Of a DNA stretch of 64,000 bases, positions 1-64,000 are shown piece by piece. The DNA lies in the NCBI GenBank assembly GCA_017479935.1, contig JAFVBO010000066.1:26533-90532 (forward strand). Direction: 5' to 3'. Each line of letters begins with the position of its first letter. Position 1 is the stretch's first letter. A program made the translations under genes and the position numbers. The notes beneath the pieces were generated by a model, which searched no databases, was not told the DNA's origin, and saw only the letters and a list, made by a program, of their open reading frames with translations. The stretch comes from Lachnospiraceae bacterium. Its GTDB lineage: Bacteria; Bacillota; Clostridia; Lachnospirales; Lachnospiraceae.

Positions 1-2
1 TC

Positions 3-164
3 CCCACGCCGGGAGAGTTAAAGAACGACACATACAGTTTTGAACACCCCAGGATCCGCCTGTTTGACGAGCAGAAGGCGTGGGACCGGATCCTTGCGGA
101 TGGGGAGTTTCCCCGGTTTTCCAATTCCTACTTTTTGATCGCGGAGGCGACATGGAGCAGCTGA
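3..164 (+). CDS. C-terminal fragment of an unidentified protein (5' end outside window)
   Basis: Frame 3 is open from the window edge and ends at TGA 162-164, giving the last 53 residues of a protein. The end is rich in aromatic and charged residues and finishes ...SYFLIAEATWSS. It overlaps the start of the next gene by 13 bases, the usual sign of translational coupling, so it belongs to the same polysaccharide operon. I do not recognise the family with certainty. A sugar- or SAM-dependent modifying enzyme would fit the neighbours, but this is inference only. Confidence 0.5.
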   Translation, partial: PTPGELKNDTYSFEHPRIRLFDEQKAWDRILADGEFPRFSNSYFLIAEATWSS

Positions 165-3001
165 TTTACACCAAATTTTCCAACGAGCGCGCGGCTCGGT
201 ATTCGCTGCAGACGGAAATCTGGCAGGAAGAAGACGGACAGAGGCGGGTCGTGAAGCGTGCGTGCACGCCCGAGGCGCAGGCGCACGTCGAGAATATGGA
301 GCGGGTTTATGTGGAGACGCAGGACGCGTTTTCCCGGACGTGCTTTCGCTTAAACCGCTGCAGGAAAATCGGAGCCGGGAGCGTCTGTTTCGAGTATATC
401 ACAGGGGCGAGTCTGGAAGAGAGGCTAGATCAGATTCTGCTTTCGGACGAAGGCGCCTGGGAGCGGGAAGGCATTCCCCTTGTGGAGAGCTATCAAAAAG
501 AGCTGAAAAAGCTCTATCCCGCCGAGGACTTCCAGGAGACGGCGGCCTTTCGCGACATCTTTGGAGACCTGGATCTGCCGGAGAAGCTGCCGGCCGCAAG
601 GAACGTGGACATCGATCTGATTTTCCAGAACATCTTGGAGCAGGACGGGATCTGGCATGTCATCGACTATGAGTGGACTTTTCCCTTTCCCATTCCGATC
701 AAGTATGTCCTGTACCGCGCGCTCTTTTTCTACTCGCATCAGAACGACTATCGCAAGAGCCGTCTGTTCAACGAGGATACCTTTGCCCGCTTCGGGATCA
801 GCCCGCGGGAGCGGGAGTGCTTCGATCAGATGGAGGCGCATTTTCAGGCCGCCATCGGCAAGGGCTATGTGCCGCTGCGGGATGTGATGCGCGTCAGCGG
901 CCGGGAGGAAGCGTGGCTTCCGGAAGGAGCGAAGAACGTAGAGAGCGGCCTGGCGTGGTGGAAAAAAGCTGGAGTGAAGGAAGAGGGGAGGAGTGCTGGT
1001 ATGGCGGAAGAAATAAACGAGGAGAGCAAGCCGGAAGGCCTTGCATCTGGCGGAGAATCCGGGAAAAAGCCATCCCTCTTTTCGAAAATCCGGGACAAAA
1101 TCTCGGCCTATCAAAACCGGCGCGCGATGGAGAAGAAGACGCTCTTTTCCCACATCGAAAAGGTGACGGGCGAGCCGGAGCAGCTTCGGGTGCGCGGCTG
1201 GGCCTTTACCCGCCGGGAGGCGGCGATTTCGTTTCGCGTGGTGGATTCGTGCGGGACGGCCATCCCGTTTGAGAAGCGGGAGTACAACCGCCCGGATGTG
1301 GCGCTGGCGATCACCGGGAAGGAAGAGAAGGTGTACGCCGGTTTTCAGCTGCTGTTTTTGCGGGATGACGGGGCGGAGCCGTTTTCGCTCGTGATCTCGG
1401 ACGGAAAAGAGCAGGAAACCTTCCTGTTAGAAGAAGAAAACGTTGGGAGCGCGGTGGAAGATGCGCGCAGCGAGGACTGGTCCATCGGCCCCGGGTATGA
1501 AGCCTGGTGGGCGAAGCAGAAGGTGACCCCTGAGGAAGTGGAGGAGCAGCGCGCCTTCGCGGAAGCGGACATCTTAAGCGGAGAGGGCGAGTGCCCGTGC
1601 TTTTCCATCCTGGTTCCCATTTATAAAACCCCCATTCCCTATCTGAAGGAGATGGTGGACTCGGTGCTTAAGCAGACCTGGCCTAAGTGGGAGCTGTGCC
1701 TCGCGGATGGCAGCGGAGAGGATCTGACCGCGTATCAGGTGCTGGAGGAATATGCGCAAAACGACGCTAGGATTCGCGTGAAGCGCCTGGAGAAAAACGG
1801 AGGCATCTCCGAAAATACCAACGAGGCGCTGGCTGAGGCGTCCGGGGACTGGATCGCCCTCTTGGATCACGATGACTTCCTAGCGCCGGACGCGCTGTAC
1901 GAGATGGCGAAGAAGATCCGGGAAAACCCGGAGACGGACGCGGTGTATACCGACGAGGACAAGGTGTCCATGGACGGAAAGCAGCACTACGACCCGTATT
2001 TCAAGCCGGACTTTGCCCCGGAGCTTCTGCTGTCCAGCAATTATATCTGTCACTTCTTCGCCGTGCGAAAAAGTGTCGTGGAGCAGGCGGGGCCGTTCCG
2101 CAAGGAATTTGACGGTTCCCAGGACTACGACTTCATTTTGCGCTGTACGGAGAAGGCGCGGAAGGTGGCTCACATCGGGCAGATCCTGTACCACTGGCGG
2201 ATGCATCCGGGCTCCACGGCCGCGGATCCGGCCAGCAAGAAATACTGCTATGAAGCAGGGCTTGGCGCCATCCGGGAAGCGTTGCAGCGCCGCGGGATCC
2301 AGGCGGAGGCCGAAGAGCTGGGCATCCGGCCGGGGTACTACCGCGTGCGGCCGAGCGCCCCTGCGGACGTGTCCATTCACCGCATGAAGGGCATTTCACT
2401 GTCCGAGGCGGAGGAGGCCCAGGAGGAGTTTCTGCTGTTCGAGGACCCGCTGGTCACACCCGCGGATGAAGCGATGATCCGGCTTCTGGCGGCCGATGCG
2501 TCCCTTCCTGGGATCGCGGCAGCAGGCGGCCGCATCCTGTCGAAGGACGGTGTGATTTTAGAATCCGGGCGGATTTTGGGCCTGCGGGACTTTTCAGGTT
2601 CGCCGTACCGCGGCTATCAGGCGGATCAGTTTGGATATTTCGGGCGCGCCGTGTTGCGGCAGAATGTCAGCGTGCTGTCGCTGCGCTGCCTGGTGGTGCG
2701 GCGGGATGCTTTTCTGGCCGTCGGCGGCTTTGAGGAGCGCCTTTCCGGCGACAACATGGCGGCGGATCTGTGCCTGAAGCTGCGGGAGCAGGGGTACCGG
2801 CTCCTGCTGGATCCGGACGCGGTCTTTTACGCGTCAAAGGACGCCTTTTTGTCGGAGGATTTGTCTTTGGGTGCGGAGAAAAAGGCGCAGGAGAGCCAGT
2901 ATCTGGGCCTCATCTGGGGAGAGCAGCTGGCGAAGGGAGACCCGTATTATTCCCGGAACCTTTCCCTGGCCGGGGTGGGGTACCGACTAAGAAGGATCTG
3001 A
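152..3001 (+). CDS. Modular glycosyltransferase: kinase-like N-terminal domain plus GT2 domain
   Basis: Protein of 949 residues. ATG 152 is preferred to an upstream in-frame ATG at 80 because GGAGG lies 5 bases before it and because the preceding gene ends just after it. Residues about 1-220 look like a kinase/aminoglycoside-phosphotransferase fold: VVKRA (Lys35), a hinge-like FEYITGASL, DLIFQN (Asp155, Asn160), and VIDYEW (Asp172) in the metal-site position. Residues about 345-430 form a small beta-rich domain beginning RGWAF, also present in the second glycosyltransferase of this cluster. A GT2 catalytic domain starts near residue 483 (FSILVPIYK) with the DXD-type DHDD at 572-575. More sequence of GT type follows to the end. 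The likely role is building a surface glycan on the cytoplasmic side, exported by the Wzm/Wzt pair downstream. Sugar specificity cannot be read. Confidence 0.85.
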   Translation: MEQLIYTKFSNERAARYSLQTEIWQEEDGQRRVVKRACTPEAQAHVENMERVYVETQDAFSRTCFRLNRCRKIGAGSVCFEYITGASLEERLDQILLSDEGAWEREGIPLVESYQKELKKLYPAEDFQETAAFRDIFGDLDLPEKLPAARNVDIDLIFQNILEQDGIWHVIDYEWTFPFPIPIKYVLYRALFFYSHQNDYRKSRLFNEDTFARFGISPRERECFDQMEAHFQAAIGKGYVPLRDVMRVSGREEAWLPEGAKNVESGLAWWKKAGVKEEGRSAGMAEEINEESKPEGLASGGESGKKPSLFSKIRDKISAYQNRRAMEKKTLFSHIEKVTGEPEQLRVRGWAFTRREAAISFRVVDSCGTAIPFEKREYNRPDVALAITGKEEKVYAGFQLLFLRDDGAEPFSLVISDGKEQETFLLEEENVGSAVEDARSEDWSIGPGYEAWWAKQKVTPEEVEEQRAFAEADILSGEGECPCFSILVPIYKTPIPYLKEMVDSVLKQTWPKWELCLADGSGEDLTAYQVLEEYAQNDARIRVKRLEKNGGISENTNEALAEASGDWIALLDHDDFLAPDALYEMAKKIRENPETDAVYTDEDKVSMDGKQHYDPYFKPDFAPELLLSSNYICHFFAVRKSVVEQAGPFRKEFDGSQDYDFILRCTEKARKVAHIGQILYHWRMHPGSTAADPASKKYCYEAGLGAIREALQRRGIQAEAEELGIRPGYYRVRPSAPADVSIHRMKGISLSEAEEAQEEFLLFEDPLVTPADEAMIRLLAADASLPGIAAAGGRILSKDGVILESGRILGLRDFSGSPYRGYQADQFGYFGRAVLRQNVSVLSLRCLVVRRDAFLAVGGFEERLSGDNMAADLCLKLREQGYRLLLDPDAVFYASKDAFLSEDLSLGAEKKAQESQYLGLIWGEQLAKGDPYYSRNLSLAGVGYRLRRI

Positions 3002-3059
3002 TGCGATTGTGCGCGGACTTTACGTAGGCGCGGTTGGATCATAAAAAGAGGATAAGAGA

Positions 3060-3878
3060 TTGAAAGAAAAAGCATGGATGGTGATCCCGAAAGAGCTGTG
3101 GGAGAGCCGGAAGCTGGCGTTTTCGCTGGCCAGAAATGATTTTAAAAAGAAATACGCGGGTTCCTATTTAGGAACCATCTGGGCGTTTATCCAGCCGGTC
3201 GTGACGGTGTTCGTCTACTGGTTTGTCTTTGAAAAGGGCCTTGGAAAGCTTCCCAAAACCGGCGGGCAGGAATCCTTTGTGCTGTACCTGGTCTCCGGTC
3301 TGGTTCCGTGGTTCTTCTTTTCGGATGCCTTAAACGGCGTGACGAACGCGCTTTTAGACTACATCTATCTCGTGAAGAAAGTGGTGTTTCAGATCAGCGT
3401 CCTGCCGCTTGTGAAGGTCTTAAGCGCCGTGTTTGTTCACCTGTTTTTCCTGGCGTTTTGCCTGCTCTTGTTCTTCCTGTACGGCTACCGCCCGGATCTG
3501 TATACGCTGCAGGTGCTGTATTATTCCGCGGCCATGTTCCTGTTTGTACTGGCGCTGGGGTATCTGACCAGCGCGGTGGACGTGTTTTTCCGGGATCTGG
3601 CCCAGATCATCGGCATCGTCCTGCAGGTGGGCATCTGGTTTACGCCGATCATGTGGCGGATGGAGACGCTGGACATTCCGGAATTTCTGGTCCCCATCTT
3701 CAAACTGAACCCGATGTACTATATCGTCAATGGATACCGGGAAGCCCTTCTGCGCAAGGTCTGGTTTTTTGAGCATCCGGGCCTGACGCTGTACTTCTGG
3801 GGCCTGACGGTGGTGCTGTTCGTGCTGGGCACGACGGTGTTCCAGAAGCTGAAGGTGCACTTCGCAGATGTATTATAA
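3060..3878 (+). CDS. Polysaccharide ABC exporter permease (Wzm/TagG type)
   Basis: 272-residue ABC-2 type membrane protein with about six hydrophobic segments. It contains the typical early motif NDFKKKYAGSYLGTIWAFIQP and the later FTPIMWRME and LNPMYYIVNGYR stretches of O-antigen/teichoic-acid exporters. The start is TTG at 3060, with AAGAGGA eight bases upstream; an in-frame ATG at 3078 has no comparable site. It would pair with the ATPase encoded 83 bases downstream to move a lipid-linked glycan across the membrane. Family length is normal. Confidence 0.92.
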   Translation: MKEKAWMVIPKELWESRKLAFSLARNDFKKKYAGSYLGTIWAFIQPVVTVFVYWFVFEKGLGKLPKTGGQESFVLYLVSGLVPWFFFSDALNGVTNALLDYIYLVKKVVFQISVLPLVKVLSAVFVHLFFLAFCLLLFFLYGYRPDLYTLQVLYYSAAMFLFVLALGYLTSAVDVFFRDLAQIIGIVLQVGIWFTPIMWRMETLDIPEFLVPIFKLNPMYYIVNGYREALLRKVWFFEHPGLTLYFWGLTVVLFVLGTTVFQKLKVHFADVL

Positions 3879-3903
3879 AAAAGCGCAGCCAGGTAGGAAG
3901 AGA

Positions 3904-3930
3904 GCGGATGGCCTGGGACCTGGGCTGATG
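3904..3930 (+). repeat. Partial copy of dispersed repeat family B
   Basis: The core GCGGATGGCCTGGGACCTG lies between the exporter permease and ATPase genes. The same 19-base core occurs at 9905 and 34958, and a slightly changed one at 50313, each time inside a palindrome. This copy lacks most of the left arm. It sits inside an apparent operon, so it would be transcribed. Confidence 0.6.
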
Positions 3931-3961
3931 ATTGATCAGATATAGATGAGGAAAAGAAAGA

Positions 3962-5230
3962 ATGAGCGAAACAGCGATTGCGGTGGAGCATGTCAGTAAA
4001 ATGTACAAGCTCTATGACCGCCCGAAGGACCGCTTTCTGGAGAGTCTGGGACTTTCGAAGGAGAAACGGTACAAAGAGCATTACGCGCTTCACGACATCA
4101 ACTTCCAGATACAAAAAGGCGAGACCGTGGGCATCATCGGGACGAACGGATCCGGCAAGTCCACGATCCTGAAAATTATCACCGGCGTTCTGCACCCGAC
4201 GGAAGGAAACGTGACCATCGATGGGCGGATTTCCGCGCTCCTTGAGCTGGGAGCCGGCTTTAACATGGAGTACTCCGGCCTGGAGAACGTGTACTTAAAC
4301 GGCATGATGATCGGCTTTTCCCGCGAGGAGGTGGACGCCAGGCTGGAGGATATCCTGAAGTTCGCGGATATCGGCGAGTTTATCCATCAGCCCGTGAAAA
4401 CCTACTCCAGCGGTATGTTTGTGCGCCTGGCGTTTGCGGTGGCGATCAACATCGATCCCGAAATCCTGATTGTGGATGAGGCCCTTTCGGTGGGGGATGT
4501 CTTCTTTCAGGCGAAGTGCTTCAAGAAATTTGAGGATTTTAAGAAGCTGGGGAAGACCATCGTCTTTGTAAGCCATGATCTGTCCAGCATCAGCAAATAC
4601 TGCGACCGCGTCATTCTGTTAAACGATGGAGTAAAGATGGCGGAGGGCACCCCGAAGGAGATGATCTCCCTCTACAAGCGCGTGCTGGTGGGTCAGGCCG
4701 GGAAGGACCCGGAGACGGCAGCCGCAGCGCAGGGAGAGGCGGGAGACAGCTGGAAGTCGCGTATGGTGCTGAACCCCAAGGTCGATGAATACGGCAGCGG
4801 CAAGGCGGAGATTGTGGACTTCGGGATCGAGGACGAGGATGGCCAGATCACGGGAACCCTGATCAAGGGAAGCCGGTTTACCATTCTGTCCAAGGTGCGG
4901 TTTCACGAGGAAATCGACAATCCGATCTTTACCTTTACCTTTAAGGATAAACACGGGGTTTCCCTGACGGGGACCAACACCATGTATGAGAAGGTGAGCC
5001 CGGGACGGGTCTATCCCGGGGATGTGTATACCGCGCACTTTACACAGGACATGTTTCTGCAGGGCGGCGAGTATCTGCTGTCCTTAAGCTGCACCGGCTT
5101 TGCGGACGGGGAGTTTACGGTGTATCACCGGCTGTACGATGTGTGCAGCGTGACGGTGGTCTCCGACAAGAATACCGTCGGGTATTACGACATGAATTCG
5201 GAAGTCTTCCTGGAGAAAGAAAGTAAGTAA
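3962..5230 (+). CDS. Polysaccharide ABC exporter ATPase (Wzt/TagH type) with C-terminal carbohydrate-binding domain
   Basis: 422 residues. The N-terminal ATPase domain has Walker A GTNGSGKST (about 60-68), the signature YSSGMFVRLAFA, Walker B ILIVDEALSVGD and the switch His in FVSHD. After residue about 270 a beta-sandwich resembling Wzt_C follows (VDFGIEDEDGQ ... YLLSLSCTGF), the part that in O9a-type exporters recognises the finished polysaccharide before export. The presence of this domain suggests chain-terminated glycan export rather than plain teichoic acid export. This is inference from known Wzt proteins. It is in operon order with the permease upstream and a glycosyltransferase downstream. 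Confidence 0.92.
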   Translation: MSETAIAVEHVSKMYKLYDRPKDRFLESLGLSKEKRYKEHYALHDINFQIQKGETVGIIGTNGSGKSTILKIITGVLHPTEGNVTIDGRISALLELGAGFNMEYSGLENVYLNGMMIGFSREEVDARLEDILKFADIGEFIHQPVKTYSSGMFVRLAFAVAINIDPEILIVDEALSVGDVFFQAKCFKKFEDFKKLGKTIVFVSHDLSSISKYCDRVILLNDGVKMAEGTPKEMISLYKRVLVGQAGKDPETAAAAQGEAGDSWKSRMVLNPKVDEYGSGKAEIVDFGIEDEDGQITGTLIKGSRFTILSKVRFHEEIDNPIFTFTFKDKHGVSLTGTNTMYEKVSPGRVYPGDVYTAHFTQDMFLQGGEYLLSLSCTGFADGEFTVYHRLYDVCSVTVVSDKNTVGYYDMNSEVFLEKESK

Positions 5231-5316
5231 AAGAGTGGATCTGCTTAAACACAGTTGCTTACACGTAAGGGTTTGCGGCGGAAGACGAAAGCTGACATGT
5301 CAGAAGAGGGGAACAA

Positions 5317-7386
5317 ATGAAGTACAAGATAGACAGTGAAGCGATACGGAAGGATGTCATGATGGTAAACGGCTGGGCGGTCGGCGAGACGCTGGCCGAA
5401 GAGCTGCGCTTTTCCCTGACGGATAGCCAGGGAAGGCCGGTGGAGTTTACCCTGGTGCGCCAGGACCGAGAGGACATCGTCCGGATGATGCAGGAGGAGG
5501 ACCCGGTCCGGAACGCGCCCGGCGCGGACGGCAAGGAGTATCTCCCCGGATTTTGCGTACAGTTTGTCTTTGACCCGGATGAGGTATACCTGCTGGAGGT
5601 CTCTGGAGAAAACGGAACCCGCCACGCGCATCTGCGCCCGAAGCGCCTTCGGGAAAACAAGGGGCGGGAGAACACCTGGATGGTGCGCATGCAGCGCTAT
5701 CTGAACCTGGACCGTCTGGAGGATTTCAAGGAATATCTGAAGGAAAAGGGTTTGCGTTCGTTCTTTCAGAAGGCAGGGGAAAAGATTCAGGACGAGGGCG
5801 TCAGCTACGATAAGTGGTACCAGACCTGGCACGAGACGGAGGAAAGCCTTCAGAAGCGCAATCTGGCGCTGCAGGATATCATCCGCGAGCCGGACGAGCG
5901 CCCGTATTTTCGGATTGTCCTGACGGGAAAGGCCGGACACGGAGCCTTCCAGGAGATGATGAAATCGCTGACCGGGCAGGTGTACACCGGGTATCAGATC
6001 AAGCCCCCGGCGAACCGGGTGCGGGTGGACAATCAGGAAGCGGGGCTGGCCTTCTGTCTGTTTGTGCGGAAGGATTCCGTGCTCACGCCGGGCGCCCTTC
6101 TGTACATGGCAGAGGAAGTCTCGCGTAATCCGGACACCGACCTGATCTATGGGGATGAGGACCGGATGACCGGGAAGCAGGGCAAAAAATGCATGCCGTT
6201 TTTCAAGCCGGATTTCAACTGGACCCTCCTTCGCTCCACCAACTATCTGGGAAACCTTCTGGCGGTCCGCGAGGATCTTTTGGACACCTTACAGGAGCGC
6301 GAGTTTCCGGACGGTCTGTCCTACGACCAGGTGCTGCGCCTGTGCGAAAACGCTGTTCACATCGCCCACATTCCGCATGTGCTCGTGCATGAGCGTTACC
6401 GTGGGGAGCAGATTTCCTACCATGAAGCGTACACAGACGAGCAGTGCGAGGCGGAGATGCAGGCCCTGCGTGACCACTATGCCCGCGTCGGGATTGAGGC
6501 GGAGGTGGAGCGGGGTGTCGCGCCCGGGATCTACCGCACCAGGCGGAAGGTGCACGGGAATCCGCTGGTGTCCATCCTGATCCCGTCCAAGGATCACAAG
6601 GAGGATCTGGAGCTGCTCCTGTCCTCGTTACACGAAAGAAGTTCCTATCGCGCGTTTGAGGTGATCGTGATTGAGAACAACAGCACGGATCCCGAAACGT
6701 TTACCTATTATGAGGAAGCGAAGAAAAAGTATCCTTATCTGCGGGTGATCGTGTGGGAGAGCGGCTTTAACTACGCTGCGATCAACAACTTCGGCGCCGC
6801 CCATGCCAAGGGCGACTACCTGCTGTTTATGAACAACGACATGGAGCTTAAGTCGCCGGATCTGCTCACGGAAATGCTTGGGTACTGCCAGGAAGCGGAC
6901 GTGGGAATGGTCGGAGCGCGGCTCCTGTATCCGGATGACACCATTCAGCATGCCGGCGTCTTTATCGGTATGAGCGGCCTGGCCGATCACGGCTTCCAGG
7001 GCTTCTCCGGCCACGAGGCCGGATATCACTACCGGCCCCTCATGGCGCAGGAGCTGTCGGCTGTGACCGCGGCCTGCCTGATGATGAAGAAGGAAACCTT
7101 CTTTCAGGTGGAAGGGTTTGACGAAGCCTACCGCGTGGCCTTCAACGACACGGACCTGTGCATGAAGGTGCGCGCCGCCGGCCTTCGCGTTATTTACACG
7201 CCGGAAGCCGTGATGTACCATTACGAATCAAAATCCCGCGGGCTGGAAGACACGCCGGAAAAGAAGGCACGCTTGAAGGGAGAAGTGGACCGATTCAAAG
7301 AAAAATGGCCGGAGATTCTGGAGAACGGCGACCCGTTCTACAATCCGAATCTCACGACCAAAAAACAAGATTTTTCGTTAAAATAA
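5317..7386 (+). CDS. GT2-family glycosyltransferase with degenerate first GT module
   Basis: 689 residues, start ATG 5317 behind AGAGGGGAAC. Residues about 15-105 form the beta-rich module (VNGWAVG...) shared with the first glycosyltransferase of the cluster. Residues about 190-400 resemble a GT2 fold that keeps a YGDEDRM segment but has lost a clear nucleotide-binding start, so they are probably non-catalytic. A complete GT2 domain begins near residue 418 (VSILIPSKDH) with the metal-binding NND near 506-508 and the acceptor-side motif FNDTDLCMKV. It resembles rhamnosyl/galactosyltransferases of surface polysaccharide clusters. The substrate is unknown. It is the last gene of the cluster; the next gene is on the other strand. 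Confidence 0.88.
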   Translation: MKYKIDSEAIRKDVMMVNGWAVGETLAEELRFSLTDSQGRPVEFTLVRQDREDIVRMMQEEDPVRNAPGADGKEYLPGFCVQFVFDPDEVYLLEVSGENGTRHAHLRPKRLRENKGRENTWMVRMQRYLNLDRLEDFKEYLKEKGLRSFFQKAGEKIQDEGVSYDKWYQTWHETEESLQKRNLALQDIIREPDERPYFRIVLTGKAGHGAFQEMMKSLTGQVYTGYQIKPPANRVRVDNQEAGLAFCLFVRKDSVLTPGALLYMAEEVSRNPDTDLIYGDEDRMTGKQGKKCMPFFKPDFNWTLLRSTNYLGNLLAVREDLLDTLQEREFPDGLSYDQVLRLCENAVHIAHIPHVLVHERYRGEQISYHEAYTDEQCEAEMQALRDHYARVGIEAEVERGVAPGIYRTRRKVHGNPLVSILIPSKDHKEDLELLLSSLHERSSYRAFEVIVIENNSTDPETFTYYEEAKKKYPYLRVIVWESGFNYAAINNFGAAHAKGDYLLFMNNDMELKSPDLLTEMLGYCQEADVGMVGARLLYPDDTIQHAGVFIGMSGLADHGFQGFSGHEAGYHYRPLMAQELSAVTAACLMMKKETFFQVEGFDEAYRVAFNDTDLCMKVRAAGLRVIYTPEAVMYHYESKSRGLEDTPEKKARLKGEVDRFKEKWPEILENGDPFYNPNLTTKKQDFSLK

Positions 7387-7395
7387 AAATCTTTT
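7368..7395. terminator. AT-rich convergent hairpin between glycosyltransferase and lysR genes
   Basis: AAGATTTTT (7368) pairs with AAAAATCTT (7385-7393), with T and A runs on both sides, so it could stop transcription from both directions. It overlaps the end of the glycosyltransferase and abuts the stop of the LysR gene. The stem is weak because it is nearly all A-T. Confidence 0.4.
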
Positions 7396-8317
7396 ACACC
7401 TGCCCGGCCATTTCGATGAAGGCTCGCGTTGCCCGGGAGATGAAGCGCTTTTTACTGTAGCCGATGCCTAAGTGGAAGCGCGCATCCTCCCGCTCCATGC
7501 GGATGACATGGAGTTTTTTGGAGAGCGGCAGGCTTTCGCGGCCGGAAAAGAACAGCTGCGGATAAAAGGTGATTCCCATGCCGGCCTTGCACAGCTCCAA
7601 AAGCGTTTCGATGTTTTCGGTCTCCATGACAATCTGGGGCTTGAAGCCTTCCTCCAGAAACATGTTGTCGGCGATGGAACGGACGGTATTTCCGGGTTTA
7701 TTTAAGAGGAACGGGCAGTCTTTCAGCATGGAAAGGCGGCCCGTTTTTTCGATTTCGGTCAGGACGTGGTCCTTTTCCTCGGAAAAAACAGACTCAAGGA
7801 GAGCGTCCGGCAGGATTAAAAGGACCTCCTCGGTTCCAAGCCGCACAGTTTCCGTTTCCTCTACGAGAAACGGAAGGCGGTCAATCATCAGATCAATGTC
7901 CCCCTCTTTTAAAGCGGAAGCCAGCTCCTGGTTGTTGCCCTCCAGGACGGAGATTTGGATGTGCGGGTATTCCTGCTTAAAACGCGGAAGAATGCGGGGC
8001 AGGAAGACCTTGCCGCGGGTGTGGGAGATGCCGATGCGGATCTCCCCGCGGGTGTAATCTTTGATATCCCCGATTTCCTTCAGCATCTCATCCCGCTCGC
8101 TTAAAAACGCGGCCGCGTACTCGCGAAAGACGCGGCCGGCGTAGGTGAGCTTTAAGGGGACCGTGCGTTCAAACAGCAGCACGCCCAGTTCCTCTTCTAA
8201 GGAAGAAATGTGCCCGCTTAAGGATTGCTGGGAGATAAACAGCTTCTTTGCCGCCCGCGTGAAATTTTTCTCTTCGGCCAGGGCAAGGAAGTATTCGAAA
8301 TTCAAGAAGTTTAGCAT
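7394..8317 (-). CDS. LysR-family transcriptional regulator
   Basis: 307 residues. A winged helix-turn-helix occupies residues 1-60 (FLALAEEKNFTRAAKKLFIS, then SLSGHISSLEEELG). An effector-binding domain of periplasmic-binding-protein fold follows from about 90 (EIRIGISHTRGKVFLPRIL). It is transcribed in the same direction as the PdxA-family gene 49 bases upstream, so the two probably form one unit and the regulator may control it. LysR genes more often diverge from their target; here co-transcription is what the layout shows. The effector is unknown. Confidence 0.9.
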   Translation of the reverse strand: MLNFLNFEYFLALAEEKNFTRAAKKLFISQQSLSGHISSLEEELGVLLFERTVPLKLTYAGRVFREYAAAFLSERDEMLKEIGDIKDYTRGEIRIGISHTRGKVFLPRILPRFKQEYPHIQISVLEGNNQELASALKEGDIDLMIDRLPFLVEETETVRLGTEEVLLILPDALLESVFSEEKDHVLTEIEKTGRLSMLKDCPFLLNKPGNTVRSIADNMFLEEGFKPQIVMETENIETLLELCKAGMGITFYPQLFFSGRESLPLSKKLHVIRMEREDARFHLGIGYSKKRFISRATRAFIEMAGQV

Positions 8318-8366
8318 TTCAGTTCTCGGGTTTCTTCATAGACAGGCGAATATGGCGCTTCCATTT

Positions 8367-9467
8367 TTATTTTTTCGCGTTGGCCATCCGGATGGCGTAA
8401 TCCATGGCGTTCACCAGACTGATTTCACTGGAGATGCCCAGTCCCGCGATGTCCTCACCGGTGCCGTGATCCACGGAGGCGCGGATGATGGGAAGGCCTA
8501 AGGTGACGTTCACACCGGCCACCGCGTCCCATTTCTGCAGGGCCTTGTTGTAGACGAAGCCCTTTACCTTCAGCGGAATGTGGCCCTGGTCGTGGTACAT
8601 GACGACTACGATGTCATACCAGCCGCCGAGCGCCTTGGAGAAGACGGTATCCGGAGGCGTGGGAGCCTTCTCGGGAATGCAGATGCCCTCAGCCATGGCT
8701 GCGTCGATGGCAGGCTGGATTTCCTCGATTTCCTCGGTTCCGAACATGCCGTTTTCGCCGCAGTGCGGGTTTAAGCCGGCCACGCCGATCTTGGGCTTTT
8801 CGATGCCAAGCGCCTTGCAGCCTTCGTTCGCGATGCGGATGACGTCCAGAACGCGGTCTTTCTTCACCAGGTCGCAGGCCTGCCGCAGGGAGACATGGGT
8901 GGACACATGGACAACGCGCAGCTCCTCATGGGCCAGCATCATGGTATACTTCTTCGTATTCGTAAAGTGCGCGTACACCTCTGTGTGTCCGTTGAAGTGA
9001 TGGCCGGCCAGGTTCATATTGTATTTGTTCAGGGCGTTCGTGACGGTGGCGTCCACCTCGCCGGCCATGGCCAACTCGATCACCTTTTTTACGTACTGGA
9101 AGGCAGCGTTTCCGCACATTTTCTGGCTTTCCTCGTACAGGGCAGCCACCTCGTCGGCCGGCAGCTTTTCGGAAAGCGCGGCGCGGTCCTTGCGGAAATA
9201 GCGCTTGTTCAGATCCACCAGATCCATGTCGTAGACGTCGATGGTCCCGCATTCAAAGAGAGCGTCTGAGACGGAGGAGAGCGCGCGCACCTTCATGCCT
9301 TCTGCACCTTCGATGGTCTGGATGGCAGCTTCGATGCACTTGGCATCCCCGATGATCACGGGGCGGCAGCGCTCATACGTTTCCTGTTTCATAAGAGCTT
9401 TGACGGAGAGCTCCGGGCCGTTTCCGGAGGGGTCTCCCATGGTGATTCCGATAATGGGACGGTTCAT
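8367..9467 (-). CDS. PdxA-family NAD-dependent dehydrogenase, probably PdxA2-like (4-phosphoerythronate/threonate)
   Basis: 366 residues. The start at 9467 (MNRPIIGITMGDPSGNGPE) is chosen because AAAGGAG lies six bases upstream and the family motif MGDPxGxGPE begins there; the frame stays open further upstream without homology. Family motifs GLNPHCGENG and YHDQGHIPLK are present, and His residues expected to bind the metal are kept. True PdxA oxidises 4-phosphohydroxythreonine in vitamin B6 synthesis. The HIPLK variant and a regulator beside it, with no other pdx gene here, fit better with the PdxA2 subgroup that breaks down phosphorylated D-threonate or D-erythronate. The matching kinase (DtnK/DenK) is not in the window. 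Confidence 0.85.
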   Translation of the reverse strand: MNRPIIGITMGDPSGNGPELSVKALMKQETYERCRPVIIGDAKCIEAAIQTIEGAEGMKVRALSSVSDALFECGTIDVYDMDLVDLNKRYFRKDRAALSEKLPADEVAALYEESQKMCGNAAFQYVKKVIELAMAGEVDATVTNALNKYNMNLAGHHFNGHTEVYAHFTNTKKYTMMLAHEELRVVHVSTHVSLRQACDLVKKDRVLDVIRIANEGCKALGIEKPKIGVAGLNPHCGENGMFGTEEIEEIQPAIDAAMAEGICIPEKAPTPPDTVFSKALGGWYDIVVVMYHDQGHIPLKVKGFVYNKALQKWDAVAGVNVTLGLPIIRASVDHGTGEDIAGLGISSEISLVNAMDYAIRMANAKK

Positions 9468-9510
9468 AACAGGCTCCTTTCCATGCACGGCGTGTGGTTG
9501 CGTAAGTGCT

Positions 9511-9563
9511 GCGTCGTGCCGAATTTTATTGCAGCAGCGTTGGTTGCGAAGCAACGCGTTTGC
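9511..9563 (+). repeat. Dispersed repeat family C, short copy
   Basis: The stretch from GTGCCGAATTTTATTGCAGC to CGCGTTTGCACG closely matches 35841-35900 upstream of the RND gene. It contains the inner palindrome GCGTTGGTTGC-gaa-GCAACGCG. It lies upstream of the PdxA-family gene, in its leader if the promoter proposed at 9594-9599 is right. Confidence 0.55.
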
Positions 9564-9590
9564 ACGTATGATTTGTGGTTTGTTCTTATC

Positions 9591-9602
9591 GGTAGTATAG
9601 CA
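9591..9602 (-). promoter_or_regulatory. Possible extended -10 promoter of the PdxA-family gene
   Basis: On the minus strand TGTGCTATACT gives an extended -10 (TGnTATACT; the hexamer is 9594-9599). No good -35 is seen 16-18 bases upstream. The leader to the start codon would be about 120 bases and would include the family C repeat. Confidence 0.35.
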
Positions 9603-9801
9603 CAGAAAAGATGGAAACGTCCACAGGAAACTTTTCATAACCGGTCGGGAAGTCACAGCCTTTTTCCACAGTCTACACCTTGTAACCGATACAAGAAAAA
9701 TGGATTAGACATTTGTAATCCAGACCGCTACACTTAGGGAGGAATGAAATTGTACATTCCGTTCCTACAAAAGAAAACCTCCGGTTTGCATACACACACA
9801 A

Positions 9802-9837
9802 CAAAAAGGCGTTCCGTTAAAGGAACGCTTTTTTGTT
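9802..9837. terminator. Strong bidirectional intrinsic terminator-like hairpin
   Basis: AAAGGCGTTCC-gttaaa-GGAACGCTTTTTT has a GC-rich 9-bp stem with A and T runs on either side. It lies in the 592-base space between the PdxA-family gene and purC, where no supported coding sequence was found. What it terminates is not clear: the only upstream plus-strand candidate is a short frame at 9744 that I reject. Two small hairpins (CTTGTAAC...GATACAAG and GGATTA...TAATCC at about 9680-9720) precede it, so it could end a small untranslated transcript. Confidence 0.7.
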
Positions 9838-9857
9838 ATAGAAACTATTCTGCATAT

Positions 9858-9930
9858 GTCGTGGTGGCCTCCCCACCACGACAGTCCCAGGCTATACGCC
9901 ATAGGCGGATGGCCTGGGACCTGTGCTGAG
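9858..9930 (+). repeat. Dispersed repeat family B copy with an extra perfect hairpin
   Basis: GTCGTGGTGG-cctcc-CCACCACGAC (9858-9882) is followed by AGTCCCAGGC...GCGGATGGCCTGGGACCTG and ends GTGCTGAG. The arms GTCCCAGGC and GCCTGGGAC pair. It lies just upstream of the purC promoter. Confidence 0.6.
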
Positions 9931-9963
9931 TAGATATTTTTTTATCTTTGGTGATTCTGGCAC

Positions 9964-9992
9964 TTGATTTTTGGACACAAAAAGAATACACT
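9964..9992 (+). promoter_or_regulatory. Sigma-A promoter of purC
   Basis: TTGATT (9964-9969), 17-base spacer, TACACT (9987-9992). The start codon is about 60 bases downstream of the expected transcription start. No purine riboswitch-like fold was recognised in the short leader. Confidence 0.55.
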
Positions 9993-10059
9993 CCCTGTGC
10001 ATGAAAAATCGTGCTGTTTCGAATGAGAATAGTTAACGTAGAGTGAGGTGCACAAAAAT

Positions 10060-10929
10060 ATGCAGGAATTAAAGCCCATCAAAGAAGGCAAAGTAAGAGA
10101 GATTTATGACAACGGTGATACCCTGATTATGGTCGCCACCGACCGCATCAGCTGCTTCGACGTGATTTTGAATAACCAGGTTACCAAGAAAGGAACCGTG
10201 CTGACGCAGATGTCCCGCTTCTGGTTCGACCTGACCAAGGACATTCTCCCGAACCACATGATTTCCACGGATACCAAGGATATGCCGGAGTTTTTCCGTC
10301 AGCCTCGCTTTACGGGCAACAGCATGCTCTGCCGCAAGCTGACGATGCTTCCCGTCGAGTGCATCGTTCGCGGTTACATCACCGGAAGCGGCTGGGCCAG
10401 CTATGTAAAGACCGGCAAGGTATGCGGCATCACGCTGCCGGAAGGTCTGAAGGAATCCGAAAAGCTGCCTGAACCCATCTACACCCCCTCCACGAAGGCG
10501 GAGATCGGCGATCACGACGAGAATATTTCTTTCGAGCAGAGCGTTGCTTACTTAGAGGAGCGCTTCCCCGGAAAAGGGCAGGAGTATGCGGAGAAGCTTC
10601 GCGACTACACGCTGGCCCTGTACAAGAAGTGCGCGGACTACGCGGCACAGCGCGGCATCATCATCGCGGACACGAAATTTGAGTTCGGTCTGGATGAAGA
10701 GGGCAACATCGTCCTGGGCGACGAAATGCTGACGCCGGATTCGTCTCGTTTCTGGCCGGCGGACGGCTATGAAGCCGGACACAGCCAGCCTTCCTTTGAC
10801 AAGCAGTTCGCCCGCGACTGGCTGAAGAGCCACGAGGGCCACAACTGGCAGCTTCCGCAGGAAATCGTGGACAAGACCATCGAGAAGTATCTGCAGGCGT
10901 ATGAGTTGTTGACTGGAAAGCCGCTGTAA
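10060..10929 (+). CDS. purC: Phosphoribosylaminoimidazole-succinocarboxamide synthase
   Basis: SAICAR synthetase of purine synthesis: joins aspartate to CAIR using ATP. 289 residues from ATG 10060 (MQELKPIKEGKVREIYD); a GTG at 10048 in the same frame is possible, but the GTGAGG ribosome site would then overlap it. Family hallmarks are GKVREIYD at the nucleotide-binding start, ATDRISCFDVI, VECIVRGYITGSGW, IADTKFEFG and LGDEMLTPDSSRFW. It is a single-gene unit here, with its own promoter and a terminator at 10951-10993, not part of a pur operon. Confidence 0.95.
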   Translation: MQELKPIKEGKVREIYDNGDTLIMVATDRISCFDVILNNQVTKKGTVLTQMSRFWFDLTKDILPNHMISTDTKDMPEFFRQPRFTGNSMLCRKLTMLPVECIVRGYITGSGWASYVKTGKVCGITLPEGLKESEKLPEPIYTPSTKAEIGDHDENISFEQSVAYLEERFPGKGQEYAEKLRDYTLALYKKCADYAAQRGIIIADTKFEFGLDEEGNIVLGDEMLTPDSSRFWPADGYEAGHSQPSFDKQFARDWLKSHEGHNWQLPQEIVDKTIEKYLQAYELLTGKPL

Positions 10930-10950
10930 CTAAACAGGCTTGACGTTTGG

Positions 10951-10993
10951 GCGCAGGCACCCCTAGGAATTGAGGGGATGCCTGCGCTCTTTT
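10951..10993 (+). terminator. purC terminator
   Basis: GCGCAGGCACCCCT pairs with AGGGGATGCCTGCGC, followed by TCTTTT. It starts 21 bases after the purC stop. The same GCGCAGGCA stem sequence recurs in the fba terminator on the other side (11105-11116). Confidence 0.8.
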
Positions 10994-11000
10994 ATGCACA

Positions 11001-11083
11001 GGGCCGCCCAAAGGTTATTGCCACCTGTCGGTGGCGGGCGGCCCGCGCATACGAGTAGGGTGGATTGATATCCTCCCTACTCG
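11001..11083. repeat. Two adjacent GC-rich hairpins between purC and fba
   Basis: GGGCCGCCC (11001) pairs with GGGCGGCCC (11036-11044) around an inner GCCAC...GTGGC stem. CGAGTAGGG (11052) pairs with CCCTACTCG (to 11083) and is followed by ATTTTAAA. They lie between the two convergent terminators and could be further terminators or a repeat element. The second stem resembles the GGGTAGA...TCTACCC stem in the tuf leader (28122-28152). Confidence 0.45.
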
Positions 11084-11102
11084 ATTTTAAACCTATGGGC
11101 GG

Positions 11103-11147
11103 AAAAGGCGCAGGCAACCCTGAATTTCAGAGTGTGCCTGCGCCTTC
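11103..11147 (-). terminator. fba terminator
   Basis: On the minus strand AAGGCGCAGGCA pairs with TGCCTGCGCCTT and is followed by a TTTT-containing stretch. It lies about 35 bases beyond the fba stop codon. The T run is interrupted, so efficiency is uncertain. Confidence 0.6.
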
Positions 11148-11180
11148 TAAAGTTTAGCGCTTATTCAGCTGTCAAGCCAA

Positions 11181-12119
11181 TCAGGCCTTTCCAGCGGAAC
11201 CTAAGACATCGACGATCTTGTGCTTGACGATGTCCTTGACGTTCTGGCGAGCCGGCTTTAAGTATCCGCGAGGATCGAAAAGTTCCGGATGCTCGATGAA
11301 CGTCTGACGGATGCCGGCGGTGAAGCCAAGGCGAAGGTCAGAGTCGATGTTGATCTTGCAGACTGCGGAGCGGGCAGCCTGGCGAAGCTGATCTTCCGGT
11401 ACGCCGATGGCGTCAACTAACTGACCGCCGTTGGCGTTGATGATCTTGACATATTCCTGAGGAACGGAGGAAGCACCGTGAAGAACGATCGGGAAACCAG
11501 GGATCTTCTTGACGATCTCGTCCAGGATGTCAAAGCGAAGCTGCGGCTTGGTGCCGGGTTTGAACTTGTAAGCGCCGTGGGAGGTTCCGATGGCGATAGC
11601 CAGGGAGTCAACACCAGTGCGGCTCACGAATTCTTCTACTTCTTCCGGACGGGTGTAAGCGGAATCCTTCGCGTCAACCTTTACATCATCCTCGATGCCC
11701 GCCAGAGCGCCAAGCTCAGCCTCGACAACGACACCGTGCGCGTGCGCGTATTCCACGACCTTACGGGTGATCTCGATGTTCTCTTCGAACGGCTTGGAGG
11801 AAGCGTCGATCATGACGGAGGTGAATCCGTTGTCGATGCAGGACTTGCAGGTCTCGAAGTCCGGGCCGTGATCCAGGTGCATAACGATCGGGATGTCGGG
11901 GCACTCGATGACAGCCGCCTCAACCAGCTTCTTTAAGTAAGAAGGATTGGCATACTTGCGGGCGCCGGCGGAAGCCTGCAGAATAACGGGGCTCTTCAGC
12001 TCCTGAGCAGCTTCGGTGATACCCTGAACGATTTCCATGTTGTTGACGTTGAAAGCGCCGATGGCGTAGCCGCCGTCATAGGCCTTCTTAAACATTTCAG
12101 CAGAGGTTACTAAAGGCAT
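11181..12119 (-). CDS. fba: Class II fructose-1,6-bisphosphate aldolase
   Basis: Zinc enzyme of glycolysis that splits fructose 1,6-bisphosphate into dihydroxyacetone phosphate and glyceraldehyde 3-phosphate. 312 residues from 12119 (MPLVTSAEMFKKAYDGGYA); AAAGGAG lies upstream at good distance, so the longer in-frame extension is not used. Motifs are VMHLDHGPDFETC with the catalytic/zinc residues, EAELGALAGIEDD, GTSHGAYKFKPG (zinc His) and VLHGASSVP (zinc His, substrate loop). The length is typical for the short gatY/fba subgroup. It stands alone with its own promoter and terminator. Confidence 0.95.
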   Translation of the reverse strand: MPLVTSAEMFKKAYDGGYAIGAFNVNNMEIVQGITEAAQELKSPVILQASAGARKYANPSYLKKLVEAAVIECPDIPIVMHLDHGPDFETCKSCIDNGFTSVMIDASSKPFEENIEITRKVVEYAHAHGVVVEAELGALAGIEDDVKVDAKDSAYTRPEEVEEFVSRTGVDSLAIAIGTSHGAYKFKPGTKPQLRFDILDEIVKKIPGFPIVLHGASSVPQEYVKIINANGGQLVDAIGVPEDQLRQAARSAVCKINIDSDLRLGFTAGIRQTFIEHPELFDPRGYLKPARQNVKDIVKHKIVDVLGSAGKA

Positions 12120-12217
12120 GTTTTTTTCTCCTTTTGAAATTTTTGCGATACAAGTCACATTGTAAGTCCCGGAGTTGACCTGAACCATTTTTTGAGTTTG
12201 TTCCGCAGTTATCAGTC

Positions 12218-12246
12218 ATTATAGCACGATGCTTAAAAATTGGAAA
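12218..12246 (-). promoter_or_regulatory. Sigma-A promoter of fba
   Basis: Minus strand: TTTCCA (12241-12246), 17-base spacer, perfect TATAAT (12218-12223). The leader would be about 90 bases. It shares a 420-base intergenic space with the divergent glnN promoter. Confidence 0.6.
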
Positions 12247-12400
12247 GTTTTTCGGCAAAGAAAGACAATTTTTTGACAAATCGCGTCCGGGAAGGATTTT
12301 CAGGAACGCCCCTTTGTGAAAATCGACCAGAGAAGACCTATTCCTGGATTTTTTGGGAAATGTGTTGTTCGAAGGGCCTGATTTCGATTAAAAATTGTGA

Positions 12401-12429
12401 TGGAAAAATGAACGCTGATCCACTATAAT
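12401..12429 (+). promoter_or_regulatory. Promoter of the glutamine synthetase gene
   Basis: TGGAAA (12401-12406), 17 bases, TATAAT (12424-12429). The -35 box is weak, as expected for a regulated gene. No clear GlnR box was found. Confidence 0.5.
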
Positions 12430-12455
12430 CAGAGAAATCGAATATATCCTTAAAA

Positions 12456-12489
12456 CACAGCCGTGGGCAAGAGCCCAAGTGGCTGCGTG
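12456..12489 (+). other. Nested hairpin in the glutamine synthetase leader
   Basis: CACAGCC...GGCTGcGTG encloses GGGC-aaga-GCCC. It sits in the untranslated leader about 50 bases before the start codon. There is no T run, so it is not a terminator; it may affect translation or stability. Confidence 0.4.
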
Positions 12490-12540
12490 AAATATAAGAT
12501 GGAGCATTTCTTAAGTGTGAGACAGAAAGGACCGGAAAAG

Positions 12541-14646
12541 ATGAACGTATCGGAAATCTTTGGCCAGAATGTATTTAACGATGCGGTGATGCGGGAACGC
12601 CTCCCGAAGAAGGTGTATGAGGCGGTTCGGCGCACCATCGACGAAGGGGCGGAAATGACCCGCGACACCGCGGATGTGGTGGCGCATGCCATGATGGAGT
12701 GGGCCGTGGAGCGCGGCGCGACGCACTATACGCATTGGTTCCAGCCTTTAAACGGCATTACAGCGGAAAAGCACGATGCCTTCATCTCCAGCCCCCGCGC
12801 GGATGGAAAGATGATCCTGGAATTCTCCGGCAAGGAGCTCATCAAGGGAGAACCCGATGCATCCTCCTTCCCCACGGGCGGCCTGCGCGCGACCTTCGAG
12901 GCCCGCGGCTATACCGTCTGGGATTCCACGTCTCCGGCTTTCCTGCAGGAGAGCGCCAACGGCATGACCCTGTGCATCCCCACGGCGTTCTGCTCCTTCA
13001 CCGGCGACGCGCTGGACGCCAAGACACCGCTCCTTCGCTCCATGGAAGTGATCAACGAGCAGTCGCTGCGCATCCTTCGTCTATTCGGCAACACGACCTC
13101 CAAGAAGGTGACCCCCTCCGTGGGAGCGGAGCAGGAGTACTTCATTGTTGACCGCAAAAAATACAACGAGCGCAAGGACCTGATTTACACAGGGCGCACG
13201 CTCTTTGGCGCGATGCCTCCCAAGGGGCAGGAGATGGACGATCACTATTTTGGCAGCATCCCGGCCCGTGTCGGCGCGTTCATGAAGAAGGTGGACGAGG
13301 AGCTGTGGAAGATGGGCGTGACCTCCAAGACGGAACACAACGAGGCAGCGCCCGCGCAGCACGAGTTAGCGCCCATCTACGAGCCGTGCAACATTGCCGT
13401 GGATCACAACCAGCTGATCATGGAAACCATGAAGCGCGTTGCCTCCGACCAGGGGCTGGTCTGCCTGCTGCACGAAAAGCCCTTCGCTGGCGTCAACGGC
13501 TCCGGTAAGCATAACAACTGGTCGCTCACGACGGATGACGGCATCAACCTGTTAAATCCCGGAAAGACGCCCCACGCCAACATCCAGTTCCTGCTGGTTT
13601 TGTCCTGCATCATCAAGGCTGTGGACGAGCACGCGGATCTGATGCGCTTCTCGGCCGCGAACGTGGGCAATGAGCACCGCCTTGGCGCGAACGAGGCGCC
13701 GCCCGCGATCGTTTCCATCTTCCTGGGGCAGCAGCTCACGGACGTCGTCAGTCAGATGGTGTCCAGCGGCGTGGCCACGAGCAGCATTCAGGGCGAAAAG
13801 CTGAAGACCGGTTCCCACTCCCTGTCCGTCTTCACCAAGGACGCGACGGACCGAAACCGCACATCCCCCTTCGCCTTCACCGGCAACAAGTTCGAATTCC
13901 GTATGGTCGGGTCGTCGGATTCCGTGGCCACCATTAACACCGTGCTCAACACGATCGTGGCCGAGGCCTTCGAGGAAGCCGCCGAGGAGATTGAGAACGC
14001 GGAGAACAAGAACTTGGCCATCCACAACGTCATCAAGAAAAATCTGACCGAGCATCAGCGGATTATCTTTAACGGAAACGGCTATTCTCAGGAATGGGTG
14101 GAGGAAGCCGAAAAGCGCGGCCTGTTAAACATTCGCTCCACGGTGGACGCGATCCCGGTGCTGCTTTCCGACAAGTCCCGCGCACTCTTTAAGAAATACC
14201 GGGTGTACACCGACGCGGAGATGGAGTCCCGCGCGGAAATCATGTACGAGACCTATGCGAAGACCATCAACATTGAAGCCCGCACCATGATCGATATGGC
14301 CAGCAAGCACATTATCCCGGCGGTGATGGGATACATCGCGGACGTGGCCTCCGGCATGGGCCATGTCCTGAACGTGATCGAGGACGCGGACGTCAGCGTG
14401 CAGAAGGAAATCGTCCTGGAGTGCTCGGATCTCTTAAGCGACACAAAGCATTTCCTCGCGAAGCTGCAGGCCGCAGTCGCCGAAGCCTCCGCGAAGCCGG
14501 AGGGCGAGGAAGCCGCGCGCGCCTTCCACGATCTGGTGGTGCCGGTGATGGCAGAGCTCAGAAGGCCCGTCGACGAGCTGGAGATGCTGGTCGACAAAGA
14601 GGCCTGGCCGATGCCGTCCTATGGCGATTTAATGTTTGACGTGTAG
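12541..14646 (+). CDS. glnN: Type III glutamine synthetase
   Basis: 701 residues, the normal size of GSIII, which makes glutamine from glutamate, ammonia and ATP as a large two-ring complex. ATG 12541 is chosen because AGAAAGGA lies nine bases upstream and family homology starts there (MNVSEIFGQNVFND). Family stretches include HYTHWFQPLNG with its conserved phenylalanine/proline surroundings, SSFPTGGLRATFEARGY, SVGAEQEYFIVD, KTEHNEAAPAQHELAPIYE, GVNGSGKHNNWSL and NVGNEHRLGANEAPPAI. It is monocistronic. GSIII is widespread in Bacteroides and Clostridia, which helps place the organism. Confidence 0.96.
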   Translation: MNVSEIFGQNVFNDAVMRERLPKKVYEAVRRTIDEGAEMTRDTADVVAHAMMEWAVERGATHYTHWFQPLNGITAEKHDAFISSPRADGKMILEFSGKELIKGEPDASSFPTGGLRATFEARGYTVWDSTSPAFLQESANGMTLCIPTAFCSFTGDALDAKTPLLRSMEVINEQSLRILRLFGNTTSKKVTPSVGAEQEYFIVDRKKYNERKDLIYTGRTLFGAMPPKGQEMDDHYFGSIPARVGAFMKKVDEELWKMGVTSKTEHNEAAPAQHELAPIYEPCNIAVDHNQLIMETMKRVASDQGLVCLLHEKPFAGVNGSGKHNNWSLTTDDGINLLNPGKTPHANIQFLLVLSCIIKAVDEHADLMRFSAANVGNEHRLGANEAPPAIVSIFLGQQLTDVVSQMVSSGVATSSIQGEKLKTGSHSLSVFTKDATDRNRTSPFAFTGNKFEFRMVGSSDSVATINTVLNTIVAEAFEEAAEEIENAENKNLAIHNVIKKNLTEHQRIIFNGNGYSQEWVEEAEKRGLLNIRSTVDAIPVLLSDKSRALFKKYRVYTDAEMESRAEIMYETYAKTINIEARTMIDMASKHIIPAVMGYIADVASGMGHVLNVIEDADVSVQKEIVLECSDLLSDTKHFLAKLQAAVAEASAKPEGEEAARAFHDLVVPVMAELRRPVDELEMLVDKEAWPMPSYGDLMFDV

Positions 14647-14814
14647 AGGGAGTTGTTCATAATCCGTTCAAATTTTTTTTAAAATAGATTTACATGCGTC
14701 ACATGGTTTCTTCATGTTTCTCCTTTATCATGTGAATTGTTGAAAAAAACAGTTGCAATTTTTTTCATTCGCTCACGTCAAGTGAGCAGTTCTCCTCCCT
14801 TTATTATTAGATTG

Positions 14815-14851
14815 CGAAAAAGCCCGTCTATCGCCAGACGGGCTTTTCGTA
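14815..14851 (+). terminator. Glutamine synthetase terminator
   Basis: AAAAGCCCGTCT-atcgcc-AGACGGGCTTTTCG, about 170 bases after the stop codon. A smaller GCTCAC-gtcaa-GTGAGC hairpin at 14770-14786 precedes it. The rest of the 343-base gap is AT-rich without genes. Confidence 0.75.
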
Positions 14852-14881
14852 TTGACAGGGAAAGGCGCGGAAGAATATAAT
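14852..14881 (+). promoter_or_regulatory. Near-consensus promoter of the cyclophilin-helicase operon
   Basis: TTGACA (14852-14857), 18-base spacer, TATAAT (14876-14881). It begins immediately after the terminator stem of the upstream gene. Confidence 0.8.
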
Positions 14882-14891
14882 AGGAAAGAAG

Positions 14892-14929
14892 CTACTCAGC
14901 GAGATGCGCCATGGATTTGTGCTGAGCAG
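14892..14929 (+). repeat. Hairpin related to the ends of families A and B
   Basis: CTACTCAGC pairs with GCTGAGCAG around a 20-base loop. The end GTGCTGAG is shared with the repeat copies at 9930 and 23625. It lies in the leader of the cyclophilin gene. Confidence 0.4.
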
Positions 14930-14989
14930 TGAATGAAGAAACGATGTATTTGCGTGGTGCATGCAAATTCGAAAGGAGTATGATTAAAT

Positions 14990-15520
14990 ATGGAAAAGAA
15001 AAATCCGATTGTTACCATTACGATGGAAAACGGCGGCGTGATCAAGGCGGAGCTTTATCCGGAGATTGCGCCGATTACGGTTAACAACTTTATCAGCCTG
15101 GTAAAGAAGGGCTTTTACGATGGCCTGATCTTCCACCGCGTTATCCGCGGGTTCATGATCCAGGGCGGCGACCCCAAGGGCGTGGGAACGGGCGGCCCCG
15201 GATACAGCATCAAGGGTGAGTTTAAGATGAACGGCGTGCAGAATAACTTAAAGCATGCCCGCGGCGTGCTGTCCATGGCCCGTTCCATGATGCCCGACAG
15301 CGCCGGCTCCCAGTTCTTCATCATGCACAAATCCTCCCCGCACTTGGATGGCCAGTACGCTGCCTTCGGCCAGGTGATTGAGGGCATGGACGTGGTGGAC
15401 GAGATTGCCACGACCAAGACCGGCTTCCAGGATCGCCCGGTTGAGGAGCAGAAGATGAAGACGGTCACCGTGGAGACCTTCGGCGTGGACTATCCGGAAC
15501 CGGAGAAGCTGGCGCGGTAA
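14990..15520 (+). CDS. Cyclophilin-type peptidyl-prolyl cis-trans isomerase
   Basis: 176 residues, cytosolic (no signal peptide). It catalyses proline isomerisation during protein folding. The cyclophilin core is clear: NNFISLVKKGFYDGLIFHRVI with the catalytic Arg, GFMIQGGDPKGVGTGGPGY, LSMARSMMPDSAGSQFFIM and LDGQYAAFGQVIEGMDVV. ATG 14990 has AAAGGAG upstream. The C-terminal tail ends in a short charged segment. The next gene starts 21 bases after the stop, so the two are probably co-transcribed. Confidence 0.94.
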   Translation: MEKKNPIVTITMENGGVIKAELYPEIAPITVNNFISLVKKGFYDGLIFHRVIRGFMIQGGDPKGVGTGGPGYSIKGEFKMNGVQNNLKHARGVLSMARSMMPDSAGSQFFIMHKSSPHLDGQYAAFGQVIEGMDVVDEIATTKTGFQDRPVEEQKMKTVTVETFGVDYPEPEKLAR

Positions 15521-15541
15521 ACTTTTAGAAAGAGGCAGACT

Positions 15542-18151
15542 ATGAGCGCGCAGGCGGACAATCAAATACGGATTTCGGTGCGCGCTCTGGTGGAGTTTCT
15601 CTGCCGCAGCGGGGACATAGACCTGCGGGCGGGTGCCGGAAAAGTAACAGAAGCGATGCAGGCGGGATCCCGCCTGCATCGTAAAATTCAGGGGCAACAA
15701 AATCTGCTTTATCAGGCAGAGGTGCCACTTTCGGAAGATGTGCTTCTGCCGGAGAGCGGAGGGCTTGTCCTGACTTTGGAGGGCCGCGCGGACGGCATTT
15801 ATCAGATCTCCGGCGGCCTGCCGGGAAATCAGGATCTCTGGGTGATCGATGAAATCAAGTGCATGTACCGGGATGTACAGACGCTGGAGGAACCCGTCCC
15901 CGTGCATGAGGCCCAGGCCAAGTGCTATGCCTTCATTTGGATGCGGCAGAAGCACCTGCGCCGGATCGGCGTGCAGATGACCTACTGCCAGATGGAAACG
16001 GAAAGTCTGCATGTGTTCCGGAAAATCTATATCCGAAAAGAGCTGGAAAGCTGGTTTACCGCCCTCTTGAACGAATATCGGAAGTGGGCGGTTCTTCTTT
16101 CCGGGGAACGGGCCGCCTTCCTGAAAAGCGTGGCAGGGCTGGAATTTCCCTTTGCCTATCGGCCCGGGCAGCGGGACATGGTGGCGGCGGTTTACCGCAG
16201 CATCGTCCGGAAGAAAAACCTGTTCGTCCAGGCGGCGACCGGCGTGGGAAAGACCATGTCCACCGTTTTCCCGGCCATCCGGGCCATGGGGGAGGGGTAC
16301 GGGGAGAAGCTGTTCTACCTGACGGCCCGGAATGTGACCAGGGTTGTGGCGGAAGAATCCCTGCGCATTTTGCGCGGGCAGGGCCTTCATTTTTCGGCGG
16401 TGACGCTGACGGCTAAAGAAAAAATCTGCCCCTTGGGCAAGCCGGAGTGCCGGCCCGATCTTTGCCCCTACGCGAACGGCCATTTTGATCGGGTGAACGA
16501 TGCCCTGTATGAACTCCTGACGAGTGAGCAGGAAATTCGCCAGGCGCAGCTCCTAAAGGTTGCCGAGAACTATCAGGTGTGCCCCTTCGAGCTGGCCTTG
16601 GACGCGACCAGTTTCACGGACGGTGTGCTGTGCGATTACAACTACGCCTTCGACCCGGATGTCCGGCTGAAACGCTTCTTTGCGGAAGGAAGTTCGGGGC
16701 GGTACCTGTTTTTGGTGGATGAAGCCCACAACCTGGCAGAGCGGGCGCGGGACATGTACAGCGCCACGCTGGTCAAGGAAGATTTCCTGACCGTCAAACG
16801 GCAGATGAAGACGGTCAGCAAAAAACTCGAAAGGCAGCTGGACCGCTGCAACAAAGTGCTGCTGGAATACAAGAGAGAATGCGAGAAGGTACTGGTGTTG
16901 TCCGACATTGGCCCCCTGTACTTAGGGCTCACGATGCTGTTTGCGGAGATGGAGGAATTCGGGGCGGAGCACGGCGGGTTTGACCCCGGCGAGGATTACC
17001 GGAACCTGTTCTTTGCGATCCGGCATTTTTTAAACATGTACAGCGAAATCGGCGACGATTACCGGATCTACGCGGAGCACACCGGGGAGGGAAAGTTTAA
17101 CCTGACGCTGTACTGCGCGCATCCGGCCAGGCATCTGAAGAAATGTCTGGAGAAGAGCCGGCAGACCGTCTTCTTCTCGGCGACGCTCCTGCCCGTCACC
17201 TACTACAAGGACCTTTTGGGCGGAGAGGAGGAGGACTACGCAATCTACGTTCCCTCGCCCTTCCCCGAAGAAAACCGGCGGATCGTGATCTGCCGGGACG
17301 TAAGCAGCCGCTATCGGCAGCGCACGCCGGCCATGTACAGGCGTATTGCGAAGGAACTCCTTCTGATGACAGAAGGAAAAAAGGGGCATTACCTGGCCTT
17401 CTTCCCCTCCTACGCGTTTCTGCGGCAGGTGCTGGCCTGCCTGGAGGAGACGACGGGCAGCGCCGAAGATGCCATTGTTTTGCCGGACGGTACGGAGCTA
17501 AAGTTCCGGGAGCGGGAACGGCAGGCGGGGACAGACCTGTCCCTCTGCGTGCAGAAGGAAAGCATGACGGAAACCGAGAAGGAAGCCTTCCTGGAAGAAT
17601 TCCGCAGCGCCTCCCCGGAGAAGAGCATGCTGGGTCTGTGCGTGCTGGGCGGCTCTTTCTCGGAAGGCATCGACTTAAAAGGAGAGCACCTGATCGGCTG
17701 CGCAGTGGTGGGTGTCGGCCTGCCGCAGGTTTGCACGGAGCGGGAGATTTTGCAGGACTTCTATCGGGAGAGAAGTGAGGCTGCTTTGACCGCATCAAGT
17801 GAAGGATTTGTCCTGGCATCGATGAGCTCTGGCAAAAAAGGATCTGCCTTGGCTTCACCCGCGGCAGGCAAAGCTATTGCCCCAGGGCAGACGGGGCTTG
17901 CGAAGCGGAACGGCTATGATTATGCCTACCGCTTCCCGGGCATGAACAAGGTACAGCAGGCCGCCGGTCGTGTGATCCGTACGATGACGGACCGGGGCGT
18001 GATCCTTCTCATGGATGATCGCTTCCTGGATCCGGAGGTGCAGGATCTCTTCCCGCGAGAGTGGAAGCATTTCTGCGTGGCAGACGAGAGGTCCCTGAGC
18101 CAGGCGCTGCAGGATTTTTGGCGGCAAGGAACTGCCGGAGATATTTCATAA
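15542..18151 (+). CDS. XPD/DinG-like Fe-S DNA helicase with N-terminal PD-(D/E)XK nuclease-like domain
   Basis: 869 residues. Residues about 1-170 resemble a Cas4/RecB-type nuclease fold: EGRADGIYQ...WVIDEIKCMYR contains the expected D...E-x-K, with a later HEAQAKCYAF segment. The helicase begins near 200: RPGQRDMV (Q-like motif), Walker A AATGVGKT and DEAH-type LVDEAHNL. Four Cys (CPLGKPEC, then DLC, then VCPF) match the 4Fe-4S cluster of XPD-type helicases. Motif VI is present as QAAGRVIRT. Between the SEGIDLKGE motif and GYDYAYRFPGMNKV there is a Ser/Ala/Gly-rich insert of about 45 residues (bases 17785-17910) that I do not expect in this family. The likely role is DNA repair or unwinding of structured DNA. 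It follows the cyclophilin gene. Confidence 0.88.
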   Translation: MSAQADNQIRISVRALVEFLCRSGDIDLRAGAGKVTEAMQAGSRLHRKIQGQQNLLYQAEVPLSEDVLLPESGGLVLTLEGRADGIYQISGGLPGNQDLWVIDEIKCMYRDVQTLEEPVPVHEAQAKCYAFIWMRQKHLRRIGVQMTYCQMETESLHVFRKIYIRKELESWFTALLNEYRKWAVLLSGERAAFLKSVAGLEFPFAYRPGQRDMVAAVYRSIVRKKNLFVQAATGVGKTMSTVFPAIRAMGEGYGEKLFYLTARNVTRVVAEESLRILRGQGLHFSAVTLTAKEKICPLGKPECRPDLCPYANGHFDRVNDALYELLTSEQEIRQAQLLKVAENYQVCPFELALDATSFTDGVLCDYNYAFDPDVRLKRFFAEGSSGRYLFLVDEAHNLAERARDMYSATLVKEDFLTVKRQMKTVSKKLERQLDRCNKVLLEYKRECEKVLVLSDIGPLYLGLTMLFAEMEEFGAEHGGFDPGEDYRNLFFAIRHFLNMYSEIGDDYRIYAEHTGEGKFNLTLYCAHPARHLKKCLEKSRQTVFFSATLLPVTYYKDLLGGEEEDYAIYVPSPFPEENRRIVICRDVSSRYRQRTPAMYRRIAKELLLMTEGKKGHYLAFFPSYAFLRQVLACLEETTGSAEDAIVLPDGTELKFRERERQAGTDLSLCVQKESMTETEKEAFLEEFRSASPEKSMLGLCVLGGSFSEGIDLKGEHLIGCAVVGVGLPQVCTEREILQDFYRERSEAALTASSEGFVLASMSSGKKGSALASPAAGKAIAPGQTGLAKRNGYDYAYRFPGMNKVQQAAGRVIRTMTDRGVILLMDDRFLDPEVQDLFPREWKHFCVADERSLSQALQDFWRQGTAGDIS

Positions 18152-18341
18152 ATGCATGGGGAATGGCCCGATAGGGCCAGAACCCCATGCATTCCAGTTT
18201 CCGGAAGTTTCATGAATGCATGGGGAATGGCCTGAAAAGGTTTGAACCCCATGCAATTTAGCTTTCGAGAACTTCTCAAATGCATGGGGAATGACCGCAA
18301 AAGGCCGAAAACCCATGCAATGAAGCCTCCGGAAGCTCTAC
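18151..18341 (+). repeat. Three tandem hairpin units, 64-base period
   Basis: Units start at 18151, 18215 and 18279, exactly 64 bases apart. Each begins AATGCATGGGGAATG and closes with (A)CCCCATGCA(A/T), so each folds into a hairpin with a 9-bp TGCATGGGG/CCCCATGCA arm and an inner GGCC-type stem. Linkers between units are also similar (CCGGAAGTTTCA, CGAGAACTTCTCA, CCGGAAGCTCTAC). The array starts on the last base of the helicase stop codon. There is no T run after it. Confidence 0.85.
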
Positions 18342-18368
18342 ATTTTTGAAGGCAGGCTTCAACGTGAG

Positions 18369-18599
18369 TCAAAAAGCGGGTAGGAGGCAGAGATTATATC
18401 CATTTGCGGTCATGTGGAGGAGGCCATAGAACCATTGCGCGAAAAAAATCTGCTTTAGGAGCAAAAAGCTCCATGTTTGAGCGCAGCGAGTTGGAGATTT
18501 TTGCGACTGTTCTTTGCAGATTTTTTGAGCGTTAAATGGTTCTGGCCGACGGAAGACAGACCGCAAAGGATATATCTCTGCCTCCTATCCGCTTTTGAC
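18369..18599. repeat. Long imperfect inverted-repeat element, copy 1
   Basis: About 230 bases. The ends GTCAAAAAGCGGGTAGGAGG and CCTCCTATCCGCTTTTGAC pair, and pairing continues inwards for about 90 bases per arm (GCAGAGATTATATCC with GGATATATCTCTGC, TTTGCGGTC with GACCGCAAA, AGAACCATT with AATGGTTCT, AAATCTGC with GCAGATTT). The inner part matches, arm by arm, the element at 24330-24553. No open reading frame in it looks coding. It lies between the hairpin array and the promoter of the sigma-like gene. Confidence 0.8.
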
Positions 18600-18670
18600 G
18601 TACTTTAGGCTGGCAATAACCTGGCAGCTCCATGCTCCGCAGAAGATATGCGCGCCCCGCAACGTTCAAC

Positions 18671-18699
18671 TTGCTTTTTGGAGAGCACTGTGCTATGAT
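18671..18699 (+). promoter_or_regulatory. Promoter of the sigma-like gene operon
   Basis: TTGCTT (18671-18676), 17 bases, TATGAT (18694-18699) with a TGn extension. It probably serves the sigma-like gene, ispE and gntR, which overlap one another. Confidence 0.6.
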
Positions 18700-18759
18700 G
18701 TTCGGAAATGAATACAATATACTGTACTGGAAGCAGTACAATGAAGGGAAAACAGATAG

Positions 18760-19545
18760 ATGGATGATGTAAATCGATTTCAGGAAGCATTACAGAAACT
18801 GATGCTTTCTGCCCAGAACGCCGGCAACGTGATCAGCTCGGAAGAGATTGCCGCAGCCTTTGCGGATCTTTCGCTGACCAAGGAGCAGCTGGCGGAGGTA
18901 AGCCGATATCTGCAAAAGAACCAGCTGGAGGTGGAAGGCTACGAGGAAGAGGAGCTTCCCACGTCCTTCTCCGAGGCGGCTCCCGGGAAGAAGAAAGGAG
19001 CGAAGGAACGCGCTTCTTCCTATTTAAGAATCTATCGCGAGGAGCTGGAACGGATTATGCCGCTGGAAGCCGAGGAGGAAGCACAGCTCTTCGAGGATTT
19101 CCTGGGAGGAGACGAAGCGGCTAGACATCGCCTGGTGGAGAGCCGCCTTTTGCTGGCGGCGGAGGAGGCTGCGAGCTTTGTGGGAAGAGGTCTGCCGGAG
19201 GCGGATCTTATTCAGGAGGCGAACCTCGAGCTTCTTTTAACCCTGGCGGAATATGAAGGGACGCTGGCTGAGCTGGACCAGACCATTCGCCTGCGCATCC
19301 GGTCCGCCCTGGACCTGGCGGTGGAAGAGGAAACCGGGAGCGGGGATCTGCAGAAATATCTGGCTTCGCAGGCAAACAAGCTCCTGGATCTGTCCACGGA
19401 GCTGGCGGAGGATCTTGGCCGGCAGCCTACGGTGGACGAGCTGGCGGAGCGCATGAACCTGACGGAGGAAGCCGTGGAAGAGATCATGCGGATGTCCTTA
19501 GATGCCGCGAACGTGGCCGAGGGCCAGGGAGAAGATCATGAATAA
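18760..19545 (+). CDS. Degenerate sigma-70-like protein lacking promoter-recognition regions
   Basis: 261 residues, very acidic. Residues 1-60 look like sigma region 1.1 (EEIAAAFADLSLTKEQLAEV). A linker follows, then SYLRIYREELERIMPLEAEEEAQLFEDF as in region 1.2. RHRLVESRLLLAAEEAASFVGRGLPEADLIQEANLELL matches regions 2.1-2.2, the part that touches the RNA polymerase clamp. The aromatic melting motif and the Trp/Arg-rich region 2.4 are replaced by an acidic stretch (TIRLRIRSALDLAVEEE). Region 3 (LAEDLGRQPTVDELAERMNL) follows and the protein then ends; region 4, which reads the -35 box, is absent. It may bind RNA polymerase core without selecting promoters. This is inference. The last 8 bases overlap ispE. 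Confidence 0.8.
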   Translation: MDDVNRFQEALQKLMLSAQNAGNVISSEEIAAAFADLSLTKEQLAEVSRYLQKNQLEVEGYEEEELPTSFSEAAPGKKKGAKERASSYLRIYREELERIMPLEAEEEAQLFEDFLGGDEAARHRLVESRLLLAAEEAASFVGRGLPEADLIQEANLELLLTLAEYEGTLAELDQTIRLRIRSALDLAVEEETGSGDLQKYLASQANKLLDLSTELAEDLGRQPTVDELAERMNLTEEAVEEIMRMSLDAANVAEGQGEDHE

Positions 19546-20440
19546 GCTGACGATGGAGGCTCCGGCCAAGATCAACCTGGGCCTGGATGTCTTGCGCCGC
19601 CGGCCGGACGGCTATCACGATCTGCGGATGGTGATGCAGACCATTTCCCTGAAGGATGAACTGGAGCTCACAAAGACAGAGGAACCGGGCATTTTCCTGA
19701 CCGTGGAAAGCGAGAGGGAGGGAGAGCTTCCCGCCGACAACAAAAACCTGGCATATCGGGCAGCAGATCTGCTGCTTCGGGAATTTCCCCAGCCGGGCGG
19801 AGTCCGGATCCAACTGAAAAAGCGCATCCCCATCGCCGCGGGACTTGCGGGGGGAAGCACGGATGCGGCTGCGACTCTTCTGGGAATGAACCGTTTGTTT
19901 GATCTGGGGCTGTCGCTCTCGGAGCTGCAGAAGCGCGGCGTCACGCTCGGAGCGGACATTCCGTACTGCCTGATGAAGGGAACCGCGTTGGCGGAAGGAA
20001 TTGGTGAGCGGCTTACGCGGCTCCCGAAAGCGCCGGCGTGCCATGTGCTGCTGGCTAAGCCGGACGTGCCGGTTTCCACCGCCTGGGTCTACCAGAATTT
20101 GCATTTGACAGAGGACACGGTCCATCCGGACATCGATGAAATGATGCGGTGCCTCGCGGAGGGGAACCTGACAAAGCTGTGTGCCTGCCTGGGAAATGTC
20201 CTGGAGACGGTGACGATCCCGGCACACCCGGTGATTGCGCAGATTAAGGCGCAGATGAAAGAGGCGGGCGCGCTTGGCGCTCTCATGAGCGGAAGCGGCC
20301 CAACGGTATTTGGATTGTTTGACAGTCGGGAAAAAGCGGAGGATTGCCGGAGGGCTATCCAGGAAAAGAATCTTGCGAAGGAACTGTTTGTGACAGAATT
20401 CGAGCAGGAGGAGTGTATGGGAAAGGATGGAACAGCATGA
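19538..20440 (+). CDS. ispE: 4-diphosphocytidyl-2-C-methyl-D-erythritol kinase
   Basis: 300 residues. A GHMP-family kinase of the non-mevalonate isoprenoid pathway, phosphorylating CDP-methylerythritol. Motifs are APAKINLGLDVLRRRPDGYH at the start, the ATP loop PIAAGLAGGSTDAAATL, GADIPYCLMKG and MSGSGPTVFGLF near the end. ATG 19538 lies within the end of the preceding gene, behind AGGGAGAAG; the in-frame extension upstream has no homology. The stop TGA overlaps the ATG of gntR (ATGA). Length is normal. Confidence 0.95.
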   Translation: MNKLTMEAPAKINLGLDVLRRRPDGYHDLRMVMQTISLKDELELTKTEEPGIFLTVESEREGELPADNKNLAYRAADLLLREFPQPGGVRIQLKKRIPIAAGLAGGSTDAAATLLGMNRLFDLGLSLSELQKRGVTLGADIPYCLMKGTALAEGIGERLTRLPKAPACHVLLAKPDVPVSTAWVYQNLHLTEDTVHPDIDEMMRCLAEGNLTKLCACLGNVLETVTIPAHPVIAQIKAQMKEAGALGALMSGSGPTVFGLFDSREKAEDCRRAIQEKNLAKELFVTEFEQEECMGKDGTA

Positions 20441-21105
20441 GTTATCTGGATGCGAAAGCAGATGAGTATCTGCCATTAAGAGACGTGGCGTTTCGTAAGC
20501 TGCGGCAGGCGATTTTGCGCGGGGAACTTCAGCCGGGCCAGCGCCTGATGGAGATTGCCCTGGCGGAGCAGCTGGGCGTGAGCCGTACACCGGTAAGAGA
20601 GGCCATCCGTATGTTGGAGCAGGATGGTCTGGCTGTCATGATCCCGCGTCGCGGCGCGGTGGTCTCCAAAATTTCCGGCAAGAATCTGCGCGATGTGCTG
20701 GAGGTGCGCCGTGCGTTGGAGGAGCTGGCGGTTGATCTGGCCTGCACCCGCATGACGGATGAGGACTTCCAGAAATTGAAGGAAGCGAACGAACGCTTTA
20801 GCGCGACGCTGTCGGGAAATGATATCACGAAGATGGCGGAGGCCGACGAAGCCTTCCACGACCTGATTTATCAGGCAAGCGACAACGCCCGCCTGGTACA
20901 GCTGGAGATGCAGCTGCGGGAGCAGATGTACCGTTTCCGCATTGAGCACCTGAAGGAAAAGAGCAAGCGGTACCGTCTGGTGGAGGATCACAACGCCATC
21001 ATCCGCAATCTTATCAATCGCGACTCGGACAATGCCCGGGAGGCGATCCGCGAGCACATCAACGCGCAGGAAGTGGTCGTCATGAAGATGATTGAGGCTT
21101 TGTAG
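20437..21105 (+). CDS. GntR-family (FCD/FadR type) transcriptional regulator
   Basis: 222 residues starting at ATG 20437 (MSYLDAKADEYLPLRDVAF). Winged helix-turn-helix at about 15-80 (LRQAILRGELQPGQRLMEIA, then LGVSRTPVREAIRMLEQDGL), followed by an all-helical FCD ligand domain (VLEVRRALEELAVDLAC, DEAFHDLIYQASDNARL, VEDHNAIIRNLINRD) that usually binds an organic acid with a metal. The expected His of the metal site in HDLIY is kept. The start is the ATGA overlap with ispE, so it is translationally coupled. The target is unknown. Confidence 0.92.
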   Translation: MSYLDAKADEYLPLRDVAFRKLRQAILRGELQPGQRLMEIALAEQLGVSRTPVREAIRMLEQDGLAVMIPRRGAVVSKISGKNLRDVLEVRRALEELAVDLACTRMTDEDFQKLKEANERFSATLSGNDITKMAEADEAFHDLIYQASDNARLVQLEMQLREQMYRFRIEHLKEKSKRYRLVEDHNAIIRNLINRDSDNAREAIREHINAQEVVVMKMIEAL

Positions 21106-21189
21106 AAGATATTCGAATCTACTACGACGTATGCCCCAAATCAGGGAAAGTGGCAGGCAGCCGTTTTTCTTAAGTTTTGCCTGGCTGTC

Positions 21190-21198
21190 TGGTATAGT
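21190..21198 (+). promoter_or_regulatory. Possible extended -10 promoter of ddl
   Basis: TGGTATAGT, an extended -10 element, lies 33 bases before the start codon. No convincing -35 was found. The promoter sits in the 125-base space after gntR. Confidence 0.35.
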
Positions 21199-21230
21199 TA
21201 CGAAAAAATACATTTTTTAAGGAGCAAACA

Positions 21231-22286
21231 ATGAACAAACCGAATCTGGCCGTGGTTTTCGGAGGACAGTCCTCCGAACATGATATCTCATGCCTTTCAG
21301 CCCCGAATGTGATCGATCACATCGATAAGGAAAAATACAATCTGTACCTGATCGGAATCACAAAAGAAGGCCACTGGGTTCTGGTAGATAAAGTAGAAGA
21401 CATCCGGGATGGATCCTGGAGAAACAGCCAAATTTCCGCGGTTCTGTCGCTGGATGCGACGAAGAAGGGCATGTACCTGATCACGGAAGATAAGACCGCG
21501 TTCCAGCCGTTAGATGTCGTATTCCCGGTCCTTCACGGACTCTGGGGAGAAGACGGCACCATCCAGGGAATTCTGGAGATGGCCAAAATCCCGTACGTGG
21601 GCTGCGGCGTGTTAGCCTCCGCGGTGTCCATGGATAAATTTGTCACCAAGGAGCTGGTGTCCCGCTTAGGGATCCGGCAGGCCGCGTTCGTTCCGGTTCT
21701 GCGCGAGCAGCTGGAAAAGGACGAGGAAGCGATCCTCGCACGGGTGGAAAAGGAACTGGGGTATCCTGTGTTTGTAAAGCCCTCCCGCGCCGGTTCTTCC
21801 TGCGGCGTGAACAAGGCTGTGGATCGCGCGTCCCTGCGCTTTGCGCTCTCGGAAGCATCGCAGCATGACCGCAAGATCCTGGTGGAGGAAATGATCGTCG
21901 GACGCGAGATCGAATGCGCCGTGTTAGGCGGCTACGAGGCGAAGGCCTCGGGCGTGGGCGAGATCCTGTCCGCCGCGGATTTCTATGATTTTGACGCGAA
22001 GTACAACAATGCCGATTCCCGCACGATCGTGGATCCGGATCTTCCGAAGGACGTTGTGGAGCGCGTGCGTGAGTCCGCCGTGCGGATTTTTGCCGGCGTG
22101 GACGGGTACGGCCTGTCCCGGGTGGATTTCTTTGTGAAAGCGGATGGAGAAGTGGTCTTCAACGAGATCAACACGCTGCCCGGCTTTACCGCCATCAGCA
22201 TGTACCCCATGCTTTGGGAACAGCGCGGCGTCTCCAAGGACGAGCTGGTGGAAGAACTGATCCGTCTGGCATTTGCGCGTCCCTAA
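21231..22286 (+). CDS. ddl: D-alanine--D-alanine ligase
   Basis: 351 residues. An ATP-grasp enzyme making the D-Ala-D-Ala end of the peptidoglycan stem. GGQSSEHDIS at the start, FVKPSRAGSSCGVNKA in the ATP site, a Lys-Tyr pair in DAKYNNADSRT, and FNEINTLPGFTAISMYP at the metal site. The Tyr after Lys in the omega loop is the residue kept in D-Ala-D-Ala enzymes and replaced by Phe in known D-lactate-type ligases, so normal, vancomycin-sensitive precursors are predicted. AAGGAG lies upstream of ATG 21231. The next gene starts 9 bases after the stop. Confidence 0.94.
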   Translation: MNKPNLAVVFGGQSSEHDISCLSAPNVIDHIDKEKYNLYLIGITKEGHWVLVDKVEDIRDGSWRNSQISAVLSLDATKKGMYLITEDKTAFQPLDVVFPVLHGLWGEDGTIQGILEMAKIPYVGCGVLASAVSMDKFVTKELVSRLGIRQAAFVPVLREQLEKDEEAILARVEKELGYPVFVKPSRAGSSCGVNKAVDRASLRFALSEASQHDRKILVEEMIVGREIECAVLGGYEAKASGVGEILSAADFYDFDAKYNNADSRTIVDPDLPKDVVERVRESAVRIFAGVDGYGLSRVDFFVKADGEVVFNEINTLPGFTAISMYPMLWEQRGVSKDELVEELIRLAFARP

Positions 22287-22295
22287 AGGAGTGCT

Positions 22296-22709
22296 ATGGT
22301 AAAAGTTCAGTTACAGCTGGAGGGGCACCGATCCGATGGTTATACGGAGGACACGGTGCAGGAAACCTATCCGGCGCTTATGACGGAGAACGGAGATAAA
22401 TCGGTTCTTCATTATGTCATGAACAGCAGCGAGGACGAGGTGCGCTGCCGCATGACAATCTCGCCCGCCCGGCTCACGATTGAAAATCATGGAGCCGTGG
22501 AGAGTTACCTCAAGCTCGAGCCGGGGGTGACCGCGATATCCAGTTACAAAACCCCTTACGGGAACTTTCCGATCGAGACGGCGACGGACAAGCTGGAAGT
22601 GATAAAAACCGGCCATACAATCGCGGCCAAGGTACACTACTCGCTTTTTTCGGAGGGGCATCTGATCAACCAAAGCCAGCTGCGCATCATCGTAACGCCG
22701 GAAGAGTAA
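22296..22709 (+). CDS. DUF1934 family beta-barrel protein (YwiB-like)
   Basis: 137 residues, rich in beta strands (VKVQLQLEGHRSDG, CRMTISPARLTIENHG, KLEVIKTGHTIAAKVHYSLF). It looks like the calycin-fold DUF1934 family, whose function is unknown. The pattern MTISPARLTIENHGAV resembles the family core. The ribosome site AAGGAG overlaps the end of ddl, so it is co-transcribed with it. It converges with the RsuA-family gene. Confidence 0.8.
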   Translation: MVKVQLQLEGHRSDGYTEDTVQETYPALMTENGDKSVLHYVMNSSEDEVRCRMTISPARLTIENHGAVESYLKLEPGVTAISSYKTPYGNFPIETATDKLEVIKTGHTIAAKVHYSLFSEGHLINQSQLRIIVTPEE

Positions 22710-22740
22710 GCTGGCATCTTTTTATGACGGGCCCTTCGTG

Positions 22741-23463
22741 TCACGCGCGCCCGGCGATGAGTTCCTGAAGTTCCTCCGGCGTCAGAGGCCTGAAAGCGCC
22801 AGGCGCAAGGGTTTCATCCAGAACGAGGGATCCCATGGACAGCCGCTTTAAGCTGAGAACCGGCTTGCCGACCGCCTCCATCATGCGCTTGACCTGATGG
22901 TACCGCCCCTCCTGGATGGTGAGCGTCAGCGTGCTGATGGGGCCGCTCTCCAGAATTTCGGCCCTGGCGGGAAGCGTGGGCTTTTCATCGCCGATATCCA
23001 CGCCTTCTTCGAGGCGCTTTATGTCATCCGGCGTGACCGCTCCGTCCGCAGTGAGCAAGTATATCTTGTCCACATGCTTTTTGGGGGAGAGCAGCTGGTG
23101 CGCGAGCACGCCGTCGTCCGTGATCAGAAGCAGGCCTTCGGTATCCTTGTCGAGGCGCCCGACCGGAAACAGATTGCGGCCGGCTTCCGGCCCCAGAAGA
23201 TCCAGGACGGTCTTTTGACGGGGATCCTCCGTGGCGGACACCACGCCCGCCGGTTTGTTCAGCATATAATAATGAAAGCGGGAGTAGGAGAGGGTTTTGC
23301 CTTTGAACACGATGGCATCCGCTTCCGGATCCACCTTCTCATCCGGGTTTGCGCAGATCGTGCCGTTCACGGACACGAGTTTCTTCCTAATTAACTGCTT
23401 GACTTCGCTGCGGGTGCCGGCGCCGGCCTCCGCCAGAAATTTATCCAGACGCATGAGGGACAT
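22741..23463 (-). CDS. rsuA: RsuA-family 16S rRNA pseudouridine synthase
   Basis: 240 residues. An S4 RNA-binding domain at residues 4-50 (MRLDKFLAEAGAGTRSEVKQ) is followed by the pseudouridine synthase domain. It contains YYMLNKPAGVVSATED, the catalytic Asp motif PVGRLDKDTEGLLL, and EGRYHQVKRMMEAVG. By family it should isomerise U516 (E. coli numbering) of 16S rRNA. The symbol is by homology; related enzymes of the RluB/RluF group are the alternative. AAAAGGAG lies eight bases before the start at 23463. Convergent with DUF1934. Confidence 0.9.
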   Translation of the reverse strand: MSLMRLDKFLAEAGAGTRSEVKQLIRKKLVSVNGTICANPDEKVDPEADAIVFKGKTLSYSRFHYYMLNKPAGVVSATEDPRQKTVLDLLGPEAGRNLFPVGRLDKDTEGLLLITDDGVLAHQLLSPKKHVDKIYLLTADGAVTPDDIKRLEEGVDIGDEKPTLPARAEILESGPISTLTLTIQEGRYHQVKRMMEAVGKPVLSLKRLSMGSLVLDETLAPGAFRPLTPEELQELIAGRA

Positions 23464-23489
23464 GGGGGGTTCTCCTTTTTAAGGTAGTT

Positions 23490-23630
23490 CGTAACTGCTC
23501 AGTAGCTGAGCAGTTACGAAGCCACAGGCAATGCGCTCCGCGCATTCCAAATTGCCTATGGCTTGGCATGCCAACTCTTGTTTTACGCCGCTTGCAGCGG
23601 GGTGCAAGCGGCTGTGCTGAGTAGATACGG
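23490..23630 (+). repeat. Dispersed structured repeat family A, copy 1
   Basis: About 140 bases made of three hairpins: CGTAACTGCTCAG-ta-GCTGAGCAGTTACG; GCCACAGGCAAT...ATTGCCTATGGC, which encloses GCGC...GCGC; and GCCGCTTGCA-gcgggg-TGCAAGCGGC. It ends TGCTGAGTAGATAC. A second full copy lies at 59704-59842 and a truncated inverted one at 32028-32081. The first hairpin differs among the three copies at paired positions. Intergenic, between rsuA and DUF1653. Confidence 0.85.
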
Positions 23631-23664
23631 TAGTTCAATATTAAGATATCATATAGATGGAAAA

Positions 23665-24222
23665 ATGAACAGAGAAAATCCAAAGCCGGGAGAGTACTAC
23701 CGGCATTTTAAAAACAAACTGTACGAAATTGTCACGATCGCGAAGCATTCGGAGACGGAGGAGCTCTTTGTGGTCTACCGGGCCATGTACGGCAGCTTTC
23801 AGGATTATATCCGCCCGCTTGCCATGTTCATGAGCGAGGTGGATCACGCCAAATATCCGGATGTCCTGCAAAAGTACCGCTTTGAAAAGGTGGGCGACAG
23901 GACAACGGGCCTTCCGGAGAAAGAACTGCCGGAGAGTAAGCCTATCCATGCGGAGACTTCCCGAAACTTGCCGGAAAGCCAGCCGGCGGCAAAGGAAACC
24001 TGCTCGGATCTCTTAAACGCCTTCCTGGACGAGGAAAACCCGGAGAAGCGCTTAGAGCTTCTGGCGCGCTACCAGGAGAAAGTGGACCGGCGTTTTCTGG
24101 AGAACGTTTCCATCGCTTTAGACCTGTCCATTCCCGACGGCCCCGCCGAGGAGCAGCTCTATCACCTGAAGCGTTACCTTCGCGCCATGATGCGCTACGA
24201 CGGAAGCCGCTTGCGACAGTGA
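23665..24222 (+). CDS. DUF1653 domain protein
   Basis: 185 residues from ATG 23665 (MNRENPKPGEYYRHFKNKLY). Residues about 8-72 are the DUF1653 domain (GEYYRHFKNKLYEIVTIAKH ... FVVYRAMYGSFQDYIRPLAMF). The domain is widespread and its function is unknown. A charged linker and a helical C-terminal part of about 75 residues follow (SDLLNAFLDEENPEKRLELL). The ribosome site is weak (AGATGGAAAA), and an upstream in-frame start inside repeat copy A1 is less likely. It stands alone between two repeat elements. Confidence 0.85.
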   Translation: MNRENPKPGEYYRHFKNKLYEIVTIAKHSETEELFVVYRAMYGSFQDYIRPLAMFMSEVDHAKYPDVLQKYRFEKVGDRTTGLPEKELPESKPIHAETSRNLPESQPAAKETCSDLLNAFLDEENPEKRLELLARYQEKVDRRFLENVSIALDLSIPDGPAEEQLYHLKRYLRAMMRYDGSRLRQ

Positions 24223-24258
24223 CGCTCTATGCGGTCTTACAGCCGCTCTAAAGGCCAC

Positions 24259-24613
24259 GATTACTAGTCACGGGGCAATCACAATCAAGAGGGAGCTATC
24301 GCACAAATTCAGACAGTTGGCATGCAACAGGAAATTCTAAGGAGACAGAGCTTATATTGTTTGCAGTTATGTGCCAAGGCCTTTAGAACCGCTTAGCGAA
24401 AAGAATTTGCTTTAGAGCAAAAATCGACAAGCCTTATAGCGAAGCGACATTGGCGATTTTTGCTCTGCTTTTTGCAAATTCTTTAAGCCTTAGCGGTTCT
24501 GGCCGCAGGCTCTTTAGACTGCAAACAATATAACTCTGACGATTAGAATTTCCTGGTGCACTCAATATTTACAGATTTGTGCGATAACCCCTCTTGATTA
24601 TTATTGCCCCTTG
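24259..24613. repeat. Long composite inverted-repeat element, copy 2, upstream of the str promoter
   Basis: About 355 bases. Outer arms: ACTAGTCACGGGGCAATCA... and the right arm ending ATTATTGCCCCTTG pair over about 40 bases including CAATCAAGAGGG and TTATCGCACAAAT. Inner arms (24330-24553): AGGAAATTCTAA, CAGAGCTTATATTGTTTGCAG, AACCGCTTAGC and AAGAATTTGC find their complements on the right side. The inner part has the same plan as 18369-18599. The outer end resembles the terminal sequence of the element at 34814 (GTTACTATTCACGGGTCAAT...CAATCAAGAGG). It contains no coding frame and ends 47 bases before the rpsL -35 box. Confidence 0.85.
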
Positions 24614-24659
24614 AAAAAAATATGCTGTGAAAGCAAACACAATTGCTGACAAAAGGGGC

Positions 24660-24688
24660 TTGACAAACGAAAACTACGTGGATATAAT
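24660..24688 (+). promoter_or_regulatory. Consensus sigma-A promoter of the str operon
   Basis: Perfect TTGACA (24660-24665), 17-base spacer, perfect TATAAT (24683-24688). It is the strongest promoter in the window, as expected for ribosomal protein genes. rpoBC are not upstream. Confidence 0.9.
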
Positions 24689-24691
24689 ACC

Positions 24692-24722
24692 TAGGCGTGT
24701 GTGCGAATGCGCGCCTATTTTT
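24692..24722 (+). terminator. Terminator-like hairpin at the very start of the str transcript
   Basis: TAGGCGTGTGTGCGAATGCG continues into CGCCTA and is followed by TTTTT. The expected transcription start is near 24695, so the hairpin forms the first bases of the RNA. It looks like an attenuator, or it could stabilise the 5' end. The stem contains several G-U pairs, so its strength is uncertain. Confidence 0.5.
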
Positions 24723-24823
24723 GTTGCGCCGGGATTGTGTATCCGTCCTGCTGCCGCAAAACAGAGCCTTTTGCATACCACAAGCGAACAGCAACCACAA
24801 ATTCAACAGGAGGTGAAAGAAGA

Positions 24824-25237
24824 ATGCCCACATTCAACCAGTTAGTAAGAAAGGGCAGACAGACCGCGGAGAAGAAAGCGAAGGCTCCCGCTCTGTTAAA
24901 AGGCTACAATTCCTTACACAAAAAGGCAACGGATATCTCCGCTCCTCAGAAGAGAGGCGTGTGCACCGCTGTCAAGACGGCCACCCCTAAGAAGCCGAAC
25001 TCGGCTCTTCGTAAGATCGCCAGAGTACGTCTTTCCAACGGTATCGAAGTGACCAGCTACATCCCGGGTGAAGGCCACAACCTTCAGGAGCACAGCGTTG
25101 TCCTGATCCGTGGCGGCCGTGTCAAGGACCTTCCCGGTACCCGTTACCACATCGTCCGTGGTACTTTGGATACAGCCGGTGTTGCCAACCGCAGACAGGC
25201 TCGTTCCAAGTACGGTGCGAAGAGACCTAAGAAGTAA
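24824..25237 (+). CDS. rpsL: 30S ribosomal protein S12
   Basis: 137 residues, start ATG 24824 ([13 protein letters not shown]) behind AGGAGGTGA. The frame runs upstream, but only this start gives the conserved N-terminus. The core [20 protein letters not shown] and [21 protein letters not shown] is intact. The Lys residues in TPKKPNS and VKDLPG, whose changes give streptomycin resistance, are wild type. First gene of the str operon. Confidence 0.98.
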
Positions 25238-25284
25238 AACAGGCCGGTTTGTATCGGTTTCGTGCGAGGAAATATCATTTATAA

Positions 25285-25857
<573 letters not shown>

Positions 25858-25893
25858 TGCGAGTCCATCTCGTGAATGTAGGAGGCAAAATTT

Positions 25894-28014
25894 TTGGCTG
25901 AAAGAGAGTATTCACTGGAAAGAACCAGAAACATCGGTATCATGGCGCACATCGACGCCGGCAAGACGACGCTTACCGAGCGCATCCTGTACTATACCGG
26001 TGTAAATTACAAGATCGGTGATACGCATGAAGGCACCGCCACCATGGACTGGATGGCGCAGGAGCAGGAGCGAGGCATTACCATTACGTCTGCCGCTACC
26101 ACCTGCCACTGGACCCAGCAGAAAGAAGCGAAGGTCATGCCCGGCGCACAGGAACACCGCATCAACATTATCGATACCCCTGGACATGTTGACTTTACCG
26201 TAGAGGTAGAGCGCTCCCTTCGAGTGCTCGACAGCGCGGTCGGCGTGTTCTGTGCCAAGGGCGGTGTGGAACCCCAGTCCGAAACCGTTTGGCGTCAGGC
26301 TGACAAGTATCACGTACCGCGTATCGCCTTCATCAACAAGATGGATATCATGGGCGCCAATTTCCCCAATGCGGTGGAAATGATCAAGACTCGTCTGGGA
26401 CACAATGCGGTTCCGGTTGAGCTGCCCATCGGTAAGGAAGATAACTTCAAGGGTGTTGTGGACCTGTTTGAGATGCAGGCCTATATCTACAACGGAGACA
26501 AGGGCGACGATGTTACCATCTGCCCGATCCCCGAAGATATGGTCGACGAGGCGGAGATCGCCCGCGCGGACATGATCGAAAAGATCTGCGAGACGGACGA
26601 TGATCTGCTCGAGAAGTATCTCGAAGGCGAAGAGCCGACCACGGAAGAGCTGAAGAAGGCACTCCGCGCGGCTACCATCAATGTTTCCATCATCCCCGTT
26701 CTGTGCGGAAGCGCGTACCGCAACAAGGGTGTTCAGAAGCTCCTGGATGCCATCATCGAGTACATGCCCGCTCCCACGGATATCCCCGCCATCAAGGGTG
26801 TGGACGAGGACGGAAACGAAGTGGTTCGCCATTCGTCCGATGAAGAGCCGTTCGCGGCTCTGGCCTTTAAGATCATGGCCGACCCGTTTGTCGGCAAGCT
26901 GGCGTACTTCCGGGTTTACTCCGGAACGATGAACTCCGGCTCCTATATCTTAAATGCCACCAAGAATAAGAAAGAGCGCGTTGGCCGTATCCTTCAGATG
27001 CACGCCAACAAGCGTATGGAGCTGGATAAAGTATATTCCGGCGATATCGCAGCAGCCGTCGGCTTAAAGATCACCACCACCGGCGACACCATCTGCGATG
27101 ACCAGCATCCGGTTATCCTGGAGTCCATGGAATTCCCGGAACCGGTTATCTCCGTTGCCATCGAGCCCAAGACCAAAGCCGGTCAGGACAAGATGGGCGA
27201 GGCTCTCGCCAAGCTGGCGGAAGAAGATCCTACCTTCCGCGTCACCACGAACGTGGAGACCGGACAGACGATCATCTCCGGTATGGGCGAGCTGCATCTG
27301 GAGATCATTGTCGATCGTCTTCTTCGCGAGTTCAAGGTGGAAGCGAATGTAGGTGCTCCTCAGGTTGCCTACAAGGAAGCTATCACGAAGGAAGTCGAAG
27401 TGGATTCCAAGTATGCGAAGCAGTCCGGCGGCCGTGGTCAGTACGGTCACTGTAAGGTACGCTTCAGCCCGATGGATCCCAACGGCGAGAAGACATTCGA
27501 ATTCGAGTCCACGGTTGTGGGCGGCGCAATCCCGAAGGAATACATCCCGGCAGTCGGAGAAGGTATCGAGGAAGCCACCAAGTGCGGTATCCTGGGCGGT
27601 TATCCGGTTCTGGGTGTACATGCCAATGTATTCGATGGTTCCTATCATGAGGTCGACTCCTCTGAGATGGCTTTCCACATTGCCGGTTCCATGGCGTTCA
27701 AGGAGGCTATGCAGAAGGCAAACCCGGTTCTGTTAGAGCCGATCATGAAGGTGGAAGTCACCACGCCGGAAGATTACATGGGCGATGTTATCGGCGATAT
27801 CAATTCCCGCCGCGGCCGCATCGAAAGCTTCGAGGACGTGAACGGCAGCAAGCTGATCACGGGTTACGTCCCGTTAGCTGAGATGTTTGGTTATGCCACT
27901 GACCTTCGTTCCAAGACACAGGGACGAGGCGCTTACTCCATGTTCTTCGAAAAGAACGAAGTTGTTCCGAAGAACGTTCAGGAGAAGGTATTAAGCGAGA
28001 AAAAGGGCAAATAA
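25894..28014 (+). CDS. fusA: Elongation factor G
   Basis: 706 residues. The GTPase that moves tRNA and mRNA through the ribosome. Start TTG 25894 with TAGGAGG eight bases upstream ([20 protein letters not shown]). G1 AHIDAGKTT, switch [13 protein letters not shown]3 DTPGHVDF, G4 NKMD, then domains II-V with [14 protein letters not shown] and [14 protein letters not shown]. Full length, third gene of the str operon. The catalytic His of domain II/G3 (PGH) is present. Confidence 0.98.
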
Positions 28015-28018
28015 GGAC

Positions 28019-28047
28019 TTGAAAAATCAAAACCTATGCAATATAAT
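28019..28047 (+). promoter_or_regulatory. Separate promoter of tuf
   Basis: TTGAAA (28019-28024), 17 bases, perfect TATAAT (28042-28047), beginning four bases after the fusA stop. It allows tuf to be expressed above the rest of the str operon. Confidence 0.75.
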
Positions 28048-28068
28048 AAGTGAGGTTTTGTATTCACA

Positions 28069-28152
28069 GAGCCGTTTATAGGAAACGGTTGCCTTTTATG
28101 GCAACGGGCGGCTCGCGAAAAGGGTAGAGCGAGGCAACGCCAGGTTCTACCC
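28069..28152 (+). other. Two hairpins in the tuf leader
   Basis: GAGCCG...CGGCTC encloses GGTTGCC-ttttat-GGCAACG. Then GGGTAGA (28122) pairs with TCTACCC (28146-28152), followed by TACTAAAAAA. They occupy most of the 160-base leader between the tuf promoter and its start. There is no T run; the second stem resembles 11052-11083, so this may be an inserted repeat. Confidence 0.5.
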
Positions 28153-28210
28153 TACTAAAAAATAGTGTATTACCTTCCCAAGGAAGGGGCAACATTCAAG
28201 GAGGAAAAAA

Positions 28211-29404
28211 ATGGCAAAAGCTAAATTTGAGAGAACCAAGCCGCATTGCAACATTGGTACAATCGGCCATGTTGACCACGGCAAAACCACTCTGACCGCC
28301 GCTATCACCTACACTCTGCACAAGAGATACGGCCTGGGCGAGGAAGTCGCTTTCGATCAGATCGATAAGGCTCCCGAAGAGAAGGCTCGTGGTATCACAA
28401 TCTCCACCGCACACGTTGAGTATGAGACCCCCAGACGTCACTATGCACACGTTGACTGCCCCGGACATGCTGACTACGTTAAGAACATGATTACCGGTGC
28501 TGCTCAGATGGATGGTGCTATCCTGGTTGTTGCCGCTACCGATGGCGTTATGGCTCAGACCTCCGAGCACGTTCTGCTGGCTCGTCAGGTAGGTGTTCCT
28601 TACATCGTTGTTTTCCTGAACAAGTGCGATATGGTTGATGACGAGGAACTGCTTGAGCTCGTTGAGATGGAAATCCGTGAGCTGCTTGACAAGTACGATT
28701 TCCCTGGCGATGATACCCCGATCGTGAAGGGTTCCGCTCTGATGGCTCTGCAGGATCCGGAAGGTCCTTGGGGCGACAAGATCATCGAGCTCTTCAACAT
28801 CATCGACGAGTACATCCCGGATCCGGAGCGCGACGTTGATAAGCCGTTCCTGATGCCCGTTGAGGACGTATTCTCCATCACCGGTCGTGGTACCGTTGCT
28901 ACCGGCCGTGTTGAGAGAGGTGCTGTTCATGTTTCCGATCAGGTCGAAATCGTTGGTCTGAAGGAAGAGAAGAGAACCGTCGTTGTTACCGGTGTTGAGA
29001 TGTTCCACAAGCTGCTGGATGAAGGCCAGGCTGGTGATAACATCGGTGCCCTGCTTCGTGGTGTTCAGAGAAACGAAATCGAAAGAGGACAGGTTCTTGC
29101 GAAACCCGGCAGTGTTAACCCTCACACCAAGTTCAAAGGCGAGATCTACGTCTTAAGCAAAGAAGAAGGTGGACGTCATACTCCTTTCTTCAGCAACTAC
29201 AGACCGCAGTTCTACTTCAGAACGACGGACGTTACCGGTGTCTGCAATCTGCCCGACGGCGTTGAGATGTGCATGCCTGGTGACCACATCACCATCACGG
29301 TTGAACTGATTCACCCTGTAGCTATGGAGCAGAACCTCCGCTTCGCTATCCGTGAAGGCGGCCGTACTGTTGCTTCTGGTCAGGTTACCGAGATCATCGA
29401 GTAA
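28211..29404 (+). CDS. tuf: Elongation factor Tu
   Basis: 397 residues. Brings aminoacyl-tRNA to the ribosome. AAGGAGG upstream of ATG 28211; [20 protein letters not shown] is typical. G1 GHVDHGKTT, switch [16 protein letters not shown]3 DCPGHADY, G4 NKCD. Codon use is shifted to GTT/GCT/CGT compared with neighbours, as in very highly expressed genes. It is in str-operon order after fusA but has its own promoter and a terminator at 29435. Confidence 0.98.
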
Positions 29405-29434
29405 GCGATAAAGCAATCGTAAGTAGATATAATA

Positions 29435-29465
29435 GGGTCGGAGAGCTTGCTCTCCGACCTTTTCG
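29435..29465 (+). terminator. tuf terminator
   Basis: GGTCGGAGAGC-ttgc-TCTCCGACC followed by TTTTCG, about 30 bases after the tuf stop. Confidence 0.8.
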
Positions 29466-29509
29466 TATACATTGGGGGAAGATACTTGAGAAAGAGGGAG
29501 GAGAAGGGG

Positions 29510-30937
29510 ATGGAAAGCCGTATTCACTTTGGAACCGGTGGCTGGCGCGCCATTATCGCGGACGATTTTACCAAAGCGAACGTGCGCCTTTTGACAGCCG
29601 GGCTCTGCGCTCTGATGAAGAAGGACGGGTACGGGGGCTGCGAGGTTTTGATAGGGTATGACCGGCGGTTTATGTCGGGGGAGGCGGCGCGCTGGGCCGC
29701 GGAAGTGCTGGCCGGAAATGGCTTTCACGTCCTGGCGGTGGATCATCCGATTCCCACGCCGCTTGCCATGTTTACCGTCAAAGAGAAGAACCTTCCCTAT
29801 GGGATGATGATCACGGCCAGCCATAATCCGGCTGTCTATAACGGGATTAAGCTGTTCCGCCCGGTGGGGCGCGACGCGGATCAGGAGATGACCGACCGGA
29901 TTGAGGCGGAGATGGCCGCGATCGAGCCGGTGGAGAAGGAGATTCTTTCCGTGCCGTTTGAACAGGGGCTCGCGGAGGGGAAGATCCGTGAAATCTCTCC
30001 TGACCAAGACTATATGGACAGTGTTCTGGCGGCCATGCGTGCAGAGCCGGTCCGCAAGGCGGATTTGCGCATCGCGGTGGATCCGCTGCACGGCGTGGGC
30101 GGGCCCTGCATGAAAACCATCTTAAACCGGTGCTTTTGCGAAACCCACCTTCTGCATGCGGCACGAGATCCGCTGTTTGGCGGGATGGCACCCACGCCTA
30201 CGAAGGAAGCCTTGGGAGCGCTGTCGCGCTATGTCAGGGAACATAAGATGAATCTTGGGATTGGCATGGACGGGGATGCGGACCGGCTGGGCGTGATCGA
30301 CGAGGAGGGAAACTACCTGCATCCGAATAAGCTCCTGGTGCTGCTGTACTATTACCTGGTTAAATACCGCGGCTGGCGCGGCCCCTGCGTGCGCAATCAC
30401 TCCACCACGCACCTGCTGGACGCGGTGGCAAAGGACTTTGGGCAGACCTGCTATGAAGTTCCCGTGGGCTTTAAGCACATCGAAGCAAAGATGGAAGAGA
30501 CGGGCGCGGTGATCGGAGGGGAGTCCTCCGGCGGGATGGCGGTGCACGGACATATCTCCGGGAAGGACGCCATCTATTCGGCGGCCCTCCTGATCGAGAT
30601 GCTGGCGGTGACCGGAAAATCCGTGGGAGAGCTGTTCCGTGAGATTACCGGGCGCTATGGGGAATACCATTACCGGGAGACCTCGTTTGCCATGTCGGAG
30701 AGCAGAAAGCGGGAACTGCGAACGCTTCTGTACGAGCAGAAGCACATCCCTGTGTTTGCGAAAGAAGTGGAACGAGTGGGAGCAGAGGACGGCCTGAAGG
30801 TGTATTTTGCGGACGGGAGCTGGACCACCTGCCGCTTTTCAGGCACGGAGCCGGTGCTGCGCATCTGCGCGGAGGCGGCCACGGTGGAGGCTGCCGAAGC
30901 AGACATAAAGTTGTGGCAAAAAGAGCTGGGGCTGTAA
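29510..30937 (+). CDS. Phosphohexomutase (phosphoglucomutase/phosphomannomutase family)
   Basis: 475 residues from ATG 29510 (MESRIHFGTGGWRAII), with GGGAGGAG six bases upstream. Alpha-D-phosphohexomutase signatures are all present: active-site Ser loop TASHNPAVYNGIK, metal loop GMDGDADRLGVI, sugar-binding GGESSGGMAVHGHISGKDAI and phosphate-binding FSGTEPVLRI. Whether glucose 1-phosphate or mannose 1-phosphate is preferred cannot be read from these motifs. It would feed nucleotide-sugar synthesis for the wall and surface polysaccharide. Monocistronic, with a strong terminator downstream. Confidence 0.92.
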   Translation: MESRIHFGTGGWRAIIADDFTKANVRLLTAGLCALMKKDGYGGCEVLIGYDRRFMSGEAARWAAEVLAGNGFHVLAVDHPIPTPLAMFTVKEKNLPYGMMITASHNPAVYNGIKLFRPVGRDADQEMTDRIEAEMAAIEPVEKEILSVPFEQGLAEGKIREISPDQDYMDSVLAAMRAEPVRKADLRIAVDPLHGVGGPCMKTILNRCFCETHLLHAARDPLFGGMAPTPTKEALGALSRYVREHKMNLGIGMDGDADRLGVIDEEGNYLHPNKLLVLLYYYLVKYRGWRGPCVRNHSTTHLLDAVAKDFGQTCYEVPVGFKHIEAKMEETGAVIGGESSGGMAVHGHISGKDAIYSAALLIEMLAVTGKSVGELFREITGRYGEYHYRETSFAMSESRKRELRTLLYEQKHIPVFAKEVERVGAEDGLKVYFADGSWTTCRFSGTEPVLRICAEAATVEAAEADIKLWQKELGL

Positions 30938-30971
30938 GAGGTGGGCGTGATACAGCATAATAGGAAAGCAA

Positions 30972-31008
30972 GAGCGGCCGGGAGAAAAAATCCTCCCGGC
31001 CGCTTTTA
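30972..31008. terminator. Strong convergent terminator between phosphohexomutase and ferredoxin genes
   Basis: AGCGGCCGGGAG pairs with CTCCCGGCCGCT, followed by TTTAC; the A-rich loop is aaaaaat. It can serve the plus-strand gene and, less well, the minus-strand ferredoxin gene. Confidence 0.8.
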
Positions 31009-31030
31009 CTTATACAATTTTGAATTTGAC

Positions 31031-31195
31031 TTACGAAATAGCGCCAACAGGGCAGCCAGCTTCGCAGGCACCGCACTCAACGCAAGCATCGCTGCACTCA
31101 GCCTTGCCATCATCGCCAACAGCGATAGCGCCAACGGGGCAGGTGCTCTCACATGCGCCACATCCTACACACAGATCTTTGTCAACAGTCTTCAT
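31031..31195 (-). CDS. Small 2[4Fe-4S] ferredoxin
   Basis: 54 residues. The protein begins MKTVDKDLCVGCGACESTCP and holds two CxxCxxCxxxCP motifs, the second as CVECGACEAGCP, each preceded or followed by VGAI. This is the classic Clostridial ferredoxin, carrying electrons at low potential to hydrogenase, pyruvate:ferredoxin oxidoreductase or Rnf. AAGGAGG lies upstream of the ATG at 31195. The plus-strand frame over the same bases is a shadow. Single gene. Confidence 0.95.
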   Translation of the reverse strand: MKTVDKDLCVGCGACESTCPVGAIAVGDDGKAECSDACVECGACEAGCPVGAIS

Positions 31196-31307
31196 TTTGC
31201 TTCCTCCTTATAAATCAGATAAACTTACCATACTGGTTTGGTGCAGGTTTACAACCTGCTGTTCAAAGAAAAGCCGAAGCTGCCGTATGTATGCCTGGCT
31301 TTCAATG

Positions 31308-31316
31308 CGAAGTATA
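31308..31316 (-). promoter_or_regulatory. Possible extended -10 promoter of the ferredoxin gene
   Basis: Minus strand TGGTATACT (hexamer 31311-31316). A TTGACA exists 28 bases further upstream, too far for a normal spacer. The leader (about 110 bases) contains the hairpin GCAGGTT-gta-AACCTGC. Confidence 0.35.
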
Positions 31317-31530
31317 CCACAGATCCGGAAAATGGGAAGAGTTTTGTCAAAAATTAATAAATTGTTCACAAAAAAAGACATGCAAATTAGGCAATACTAA
31401 CCACGGGAAAGCTGATAAATAAAGGATTTTCAACGGTTAAATATAACTAACCGAAAATAACGGATCTTGCGAAAGAGCAGTGGTTAAACGGCAGAAATGA
31501 CCGATGTGGGGACGGGATGGAGGTCCCCTG

Positions 31531-31559
31531 TTTACGGATAGAAAAAAGTGTGCTAAAAT
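31531..31559 (+). promoter_or_regulatory. Promoter of the cytidine deaminase-like gene
   Basis: TTTACG (31531-31536), 17 bases, TAAAAT (31554-31559) with a TGn extension. The start codon follows after 26 bases. The region 31320-31530 is AT-rich and I see no gene in it. Confidence 0.55.
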
Positions 31560-31585
31560 CAAAACAAAGAAAGGGAGGTGTTCAC

Positions 31586-31993
31586 ATGGATAACGAGAAG
31601 TTGATTGAAATCGCGATGGATGAGATGGAGAAGTCGTACGCTCCCTATTCGCATTATCTGCAGGCGGCTGCCTTAGAGGCGGAAGACGGAACCATTTACA
31701 CCGGCTGCAAGGTGGAAAACGCGTCCTATCCCATGACTGCGAGTGCCGAAGCGGTTGCGTTTTATAAGGCCGTTTCCGAGGGAAAGAGAAATTTCCGGAA
31801 AATTGCGTTAGTGGGGGGATCGGAAGGAAAAATCACCGATTATTGTCTGCCCAGCGGGGACAGCCGACAGGTGATGCTGGAGTTTTGCAATCCCATGACG
31901 TTCGAGGTGATCCTGGCGACCTCTCCGGAGGACTATAAGGTCTACGCCTTAGAGGAGCTGATGCCGCTTTATTTTGGCCCGAAGCACCGTTAA
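31586..31993 (+). CDS. Cytidine deaminase homologue with all three zinc-binding Cys replaced by Ser
   Basis: 135 residues, start ATG 31586 behind AAAGGGAGGTG. The fold is clearly that of tetrameric cytidine deaminase: SYAPYSHYLQAAALEAEDG, the substrate segment CKVENASYPMT, and RQVMLEFCNP. In the family the zinc is held by Cys in CAE and in PCGxCRQ. Here these read SAE (Ser53, with the catalytic Glu55 kept) and PSGDSRQ (Ser90, Ser93). The numbering of the first site equals that of the Bacillus enzyme. All three changes are Cys to Ser, and the rest of the protein is well conserved, so this is not simple decay. It may be a binding protein, use another metal, or act on another substrate. Monocistronic. 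Confidence 0.85.
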   Translation: MDNEKLIEIAMDEMEKSYAPYSHYLQAAALEAEDGTIYTGCKVENASYPMTASAEAVAFYKAVSEGKRNFRKIALVGGSEGKITDYCLPSGDSRQVMLEFCNPMTFEVILATSPEDYKVYALEELMPLYFGPKHR

Positions 31994-32027
31994 AAAACGC
32001 AAAGCGGACAAAGAGTTTTCCGGGATC

Positions 32028-32081
32028 CGCGAAGCGCATTGCCTGTGGCTTCGTACCTGCTCAGGTACTGAGCAGGTACAA
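32028..32081 (-). repeat. Dispersed repeat family A, truncated inverted copy
   Basis: Read on the minus strand: GTACCTGCTCAGTACCTGAG continues to CAGGTAC, then GAAGCCACAGGCAATGCGCTTCGC, as in copies at 23490 and 59704, then homology stops. The first hairpin is again a perfect palindrome of different sequence. It ends about 20 bases before the 6S RNA promoter. Confidence 0.7.
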
Positions 32082-32101
32082 TAATTTTGTCCGTATATCT
32101 A

Positions 32102-32130
32102 TTGTCAAATCGGTTTTTACATAGTATAAT
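32102..32130 (+). promoter_or_regulatory. Promoter of the 6S RNA gene
   Basis: TTGTCA (32102-32107), 17 bases, perfect TATAAT (32125-32130). It points at the structured RNA and the TPR gene behind it. Confidence 0.7.
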
Positions 32131-32136
32131 CGCCGT

Positions 32137-32343
32137 GTCTGAAAAAAACTACTCATCAGCCTGGGGTGTTCGCCAACCTGTTTTTTTGAACCTACATTTT
32201 GACATACGGGACTCCTATATCGTTACACGGATGTCAGGCCTTATCTTTTAGATCAGAGGAAGGCTGAAGTGTTAACTGCGGAAACCCACCTAGCTCTGCT
32301 AGGCGTCAGAACTACAGGAAACGGCACTCTGGGTTGTCTTTGT
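32137..32343 (+). ncRNA. ssrS: Probable 6S RNA
   Basis: About 200 bases of non-coding sequence directly after a good promoter. CAGCCTGGGGTG (about 32157) pairs over 12 positions, counting G-U pairs, with CACTCTGGGTTG (about 32325-32336), forming a closing stem. The inside shows hairpins GCCTT...AAGGC and CCTAGC-tct-GCTAGG around larger unpaired stretches, the long-rod-with-bubble plan of 6S RNA, which binds the sigma-A RNA polymerase. Segments such as TGTTCGCCAACCTG and GAACCTACATTTTGACAT fit what I recall of Clostridial 6S RNAs. No SRP core (GGTCCGGAAGGAAGCAGC-like) is present. The assignment is from structure and memory, not a search. Confidence 0.7.
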
Positions 32344-32357
32344 ATTGGGAGAAAATA

Positions 32358-33503
32358 ATGAAAAAAGCAAATACGCTTTGGGCCCTCGTTCTTCTGATCT
32401 GCCTGTCAGTCGGATGTGCGCCAAAAGGTTCCACCTGGAATGAGCAGGGGCGTTCGTACTACGAAGAGGGGGATTTTGAGAAGGCCAGACAGGCTTTTCA
32501 GATCGCGGTATCGGAAAATCCGGAGGATGCGGGATATTACGCCAATCTGGGGATGGCCTGCATCGAACTGAAGGCATATAGCGATGCGGCGGACGCGTTC
32601 CGCGCGGCGCTGGCCTTGGATGACCAGAACCCGTACGTCTACCGGGGAGAGGGCATCCTTTTCTTCCGCCAGGAAGAGTACAGCCAGGCGGTGTCCATGT
32701 TCGATGCAGCGGAGAAGCTGGCGGAGAAAAACGCGGAGCTGCTGCTGGACATCCGGCAGTACAAAGCGGAGGCCCAGATTCGGGCGAAGGACTATGTGAA
32801 GGCGGTTTACACCTACCAGGATATTCTGCAGACCGAAAGCAAGAATCCGCAGATCTGGTACGAGTATGGCCGTACGCTTTTGCTGGCAGGCGAAAAGGAT
32901 TACGCCAGTCAGGCGTTTGACGAGATGGATAAAGCCGGCGTGAAAGATCTGTCCACCTACCTGCGCGTGTGGGGCCTGCTGAGTGAGAACGGCTATGGAG
33001 AGGACGGAAAATACTGGCTGCGCAAGATCCTGGTCACAAAGGGTGACGATGAACAGACACGGGAAGCCCGCGCGCAGGCGGCGTTTTTGCTGGAAGATTA
33101 CGGGAGATGCGTCGTGGAGCTCGAGGCGGTGGGGCTTAATCGGCTTCCGATTAACAGCATCACCTACCTGGCGGTAAGCTATCTGAATCTGGACCGGGGC
33201 GAGGAAGCACTGTCGCTGCTTCAGAGACTGAAGTCCCAGGAACCCGACAACGGGAAGGTGGACGAGTATATTGCGGAGTATTATCTGCTGAAAGAAGACT
33301 ATGAGAAGGCCCTTGCGAGCGTGCAGGATGGACAGAAGAAGCTGAACGGAGAGGAGCGGAAGACGCTGGACTACTACGAGGCGGTCTGCTACGAGTACCT
33401 GCATGAGTATCAGAAGGCACTGGCCTGTTTTGAAGCATATCAGAAAACCTACGGCGCAGAGGAAAAGGTGACGCATGAAATCCAGTTCCTCCGTTCCCGG
33501 TAG
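32358..33503 (+). CDS. TPR-repeat lipoprotein
   Basis: 381 residues. The N-terminus MKKANTLWALVLLICLSVGC ends in a lipobox (LSVGC), so it is an exported lipoprotein with Cys20 as lipid anchor. The rest is tetratricopeptide repeats: NEQGRSYYEEGDFEKARQAF, YANLGMACIELKAYSDAADA, WYEYGRTLLLAGEKDYASQA and more, ending with YYEAVCYEYLHEYQKALACF. TPR proteins hold partners in protein complexes; the partner is unknown. GGGAG lies six bases before ATG 32358, and the 6S RNA ends about 15 bases upstream, so the gene may be expressed by read-through. hflX follows, with its longer possible start overlapping this gene. Confidence 0.88.
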   Translation: MKKANTLWALVLLICLSVGCAPKGSTWNEQGRSYYEEGDFEKARQAFQIAVSENPEDAGYYANLGMACIELKAYSDAADAFRAALALDDQNPYVYRGEGILFFRQEEYSQAVSMFDAAEKLAEKNAELLLDIRQYKAEAQIRAKDYVKAVYTYQDILQTESKNPQIWYEYGRTLLLAGEKDYASQAFDEMDKAGVKDLSTYLRVWGLLSENGYGEDGKYWLRKILVTKGDDEQTREARAQAAFLLEDYGRCVVELEAVGLNRLPINSITYLAVSYLNLDRGEEALSLLQRLKSQEPDNGKVDEYIAEYYLLKEDYEKALASVQDGQKKLNGEERKTLDYYEAVCYEYLHEYQKALACFEAYQKTYGAEEKVTHEIQFLRSR

Positions 33504-33516
33504 GAAAAAGGGGAAG

Positions 33517-34752
33517 ATGATCGAGACTAAGGAAGAAAAAGAACGGGTAATCCTGGTGGGCGTGTCCACCGGAGAACACGATGACACGGAAAAATCTTTG
33601 CGCGAGCTGGCGGAACTGGTTTCGACAGCCGGCGCGGAGACATTGGATATCATGATCCAGAACCGGGAGAGCATTCATCCCGGAACCTATCTGGGAAAAG
33701 GCAAAATCGACGAGGTGCGCGAACGGGTTGCAGAGCTCGGGGCGGACGGCGTTGTCTGTGACGATGAGCTGTCGCCGGCGCAGCTTCGCAACCTGCAGGA
33801 CGCCCTCGACTGTAAGGTGATGGACCGGACGATCGTGATCCTGGATATCTTTGCGGCGCACGCGACCACACGGGAAGGCCGGATCCAGGTGGAATTGGCG
33901 CAGCTCAAGGACCGGGCCGTGCGCCTGGTGGGCATGCGGCGTTCCCTGTCCCGCTTAGGCGGCGGCATCGGAACCAGAGGCCCGGGTGAAAAGAAGCTGG
34001 AGATCGACCGCCGGCGGATCCATGAGCGGATCAGCCAGTTAAAGAGCGAGTTGGCGGAGGTGACACGGCACCGGGAGACCACCCGGATGAAGCGGACCAA
34101 GAACCATATGCCCGTGGCGGCGATCGTGGGATATACGAACGCCGGAAAATCGACCCTGCTAAACAGCCTGACACAGGCGGATATCTTTGCCGAGGACAAG
34201 CTGTTTGCCACGCTGGATCCCACCACCCGGGAACTGATTTTGGGCGCCGGGGAGCGCGTCCTTTTGACCGACACCGTAGGCTTTATCCGGAAACTGCCGC
34301 ATCATCTGATCGAGGCGTTTCAGAGTACCCTGGAGGAAGCGCGGTATGCCGATCTGATTCTGCACGTGGTGGATGCGTCCAACCCGGACATGGACGTGCA
34401 GATGCACGTGGTGTACGAGACATTAAAGAAGCTGGAAATCAGCGACAAACCGATTTATACGCTGTTTAACAAGGTGGACAAGGAAGGCGTGCCGGAGGTC
34501 TTAAAAGATTTCCAGGCGGAAAAGGCCTTTCGCATTTCCGCGCGCACCGGGGAAGGCCTGGAGGACGTGAAGGAAGCGTTGTCGTCCTTCCTGCGGAGTC
34601 GGGGCATCGCGGTCAATCGTTGCTTTTCCTATGCGGAAGCGGGAAAGATTCAGATCTTAAGAAAATATGGGCAGCTGCTCTCGGAAGATTACACCGATGA
34701 GGGCATTGTCGTCACCGGTTTTATTCCGGCGGAGTACTACGATCGGCTCTAA
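33517..34752 (+). CDS. hflX: Ribosome-splitting GTPase HflX
   Basis: 411 residues from ATG 33517 (MIETKEEKERVILVGVSTGE). An alternative ATG at 33475 would overlap the TPR gene by 29 bases and has its own AAGGTGA site. The HflX N-terminal domain (NRESIHPGTYLGKGKIDEV, DELSPAQLRNLQ, and RTIVILDIFAAHATTREGR) and the coiled linker (GPGEKKLEIDRRRIHERI) lead to the G domain: G1 GYTNAGKST, G3 DTVGFI, G4 NKVD. HflX rescues stalled or heat-damaged ribosomes by splitting the subunits. Probably co-transcribed with the TPR gene. Confidence 0.94.
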   Translation: MIETKEEKERVILVGVSTGEHDDTEKSLRELAELVSTAGAETLDIMIQNRESIHPGTYLGKGKIDEVRERVAELGADGVVCDDELSPAQLRNLQDALDCKVMDRTIVILDIFAAHATTREGRIQVELAQLKDRAVRLVGMRRSLSRLGGGIGTRGPGEKKLEIDRRRIHERISQLKSELAEVTRHRETTRMKRTKNHMPVAAIVGYTNAGKSTLLNSLTQADIFAEDKLFATLDPTTRELILGAGERVLLTDTVGFIRKLPHHLIEAFQSTLEEARYADLILHVVDASNPDMDVQMHVVYETLKKLEISDKPIYTLFNKVDKEGVPEVLKDFQAEKAFRISARTGEGLEDVKEALSSFLRSRGIAVNRCFSYAEAGKIQILRKYGQLLSEDYTDEGIVVTGFIPAEYYDRL

Positions 34753-34813
34753 CACCAATCGTATCGGGAACATCGAATTTTTGAGAAACGCAATTGTGAG
34801 AGTCTGAAAAAAG

Positions 34814-35003
34814 GTTACTATTCACGGGTCAATAGCAATCAAGAGGTGCTTTGCATGCTTGCATGCATAAGCACTCTTGATTTGCTATTGAACTGCGAAA
34901 GCAGTCACCACCCATCAGTCCCAGGCAAAAGCACCGAAGGTGCGACATACGCTGTAAGCGGATGGCCTGGGACCTGATGGGTTGGTGACCCGTGAATAGT
35001 AAC
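34814..35003. repeat. MITE-like palindromic element with 18-base terminal inverted repeats
   Basis: 190 bases bounded by perfect GTTACTATTCACGGGTCA and TGACCCGTGAATAGTAAC. Inside are further complementary pairs: CAATAGCAATCAAGAG(G)TGCT with AGCACTCTTGATTTGCTATTG, then CACCCATCAGTCCCAGGC with GCCTGGGACCTGATGGG (the family B core). The left half matches the outer arm of the element at 24259. It contains no reading frame for a transposase. A clear target-site duplication is not evident. It occupies most of the gap between hflX and folA. Confidence 0.85.
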
Positions 35004-35129
35004 GAAAAAAGGCGGAACAATTGCGCTTCTTTTGTATTACGCTATTCAAGCACGGATATGCAGGGAAATGGTTGCTGGCAGCCACTTTTCCTTGTTTTCC
35101 GCAAATGTGGCTTGTGATGGGAGGAAATG

Positions 35130-35645
35130 ATGAAGGCAATTGTGGCAGTAGATCGTAACTGGGGAATTGGCCGGGACGGAGGCCTTTTGGTGAGCGTACC
35201 GGAGGACATGAAGTATTTCCGGGAGACCACGAAAGGAGCCGTGGTGATCCTGGGGCGCAAAACCCTGGAGAGCTTTCCGGGGGGAAGGCCGTTAAAGGGG
35301 CGCGTCAATATCGTCCTTTCCCGCAAGGAGGACGAGCGGCGGATCGTGGATGGAAACACGGAGCTTGTGTTTGTGAAGACAGCGGCGCAGGCGGCAGCCG
35401 TAGCGGAAAACTACCCGGACCGCAACGTGTTTGTCATCGGCGGGGAGAGCATTTACCTGCTGCTGTTGCCGTTTTGCGAGGAAGCCCTGGTGACGAAGCT
35501 GGAGACGACTTTCCCTGCGGATACGTTTTTCCCGAACCTGGATCTGGAGGAGAACTGGGAGAAGTGCGAGACGGGGGAGATGCGGGAATGGGAAGGACTG
35601 CGCTTTCATTTTGACCGCTACCGTCAGATCACCAAAACGGTGTAA
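35130..35645 (+). CDS. folA: Dihydrofolate reductase
   Basis: 171 residues from the second of two adjacent ATGs (35130), six bases after GGGAGG; the ATG at 35127 adds one Met. It reduces dihydrofolate with NADPH. MKAIVAVDRNWGIGRDGGLL is the substrate-site start; there is an Asp/Glu at the catalytic position in VPEDMKYF, then VILGRKTLESFPGGRPL and VFVIGGESIYLLLLPFCEE. No thyA is next to it, unlike in many genomes. Flanked by repeat elements, single gene. Confidence 0.93.
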   Translation: MKAIVAVDRNWGIGRDGGLLVSVPEDMKYFRETTKGAVVILGRKTLESFPGGRPLKGRVNIVLSRKEDERRIVDGNTELVFVKTAAQAAAVAENYPDRNVFVIGGESIYLLLLPFCEEALVTKLETTFPADTFFPNLDLEENWEKCETGEMREWEGLRFHFDRYRQITKTV

Positions 35646-35689
35646 ACTGGCGCTGCATAAAAGGCCGGGATGATTTATGAAAAGTTTAT

Positions 35690-35718
35690 TTGATCGCGTT
35701 TGGCATTAGGGGTAGAAT
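35690..35718 (+). promoter_or_regulatory. Promoter of the RND permease gene
   Basis: TTGATC (35690-35695), 17 bases, TAGAAT (35713-35718). The leader is about 220 bases and filled by repeat family C. Confidence 0.5.
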
Positions 35719-35737
35719 TTTTTTGAAAGCAAAGTGA

Positions 35738-35900
35738 GGATGCAAGGCATGAGCGAAGAACTTGTTCTTCAGCTCATGCAATTGCATCCGAGCGCGCAAC
35801 AAAATGAGGCATACAGCTACGCGACCAAAGGGAGCGGAGCGAATGCCGAATTTTGTTGCAGCGGCGCGTTAGTTGCGTAGCAACGAAGCGACGCATTTGC
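35738..35900 (+). repeat. Dispersed repeat family C, long copy with hairpins
   Basis: First hairpin: GGATGCAA...CATGAGC...GAAC pairs with GTTC...GCTCATG...TTGCATCC (35738-35789). Second: CAACAAAAT pairs with ATTTTGTTG around a 45-base loop. The end (GCCGAATTTTGTTGCAGC ... GTTGCGTAGCAAC...ACGCATTTGC) matches the copy at 9511. The whole element lies in the leader of the RND gene. Confidence 0.7.
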
Positions 35901-35942
35901 TTTCCCGGGAAGTGTATCAATGCGCAACAAGAAAGGCAGAAC

Positions 35943-38900
35943 ATGATCGCAAAATTTAGTGTAAAAAAACCGTTTACAGTCATGGTCGGGGTGGTTCTGG
36001 TACTCATCCTTGGCTTTGTTTCCTTTACCCGGATGACGCCGGACCTTCTGCCCAGCATCAACCTGCCTTATGCGCTTGTCATGACAACGTACGTCGGGGC
36101 AACGCCGGAGGAAGTGGAGGCGACCGTTACGAAACCCATCGAGCAGTCGATGGCGACATTAAGCGGCATCAGCAGCATTCAGTCTGTCTCTTCGGAAAAT
36201 GTCTCCATGGTCATCCTGGAATTTCAGGAAGACGTCAACATGGACACCAAGACGGTGGAAATGCGCGAGAAACTGGATACCCTGGGCGGCGCCTGGGATG
36301 ACATGGTGGGGACGCCCAGCATCATGAAGATCAACCCGGATATGCTGCCGGTCGTGGTGGCTGCCGTCTCCGTGGAAGGGATGGATTCGGAGGAAATCTC
36401 GGATTTCCTGGACAAGAACATTATTCCAAGGCTGGAAGGCACGGAAGGCGTGGCTTCGGTAAGCGCAAGCGGAAAGATCAGCACGCAGCTGAACGTCCTG
36501 CTCAGCCAGAAAAAGATTGATGAGGTCAACAGAAAGATTCAGAAGGTGGTGACCGACCAGCTCGATGGGCACATCAAGGACCTCGAGGATGCCCGGGCGG
36601 AGCTGGCGGATACGAGGCGGCAGCTGGAGGAAGCCAACGAGGCTTACGCGGCCGGCGTTTCGCAGGCGAGCGACGGATTTGCGGCTGCCAGAATGGAGAT
36701 TTTATCCGGCGAGATGACCATCTCCGCCGCTGAGGAGGAGATCGCGAAGCAGGAAGCGGAACTGTACAAGCAGATGGCCGCTTTTACGGGGGTCACGTAT
36801 TCGGACCTGGATTCGCTCGAGAAAGCACTCGTCGATTTGCAGGGAAGTCTGGCCGGTCAGGAGGAGCAACTGGCCTCTGCGGAGGAAGCCATCACCTTGG
36901 TGGAAACGCAGATGAACCAGCTGTTTGAGGCGGTCTTAAAGCCTTATGTCGATGAAAACGGCAACTTGGTGTTCCCGGATGGCTCTGAGGAAACCAGCGG
37001 GGAGGAAGAGAGCACTGCGGAGGAGCCGGAGAGCACATCGGAGGAAGCGGAGAGTACCGCGGGAGAACCTGAGAGCACTGCGGGAGAAGCGGAAAGTACA
37101 TCGGCGGAAGCGGAGAGTACCGCAGGAGAGCCAGAAAGTACTTCGGAAGAGCCGGAGAGCACCGCAAGTGAGGTAGAAAGCCAGAGCCCGTCGGAGCCGG
37201 AGAGCACCGCGAGCGAGGTAGAAAGCCAGAGCCCGTCGGAGCCGGAGAGCACGGCGAGCGAGGTAGAAAGCCAGAGTCCGTCGGAGCAGGAGAGCACGGC
37301 AGGCGAAGTGGAAAGCCAGAGTCCGTCGGAGCCGGAGAGCACGGCAGGAGAGGTGGAAAGCCAAAGCCCGTCGGAGCCGGAGAGCACCGCGGAGGAGCCG
37401 GCGAGCCCTGCAAGTGAGGAACAGCCGGTTTCGGAAGAAACCGAGAACACCATAGAAACAGAAAACAGCGTAGAGCCTGCTCAGAGCACAGAGCCGGAAA
37501 ACACCGAGGCGGAAGAGGGCCAGGGAGAAGAAATCGCCCCCACGGAGGAACAGCAGAATCCGTTGGCGGTAGCCGCCCCGGCCGAGAGCATTCCGGCGGA
37601 AAGCCCTTTGCCTGAGACAGAGCCCGCGAAAGAGACTGCGGAGGAGATGACGTTAGAGCCGGAGAGCTCCGTGATCTATCATCGCACGACTGGGAATTTT
37701 GCCAGCCGTGCGTTCCTGGCGGAGGGCGATACGCCCGAAACCCGTGCCGCGGATGACGCGAATGCCACGGAAACCCGCGCCGCGGATGACGCGAACGAGC
37801 CGGGCGAAGCCGGGGAGACGACGGTTGTCAGCTATGACGAGCTGTATGAGGCTTTTCAGAAGTGGCAGGACTACATTCTGCAAAAGGAGCAGATCGCTAC
37901 AGCCCGTGAGCAGCTGGAAACCGCCAAGGACGGGCTTCCGAAGGCGCTGGAGGGAATTCGCGCCTTAAAGGCTGCCAAAGCGGAACTGGCCGCCGCGCGG
38001 GAACAGCTGGAGATCGGCAAAGCCTACTTAGATGAGCAGGAACGCGCGGCCACGAGCGAAATGAACGCGGCAGGCGCGCAGATTTCCGAGGGCCTTGCGC
38101 AGGTAGGCAGCGGCGAGAGCCAGATTGGGCAGGCGATCGAGGTGCTGAACGGAGCCCGCTCGGATGCCTTAAAGCAGGCGAACATCAGCGGCGTCATCAC
38201 CATGGATATGATTTCCCAGATCCTGTCGGCACAGAACTTTGCGATGCCGGCCGGGTATGTGGAGGAAGAAGGCGTAAACTGGCTGATCCGCGTGGGCGAT
38301 AAGCTGAAGGGCGAGGAGGAGCTGAAGAACCTTTTCCTGTTTGACATGGGAATCGAAGGAGCCGATCCGATCTATCTGGCGGATGTGGCAGATGTCTTTT
38401 ACAGCAACAATGCGGCGGAGATTTACGCGAAGATCAACGGAACGAACGGCGTTCTCTTAAGCATGAACAAGCAGTCGAATTATTCGACCGCGGAAGTGTC
38501 GGACAACGTCTCGGATACCTTCAAGGCGCTCGAAAAGGCATTCCCGGGGACGCGCTTTACCATGTTGTCCGACCAGGGCGATTACATTGACCTGGTTGTG
38601 AACACGGTGTTACAGAACCTGATGTACGGCGCCGTGCTGGCGATCCTGGTGCTGATCCTGTTCCTGAAGGATATGAAGCCCACGCTGGTCATCGCCTGCT
38701 CGATCCCGATCAGCGTTGTGTTCGCGTTCGTGCTGATGTATTTTTCCAACATCACCCTGAACGTGATTTCCCTGTCGGGCCTCGCGATCGGCGTCGGTAT
38801 GCTCGTGGATAACTCGGTTGTCGTTATCGAAAATATCTACCGGCTCCGCAACAAAGGCGTGCCGGCGGCGCAGGCGGCCGTGTCCGGAACCGTGCAGGTG

Positions 38901-40691
38901 GCCGGTTCCATCACGGCTTCCACGCTGACCACGGTCTGCGTGTTCCTGCCGATTGTGTTTATCGAAGGCCTGACCCGGGAACTCTTCACGGACATGGCCC
39001 TCACGATCGCCTATTCGCTGTTCGCCAGTCTGATCGTGGCCATGACGCTGGTGCCGGCGATGGCCGCAGGACTTTTGAAGGATACGAAGGAAAAACCGCA
39101 CCGGATCTTTGATTTCTTTATGAAGGGCTACCGCGTGGTGTTAAACGGATGCCTGAATCACAAGGCGTTTACGCTGATGGTCGCGGTCCTGTTCCTGGTG
39201 GTGTCGGTCATGGGTTCGGTTCAGAAGGGAACCGCCTTCATGCCTGCCATGGACAGCACGCAGATTTCGGTGAATGTGACGATGCCGGAAGGCGCCGAGT
39301 GGGAAGACACCGTGGAGACGGCTGACCTGGTATGCGAGCGGATCCTGAAGCTGGATGGCGTGGAGACGGTCGGCGCTCTTGTGGGCGGTGGCTCGCTCTT
39401 AAACCGTTCCGGTGGAAGCAATGATTCGGTGACGGTGTACGTCATCCTGCGGGAAGATAAGACCGAAAGCAGCCAGCAGATTGCGACCCGCATCAACCAT
39501 CTGTTTGACGATGTGGCGGCGGAGGTCAGAGCGTCCGGTTCCGCCAGCATGGATATGTCCAGCCTGACCGGCAGCGGCGTCTCCATCCGCGTGTCCGGAA
39601 ACGATCTGGACGATCTGCGAAATACCGCGCAGAATCTGGCGGATCGGCTTGCGACGGTGGAGGGCATCGCCGAGGTGTCGAGCGGCATCGAGGATCCCAC
39701 GCCCGAACTTCGCATTACGATCAACAAGAACGAGGCGATGAAGCAGGGGCTGACCGTCGCGCAGGCGTACATGAGCCTGGCGGAAGCGCTTTCCACCAGC
39801 AAAACCGCCACCACGCTGACGGAAAATCAGAATGAATATTCCGTGATTATCACGGATGAAAAGAGAACCGAGATGTCGCTGGAGGACATTCGAAACTATG
39901 TCTTCAAGGTGACGGACCGCACCGGGGTGGAGAAGGAAATTCCGCTTAAGGATGTGGCCACGGTCACGGAGACCGAGGCGCTTTCCTCCATCTCCCGCTA
40001 TGAACAGAACCGCTACCTGACGCTGTCCGGTACGCTGGCGGAAGGCTACAATGTCGGCCTTGTGAGCGGAGATGTGGAGCGCGCGATCCGCGATGTGGAA
40101 ATCCCGGATGGTATCAAGACCGAGTTTACCGGTGAGAACGAAACCATCAACGAGGCGTTTGAGCAGCTGGGACAGATGCTCGCGCTGGCGCTTGCGTTTA
40201 TCTATCTGATCATGGTCGCGCAGTTCCAGTCGTTAAAATCTCCTTTCATCGTCATGTTTACGATTCCGCTTGCCTTTACGGGAGGCTTTTTGGCCCTGTG
40301 GATCGCGGACATGGAGGTGAGCGTCATCGCGCTGTTAGGTCTCATCATGCTGTCCGGTATCGTCGTCAACAACGGTATCGTGCTGGTGGACTTTGTCAAT
40401 CAGCTGCGGGCCGAGGGCACGCCCAAGCGGGAAGCGCTCCTTGAGGCCGGCGTCACACGTATGCGTCCGATTTTGATGACCGCGATCACGACCATCCTGG
40501 GTCTGACGACGATGGCCATCGGCGTGGGCATGGGCTCGGAGCTGATGCAGCCGATCGCGGTGGTCACCATCGGCGGTCTGACGTATGCCACCTTTATGAC
40601 GCTGTTTGTGGTACCGGTTCTGTATGATCTCATGAACAAAAAAGAGCTCCACGTCCTGACGGACGCAGAGCTGGAAGTGGTAGACCTGTAA
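35943..40691 (+). CDS. RND-family efflux permease with a ~550-residue repetitive insertion
   Basis: 1582 residues, against about 1030-1060 for ordinary AcrB/SwrC-type pumps. ATG 35943 (MIAKFSVKKPFTVMVGVVLV) sits behind GAAAGGCAG. The first membrane segment (about 10-28) and porter start (TPEEVEATVTKPIEQSMATL) are normal. From about residue 195 to 745 there is an extra segment: coiled coils rich in Ala/Glu, then a disordered Ser/Thr/Glu/Pro region with seven 7-residue and five 15-residue repeats (residues 356-479), then more coiled coil. After SGVITMDMISQIL the usual pump resumes, with membrane helices (VVLIENIYR-like VVVIENIYRLRNKGV) and the second half. The insert is predicted to lie outside the membrane. 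The substrate is unknown; no membrane-fusion partner is adjacent. Confidence 0.9.
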   Translation: MIAKFSVKKPFTVMVGVVLVLILGFVSFTRMTPDLLPSINLPYALVMTTYVGATPEEVEATVTKPIEQSMATLSGISSIQSVSSENVSMVILEFQEDVNMDTKTVEMREKLDTLGGAWDDMVGTPSIMKINPDMLPVVVAAVSVEGMDSEEISDFLDKNIIPRLEGTEGVASVSASGKISTQLNVLLSQKKIDEVNRKIQKVVTDQLDGHIKDLEDARAELADTRRQLEEANEAYAAGVSQASDGFAAARMEILSGEMTISAAEEEIAKQEAELYKQMAAFTGVTYSDLDSLEKALVDLQGSLAGQEEQLASAEEAITLVETQMNQLFEAVLKPYVDENGNLVFPDGSEETSGEEESTAEEPESTSEEAESTAGEPESTAGEAESTSAEAESTAGEPESTSEEPESTASEVESQSPSEPESTASEVESQSPSEPESTASEVESQSPSEQESTAGEVESQSPSEPESTAGEVESQSPSEPESTAEEPASPASEEQPVSEETENTIETENSVEPAQSTEPENTEAEEGQGEEIAPTEEQQNPLAVAAPAESIPAESPLPETEPAKETAEEMTLEPESSVIYHRTTGNFASRAFLAEGDTPETRAADDANATETRAADDANEPGEAGETTVVSYDELYEAFQKWQDYILQKEQIATAREQLETAKDGLPKALEGIRALKAAKAELAAAREQLEIGKAYLDEQERAATSEMNAAGAQISEGLAQVGSGESQIGQAIEVLNGARSDALKQANISGVITMDMISQILSAQNFAMPAGYVEEEGVNWLIRVGDKLKGEEELKNLFLFDMGIEGADPIYLADVADVFYSNNAAEIYAKINGTNGVLLSMNKQSNYSTAEVSDNVSDTFKALEKAFPGTRFTMLSDQGDYIDLVVNTVLQNLMYGAVLAILVLILFLKDMKPTLVIACSIPISVVFAFVLMYFSNITLNVISLSGLAIGVGMLVDNSVVVIENIYRLRNKGVPAAQAAVSGTVQVAGSITASTLTTVCVFLPIVFIEGLTRELFTDMALTIAYSLFASLIVAMTLVPAMAAGLLKDTKEKPHRIFDFFMKGYRVVLNGCLNHKAFTLMVAVLFLVVSVMGSVQKGTAFMPAMDSTQISVNVTMPEGAEWEDTVETADLVCERILKLDGVETVGALVGGGSLLNRSGGSNDSVTVYVILREDKTESSQQIATRINHLFDDVAAEVRASGSASMDMSSLTGSGVSIRVSGNDLDDLRNTAQNLADRLATVEGIAEVSSGIEDPTPELRITINKNEAMKQGLTVAQAYMSLAEALSTSKTATTLTENQNEYSVIITDEKRTEMSLEDIRNYVFKVTDRTGVEKEIPLKDVATVTETEALSSISRYEQNRYLTLSGTLAEGYNVGLVSGDVERAIRDVEIPDGIKTEFTGENETINEAFEQLGQMLALALAFIYLIMVAQFQSLKSPFIVMFTIPLAFTGGFLALWIADMEVSVIALLGLIMLSGIVVNNGIVLVDFVNQLRAEGTPKREALLEAGVTRMRPILMTAITTILGLTTMAIGVGMGSELMQPIAVVTIGGLTYATFMTLFVVPVLYDLMNKKELHVLTDAELEVVDL
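37008..37379 (+). repeat. In-frame tandem repeats inside the RND permease gene
   Basis: Seven 21-base units encoding ESTxxEx (37008-37154) are followed by five 45-base units encoding ESTASEVESQSPSEP with small changes (37155-37379). Units of the second block differ at only a few bases, a sign of recent expansion. All changes keep the frame. Confidence 0.9.
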
Positions 40692-40708
40692 AGACGCATA
40701 TGTAAAAG

Positions 40709-40745
40709 CGAAGGGAAATGGCTGCGTGCAGCCCTCTCCCCCGCC
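40709..40745. terminator. Convergent hairpin between RND and DUF4317 genes
   Basis: GGCTGC-gt-GCAGCC with flanking GGGA...TCCC in the 59-base gap between two stop codons. T runs are short on both sides, so the function as terminator is likely but unproven. Confidence 0.4.
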
Positions 40746-40750
40746 TTTAG

Positions 40751-41893
40751 TTATTCTTCCTCGGCTGCCTTCGGCGGCGTGATCCGGATCCCGTTCACGC
40801 TCACCTCGTCGGTGAGGGCGATGACCAGGTACGGCTTTCCGTCGATCAGGCGGGTTTCCACAAGGTCAGAGCGATCGGGCTTCACCTGCACGGTGACATC
40901 CGGGGTTTTGACCTCAAAGGAGCGAAGCGCGGTGATGTTGCTGGCCATCAGGCTGTTCTTCTCGCCGATCGCTTCCGTGAAGTGCGCCTCGGCCACGGGA
41001 AGATTTTCCTCCGGCGCGCCGCAGGAGGACAGAAGCCGGCTCACATCCTTCTTGGAAAGGCTGACGGGCTCCGGGTTTTCCTTGTTCTCCTCGAGCAGCT
41101 CTGTCAGGTTCTCGTGGATGGAGCGCACCGCGTCGAAGCTGCATTCCTCGCCCAGGGCTTCCTCCACCATGCTGTTGAAGGACTCGTGCTGATCCTTCGC
41201 GGGAAGCGGGGTGACGCAGCCCAGCAGCGTTTCGGCCGTCTCGGCGTTGGGGAGCGCCGCGTTCTTGGAGTAGAAGAGCAGCTGATGAATGTCCGTGTTG
41301 CGGTCGTGGAAAGCGGGGAAGAGAAAACCGATTTCCGGGGCCGAGACGACCCAGTCGCGCACGCGGTCCTCAATCCGGTTCTGCTCCGGATTGTAAGCCA
41401 GGGCGGGCTTGGCCAGGGACACGGGGCAGATGCTGGAAAGGATGTAGTGGTAGACATATTCCGAGGCGTCGAACTGCTCCAGGCCGTCCGTGCCCTTGGC
41501 CGGAATGTCGTAGCTTCCGTCAATGAGCACGATCAGGAAATTCTCCGCGTAGTCGAAGGTTTCGATCACCCGGTCAAAGTACTGGTTTAACAGATCCTCA
41601 TCGCCCAGGGAAGAGCTCACCAGATCCATGAGGAAGGCCTGGCGGCCCTCTTCTTCCTCTTCTTCCAAGGGGAACTCCATGGTCATCAGATTCTTGCCGA
41701 TGCTTCCCGAGAGCGTCTTCCGGAAAATGTCAAAGTATTTGTAGGCCTCTTCCTCCGGCAGGGAGAAGAAGGCGTCGGTTGTTGTCAGAAGCTTTTCCTT
41801 CTGCCCGTTCACATAGCAGCAGCTGATGTGGTCGATCCGGCAGTGTTCCTTTGTGAAAAGCTTTTTGATCTCAGATATTTCTTTTTTATTCAT
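40751..41893 (-). CDS. DUF4317 family protein
   Basis: 380 residues from ATG 41893 (MNKKEISEIKKLFTKEHCRI); the frame also allows a GTG two codons earlier, but GGGAGG is five bases from the ATG. The protein looks cytosolic, with no signal peptide or membrane helix. It matches the DUF4317 family of Clostridia, of unknown function: KLFTKEHCRIDHISCCYVNG at the start, YVYHYILSSICPVSLAKPAL in the middle, and a C-terminal domain near AIGEKNSLMASNI. It is divergent from hisB and convergent with the RND gene. Confidence 0.85.
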   Translation of the reverse strand: MNKKEISEIKKLFTKEHCRIDHISCCYVNGQKEKLLTTTDAFFSLPEEEAYKYFDIFRKTLSGSIGKNLMTMEFPLEEEEEEGRQAFLMDLVSSSLGDEDLLNQYFDRVIETFDYAENFLIVLIDGSYDIPAKGTDGLEQFDASEYVYHYILSSICPVSLAKPALAYNPEQNRIEDRVRDWVVSAPEIGFLFPAFHDRNTDIHQLLFYSKNAALPNAETAETLLGCVTPLPAKDQHESFNSMVEEALGEECSFDAVRSIHENLTELLEENKENPEPVSLSKKDVSRLLSSCGAPEENLPVAEAHFTEAIGEKNSLMASNITALRSFEVKTPDVTVQVKPDRSDLVETRLIDGKPYLVIALTDEVSVNGIRITPPKAAEEE

Positions 41894-41919
41894 AGACACC
41901 TCCCAATGTGTGGAGAAAC

Positions 41920-41948
41920 ATCATAGCAAATTCAAAAACAAAATGCAA
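41920..41948 (-). promoter_or_regulatory. Promoter of the DUF4317 gene
   Basis: Minus strand: TTGCAT (41943-41948), 17 bases, TATGAT (41920-41925) with a TGn extension. It lies in the 76-base space between the divergent DUF4317 and hisB starts. Confidence 0.65.
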
Positions 41949-41969
41949 GTCATGCAGAAAGGAGCCAAC

Positions 41970-42557
41970 ATGGCCAGAACAGCGACGGTAGAACGGAACA
42001 CCAAGGAAACACAGATCCGGATCAGTTTGAACCTGGACGGAAGCGGAAAGGCAGACATCCATACGGGGATCGGCTTTTTTGATCACATGCTTAATGGCTT
42101 TGCGCGGCACGGCCTGTTTGACCTGAGCGTTTCTGTGACCGGGGATCTGGAGGTGGACTGCCATCACAGCATCGAAGATGCCGGCATCGTGCTGGGCACC
42201 GCCATCAAGGAAGCGGTGGGAGATAAAAAGGGGATTAGACGCTACGGCTCACTTCTTCTGCCGATGGATGAGACCCTCGCGATGTGCGCGATCGACTTAT
42301 CCGGGCGTCCGTACCTGGTTTTCGACGCGGACTTTAAGGGAGAGCGCTGCGGCGACATGGACACGCAGATGGCCAAAGAGTTTTTCTACGCCATTTCCTA
42401 TTCCGCGGGCATGAACCTGCACCTGAAGTGCCTGTACGGGGAGAACGATCACCACAAGATGGAGGCGATGTTCAAAGCCTTCGGAAAAGCGCTGGATCAG
42501 GCGACCCAGTTTGATCCGCGGATTGTGGATGTGCTCTCCACGAAGGGAAGTCTGTAA
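41970..42557 (+). CDS. hisB: Imidazoleglycerol-phosphate dehydratase
   Basis: 195 residues, monofunctional HisB of histidine synthesis. ATG 41970 (MARTATVERNTKETQIRIS) with AGAAAGGAG upstream; the frame extends further back into the divergent gene. The manganese-binding His motifs are clear: GIGFFDHML, DLEVDCHHSIEDAGI and ENDHHKMEAMFKAF. No other his gene is adjacent; the next gene is larE, 51 bases after the stop. So the his genes are scattered or hisB has moved. Confidence 0.95.
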   Translation: MARTATVERNTKETQIRISLNLDGSGKADIHTGIGFFDHMLNGFARHGLFDLSVSVTGDLEVDCHHSIEDAGIVLGTAIKEAVGDKKGIRRYGSLLLPMDETLAMCAIDLSGRPYLVFDADFKGERCGDMDTQMAKEFFYAISYSAGMNLHLKCLYGENDHHKMEAMFKAFGKALDQATQFDPRIVDVLSTKGSL

Positions 42558-42608
42558 CACGGCGAGACAGAATAACGCAAGAGCTTTGTGGCAGGGAGTA
42601 AAGCATCT

Positions 42609-43424
42609 ATGAAAGAGGAACTGAGACAAAAATATGAAGCGCTGAAAACGTACCTGAAATTCTTGAACAGTGTGGCGGTCGCCTACTCCAGCGGCGTGGA
42701 TTCCACGCTCCTTCTGTGGGCGGCGAAGGAAGCGCTGGGGGATCGGATGTGCGCGGTGACGGCCAGATCCTGCTTCTTTCCTTCCGCCGAGCAGGCGGAG
42801 GCCCTCCAGTTTTGCAAGGAGAACGGCATCCGTCATCTGCAGGTGGAAGTGGATGAGCAGCAGATCGAAGGCTTTACCGCGAACCCGCCGAACCGCTGCT
42901 ACCTGTGCAAGAAAACCCTGTTTTCCGGGATGAAGGAGCTGGCAAGCCGGGAAGGCTTTGCGGCCATCGCGGAAGGCTCGAACATGGACGACCTGGGCGA
43001 TTATCGGCCGGGCATGCAGGCGATCCGGGAGCTCGGGATCCAAAGCCCTCTTCGCGAGGCGGGGTTATATAAGAGCGAAATCCGGGAGATTTCCCGGGAG
43101 CTTGGGCTTCCCACCTGGGACAAGCCTTCCTACGCCTGCTTAGCGTCGCGCTTTCCGTACGGGGAGGAGATTACCCGGGAAAAGCTTCTTATGGTGGACC
43201 GGGCGGAGGAATACCTGCGCGGTTTGGGCTTTCATCAATTGCGGGTGCGCATCCATGGAAAGCTGGCCCGCATCGAGCTGACACCGGACGATATGCGCGC
43301 TTTGATGGAGGAGGATACACGGAAGAAGGTGTATCAGACGCTCCAGGATTATGGTTTTTCTTATGTGAGCCTGGATTTGCTGGGTTATCGCACGGGGAGT
43401 CTGAATGAGGTGCTGAAGAAATAA
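42609..43424 (+). CDS. larE: ATP-dependent sacrificial sulfur transferase LarE
   Basis: 271 residues from ATG 42609 (MKEELRQKYEALKTYLKFLN), with AGGGAG ten bases upstream. PP-loop ATPase: SVAVAYSSGVDSTLLLWAA. LarE supplies sulfur to the nickel-pincer cofactor of lactate racemase. The sulfur-site Cys is kept in KPSYACLASRFPYGEE. A CxxC in NPPNRCYLCKKTLF is also present; in some LarE proteins these three Cys hold a 4Fe-4S cluster, so the recyclable Fe-S type is possible here. larA, larB and larC are not in the window. Follows hisB, perhaps co-transcribed. Confidence 0.9.
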   Translation: MKEELRQKYEALKTYLKFLNSVAVAYSSGVDSTLLLWAAKEALGDRMCAVTARSCFFPSAEQAEALQFCKENGIRHLQVEVDEQQIEGFTANPPNRCYLCKKTLFSGMKELASREGFAAIAEGSNMDDLGDYRPGMQAIRELGIQSPLREAGLYKSEIREISRELGLPTWDKPSYACLASRFPYGEEITREKLLMVDRAEEYLRGLGFHQLRVRIHGKLARIELTPDDMRALMEEDTRKKVYQTLQDYGFSYVSLDLLGYRTGSLNEVLKK

Positions 43425-43437
43425 AGAAGGATTCATG

Positions 43438-43473
43438 AGAGGGGGATCGCAGTGAAAGCGGTCCCCCTCTTGC
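43438..43473 (+). terminator. larE terminator
   Basis: AGAGGGGGATCGC-agtgaaa-GCGGTCCCCCTCT followed by TGCTGTTATT; it starts 14 bases after the larE stop. The stem is strong, the T run poor. Confidence 0.65.
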
Positions 43474-43525
43474 TGTTATTCGGTAACCTAGAACCCAAAC
43501 AAACTGTATCGGTCGGCTCTTTTCG

Positions 43526-43554
43526 TTGCTTTTTCACAAAGGAAGGGGTAAAAT
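43526..43554 (+). promoter_or_regulatory. Promoter of the surface protein gene
   Basis: TTGCTT (43526-43531), 17 bases, TAAAAT (43549-43554). The leader of about 90 bases includes AAAGGAGG at about 43605, too far for the annotated start; a 13-codon frame from GTG 43625 could use it and end within the main gene. Confidence 0.5.
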
Positions 43555-43646
43555 TAGCTTGAAAAGTAACCAATCAGCATGGACAGGTACGAACAGGAAG
43601 CTTAAGGAAAGGAGGAAGTCCGGAGTGACGCTTCGGACAAACGGGA

Positions 43647-46600
43647 ATGAGGATGAAGAGAATTGAGAGAACCATTGGAGCGGCGGTTCTGGCCCTGGCG
43701 TTGACCTGTGGCAGTCTGCCGGCTTTTCCGCAACTGGCTTTGGCGGACGGGGAAGTGGTTGCCGAAGGAAGTGAAGGGGCGGAAGGGACACAAGAGAAAA
43801 AAGACCTGAAGGGGCTTCAGATTTCCAAGGACGGGTTTGCGTGGTTCTACGGTCAGCTGAGCAAGAACGAGAAGGTCTACTACGATGCCCTGAAGAAGGC
43901 GGAGGACCTGACAAAATTCGCCAAGGAGGAAGCTCCGAAAGCGGAGGAGGGGGCTGCGACTGCAGAAGAAGGAGCGGCCACCGAGGAAAAGGGACTGGTC
44001 CTGAATGTGGCAGGAACCTACACGCTTTCCGGGCTCACGCGGGAAGAGATCGATCAGGGAACCTACAAGAACCGTGAGGATTATAAAAAGCTGGAGAAAA
44101 CCATCCAGGGCGAGGTGGCCCGGGCCATGATGGCTTATGGCTATGATTATCCCCAGGTGTTCTGGCTGGATGGCGCCGAAGTCAAGACAAAGCTGAGCTT
44201 TGCGGAAACCGAAAACGGCTGGAAGCTCAGCGTGGATCAGGTGACACTGATCTTAAAGGAGGCGTACAAAGACGCTCGCAAGGACATTCCGGATGTGGAG
44301 AAGGCGTTAGATAAGGCCGTGTTTGAGGCGAGAGCCCTCCTGTGGGAAGGCGCCGGCTACACAGACACGGTGCGCGTGGTCCACAACTATGTCCTTCAGC
44401 TGGGAAGCTATGTAAAGGAGAATCCGGAAGAAGACATGTCCGAGGAGGAACTGATCCTGGAAGAGGAATTTTTCCTGGAAGAGGAAGAGGTCCTGGAGGA
44501 TGAAATCATTCTGGACGAGGAACTGGACCCGGAGAGTGCAGCGGAAGCAGCCGCGGCCGAAGCGGCAAAGGCCGATGAAAAGAAACCGAAGAAGGAACAG
44601 GGTCAGTATAAGACCATCGCCGGCATCCTGTTGGAGAAATATCAGCATGAAGCGACTGCGGAAGGCTATGCGAAGCTGATGAAGGTCCTGCTTGACCGCA
44701 TGAACAACCTGGTCTTAAACAATGTTCTTGTGAGCGGAACCACATCGGATGAAGTGAGCGGAACCACGCCGGGCGAGAAGAAGGAACCGACGAAGCACAT
44801 GTGGAACCTGGTCCAGATGAAGGATCAGAACTGGTATCTGGCGGATGCCTATCTGGATGATCAGGAAACGCCGGCGGAAGTTTACGTCGCGGTGGAGGCA
44901 ACTGAGCCAGCCCATAAAGACGGCGTCACCGTGGAAGAGGAGCATAAGTCGTCGGGCGTTCTGATCAAGGATTTCCCTGCGTTTAAGTATCCGCCGCTTT
45001 TTGGAAGCAAGGAAGCCGAGGAAATCAAGCCGGAGGAACCGGAAGAGCATGTCCATACCTTCAGCGAGTGGAAGACAGACTGGGAAGCCACCTGCACGGC
45101 GGAAGGGCAGATGAGCCGTACCTGCACAGTCTGCGGCGAGGTGGAGACCGAAGTGATCCCCATGAAGGATCACATGTGGAGCGACTGGGAAGTGACGAAG
45201 GAAGCTACCTGCGGCGAAGCGGGCGAGAGAGCGCGCTTCTGCCTCGTGGGAGGCGAAGTGGAGACGGAAGCCCTTCCGGCTTTAGAGCACGCGTGGGGTG
45301 AGTGGATCTCGGATGAGAACGCCACCTGCACGGAAGACGGTACGGAGAGCCACACCTGCGCCAACTGCGGGGAGACGGAAACCCGCACGGCAGAAGGCTC
45401 GGCCCTTGGCCACGCCTGGAGCGAAGAGTGGACGATCGATCAGGAAGCGACCTGTACGGAAGATGGTATGAAGAGCCGTCACTGTGAGCGTTGTGGGGAA
45501 GTGTCCGAGATGGAGGTGATCCCGGCGACGGGGCACAGCTTCGGTGAGTGGACGGTTTCGAAGGAAGCGACCTGCCAGGAGGCGGGCGAGCAGATCCGCG
45601 TGTGCAGCGCCTGCGATACGGTCGAGACCGAAGTGATCCCTCAGAAAGGCCACGTATGGAGCGACTGGGAAGTGACCAGGGAAGCCACCTGCGGCGAAGC
45701 GGGCGAGAGGGCGCGCTTCTGCCTTGAGGGAGGCGAAGTGGAGACGGAAGTTCTTCCGGCCTTGGAGCACGCCTGGGGCGAGTGGACCTCGGATGAGAAC
45801 GCCACCTGCACGGAAGACGGAACCGAGAGCCGCACCTGCGCCAACTGCGGTGCCACGGAAACCCGCACGGCGGAAGGCTCCGCCCTGGGTCACGCCTGGA
45901 GCGAAGAGTGGACGATCGACAAGGAAGCCACCTGCACAGAGGAAGGCATGAGAAGCCGTCACTGCGAGCGCTGCGGGGAAGTGTCCGAGATGGAGGTGAT
46001 CCCGGCGACGGGGCACAGCTTCGGTGAGTGGACGGTTTCGAAGGAAGCGACCTGCCAGGAGGCGGGCGAGCAGATCCGCGTGTGCAGCGCCTGCGATACG
46101 GTTGAGACCGAAGTGATCCCGCAGAAAGATCACGTATGGAGCGACTGGGAAGTGACCAGGGAAGCCACCTGTGGCGAAGCGGGCGAGAGAGCGCGCTTCT
46201 GCAGCGTGGGAGGCGAAGTGGAGACGGAAGTTCTTCCGGCGTTAGAGCACGCCTGGGGCGAGTGGAATTCGGATGAAAACGCCACCTGCACAGAGGACGG
46301 AACAGAGAGCCGCACATGCGCCAACTGCGGTCATAAGGAAACCCGCACGGCGGAAGGCTCCGCCCTGGGCCACGCCTGGAGCGCGGAGTGGACGATCGAT
46401 AAGGAAGCCACCTGCGCGGAAGAAGGCATGAGAAGCCATCACTGTGAGCGCTGCACGGAAGTGTCCGATATGGAAGTGATCCCGGCCAAGGGACACAGCT
46501 TCGGCGAGTGGACGGTTACGAAGGAGGCGACCTGCCAGGAGGCAGGTGAGCAGATCCGCGTGTGCAGCGTCTGCGACACCGTCGAAACGGAAGTGCTTCC

Positions 46601-47936
46601 TCAGAAAGAGCATGCGTGGGGCGAGTGGACGGTTACGAAGGAAGCCACCTGCCGCGAAGCGGGCGAGAGAACACGCACCTGCAGCGTTGGCGGCGAAGTG
46701 GAGACGGAAGCCATTCCTACCTTAGAGCATGCGTGGAGCGAGTGGACGGTTACGAAGGAAGCCACCTGCGAAGATGCCGGCGAGAGAAGCCGCGTGTGCA
46801 GCGCGGGCGGAGAGACGGAAACCGAAGCGCTGCCGGCCTTAGGGCACAAGTGGAGAGACTGGATCTCCGATGAGAACGCGACCTGTACGGATGACGGAAC
46901 CGAGAGCAGAACCTGCTCCGTGTGCCAGAAGACGGAGACGAGAGTCAAAGAAAATTCCGCGCTGGGACATGACTTCAGCCTGGAGTTTACCGTCGATATT
47001 CCGGCCACAACCGAGACCGAGGGCGTGAAGTCCCGCCACTGCATCCGATGCACCGAGCGGACGGATCTGACGGTCATTCCGGTGCTCTCCGGCACCGTCA
47101 TCACGGAAGTGATCAGTGATCAGGCAGCCGGAGCCAGCTCCGAAACCGACCTGAAGGCCGTGCTGGATCTGGTATTGTCGGAGGATGAGATTGCGCTGAA
47201 GAAGACCGGTGTGCCGGTAGCGCTGCGCCTGAACGTATCGGTAATCACGTCCCTGCCGGGAAGCGATTATTCCAATATCATCAGTGCTGTCAATAACGCG
47301 GAAAAAACCTACCGGGTGGGAGAGTATCTGAATATCGAACTCTTAAAGACCGTGGATACGACGACGACCGTTGTCAAGACGACAGAGACACCGATACGTC
47401 TCACCGTCACCATTCCGGAAGGAATGCGAAAGAGCGCGAACGCCAGAAACCAGCGCATTTTCGAAATGCTGCGGGTTCACGAAGGACAGACCGATTTCCT
47501 GCCGGATCTGGACGAGGCGGAAGAAACCATCACTTTCGAGACAGACAAGTTCTCGACGTACGTGCTGGTCTACCGGGAAGAGTCGACGGCGGAGCCTGTC
47601 ATCCCTGTGACCGAGCCGCCGGCAACGGAGCCGCCTGTCACGGAGCCTCCGACAACGGAAGCCCCTGTCACGGTAGCGCCGACGACAGAAGCGCCTGTCA
47701 CGGTGGCCCCGACGACGGAAGCCCCTGTCACGGTTGCCCCCACCACGGAAGGCAATGTCGGCCGGGAAACCACGAAGGCTGCTCCGGCGACAGAACCGCC
47801 CACATCAGGCGGCGGCGCCCGGACGGGCGATGACAGTCCCATCCTGCTCTACGCGGTGCTGGCGATTGTGGCCTTCCTGATACTGATCATTCTGATCCTG
47901 ACTTTGGCGGGAAGAAAGAGATCAAAAAGGAGATAA
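43647..47936 (+). CDS. Large surface protein: transglutaminase-like domain without catalytic Cys, 17 Cys-rich repeats, C-terminal anchor
   Basis: 1429 residues. A signal peptide covers about 1-33 (AAVLALALTCGSLPAFPQL). Residues about 50-460 resemble a transglutaminase-like domain: the TAEGYAKLMKVLL segment, His384 in HMWNLVQ and Asp400 in WYLADAYLDD fit the triad, but the catalytic Cys position holds Ala338. An acidic insert lies at about 265-320. Residues about 470-1148 hold 17 repeats of about 40 residues of the pattern H-x-W-x-EATC-xxxG-x-C-xxC-x-ET-x-IP. A beta domain (1149-1310) follows, then a Thr/Pro stalk with TEAPVTVAPT repeats, ARTGDD and a membrane helix with a KRSKRR tail. The anchor resembles a sortase signal but lacks a clear LPxTG. 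Probably an exposed adhesin or scaffold. Two ATGs (43647, 43653) are possible starts. Confidence 0.85.
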   Translation: MRMKRIERTIGAAVLALALTCGSLPAFPQLALADGEVVAEGSEGAEGTQEKKDLKGLQISKDGFAWFYGQLSKNEKVYYDALKKAEDLTKFAKEEAPKAEEGAATAEEGAATEEKGLVLNVAGTYTLSGLTREEIDQGTYKNREDYKKLEKTIQGEVARAMMAYGYDYPQVFWLDGAEVKTKLSFAETENGWKLSVDQVTLILKEAYKDARKDIPDVEKALDKAVFEARALLWEGAGYTDTVRVVHNYVLQLGSYVKENPEEDMSEEELILEEEFFLEEEEVLEDEIILDEELDPESAAEAAAAEAAKADEKKPKKEQGQYKTIAGILLEKYQHEATAEGYAKLMKVLLDRMNNLVLNNVLVSGTTSDEVSGTTPGEKKEPTKHMWNLVQMKDQNWYLADAYLDDQETPAEVYVAVEATEPAHKDGVTVEEEHKSSGVLIKDFPAFKYPPLFGSKEAEEIKPEEPEEHVHTFSEWKTDWEATCTAEGQMSRTCTVCGEVETEVIPMKDHMWSDWEVTKEATCGEAGERARFCLVGGEVETEALPALEHAWGEWISDENATCTEDGTESHTCANCGETETRTAEGSALGHAWSEEWTIDQEATCTEDGMKSRHCERCGEVSEMEVIPATGHSFGEWTVSKEATCQEAGEQIRVCSACDTVETEVIPQKGHVWSDWEVTREATCGEAGERARFCLEGGEVETEVLPALEHAWGEWTSDENATCTEDGTESRTCANCGATETRTAEGSALGHAWSEEWTIDKEATCTEEGMRSRHCERCGEVSEMEVIPATGHSFGEWTVSKEATCQEAGEQIRVCSACDTVETEVIPQKDHVWSDWEVTREATCGEAGERARFCSVGGEVETEVLPALEHAWGEWNSDENATCTEDGTESRTCANCGHKETRTAEGSALGHAWSAEWTIDKEATCAEEGMRSHHCERCTEVSDMEVIPAKGHSFGEWTVTKEATCQEAGEQIRVCSVCDTVETEVLPQKEHAWGEWTVTKEATCREAGERTRTCSVGGEVETEAIPTLEHAWSEWTVTKEATCEDAGERSRVCSAGGETETEALPALGHKWRDWISDENATCTDDGTESRTCSVCQKTETRVKENSALGHDFSLEFTVDIPATTETEGVKSRHCIRCTERTDLTVIPVLSGTVITEVISDQAAGASSETDLKAVLDLVLSEDEIALKKTGVPVALRLNVSVITSLPGSDYSNIISAVNNAEKTYRVGEYLNIELLKTVDTTTTVVKTTETPIRLTVTIPEGMRKSANARNQRIFEMLRVHEGQTDFLPDLDEAEETITFETDKFSTYVLVYREESTAEPVIPVTEPPATEPPVTEPPTTEAPVTVAPTTEAPVTVAPTTEAPVTVAPTTEGNVGRETTKAAPATEPPTSGGGARTGDDSPILLYAVLAIVAFLILIILILTLAGRKRSKRR
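45138..46577 (+). repeat. Three 480-base super-repeats inside the surface protein gene
   Basis: Blocks begin near 45138, 45618 and 46098, each four 40-residue repeats (160 residues). Long stretches are nearly identical between the blocks, for example GAGACCGAAGTGATCCC and AGCGACTGGGAAGTGAC. This indicates recent duplication of a four-repeat unit, and a site where copy number can vary by recombination. Confidence 0.85.
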
Positions 47937-47942
47937 GCGGAA

Positions 47943-48869
47943 GTGGAAAAAGAGTATAGGACCATGATTTCAGCGGTGGATGGATTGCCGATCGATGTGC
48001 TGATCACCAGACCGGAAGGAAAGGAAAAGGCGGTCGTTCAGCTGGCTCATGGCATGTGCGAGTACAAGGAGAGATACCTTCCTTTCATGGAGTATCTCTC
48101 CGGGAATGGATATCTGTGCGTGATCAATGATCACCGCGGACATGGAAAAAGCGTGCGAAAAACGGAAGATCTCGGGTTCTTCTACGAGGGCGGCGGCCCT
48201 GGCCTTGTGGAGGATCTGCATCAGCTGACGGAGCTCATCCGCCAGGAATACTCCGACCAGCCGCTGTATCTGATCGGCCACAGCATGGGCTCGTTGGCGG
48301 TGCGCTGCTATGCCCGTAAGTACGACCGGGATCTGGACGGCCTGTGCGTGATCGGAAGCCCCAGCGCCAACCCGGCAGTCAGCTTCGGCAACGCGCTGAT
48401 GGCGGTGCTGATCGGCCTGAAGGGGGAGCACGCGTACAGCAACCTTTTGACGGGCGCGTTTATCGACAGCTTCAACAAGCCGTTTGCGACGGAAGGCCGC
48501 AAAAACGCCTGGCTGAACACGCAGCCGGAGCAGGTGGATGCCTACAACAACGATCCGCTCTGCGGATTTCCGTTCACCTTAAACGGTTACAAGTCACTGC
48601 TATATCTGCTGAAGGAGACGTATGATCCCGCGGGCTGGCAGATGGGTCGCCCCGAGCTTCCTGTGCGCTTCTTCTCCGGCGGCGAGGACCCCTGCCGCGT
48701 GAACGACGAGAAATTCTGGGAAGCCATCAATCTGATGAAGCAGGTTGGCTACGCGGACACGGAAGGGAAGCTCTATCCCGGCCTGCGCCATGAAATCCTG
48801 AATGAAAAGGAGAAGGCTACGGTCTTCCGGGATATTCTGGCGACCTTGGATGGGTGGCTTAAAAAGTAA
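47943..48869 (+). CDS. Alpha/beta hydrolase (lysophospholipase/monoacylglycerol lipase-like)
   Basis: 308 residues, start GTG 47943 with AAGGAG ten bases upstream, overlapping the end of the previous gene's region. The hydrolase fold is clear: VVQLAHGMCEYKERYLPFME, NDHRGHGKS, nucleophile elbow IGHSMGSLAVR (Ser), FFSGGEDPC (Asp) and GLRHEILNE (His). No signal peptide, so it acts in the cytoplasm. The substrate is probably a lipid ester but is not proven. Seven bases after the surface protein gene, thus likely in one transcript ending at the terminator 48877. Confidence 0.9.
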   Translation: MEKEYRTMISAVDGLPIDVLITRPEGKEKAVVQLAHGMCEYKERYLPFMEYLSGNGYLCVINDHRGHGKSVRKTEDLGFFYEGGGPGLVEDLHQLTELIRQEYSDQPLYLIGHSMGSLAVRCYARKYDRDLDGLCVIGSPSANPAVSFGNALMAVLIGLKGEHAYSNLLTGAFIDSFNKPFATEGRKNAWLNTQPEQVDAYNNDPLCGFPFTLNGYKSLLYLLKETYDPAGWQMGRPELPVRFFSGGEDPCRVNDEKFWEAINLMKQVGYADTEGKLYPGLRHEILNEKEKATVFRDILATLDGWLKK

Positions 48870-48876
48870 AAAAATA

Positions 48877-48922
48877 GGAGGGATACCGGCGAAATGGATT
48901 GCGCTTAGGTCCCTCCTTTTTT
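48877..48922 (+). terminator. Terminator after the hydrolase gene
   Basis: AGGAGGGA (48877) pairs with TCCCTCCT, followed by six T. The loop of about 25 bases is long. Confidence 0.7.
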
Positions 48923-48965
48923 GAGCAGTGTCGCACAAGATGGCTAGCCCTCTTTTCTTTGATGC

Positions 48966-48994
48966 TTGCGAATTGTGAAGTTATGCGTTATAAT
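48966..48994 (+). promoter_or_regulatory. Promoter of ychF
   Basis: TTGCGA (48966-48971), 17 bases, perfect TATAAT (48989-48994). Confidence 0.65.
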
Positions 48995-49044
48995 GCTTGA
49001 TTGATCGTTACAGGCAACGTAACAGTAAGGAGACCAGAGAATTC

Positions 49045-50142
49045 ATGAAATTAGGTATCGTCGGGCTGCCCAATGTGGGCAAAAGCACCCTTTTTAACTC
49101 TTTAACCAAGGCTGGAGCCGAATCGGCCAACTATCCGTTCTGCACCATCGACCCGAACGTAGGGGTTGTGGCGGTTCCGGATTTTCGTCTGAAACTGCTG
49201 ACCGATATGTATAACTCCAAGAAGACCACGCCGGCCGTGATCGAGTTCGTGGACATCGCCGGACTGGTGAAAGGCGCTTCCAAGGGAGAAGGTCTGGGCA
49301 ACCAGTTCCTGGCCAACATCCGCGAGGTGGACGCTATTGTGCACGTGGTCCGCTGCTTTGAGGATTCCAACATCGTCCATGTGGACGGAAGCATCAATCC
49401 TCTGCGCGATATCGAGACCATCAATTTGGAGCTGCTCTTCTCTGATCTGGAGATCCTGGAGCGCCGGATTGCCAAGTCCTCCCGCAGCGCGAACGGCGAC
49501 AAGGCACTGGCGAAGGAAGTCAAAATCTTAAAGGAACTGCAGGCGCACATGGAAAACGGCGAGCTGGCCAAGACCTTTGAGGCGGAGGATGAGGATGCCG
49601 AGGAGCTGATTGCTTCCTTAAACCTTCTGACGGCGAAGCCCGTGATTTACGCCGCGAACGTTGACGAGGACTCCCTGGCGGATGACGGCGCGTCCAACCC
49701 GTTCGTGCAGCAGGTGCGCGAGTATGCCGCAAAGGAAGGAAGCGAAGTCTTTGTCATCTGCGCCCGGATCGAGGAGGAACTCTCCGAGCTGGAGGACGAG
49801 GAGAAGGCCATGTTCTTAGAGGATATGGGGCTTTCCGAATCTGGCCTTGACAAGCTGATCAAGGCAAGCTACCGGCTTCTGGGACTGATCAGCTACCTGA
49901 CGGCAGGCGAGAAGGAGACGAGAGCCTGGACGATCAAGATCGGCACAAAGGCGCCGCAGGCAGCCGGCAAGATCCACTCAGATTTTGAGCGCGGCTTCAT
50001 CCGCGCGGAGGTCGTGAACTACCAGGAGCTGTTAGACGCCGGTACATACGCCGCAGCCCGCGAAAAAGGCCTGGTGCGCCTGGAAGGCAAGGACTATGTG
50101 ATGCAGGACGGCGACGTGGTGTTGTTCCGGTTTAACGTGTAA
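49045..50142 (+). CDS. ychF: Redox-regulated ATPase YchF (Obg/OLA1 family)
   Basis: 365 residues from ATG 49045 ([20 protein letters not shown]); an upstream in-frame start lies before the ribosome site AAGGAGA. G1 [10 protein letters not shown]3 [14 protein letters not shown], and NVDED in place of NKxD, which is why this family prefers ATP. A TGS domain closes the protein ([36 protein letters not shown]). It binds ribosomes and is linked to stress responses; the exact task is unknown. Monocistronic. Confidence 0.96.
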
Positions 50143-50152
50143 TACAATAAAA

Positions 50153-50338
50153 ATCAGCACAGAAGGCCCAGACATAGCACCATTGCACTAAGCTCAGCGT
50201 TCGTCTAATGACTCCGCTTCACTAAGTGCATGGTGGGGCACGCACGTAAGCGTCAGCCGCGGCTGGCGCTAAGTGCTCCGCTCCAGCGCCAAAGGCGCGA
50301 CAGACGCCGAAGGCGGCTGGTCTGGGACCTGTGCTGAT
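50153..50338. repeat. Dispersed repeat family B, full-length palindromic copy
   Basis: The ends ATCAGCACAGAAGGCCCAGAC and GTCTGGGACCTGTGCTGAT pair with small bulges. The inside holds further hairpins (GCACTAAG...CTTCACTAAGTGC, GCGCCAAAGGCGC, GACGCCGAAGGCG). It fills the gap between ychF and the DUF1292 gene. About 186 bases, no coding frame. Confidence 0.7.
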
Positions 50339-50355
50339 GGAAATAAGGAGTCTAT

Positions 50356-50709
50356 ATGTCGAAAAAAGGAAAGAAAGAGCCGGAAGAGTTCATCCAGGAC
50401 ACGGATGCCTACTTTGAGGACGGCGAGCAAAAGTGGATCACCCTGGAACTGGAGGATGGCCGCACGGCAGAGTGCGCTGTAATGGGCATCTACAAGGGCA
50501 GCAACAAGAAGAACTACATCGCGGTGGTGGAAGAAGAGAAGCTGGAAAGCGGCGAACCCTACTTCTACCGGTACGCCGAGGATGAGAACGGCGATCCGGT
50601 TCTCTCGAACATCGAAGATGATGAAGAATGGGAAATCGCCTGCGATGGCTTCGAAGAACTCTTAGATGAGCTGGAATTCGAGGAAATGTCCAGCGAAGAC
50701 GACGATTAA
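50356..50709 (+). CDS. DUF1292 family protein
   Basis: 117 residues, acidic, start ATG 50356 with AAGGAG upstream. The DUF1292 core is visible (KWITLELEDGRTAECAVMGI, NYIAVVEEEKLESGEPYFYR, DDEEWEIACDGFEELL). The family is widespread in Firmicutes and its function is unknown. The very acidic tail (EEMSSEDDD) is usual. It has a strong terminator behind it. Confidence 0.85.
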   Translation: MSKKGKKEPEEFIQDTDAYFEDGEQKWITLELEDGRTAECAVMGIYKGSNKKNYIAVVEEEKLESGEPYFYRYAEDENGDPVLSNIEDDEEWEIACDGFEELLDELEFEEMSSEDDD

Positions 50710-50718
50710 ATCTGACCT

Positions 50719-50765
50719 ATGCGGGGCGTGATGTCAAAAGAGAGACACACGCCCCGCATTTTTGT
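50719..50765 (+). terminator. Terminator after the DUF1292 gene
   Basis: ATGCGGGGCGTG pairs with CACGCCCCGCAT, followed by TTTTTG; ten bases after the stop codon. Confidence 0.85.
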
Positions 50766-51119
50766 CCATGTGAGAAGGTATGAATACGTGGCGCAAGGCC
50801 GAAAAAGAGAGCCGCGCCATGCAAATCCCCACTTCCGGGGCAAAAACCCCGTCGAGTAAGGCGAGAAAGAGAACGCGGCCCATCAGAAAAACAGATCACT
50901 GCGTAGGAAAGCTTCCAGAATGAACCATTTCCCTCCACTTTCCACCACGTATAAATATTCGAAAATGCACAATACCAGATCTTGTGGTCACCCCTCTAAA
51001 CGAACACAATATTCCTGAAAACTCAAAAAATACCGAAAATATTTCTGAAATATTTCAAAATATCAAAAATTTTGCGAAATTCCCCCTCTGAATTGTAAAG
51101 AAAAAAATTACATTTCCAC
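50766..51119. other. Gene-free spacer before the division cluster
   Basis: About 350 bases without a supported gene. The second half (50941-51119) is very AT-rich, with repeated AATATTTC/AAAATAT stretches, unlike the rest of the window. It may be an upstream activating region or bent DNA for the mraZ promoter. No repeat family member seen. Confidence 0.4.
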
Positions 51120-51148
51120 TTGCTTTTTTGATGAGATGGTTTTAGAAT
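51120..51148 (+). promoter_or_regulatory. Promoter of the dcw cluster
   Basis: TTGCTT (51120-51125), 17 bases, TAGAAT (51143-51148), in front of mraZ and preceded by the AT-rich tract. Confidence 0.65.
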
Positions 51149-51178
51149 AGGTCCTAAGTGGAGATTGTTGCCCATTTG

Positions 51179-51203
51179 GTGGCGAAAAGTGGCGGGTTGG
51201 ACA
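51179..51203 (+). promoter_or_regulatory. Probable MraZ operator (10-base direct repeats)
   Basis: GTGGC at 51179 and 51189, then GG at 51199 in GGTTGGAC, give a 10-base period. MraZ is known to bind three or four TGGGN-like repeats at this spacing just before its own gene. The site is in the leader, right before the start codon, so it fits autorepression. The repeats are TGGCG rather than TGGGN, so this is likely but not certain. Confidence 0.5.
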
Positions 51204-51204
51204 A

Positions 51205-51639
51205 ATGCAGGGAAATGGATATAAAGGTGAATATAATCACGCAGTCGACGTGAAGGGTCGACTGATTGTCCCTGCCAAATTCCGGGAGCTTCTGGGCGAA
51301 CGGTTTGTTGTCACCAAGGGAATGGATCACTGTCTCTGGCTGTTTGATGAAATCGGCTGGAATATGCTGGAAGGGAAAATCCAGGCATTGCCGGTCACGA
51401 ACGCCAACGCGCGGAAACTGAGCCGTTTCTTCCTGGCCAGCGCGGCCGAGTGCGAGATTGATAAGCAAGGGCGCATTCTGATCCCGCAGCCGCTTCGAAA
51501 CTTTGCGGGGCTGGATAAAGATGCCACGTTCGTCGGCGTCGGCGGGCACATCGAAATCTGGGATCAGGAGAGATGGGAAGCGGCCAGCGATATCGACCTG
51601 GATTCGATGGGCGAAGAACTGGAAGAGCTGGGAATTTAA
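51205..51639 (+). CDS. mraZ: Transcriptional regulator MraZ
   Basis: 144 residues. Two SpoVT/AbrB-like halves: GEYNHAVDVKGRLIVPAKFR and CEIDKQGRILIPQPLRNFAG, the arrangement of MraZ, which forms rings and represses the division cluster by binding repeats before its gene. ATG 51205 has only a weak ribosome site (GGTTGGA), which may keep expression low. First gene of the dcw cluster. Confidence 0.95.
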   Translation: MQGNGYKGEYNHAVDVKGRLIVPAKFRELLGERFVVTKGMDHCLWLFDEIGWNMLEGKIQALPVTNANARKLSRFFLASAAECEIDKQGRILIPQPLRNFAGLDKDATFVGVGGHIEIWDQERWEAASDIDLDSMGEELEELGI

Positions 51640-51754
51640 GCCAGCCCGTCGGCTTCATGGGAAGTGTAGCAGCGCGTGGGGACGATATCATGTGGTGTTG
51701 CACGGCCGCAAGGCCGCATGGAAGTTTCTAATTAAAAAACGATAGGGAGCCGAT

Positions 51755-52711
51755 ATGTCCGAAAGCGGAAATTTCCGGCACGTATCCGTGCTGCTGAACG
51801 AAACAATTGAAGGCCTGAACATAAGGCCGGACGGCATCTATGTGGATGGAACCATGGGAGGTGCCGGACACGGCAGCGAAATCTGCCGGAGGCTCTCAGG
51901 AAGGGGCCGCTACATCGGGATCGATCAGGATGCGGATGCCATACAGGCGGCCACGGAGCGGCTGAAAGAATTTGAAAGCCGCGTCACCATCGTCCGCAGC
52001 AATTACGAGCGGTTTCCGGAAATCCTGGCGGAGCTGGAAATTCCGAAGGTAGACGGTGTGCTGCTGGATTTGGGGGTTTCCTCCTATCAGCTGGACACGC
52101 CGGAGAGAGGCTTTTCCTATCGGGAAGACGCGCCGCTTGACATGAGAATGGATCAGCGGGAGAGCCTGACGGCCGCGGACATCGTGAACGGGTATTCCGA
52201 AAAGGAGCTTGCCAGACTGATCTACGACTACGGCGAGGATCCCGCCGCCCGGAGTATTGCCCGCCATATTGTGAGGCATCGGGAGAAGAAACCGATCACA
52301 ACAACGCTGGAACTGGCCGACATTGTGCGTGAGTCGGTTCCACCCAAAGTGAGAATGACCGGCGGCCATCCCGCCAAGCGAACCTTTCAGGCCATCCGGA
52401 TCGCCTGCAACCGGGAGCTGGAGGTCCTGGAAAACACCCTGGGCTCCATGATCGAAGCCCTCACGCCCGGCGGCCGCATCGCGGTGATCACCTTCCATTC
52501 CTTAGAGGACCGGATCGTGAAAAACGCCTTTAAAACGGCAGAAAATCCGTGCATCTGCCCGCCGGATTTTCCCGTGTGTGTCTGCGGACGAAAGAGCAAG
52601 GGCAGAGTCGTCACAAGAAAACCGATCCTCCCCTCGGAGGAAGAGTTGGCCGTAAACAGCCGCTCCTCGAGCGCAAAGCTGAGGATTTTTGAGCGAGGAG
52701 AGGAAAACTAA
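51755..52711 (+). CDS. rsmH: 16S rRNA (cytosine-1402-N4)-methyltransferase
   Basis: 318 residues, start ATG 51755 behind GGGAG. SAM-binding [19 protein letters not shown] and IGIDQDAD, then [16 protein letters not shown] and the family end [14 protein letters not shown] [20 protein letters not shown]. It methylates N4 of C1402 in 16S rRNA. The 115-base gap after mraZ shows no terminator. Second gene of the dcw cluster, as usual in bacteria. Confidence 0.96.
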
Positions 52712-52748
52712 ACACCGGCACTGGCCGGCGTAGAACAGGAGCGAAATC

Positions 52749-53198
52749 ATGGCAAAGACAAGAAAGAAAAACAATATCACGTACATCTTCGGGAATACTG
52801 TCAGAAGAATCGAGCCTGTCCGCCGTGAGAATAAGCGCGGAATCAGCGAACAGACCAGACGAAATCAGGAGAAGGCGCTTCGCCTGTCCCTGCCCTTTGT
52901 CCTGTTTGTTTCGGCCGCGGCGCTGGCTGTGGTGGGCATCTGCGTGCAGTATCTGGGCCTTCAGACAAGTATCACCCGCCGGATTGACAAAATCCAGGAG
53001 CTGCAGGGAAATATCGCTGATCTGAGAAGAGAAAACAGAGCACTTGAAACGGACATCGAAACGTATTATAATCTGGATCGTATCTATGCAATTGCTACGC
53101 AGGAGCTTGGTATGGTCTATGCGGATCCGGCCCAGGTGATTGTGTACGACAAAACAGAAAGTGAGTATGTACGGCAGTATGACGACATTCCGGAATAA
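52749..53198 (+). CDS. ftsL: Cell division protein FtsL-like (septum formation initiator family)
   Basis: 149 residues. A basic cytoplasmic N-terminus is followed by one membrane helix (about 46-68, LPFVLFVSAAALAVVGICVQ) and an extracellular coiled coil (RRIDKIQELQGNIADLRREN). The position between rsmH and the class B penicillin-binding protein, the size and the topology identify it as FtsL; sequence conservation in this family is low. In the divisome it works with FtsQ/DivIB to activate FtsW and the PBP. The end overlaps the next start. Confidence 0.8.
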   Translation: MAKTRKKNNITYIFGNTVRRIEPVRRENKRGISEQTRRNQEKALRLSLPFVLFVSAAALAVVGICVQYLGLQTSITRRIDKIQELQGNIADLRRENRALETDIETYYNLDRIYAIATQELGMVYADPAQVIVYDKTESEYVRQYDDIPE

Positions 53199-55239
53199 AA
53201 TTTCGAAAGGACATATAAAGGAAGTACCCAAACCGAAAAAATTTAAAGCGTACATGAAACGAAAGCTGACGTTCGCCCTTTTGGGTGTGGCGTTGGCTTT
53301 GCTTCTTTTGGTCTTTGCCTTGATTCGGATCCGGGAGAACGATGAGCAGACCTACGCGCGGATCGTCCTTTCCCAGCAATCTTACGACAGCCGGACGATT
53401 GCGGCGCAGCGCGGCAACATCACGGATCGCAACGGAACCATTCTGGCTACGAACGAAGCCTTCTATATTCTTATCCTGGATCCGAACGTCATCCTGGCCG
53501 ACGAGGACTATACCAAACCGACCATCGATCTGTTGGTGGAAGTGTACGACTTTGACCGGACCGACCTGGAAAACCGGATCAACCAGAATCCGAACAGCCA
53601 TTATATTCGGTATAAAACCGGCCTGACGCGGGAAGAGATGGATGCGTTCATCGAAAGGCAGACGGAGATCAATCAAAACGATAAGCTGGACGATGAGATC
53701 CGCGGTGTCTGGTTTGAGACCAGTTACAGACGCGTTTATCCCTACGAGTCCCTGGGCTGCACTTTCCTGGGGTTTGCAACCGCCAACTCCGGCGGAAGCT
53801 ACGGCCTGGAGCAGTATTACGAGGAAGAGCTCAGCGGCGTCAACGGGCGAGTGTACGGGTACTTAAACGATGATTCGAACGTGGAGGTGCAGACCGTCGA
53901 AGCACAGGACGGGTACACGATCGTTTCCACGGTCGACGCGACCGTGCAGAACATCATCGAGACGCACATTGCCAAATTCATGAAGGATGAGGGCGCCACC
54001 GAGGTGGCGGTTCTTTGCATGGATCCCCGTAACGGCGAAGTCCTTGGCATGGCTACCAGCAAGGTGTACGATCCGAACAAGCCGATGGACATCAGCGCGT
54101 ACTACGATATGGATGCCCTGGAAGATCTGAGCACGGACGAGCGATACAAAGCTTACGCAAGCGTTTGGGGCAATTATATTATTCGAGAGAACATTGAGCC
54201 GGGTTCCACTTCCAAGATCATGACCCTGATCGCGGGCCTGGAAGAAGGCCTGGTGGATAAGACCGAGCATTTTTACTGTGACGGCGGCGAGAGCTTCCTG
54301 GGCAACGTGTACGTCGGATGCCACCTGCTTTCGGGCCACGGCGTGGTCAGCACCTCGCAGGCCATCTGGTACTCCTGCAACGATGCCATGATGCAGATCA
54401 GCTACCGGCTGGGGCCGAAAACCTTCGCTGATTATCAGCTTCTGTTTAACCTGGGCATGCGCACCGGCATCGATCTGCCGGGCGAAGAGCGCGGCCTGAC
54501 CGTGGAGGCGGACAACATGACGACGCTGACCCTGGCGATGAATGCCTTCGGTCAGAACTACAACTGCACGATGGTGCAGATGGCGGCCGCGTACTGCTCC
54601 GCGATCAACGGCGGGTACTACTACGAACCGCACATGGTCAAGCAGATCCTGGATCCGGACGGCAACGTGGTGAAGTCCATCGATAAGAATCTGCTGCGAA
54701 AGACCTGTAGTGAAACGACCAGCGAGTACATCCGCCAGATTTTATTTGAAACGGTCGAAGGCGGAACCGCCACCCGCGTCCACATCAATGGATACGCCAT
54801 CGGAGGAAAGACCGGTACGGCCGAGAAGGTCAAGCGAGACAAGGAAAACTACGTGCTCTCCTTCATTGGCATGGCGCCGGTGGACAATCCGGAGGTCCTC
54901 ATGTATGTTGTGGTGGATGAGCCCCACGAGGAAGATCAGTCTTCCTCCGCAGCGGCCACGCAGATGTTCCGCGATATCGCGGTCGACCTGTTCCCGTATC
55001 TGAATATTAAGGGCTCCGCGGAGACGGATACGACGCCGAACCCGGCGTGGGCGCTTCCGGAGGATTATCCGATTCCGACTCCCGATGTCCCGGATGTGAC
55101 GGTTCCTGCCGAAGGACAGGATCCGAATGCGACCGAGACGGGCGAAGGCGCGCAGACGCACGGAAGCTTTAATGAGAGCACGAGCGGATGGAGCATGCCG
55201 GAAAACGGCGGCCTGCCGCCGGAACCGGAAGGCGAATAG
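53179..55239 (+). CDS. Class B penicillin-binding protein (FtsI/PBP2B type)
   Basis: 686 residues if started at ATG 53179, which overlaps ftsL by 20 bases; ATG 53167 and 53140 are alternatives, and the ribosome site is poor. One membrane helix (about 28-50, KLTFALLGVALALLLLVFAL), dimerisation domain with RGNITDRNGTILATN, and transpeptidase domain with PGSTSK (active Ser), WYSCND (SxN) and GGKTGTAEK (KTG). No PASTA domains; the tail is Pro/Glu-rich (TPNPAWALPEDYPIPTPDVP). It cross-links septal peptidoglycan together with FtsW. A sporulation-specific SpoVD role is not supported without PASTA. Confidence 0.93.
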   Translation: MTTFRNKISKGHIKEVPKPKKFKAYMKRKLTFALLGVALALLLLVFALIRIRENDEQTYARIVLSQQSYDSRTIAAQRGNITDRNGTILATNEAFYILILDPNVILADEDYTKPTIDLLVEVYDFDRTDLENRINQNPNSHYIRYKTGLTREEMDAFIERQTEINQNDKLDDEIRGVWFETSYRRVYPYESLGCTFLGFATANSGGSYGLEQYYEEELSGVNGRVYGYLNDDSNVEVQTVEAQDGYTIVSTVDATVQNIIETHIAKFMKDEGATEVAVLCMDPRNGEVLGMATSKVYDPNKPMDISAYYDMDALEDLSTDERYKAYASVWGNYIIRENIEPGSTSKIMTLIAGLEEGLVDKTEHFYCDGGESFLGNVYVGCHLLSGHGVVSTSQAIWYSCNDAMMQISYRLGPKTFADYQLLFNLGMRTGIDLPGEERGLTVEADNMTTLTLAMNAFGQNYNCTMVQMAAAYCSAINGGYYYEPHMVKQILDPDGNVVKSIDKNLLRKTCSETTSEYIRQILFETVEGGTATRVHINGYAIGGKTGTAEKVKRDKENYVLSFIGMAPVDNPEVLMYVVVDEPHEEDQSSSAAATQMFRDIAVDLFPYLNIKGSAETDTTPNPAWALPEDYPIPTPDVPDVTVPAEGQDPNATETGEGAQTHGSFNESTSGWSMPENGGLPPEPEGE

Positions 55240-55318
55240 TTGCAAAGGAAAAAAGTTGCTTTTTGCCTGAATAGGGGGTATGATAAAAAAGAGTTTACCC
55301 TTGTTCGGGGAGGTACAT

Positions 55319-56278
55319 ATGTTGAAATCGAGTATTTGGGCCATTTTTATCGCATTCGCGCTTACAATGGTCATGTGTCATTATGCCATCCCTTTTCTTC
55401 ACCGGCTGAAGTTTGGACAGCAGATCCGGGAGGAGGGACCCAAGGAACACCAGAAAAAAGCCGGCACTCCTACCATGGGCGGCATCGTTTTTCTGATCAC
55501 CATCCTTGTGACGGGCATCTTTTTCCTGCGCTCCCACAGGCAGATCCTGCCCATTCTGTTCATGACGGCCGGCTTTGGCCTTGTGGGCTTTGTGGATGAC
55601 TATATCAAAATCGTGATGAAACGGTCGGAAGGGTTCACCCCCTTGCAGAAGTTTCTGGCGCAGTTTGTCATCACCACGATTTTCTGCTATTATATGCTGG
55701 CAAAGTCGGGGCTTGGCACTTCGGTTCTGATTCCTTTCTCCGGCGGACAGATGTGGAAGATGCCGGTGTGGCTGTACGTGCCGGTGTTGTACGTGGCCGT
55801 GCTGGGAACGGATAACGGCGTGAATTTCTCCGACGGCCTTGACGGCCTGTGCTCCAGCGTGACGATTGCGGTAGCTGCGTTTTTCCTGGTGGCGGGATAC
55901 AAACTGGGGGCCGAAACAGGGCCGGCCTGCGGCGCGGTGATCGGCGCCCTCATGGCGTTTCTGGTTTACAATGTCTATCCTGCCAAGGTTTTCATGGGCG
56001 ATACCGGGTCGTTAGCCCTGGGCGGATTTGTGGTTTCTACGGCGTATCTGCTGCAGATGCCCATCTTTATCCTTCTGGTCGGGTTTATCTATCTGGTGGA
56101 AGTGGTGTCGGTTATTCTGCAGGTGACCTACTTTAAGAAGACCGGCGGCAAGAGACTGTTTCGCATGGCGCCCATCCATCACCATTTTGAACTGGGCGGA
56201 TGGTCGGAATCCCGGGTGGTATGCGTGTTCACGACGGTGACCGTTCTGATGGGGCTTCTGTCGTACATGGCCATGTAA
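55319..56278 (+). CDS. mraY: Phospho-N-acetylmuramoyl-pentapeptide-transferase
   Basis: 319 residues from ATG 55319 (MLKSSIWAIFIAFALTMVMC), five bases after GGGAGG; the frame also contains an earlier ATG at 55280. Integral membrane enzyme with about ten helices that makes lipid I. Motifs are KKAGTPTMGG, VDDYIK, NFSDGLDGL, MGDTGSLALGG and MAPIHHHFELGGW. Length is typical. Fifth gene of the dcw cluster. Confidence 0.96.
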   Translation: MLKSSIWAIFIAFALTMVMCHYAIPFLHRLKFGQQIREEGPKEHQKKAGTPTMGGIVFLITILVTGIFFLRSHRQILPILFMTAGFGLVGFVDDYIKIVMKRSEGFTPLQKFLAQFVITTIFCYYMLAKSGLGTSVLIPFSGGQMWKMPVWLYVPVLYVAVLGTDNGVNFSDGLDGLCSSVTIAVAAFFLVAGYKLGAETGPACGAVIGALMAFLVYNVYPAKVFMGDTGSLALGGFVVSTAYLLQMPIFILLVGFIYLVEVVSVILQVTYFKKTGGKRLFRMAPIHHHFELGGWSESRVVCVFTTVTVLMGLLSYMAM

Positions 56279-56345
56279 GAAAAGCCATTACGCGTAAGCT
56301 TTTAATGAAAGGTAAGCAGCGCGTCCGCGCTGCACGGGGGTTTTT

Positions 56346-57725
56346 ATGCTTCAGAATGTTTTGGTAGCAGGCGCCGGAAAAAGCGGAATCGGTGCCTGCG
56401 AACTTCTTTTATCCTTTGACAGAAACGTGATTTTATATGACAGCAACGCGCAGGTGGACCGGGACGCCATTTTGGCTCGCTTCCCCGGGAAAAAGCCTGG
56501 ACTTTGCCTGGGAGAATTGGATGAGGCGACGGCGGCCCGCGTGGATTCCTGCGTGATCAGCCCCGGTATCCCGCTGGACGTTCCGTTTGTGGAAGTCCTT
56601 AAAAAGGCCGGCATTCCGATCCTGTCGGAGGTAGAGCTGGCGTACCGCCTGGGAAAAGGCAGACTGTGCGCGATCACCGGGACCAATGGAAAGACGACGA
56701 CCACGGCGCTCACCGGGGCGATGCTTTCCCTGGAATACCCGGAGACCTATGTGGTCGGCAACATCGGCATCCCGTACACCGAAAAGGTGCCGGAGATGAC
56801 GGACGCCGCGGTGACGGTGGCGGAAATTTCCAGCTTTCAGCTGGAAACGATCGACACCTTCCATCCGCAGGTCAGCGCGATCCTCAATATCACGCCGGAT
56901 CACTTAAACCGGCATAAGACGATGGAAAACTATATCGCCGTCAAGGAGAGCATCACCCGCAATCAGACGGGCGAGGATCTGTGCGTATTAAACTACGAAG
57001 ATGAGGAACTGCGCCGCTTTGGCGAAAGTCTGAAGGGAAAGTGCCGCGTCCTGTATTTCAGCAGCCGCAGAGAGCTCCCGGAAGGTCTGTTCTTGCGGGG
57101 AGACCGCATCCTCCTTGCCTTAAACGGGAAGGAAGAGGACGTTCTTGGCACGGGAGAACTGCAGATCGTCGGCGCGCATAACCACGAAAACGCGATGGCG
57201 GCCATCGGCATTGCCCTGGGAATGGGCGTTAGCCTTACGCACATCCGCGAGGCGGCCAGGAATTTTAAGGCAGTGGAGCACAGAATTGAGTACGTGCTCG
57301 AATCAAATGGCGTCGTGTATTACAATGATTCCAAGGGAACCAATCCGGATGCCGCGATCAAGGGAATTGAGGCCATGAGCCGTCCTACCTATCTGATCGC
57401 CGGCGGATACGACAAGGGTTCCGATTATGAAGAATGGCTGTCGGCCTGCCGCGGCCGGATCCGGGAGCTGGTGCTTTTAGGGGCAACGGCGGACGCGATT
57501 GAAGCCTGTGCCAACCGTCTGCAGGTCGGCCCTGTGAAGCGTGTATCGGATCTGAAGGAAGCTGTGGACTACTGTCACGCCAACGCAAAGGAGGGCGAGG
57601 CGGTTCTTCTTTCTCCTGCCTGCGCCAGCTGGGATATGTTCCAGAGCTACGAGCAGCGGGGAAAGCTGTTTAAGGAGTATGTAAGGAATGCCGCAGACAA
57701 GAAATACAACGTACCGACGGCCTAG
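56346..57725 (+). CDS. murD: UDP-N-acetylmuramoylalanine--D-glutamate ligase
   Basis: 459 residues, start ATG 56346. It adds D-glutamate to UDP-MurNAc-L-alanine in the cytosol. N-terminal nucleotide-sugar fold (VLVAGAGKSGIGACELLLSF), ATP loop TGTNGKTTTTAL, middle-domain ITPDHLNRH, and EHRIEYV and YYNDSKGTNPDAAIKG in the C-terminal domain. A small GCGCG hairpin lies in the 67-base space after mraY. Its 3' end overlaps ftsW by 38 bases. Confidence 0.96.
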   Translation: MLQNVLVAGAGKSGIGACELLLSFDRNVILYDSNAQVDRDAILARFPGKKPGLCLGELDEATAARVDSCVISPGIPLDVPFVEVLKKAGIPILSEVELAYRLGKGRLCAITGTNGKTTTTALTGAMLSLEYPETYVVGNIGIPYTEKVPEMTDAAVTVAEISSFQLETIDTFHPQVSAILNITPDHLNRHKTMENYIAVKESITRNQTGEDLCVLNYEDEELRRFGESLKGKCRVLYFSSRRELPEGLFLRGDRILLALNGKEEDVLGTGELQIVGAHNHENAMAAIGIALGMGVSLTHIREAARNFKAVEHRIEYVLESNGVVYYNDSKGTNPDAAIKGIEAMSRPTYLIAGGYDKGSDYEEWLSACRGRIRELVLLGATADAIEACANRLQVGPVKRVSDLKEAVDYCHANAKEGEAVLLSPACASWDMFQSYEQRGKLFKEYVRNAADKKYNVPTA

Positions 57726-58872
57726 GGAGGCAAGCTTTTTCGACTACAGCCTCCTGATCGCCGTGATCGCGCTGTGTTGTTTCGGGCTGGTGATGGTCTA
57801 TTCATCCTCTGCCTACAGCTGCGCGATCGATCCGAAGGTCAATGACCCTGCCTACTATTTAAAGAGACAGGGAGAATTCATGCTGCTCGGGTTCGTCGCG
57901 ATGGTGGTTGTCTCGCGGATCGACTATCACTGGTATTCCAAGCTGGCCGCCCTAGGCTATGCGGCCGCGTTCCTTCTGATGGTGCTGGTTGACTTCGTCC
58001 CCGGCTTCGGAAAGGAATCGCACGGAAAAAAGAGATGGTTCATGATCGCGGGGCGCACGCTGTTTCAGCCTTCCGAGCTGGTTAAGGTCGTGGTGATCCT
58101 CTGCCTGGCCGTCTTTCTGTATCATATCGGGAAAAACCTGGATAAGAAATTCGGGAAAGCCCTGGTTTTACTGGCGGCGATCGTGGTTCCGATCGACGCG
58201 CTGGTCATCATTAACAACCTGAGTACAGGCCTCATCATTCTGGGCATCACGTTCGTGATGGTGTTTGTCGCCAGCGAGAAGAGAATGCCCTTCGTGGTGG
58301 CGGTCACTTTGATTGCCGCGGTCGCGTTCATAGCGACCAAAGGAGCAAAACAGCTGGTGGACATGGGCCTCCTTCAGTTCTATCAGGCCGAGAGAATTCT
58401 GGTGTGGCAGGATCCCTGGGCGTATCCGCTAGACGGCGGGTTCCAGGTAATTCAGGGACTATACGCCATCGGCTCGGGCGGACTATTTGGCAAAGGCCTG
58501 GGAAACTCGATACAGAAGCTGAGCTTCATACCGGAGTCCCAGAACGATATGATTTTCTCGATCATCTGTGAGGAACTGGGCGTGTTTGGAGCGGTCAGCG
58601 TGATTTTGCTGTTCTTCTTCCTGATCTGGCGCCTGGTGGTGATTGCCAATAATGCACCGGACCTTTTAGGGTCCCTTCTGGTGGTGGGGATCATGGCGCA
58701 TATCTCCCTTCAGGTGGTTTTAAACATCGCCGTTGTAACGAATTCCATTCCGAATACCGGCGTGACGCTGCCGTTTATCAGTTACGGAGGCACGTCCATC
58801 TTGTTTTTGATGGTGGAAATGGGAATGGCGCTAGGCGTGTCCTCCCAGATTCGGGTGGAGACGGATGTATAG
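57688..58872 (+). CDS. ftsW: SEDS-family septal glycosyltransferase FtsW
   Basis: 394 residues, ten membrane helices. Start ATG 57688 lies inside murD (38-base overlap) with AAGGA upstream. Conserved segments: LVMVYSSSAY, AGRTLFQPSELVKVVVI, IINNLSTGLIILGITF, IPESQNDMIFSIICEELG and PNTGVTLPFISYGGTSIL. It polymerises lipid II at the septum with the class B PBP three genes upstream. murG, often next to ftsW, is not here. Confidence 0.95.
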   Translation: MPQTRNTTYRRPREASFFDYSLLIAVIALCCFGLVMVYSSSAYSCAIDPKVNDPAYYLKRQGEFMLLGFVAMVVVSRIDYHWYSKLAALGYAAAFLLMVLVDFVPGFGKESHGKKRWFMIAGRTLFQPSELVKVVVILCLAVFLYHIGKNLDKKFGKALVLLAAIVVPIDALVIINNLSTGLIILGITFVMVFVASEKRMPFVVAVTLIAAVAFIATKGAKQLVDMGLLQFYQAERILVWQDPWAYPLDGGFQVIQGLYAIGSGGLFGKGLGNSIQKLSFIPESQNDMIFSIICEELGVFGAVSVILLFFFLIWRLVVIANNAPDLLGSLLVVGIMAHISLQVVLNIAVVTNSIPNTGVTLPFISYGGTSILFLMVEMGMALGVSSQIRVETDV

Positions 58873-58904
58873 AAAGGCGCAGTTTACGTTTGTAAGAGGA
58901 AGGT

Positions 58905-59708
58905 ATGGCAAGGAAGAGTTCGAACATAACCCGCGCCGAGGCGCGCAAAAGACGCCAGAAAATCAAACTGATAGCAGTGCTGGCAGCGGCACTGCTGTTT
59001 GTGATTCTCGTGGGTGTGGCGTTATCTCTTCGGATTGAAACGATCCGCTTTACCGGAAATACCCATTATTCGAATGAGGAGATGGAGGCGCTTTTGTATC
59101 CCGGCGCCTTGGACCGCCTGTATCTGTACGACCGTCTGAAAGAGCGCCTGGGAAAAAGCGTGGAAATTCCCTACATTGAGCGGATTGAAAAGACTTACCC
59201 GAATGCGCACAGCGTGGATATCGTTGTCTACGAAAAGAGTCTGACCGGCTGCATTCATTACATGAACAGCTATATGTATTTTGATAAAGACGGCATGATC
59301 GTGGAAAGCGACACGGAAAAGATGGCCGGCATCCCCGTCATCACCGGTCTGTCCTTCCAGAGAATCGTCCTGTTTCAGGAGCTGCCGGTGAATAACCGGG
59401 AGATTTTTGTTACGATCCTAAACCTGACGCAGCTCATTCAGCTGTATCATATTCCGGTGGAAAGCATTCACTTTAATCTGTACCGGCAGGCAACCCTGTA
59501 TCTGTCGGACGAGGAAACAGATGGCGGTATGAAACTGGGAGGCATTGTGGTCGAACTGGGGGACAGCACCGATCTGGAGGAGAAGATGGCGGAGCTGAAA
59601 AATCAGATCGCTTACCTGTCCGGATTGAAGGGAACCTTACATCTGGAGACATTTGACCGAAATGCTGCTAATCCGCGCTATATTTTCACAATGGCGGAGA
59701 CATCGTAA
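58905..59708 (+). CDS. ftsQ: Cell division protein FtsQ/DivIB
   Basis: 267 residues, start ATG 58905 behind AGAGGAAGG. A basic N-terminus, one membrane helix (about 22-42, LIAVLAAALLFVILVGVALS), then a POTRA domain (IETIRFTGNTHYSNEEMEAL) and a beta domain (IERIEKTYPNAHSVDIVVYE). It joins FtsL in the divisome. The tail is unusual only in its low conservation. A repeat of family A begins at the stop codon. Confidence 0.9.
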   Translation: MARKSSNITRAEARKRRQKIKLIAVLAAALLFVILVGVALSLRIETIRFTGNTHYSNEEMEALLYPGALDRLYLYDRLKERLGKSVEIPYIERIEKTYPNAHSVDIVVYEKSLTGCIHYMNSYMYFDKDGMIVESDTEKMAGIPVITGLSFQRIVLFQELPVNNREIFVTILNLTQLIQLYHIPVESIHFNLYRQATLYLSDEETDGGMKLGGIVVELGDSTDLEEKMAELKNQIAYLSGLKGTLHLETFDRNAANPRYIFTMAETS

Positions 59709-59842
59709 CCGTTCAGTACCTGAACGGTTACGATGCCACAGGCAATGCGCTTCGCGCATTCCAAATTGCCTGTGGCTGATATGCCAACTTTCATTTCACG
59801 CCGCTTGCAGCATAGGTGCAAGCGGCTGCGCTGAGCAGATAA
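59704..59842 (+). repeat. Dispersed structured repeat family A, copy 2, inside the dcw cluster
   Basis: Same three-hairpin plan as 23490-23630: CGTAACCGTTCAG-ta-CCTGAACGGTTACG; GCCACAGGCAAT...ATTGCCTGTGGC; GCCGCTTGCA-gcatagg-TGCAAGCGGC; the end is GCTGAGCAGATAAG. The first hairpin differs from copy 1 at several paired bases. It overlaps the ftsQ stop by 5 bases and separates ftsQ from the ftsZ promoter. Confidence 0.85.
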
Positions 59843-59919
59843 GAAGCCTTTTCAAAAAATGTAGCGCCTTTGCATAAAGAAAACGCTCTTTTCTGCTTTG
59901 GCTTTTTCGAAAAAAACCA

Positions 59920-59948
59920 TTGCATTTTTGGGGAAAGTTTACTATTAT
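59920..59948 (+). promoter_or_regulatory. Promoter of ftsZ
   Basis: TTGCAT (59920-59925), 17 bases, TATTAT (59943-59948), 40 bases before the start codon. It lets ftsZ be expressed apart from the rest of the cluster. Confidence 0.6.
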
Positions 59949-59987
59949 TAGAAGTGACAATTTGTTCAATGATCAGGAGGTATACCC

Positions 59988-61151
59988 TTGTTAGAGATTA
60001 AAATAAACGAGTCCGACAGCGCGGCGAAGATAATTGTAATTGGAATCGGTGGCGCGGGCAATAATGCCGTCAACCGTATGATTGACGAAAATATCGTTGG
60101 AGTACAATTCATTGGAGTCAATACGGATCTGCAGGCTCTTCAGCTGTGTAAAGCTCCTGATCTCATCCAGATTGGCGAGAAACTGACCAAGGGCCTTGGC
60201 GCTGGCGCGAAGCCTGAAATCGGTGAAAAGGCTGCAGAGGAGAGCGCAGAGGTTCTGACCAATGCCGTGAAGGGTGCGGACATGGTGTTCGTTACCTGTG
60301 GTATGGGCGGCGGAACCGGTACCGGTGCAGCTCCCGTCATTGCCCGTCTGGCAAAGGAACAGGGCATCCTAACGGTAGGCGTTGTCACGAAGCCCTTCCG
60401 TTTTGAGGCAAGAGCCCGCATGAACAATGCCATCGCAGGTATTGAAAAGCTGAAAGACAGCGTCGATACGCTGATCGTCATCCCGAACGACAAACTGCTT
60501 GAGATCGTAGATCGTCGCACGACCATGCCGGAAGCCTTAAAGAAGGCAGACGAGGTTCTGCAGCAGTCCGTACAGGGAATCACGGACCTGATCAACGTTC
60601 CGGCCCTGATCAACCTCGATTTTGCGGATGTACAGACGGTTATGACCGAGAAGGGCATCGCCCACATCGGTATCGGCCGCGCAACAGGCGACGACAAGGC
60701 ACTGGAAGCCGTCAAGCAGGCGGTTGCCAGCCCGCTTCTGGAAACCACGATCGAAGGGGCCAGCGATGTCATCATCAACATTTCCGGCGATATCGGTCTG
60801 GTGGAAGCCAACGAGGCTGCCAGCTACGTGCAGGAGATGGTTGGCGAGAGCGCGAACATCATCTTTGGTGCCCGCTACGATGAATCCTGCCAGGATGAAG
60901 CCGTGATCACGGTTATCGCGACCGGCTTGGAAGAGGAATTCGAGCAGCAGCCGCTGGTCAAAAAAGAGAAGACACAAGTACCGCCCCTTCCGGTGAAGAC
61001 TCCTGTAAAGCCCACGTTTTTCACAAAGACGGAAACACCGAAGGAAGTGACGCAGGAAAGCATCGATAAGTTGACCAAGTCGGGCCCTTCTTATAAGGCA
61101 CCGCAGAGAAATACGATCAACATTCCGGATTTCCTGGTGAATAAGAGATAA
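59988..61151 (+). CDS. ftsZ: Cell division protein FtsZ
   Basis: 387 residues, start TTG 59988 with CAGGAGG at good distance. Tubulin-like GTPase that forms the division ring. [20 protein letters not shown], the tubulin signature [15 protein letters not shown], the T7 loop [11 protein letters not shown], a short linker and the C-terminal peptide [13 protein letters not shown], which in other bacteria binds SepF/FtsA-type partners. No ftsA in the cluster, as in most Clostridia. Terminator follows. Confidence 0.97.
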
Positions 61152-61165
61152 CAAAGGATTATCAA

Positions 61166-61200
61166 AGGGGCTCTGATGTAAGATCAGGGCTCCTTTTTAC
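61166..61200 (+). terminator. ftsZ terminator
   Basis: GGGGCTCTGAT-gtaag-ATCAGGGCTCC followed by five T; 15 bases after the ftsZ stop. Confidence 0.85.
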
Positions 61201-61232
61201 AGGTTTACTATAAATAGGGGGATTAGAATTCA

Positions 61233-61901
61233 ATGAAAAAAGCAGTAGCTTTGTTTTTGGCGGTGATGATGGCCTTTTGCTCGATGAGTTGTGGCCTGAT
61301 GCCTTCCAACGAAGATCCGAACGCGCAGCAGTATGCCGATTTTGCAACCGGCCTTCTGGATGCGATTTTCCGCGAGGATTTTACGGCATATCGCGAGATG
61401 ACCGGCGAGAGTGAGACCGCGGTACAGCGCCTGTACGACAACAATGTGGCCAACACGGCGGACGAGATCAAGAACCACTTTGGTCTGCGGTTTATGACAA
61501 CGGAAGATAAGGAAGTGCTTCACGAAGTTGTCGGCAAGGTCTATTCCAAGATCCGCTATACGGTTACCTCCACGGCGCAGGATGAAAACGGCGCGTATGT
61601 GGTCACGATCGATCTGGGGATCATGGATTTCCTTGACCTGGTTCAGAAGGACCTGGATGCCTATGTGGATGAGATGAATCAGAAGATGGTCAACCGGGAG
61701 CTGGACAATCTGTCCACCGATGAGTACGATCTTCTGCTGAAGGACGAAGCGGTCAAGATTATGCAGGCCCGCGTCGACAACACGGCGGCGAACGAGCATA
61801 TCTCTGTTCAGCTTCCGTTCAAGATGGGCGCTGACGGCTCCGCGACCATCACGACGGATACGCTGCACATGGTCAGCCAGAAGCTGCTTCATCTGAACTG
61901 A
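61233..61901 (+). CDS. Predicted lipoprotein of unknown function
   Basis: 222 residues. The signal MKKAVALFLAVMMAFCSMSC ends in a lipobox-like SMSC, so Cys20 is probably lipidated. The rest is a small alpha/beta domain (ADFATGLLDAIFREDFTAYR, HFGLRFMTTEDKEVLHEVVG, YVVTIDLGIMDFLDLVQKDL) of a kind seen in Clostridial lipoproteins. I do not recognise a named family. TGA shares its A with the ATG of the ABC-F gene (TGATG), so translation is coupled. Confidence 0.8.
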   Translation: MKKAVALFLAVMMAFCSMSCGLMPSNEDPNAQQYADFATGLLDAIFREDFTAYREMTGESETAVQRLYDNNVANTADEIKNHFGLRFMTTEDKEVLHEVVGKVYSKIRYTVTSTAQDENGAYVVTIDLGIMDFLDLVQKDLDAYVDEMNQKMVNRELDNLSTDEYDLLLKDEAVKIMQARVDNTAANEHISVQLPFKMGADGSATITTDTLHMVSQKLLHLN

Positions 61902-63943
61902 TGCTGATCCGGATTACAAATGGAAGTGTAAGCGCGGGAGGGAAGAATATTCTCTCCCGCTTTTCGCTTACTATAAAGGAAGGCGAGAAGGTAGGAGTCG
62001 TTGGGCCGAACGGCTCCGGAAAAACTAGCCTTTGCCGCGTCCTTTCGGGCGAATGGGAGCTGGATGCGGACGACAAACGCCAGGGACCGGGCATCGAGTA
62101 CGCGCGGTCTTTTTCGGCGTGGGTTCTTCCGCAGACGTATGTCTTTGACGCAGGGCTGACGGTGGAGGCGTGGCTGGGGGCGTTGCGGGAAGGGGAGGAG
62201 TTCCGGGTCCGGAAGGAAGATGGGCAAGCTGGCGTGTGGGGGAAGCCGGCCGTGGAGCTGGCCGCGCGGGAGAAGAAGCTGAAAAAATTGGCGCGCCGCC
62301 TGGGTTGCCTTTCCTTTTTGGAGATGCCGGAACAGAAGGCGCGGACGATGAGTTCCCTCTCCGGGGGAGAGCAGATCCGGCTGCGCCTGCTGGAAGCGTT
62401 TCTTCGTCAGCCGGAGCTCCTCATTCTGGACGAGCCGACCAATCACCTGGACCATGAAGGCCTGCAGGCCCTGGAGTCCTTGATCCGGGAATACCCTGGG
62501 GCAGTGCTGACCGTATCGCACGACCGTTTCTTTTTAGATCAGACGGCGAAAGCCATCCTGGAGTGCCGGAACGGAACGGTATCCCGGTATCCCGGAAACT
62601 ACACGGCCTACAAGAAGGAGAGGGAGAAACGCCTGGCGGCGCAGTGGAAAGCCTACGAGGCCCAGCAGGAAAAAATCTGCCAGACGGAAGGACTGATCGA
62701 GCGCTTTAAAAGACGTCCGAACAAGGCGGCGATGACCCGCGCCAAGCGATCGGAATTAAAGCGCTTACAGCTGGTGGAAAAACCCTTTGAGGAGGATAAA
62801 AAGCCTAGACTGATGGCGGGAGAGGCGCCGGCGCGCGGCTCCAAGTGGGTCTGGCAGGCGGAGGACCTTCTGGTGGGGTACGATCGGCCTCTTGCCAAGG
62901 TCAATCTTCGCATCAAGCGCGGACAGAAGATCGGCGTGCTGGGAGCGAACGGTTCCGGAAAAAGCACCCTCTTAAAGACCATCGTGGGGGCACTGCCTCC
63001 TCTGGGCGGAAAAGTCATCCCGGGAGAACGGATCGAGATCGGATATTTTGCCCAGACTGCGGAGGACGCTGACGGGAAAGAGAAGGATTCGGAGGAAAAG
63101 GCAGATCAAGAGGAAAAGATAACGCAAGAGGAAAAGACGACTCAAGAGAAGAAGGCAACGCAAGAGAAAAAGACGACTGTGTTTTCCTCCTTCCGGGAGG
63201 CCTTCCCCGCCATGACCGAGCAGGAGATCCGAAAACGCTTAGGCGCCTTCCTCTTTTCCGGGAGAGATACGGCCAAACCCGTATCCGCCCTCTCGGGAGG
63301 CGAGCGAGTCAGGTTATCTCTGGCGCTGCTTCTGACAAGAAATCCCAATTTTCTGGTCCTGGATGAGCCGACGAACCACATGGATCTGGAGATGATGGAA
63401 AGCCTGGAAGAGATGCTGAAAAGCTATGAGGGGACGCTTTTGTTTGTCTCCCACGACCGCTATTTCCTAAAGCAGGTGGCGGATTCCCTGGCAGTGTTTG
63501 GGGAAGACGAGAAAAACGAGGTGCGCGTGTATCCATTCGGGTATGAGTTCTACCTCACGCACCGGCAGGAGCTGGCGGAGGAAGACAAGATTTCCCGCGT
63601 GCAGAGGGAAAACGAAGCGCTCCTGGCAGACCTGAAGGCGGTTCCCAAGAAAGAATCCCACGAGCTTCCCGTCAGCTGGCAGGAAGAAAGCCGCGCCTGG
63701 GAGCTGTCGCACCTCGCCGGAAAGATCGCGAAGGCGGCGGAAGCGTGGGAAAGTGCGGCCGAAGAGGAAGAGGTGCGCGGGTGGATGGACTCCTTGAGTG
63801 AGCAAGAAAGATTCACTATGGGAAACGACAGGGACTGGATAAGCGAGACTGTGCCCACGGCATTGGATCCGGACCTGCCAGGGCTTCTTGAGGCCTGGAC
63901 AAACGCCTGTCTGAAGTGGTATGAGGCGTATGAGGAAGGGTAA
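61901..63943 (+). CDS. ABC-F family ATPase
   Basis: 680 residues, two ATPase domains in one chain and no membrane helix. Domain 1: Walker A GPNGSGKTS, signature LSGGEQIRL, Walker B LLILDEPTNHLDHEG. Domain 2: GANGSGKST, LSGGERVRL, FLVLDEPTNHMDLEM. The linker has KKEREKRLAAQWKAYEAQQE, the helical hairpin that reaches into the ribosome in ABC-F proteins. Between Walker A and the signature of domain 2 lies a Lys/Glu/Thr-rich insert with four six-residue repeats near 63108-63178. It may be a ribosome-associated factor or confer antibiotic protection; the subgroup cannot be told. Start overlaps the lipoprotein stop. Confidence 0.9.
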   Translation: MLIRITNGSVSAGGKNILSRFSLTIKEGEKVGVVGPNGSGKTSLCRVLSGEWELDADDKRQGPGIEYARSFSAWVLPQTYVFDAGLTVEAWLGALREGEEFRVRKEDGQAGVWGKPAVELAAREKKLKKLARRLGCLSFLEMPEQKARTMSSLSGGEQIRLRLLEAFLRQPELLILDEPTNHLDHEGLQALESLIREYPGAVLTVSHDRFFLDQTAKAILECRNGTVSRYPGNYTAYKKEREKRLAAQWKAYEAQQEKICQTEGLIERFKRRPNKAAMTRAKRSELKRLQLVEKPFEEDKKPRLMAGEAPARGSKWVWQAEDLLVGYDRPLAKVNLRIKRGQKIGVLGANGSGKSTLLKTIVGALPPLGGKVIPGERIEIGYFAQTAEDADGKEKDSEEKADQEEKITQEEKTTQEKKATQEKKTTVFSSFREAFPAMTEQEIRKRLGAFLFSGRDTAKPVSALSGGERVRLSLALLLTRNPNFLVLDEPTNHMDLEMMESLEEMLKSYEGTLLFVSHDRYFLKQVADSLAVFGEDEKNEVRVYPFGYEFYLTHRQELAEEDKISRVQRENEALLADLKAVPKKESHELPVSWQEESRAWELSHLAGKIAKAAEAWESAAEEEEVRGWMDSLSEQERFTMGNDRDWISETVPTALDPDLPGLLEAWTNACLKWYEAYEEG

Positions 63944-63945
63944 AA

Positions 63946-63994
63946 GGTGATAGGGGACGGGCCTGAGGGTGACAGGGGACGGGCCTGTGTCACA
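63946..63994 (+). repeat. GTGACAGGGGACGGG tandem/palindromic repeat at window edge
   Basis: Two 22-base direct copies, GGTGATAGGGGACGGGCCTGAG and GGTGACAGGGGACGGGCCTGTG, adjoin each other. The second forms the palindrome GTGACAGG...CCTGTGTCAC followed by ATTTTT. Similar sequences are known to me as dispersed repeats near IS200-like genes in Clostridia. The element may continue beyond the window. Confidence 0.7.
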
Positions 63995-64000
63995 TTTTTC

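Follow-up and report, generated by a model that had tools for sequence, protein, structure and literature searches.

Here, we examined a 64,000-nucleotide stretch of a Lachnospiraceae genome assembly (hereafter, the window), in which two full copies and one truncated, inverted copy of a hairpin-bearing repeat lie near an RsuA-like gene, ftsZ, and the 6S RNA gene. The original prediction, made from the letters of this stretch, had placed these copies within a few bases of the boundaries given below (the truncated one begins 6 bases earlier), had given first-hairpin arms and complementary changes that read as described in all three, and had named rsuA, ftsZ, and the 6S RNA promoter as neighbors, which are indeed present near the copies. 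The features of the window are as follows.

22741-23463: S4 and pseudouridine synthase (RsuA-like) gene
23483-23490, + strand: left copy of the 8-bp target duplication GGTAGTTC of full copy 1, read from the sequence
23491-23628, + strand: full copy 1 of a 138-bp miniature transposon (MITE), palindrome end first; fold z −5.3
23491-23517, + strand: first hairpin (H1) of copy 1, a 27-bp palindrome made of the outer terminal repeat, 3 nt, and the inverted terminal repeat
23519-23564, + strand: second hairpin (H2) of copy 1, a 12-bp stem bearing a 6-bp hairpin (3-nt loop) and a 7-nt bulge
23587-23612, + strand: third hairpin (H3) of copy 1, a 10-bp stem with a 6-nt loop
23617-23628, + strand: right unpaired terminal inverted repeat of copy 1, reading inward on the − strand as GTATCTACTCAG
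23629-23636, + strand: right copy of the 8-bp target duplication GGTAGTTC of full copy 1, read from the sequence
32022-32079, − strand: truncated inverted copy, comprising the palindrome (32053-32079) and part of H2
32102-32130: promoter-like site of 6S RNA
32155-32339, + strand: 6S RNA (context, outside the element), RF00013, 78.6 bits versus a gathering score of 46.4
59705-59842, + strand: full copy 2, diverged, ~88% identical to the consensus
59988-61151: ftsZ

The 138-bp element codes for no gene, and the only match in the window at Rfam gathering scores is the 6S RNA, the element itself matching no family. A single C-A mismatch interrupts H2 of copy 1. In copy 2, two H1 pairs are changed, each in both arms; this copy provides the stop codon of an ORF at 58905-59708 and lacks a target duplication, its flanking 8-mers differing at 7 of 8 positions. 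The truncated copy lies between a deaminase-like gene and the promoter-like site of 6S RNA, just upstream of the latter, where its hairpin (32053-32079) and T-rich tail AATAATTTTG score as terminator-like. The sequence GGATCCGCGAA adjoins two truncated copies, one a left part and one a right part (window 32022-32033; L042, ~1463-1474), and may be either a deletion form or a further repeat. Other repeats were seen in the window: three tandem 64-nt units at 18144-18335, each with a hairpin whose arms resemble ATGCATGGGG / CCCCATGCAT; a 34-nt repeat around GGCGGATGGCCTGGGACCTG in four dispersed copies (at 3895, 9896, 34949, and 50304), possibly a second small-repeat family; and two internally repetitive, very long ORFs (43647-47936 and 35853-40691; 480-nt units, and 45- and 21-nt units), which by their look perhaps encode surface proteins.

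A DNA search of the whole assembly (40 of 74 candidates scored) gave 68 matching stretches, and the further copies that the original prediction had called for were found: at least 34 full copies, 27 of them distinct, a full copy being one whose alignment to the unit begins no later than base 5 and reaches at least base 132. These were drawn from the returned loci and from 20 stretches fetched around further matches, and the count is a lower bound, as several contigs stop inside a copy or a few bases from one. Separately, a pattern for the palindrome, leaving three positions of each arm free, matched 47 sites in this genome versus 0 for the reversed control. Consensus arms were present at 34 of the 47; among the other 13, ten pairs were changed on both sides and still matched (7 sites), while eight pairs were mismatched (7 sites, one site belonging to both groups). 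A chance repeat is ruled out by the 47 versus 0 sites together with the target duplications described below. Longer forms with ~114 extra bases within H3, hairpin-rich where read, occur at G000:C136:27655-27909, C10:1353-1607, and C57:53410-53663 of the same genome and are possibly an older form of the element. At another locus (L009, 1612-1674), 9 bases separate a full copy from a solitary palindrome, and both are flanked by an 8-bp duplication of their own.

The element is bounded by terminal inverted repeats (GTAACTGCTCAG / GTATCTACTCAG), and among the 29 copies having both flanks, the flanking 8-mers are identical in 16 and differ by one base in 3 more (19/29). The match never reaches 9 or 10 bases in these 29 testable copies, and cross-pairing of flanks as a control gave 0 identical 8-mers in 812. 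Because of these exact 8-bp target duplications and inverted-repeat ends, the 138-bp unit is a non-autonomous miniature transposon (MITE), being short, non-coding, multi-copy, terminally repeated, and flanked by target-site duplications. In our own copies, many duplications finish in TTC where they meet the palindrome; as GAA follows the inner arm, the H1 hairpin is often longer by 3 bp; the inner arm may thus be an inverted copy of the element end plus 3 flank bases.

These same features bear on the partner that the original prediction had proposed, an enzyme of the RAYT/IS200 (Y1) type moving a REP-like element. The small palindromes and high copy number would suit such a system, and Y1 transposase matches are present in this genome (n = 9). 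However, Y1 enzymes are not known to produce exact 8-bp target duplications with terminal inverted repeats, both of which the element has; the GTAG (or CGTC) tag outside the stem is absent in 34 copies; and four of the nine Y1 loci, when examined, held the 12-base end three times, singly and with up to 3 mismatches, and the palindrome never. We therefore regard this reading as very improbable, the ends and duplications pointing to IS66 even though Y1 genes are present. As far as the portions available to us of a study of REP/GTAG palindromes and RAYTs describe them (PMC3733652), the 27-bp palindrome, when it stands alone, resembles them in being short and dispersed and in having alternative complementary stem letters, whereas the present element differs by its 8-bp duplications, IS66-like ends, and missing GTAG tag.

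We take an 8-bp duplication with GTAA-type ends to point to IS66. The genome carries a single IS66-family gene, on contig C45, whose element end (GTTACTGTTCAG) agrees with the MITE at 10 of 12 positions on the left and 8 of 12 on the right. This element was rejected as the cognate, its ends fitting worse than those of the ISDge4 type, and a matching IS66 copy was not found in the assembly. According to the parts consulted of a report that also describes IS66 transposition as poorly characterized (PMC12898284), ISDge4 (an IS66 element in the ISBst12 group) transposed and has ends GTGACTACTCAGCA and GTAACTGCTCAGCA with an 8-bp direct repeat; against the ends given there, our MITE scores 12/14 on the right and 13/14 on the left, the left being 14/14 in 4 of the 34 copies. 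By that account, the two share asymmetric ends and the length of duplication as well as these terminal repeats, and the MITE differs from ISBst12-group elements in its 138-bp length, in holding no gene, and in having one end doubled into a palindrome. The element thus combines ISBst12-type ends with an 8-bp duplication.

Closer agreement between a MITE and an autonomous element of the same genome was found elsewhere. A more distant IS66 element (L207; ends GTATCTGTTCAG / GTAACTGTTCAG) has a single transposase ORF (NCBIfam IS66, 222.6 bits against a cut-off of 180), and at a locus with IS66 pieces (L211) the adjoining GTAACTACTCAGCACCCC agrees at 14 of 15 positions with the right end of our MITE; an 8-bp duplication was absent from the immediate flanks of both the C45 and the L207 elements. 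The L207 protein, searched against this genome and the palindrome-carrying genomes (14 together), matched in four: the C45 gene, G098, G099, and G250. Transposase fragments of its clade number seven in G099 and three in G250, all at contig ends, and look like what collapsed multicopy elements give. The IS end GTAACTGTTCAGTACCCC is present in 6 of the 7 and 3 of the 3 fragments, respectively, and in G099 the outer end most often found on the MITE (17 of 21 palindromes) is identical to the first 16 bases of this IS end, a 16/16 agreement within one genome against 10/12 and 8/12 in our own; the single G250 palindrome examined agrees at 15 of 16. Across 200 family genomes, the C45 protein had a match in 19 (our own included), while the carrier genomes with a match were 2/11 for the C45 protein, 1/11 for PF03050, and 3/13 for the L207 protein, a sparseness that may reflect the loss of such repeats from MAG assemblies. 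From these sequence comparisons, IS66 is well supported as the enzyme family, mobilization in trans by a candidate transposase of the ISBst12 type is likely, and we hold the joint claim, a 138-bp non-autonomous transposon linked to IS66 (ISBst12-type), to be probable. Carriage as phage or plasmid cargo was considered and rejected, since neither 72,556 plasmid records nor 50,697 phage records matched copy 1; viral contigs contained the exact H2 core 0 times and the exact palindrome once (L271).

At the DNA level, the 138-bp unit had no match in 97 sampled relatives. A palindrome scan of public genome contigs returned at least 93 stretches in at least 13 assemblies (by accession prefix), and 9 of the 13 assemblies listed are labeled Lachnospiraceae or a genus that we place there; one other, JAAVHG (labeled Oscillibacter), is a possible binning error, as a flank in it also occurs at a JAAVHR locus. 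In 13 MAG assemblies besides our own, the palindrome lies, among the matches listed, at the end of MITEs whose interiors are different. Two genomes, G098 and G102, contain a further MITE-like family starting GTAACTATTCAGGTAGAAAC, with dozens of matches between them on many contigs. Eight sequences were folded, and their recurrent layout consists of a terminal repeat, a hairpin, a linker, a stem with a nested hairpin (5-6 bp, 3-nt loop) and a 6-7-nt bulge, and the palindrome, with interiors unrelated by eye; relative to the palindrome, the bulge is on the other strand in our own family, and in some of the eight the minimum-energy form pairs the ends with the palindrome or alters the bulge.

Among the matches listed, 97 palindromes were classified: 48 lie in elements 79-254 bp long that also have a duplication and another terminal repeat, 24 are solo between 8-mers with at most 1 mismatch (17 perfect), and 25 fall in neither class. 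The 48 "full" elements were chosen by searching 320 bases for the best-scoring combination of terminal repeat and duplication; the duplication, itself a criterion of choice, is exact in 26 and has one mismatch in 12, two in 5, and three in 5; the terminal repeat has 3-4 mismatches in five of the 48. Orthologous sites of CAMWUK and JAAVHR provide filled and empty states. Two solos face clean empty sites (the first L184 palindrome/L252 and L189/L245), both clean sites thus concerning solo palindromes of other genomes, and solo L165 faces a near-empty site with a small deletion in L241. Three solos face a full element (L115/L152, L118/L128, and the second L184 palindrome/L254), and some solo palindromes are therefore deletion products, like solo LTRs. 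Elsewhere, a solo faces a variant palindrome (L177/L257) or an unrelated longer insertion (L133/L258); no alignment across the site was obtained for L164 and L186, and no ortholog was found among the matches listed for L127, L182, and L187. The 27-bp palindrome consists of nothing more than two oppositely oriented transposon ends separated by three bases, and it might itself be mobile, as the smallest transposable element with an 8-bp duplication and with arms held complementary by mutual recopying, which we consider unlikely.

Folding was far stronger than in shuffled sequences for both full copies (copy 1, z −5.3 and −6.1 on the two strands; copy 2, z −8.1; 0 of 200 shuffles as good) and, to a lesser degree, for the truncated copy (z −4.5; 1 of 200 as good). 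Among the genome's own copies, variable sites are 17/80 paired versus 35/58 unpaired (p = 3.5e-6), private changes fall at 13/80 versus 23/58 sites (p = 0.003), and the contrast remains without the 4 most diverged copies (11/80 versus 25/58, p = 1.6e-4). It holds within G/C sites alone (6/48 versus 16/28, p = 6e-5) and, weakly, within A/T sites (11/32 versus 19/30, p = 0.04), so base composition is not the explanation. Distinct changes per site are about one third as many in stems as elsewhere (0.32); the outer H1 arm has 0 uncompensated changes, and the right unpaired terminal repeat varies freely and the most, with 11 distinct changes in 12 sites. In H1, five pair cells are changed on both sides and still paired versus two broken, some of the five probably shared by descent; in H2 and H3, there are 0 two-sided, 8 broken, and 5 one-sided still-paired cells. 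The claim that pairing is kept in each copy is accordingly true for the most part, with exceptions in the C-A mismatch of copy 1 and in the 10 broken cells over the 34 copies.

Covariation was scored in an alignment (A1) of 26 of the 48 full elements, from 6 assemblies, with structures derived from the aligned sequences themselves; the 22 others comprise 16 of the CAMWUK/JAAVHR family, similar in fold but, by eye, unrelated in interior, and 6 that carry inserts or differ in length. Here, 97.8% of cells are paired, and two-sided changes, which across species reach the inner hairpins too, occur at 9 of 24 pairs, in 57 cells versus 18.0 (sd 3.2) in shuffles (0/500). The covariation score of 0.244 compares with 0.077 in shuffles and no more than 0.047 in slid controls, the latter weighing more because the shuffles ignore relatedness; further pair types number 13, not above shuffles (236/500). 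Neutral decay of a dead transposon, with the pairing a coincidence, could account for the 10 broken cells, but it is scarcely credible given the reduced rate of change in stems and two-sided changes far above shuffles. Neither of the outcomes that would have counted against the original prediction, substitutions spread evenly over paired and unpaired sites or no further copies, was seen.

How the pairing is kept is a separate question. We propose that the palindromic end would have arisen by inverted copying of the terminal repeat, that one stem arm may since have been recopied from the other by template switching so that stems stay paired, and that such recopying, more than host selection, would keep the arms complementary. 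Template switching in replication can create and mend hairpins, and in the parts seen of the work describing this (PMC8794818), two-sided changes leave stems perfect, as they do here; that work concerns RNA genes, whereas ours concerns many copies of a bacterial transposon. At two of the orthologous sites where a solo faces a full copy (L115/L152 and the second L184 palindrome/L254), the solo and full-copy hairpins differ in type, GTAAC/GTTAC versus GTATC/GATAC or ATATC/GATAT in the sister genome, the difference lying in both arms at once, barring separate insertions. Several observations run counter to general recopying: the same mismatch at pair 8 is present in 21/21 JAQUWF (G099) palindromes, one or two pairs are mismatched in 12 of the 24 solo palindromes (among them 7 from JAQUWF/JAQUXP with the pair-8 mismatch), and the arms of solo L118, opposite full copy L128, are mixed, as plain deletion predicts. 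We find that template switching fits the preserved pairing best, and we place the recopying step, taken alone, slightly below an even chance.

A serious rival to recopying, which leaves the transposon identity untouched, is selection during transposition itself: the hairpins would be needed as DNA structures (single-stranded or cruciform) by the IS66 machinery, and only well-folded copies would spread. The recurrence of a like architecture in families with unrelated interiors agrees with this, as does the finding that the most variable part is the unpaired right terminal repeat. Against it, stems are also poorer in private changes, most of which probably postdate insertion, and solo palindromes without inner hairpins carry target duplications, though some solos are deletion products. 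On balance, we consider such selection conceivable, if somewhat doubtful.

A benefit to the host is the other possibility, in which transcribed hairpins regulate or stabilize neighboring messages and selection keeps the pairing. The strong folding on both strands, the covariation across species, and the terminator-like truncated copy upstream of 6S RNA are what such a role might leave, and in B. cereus, 84/165 and 62/155 copies of bcr repeats (18 families) were in transcripts, according to the sections consulted (PMC3446304). However, among the 24 copies placed with a crude ORF caller, 9 are sense, 8 antisense, 4 divergent, and 3 convergent to genes (the other ten of the 34 being 6 at contig ends, 1 undetermined, and 3 inside predicted ORFs of 95-152 aa), and we rejected a strand-specific RNA function on the absence of orientation bias in the 17 tandem contexts. 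The 11 distinct one-sided changes in H2 and H3 likewise favor neither strand, leaving G-U on one strand in 3, on the other in 5, and on neither in 3, and the unit lacks a DNA-level match in the sampled relatives. We thus judge a host-beneficial RNA improbable. The closeness of copies to rsuA, ftsZ, and 6S RNA looks incidental among 34 copies, and the element would be selfish DNA, occasionally co-opted by chance of position, perhaps as a terminator before 6S RNA. Of the original description as a mobile, structured element under selection, mobility and structure are borne out by the ends, duplications, copy number, stem conservation, and covariation; selection is not established, because template-switch recopying would give a similar pattern and there is no orientation bias.

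MITEs as a class are already known, and what is new here is an IS66-type MITE with one palindromic end. As far as the consulted parts of the literature describe them (PMC2229807, PMC10969869), bacterial MITEs such as Correia/NEMIS, RUP, ERIC, and QMITE are likewise ~100-200 bp, non-coding, and mostly intergenic, with terminal repeats, duplications, stable stem-loops, and transcripts that fold, whereas the present element has IS66-type ends, a palindromic end, a stand-alone 27-bp derivative, and measured covariation; a word search of the review (PMC10969869) yielded no "IS66". The B. cereus bcr repeats are also MITE-like, intergenic, and multi-copy, with structure conserved in some families, a likeness that rests on their description, with the ends outside the comparison, in the sections seen (PMC3446304). 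In the MITE, IS66, and palindromic-repeat literature, searched mostly outside subscription journals, we found no published description of the element, and none joining MITE, IS66, and Lachnospiraceae.

Together, these observations link IS66 with a MITE superfamily found in Lachnospiraceae-type genomes and raise the question of the shortest possible transposable unit. They also offer a natural experiment in many copies and many species on whether two-sided hairpin changes reflect selection for structure or template-switch recopying.
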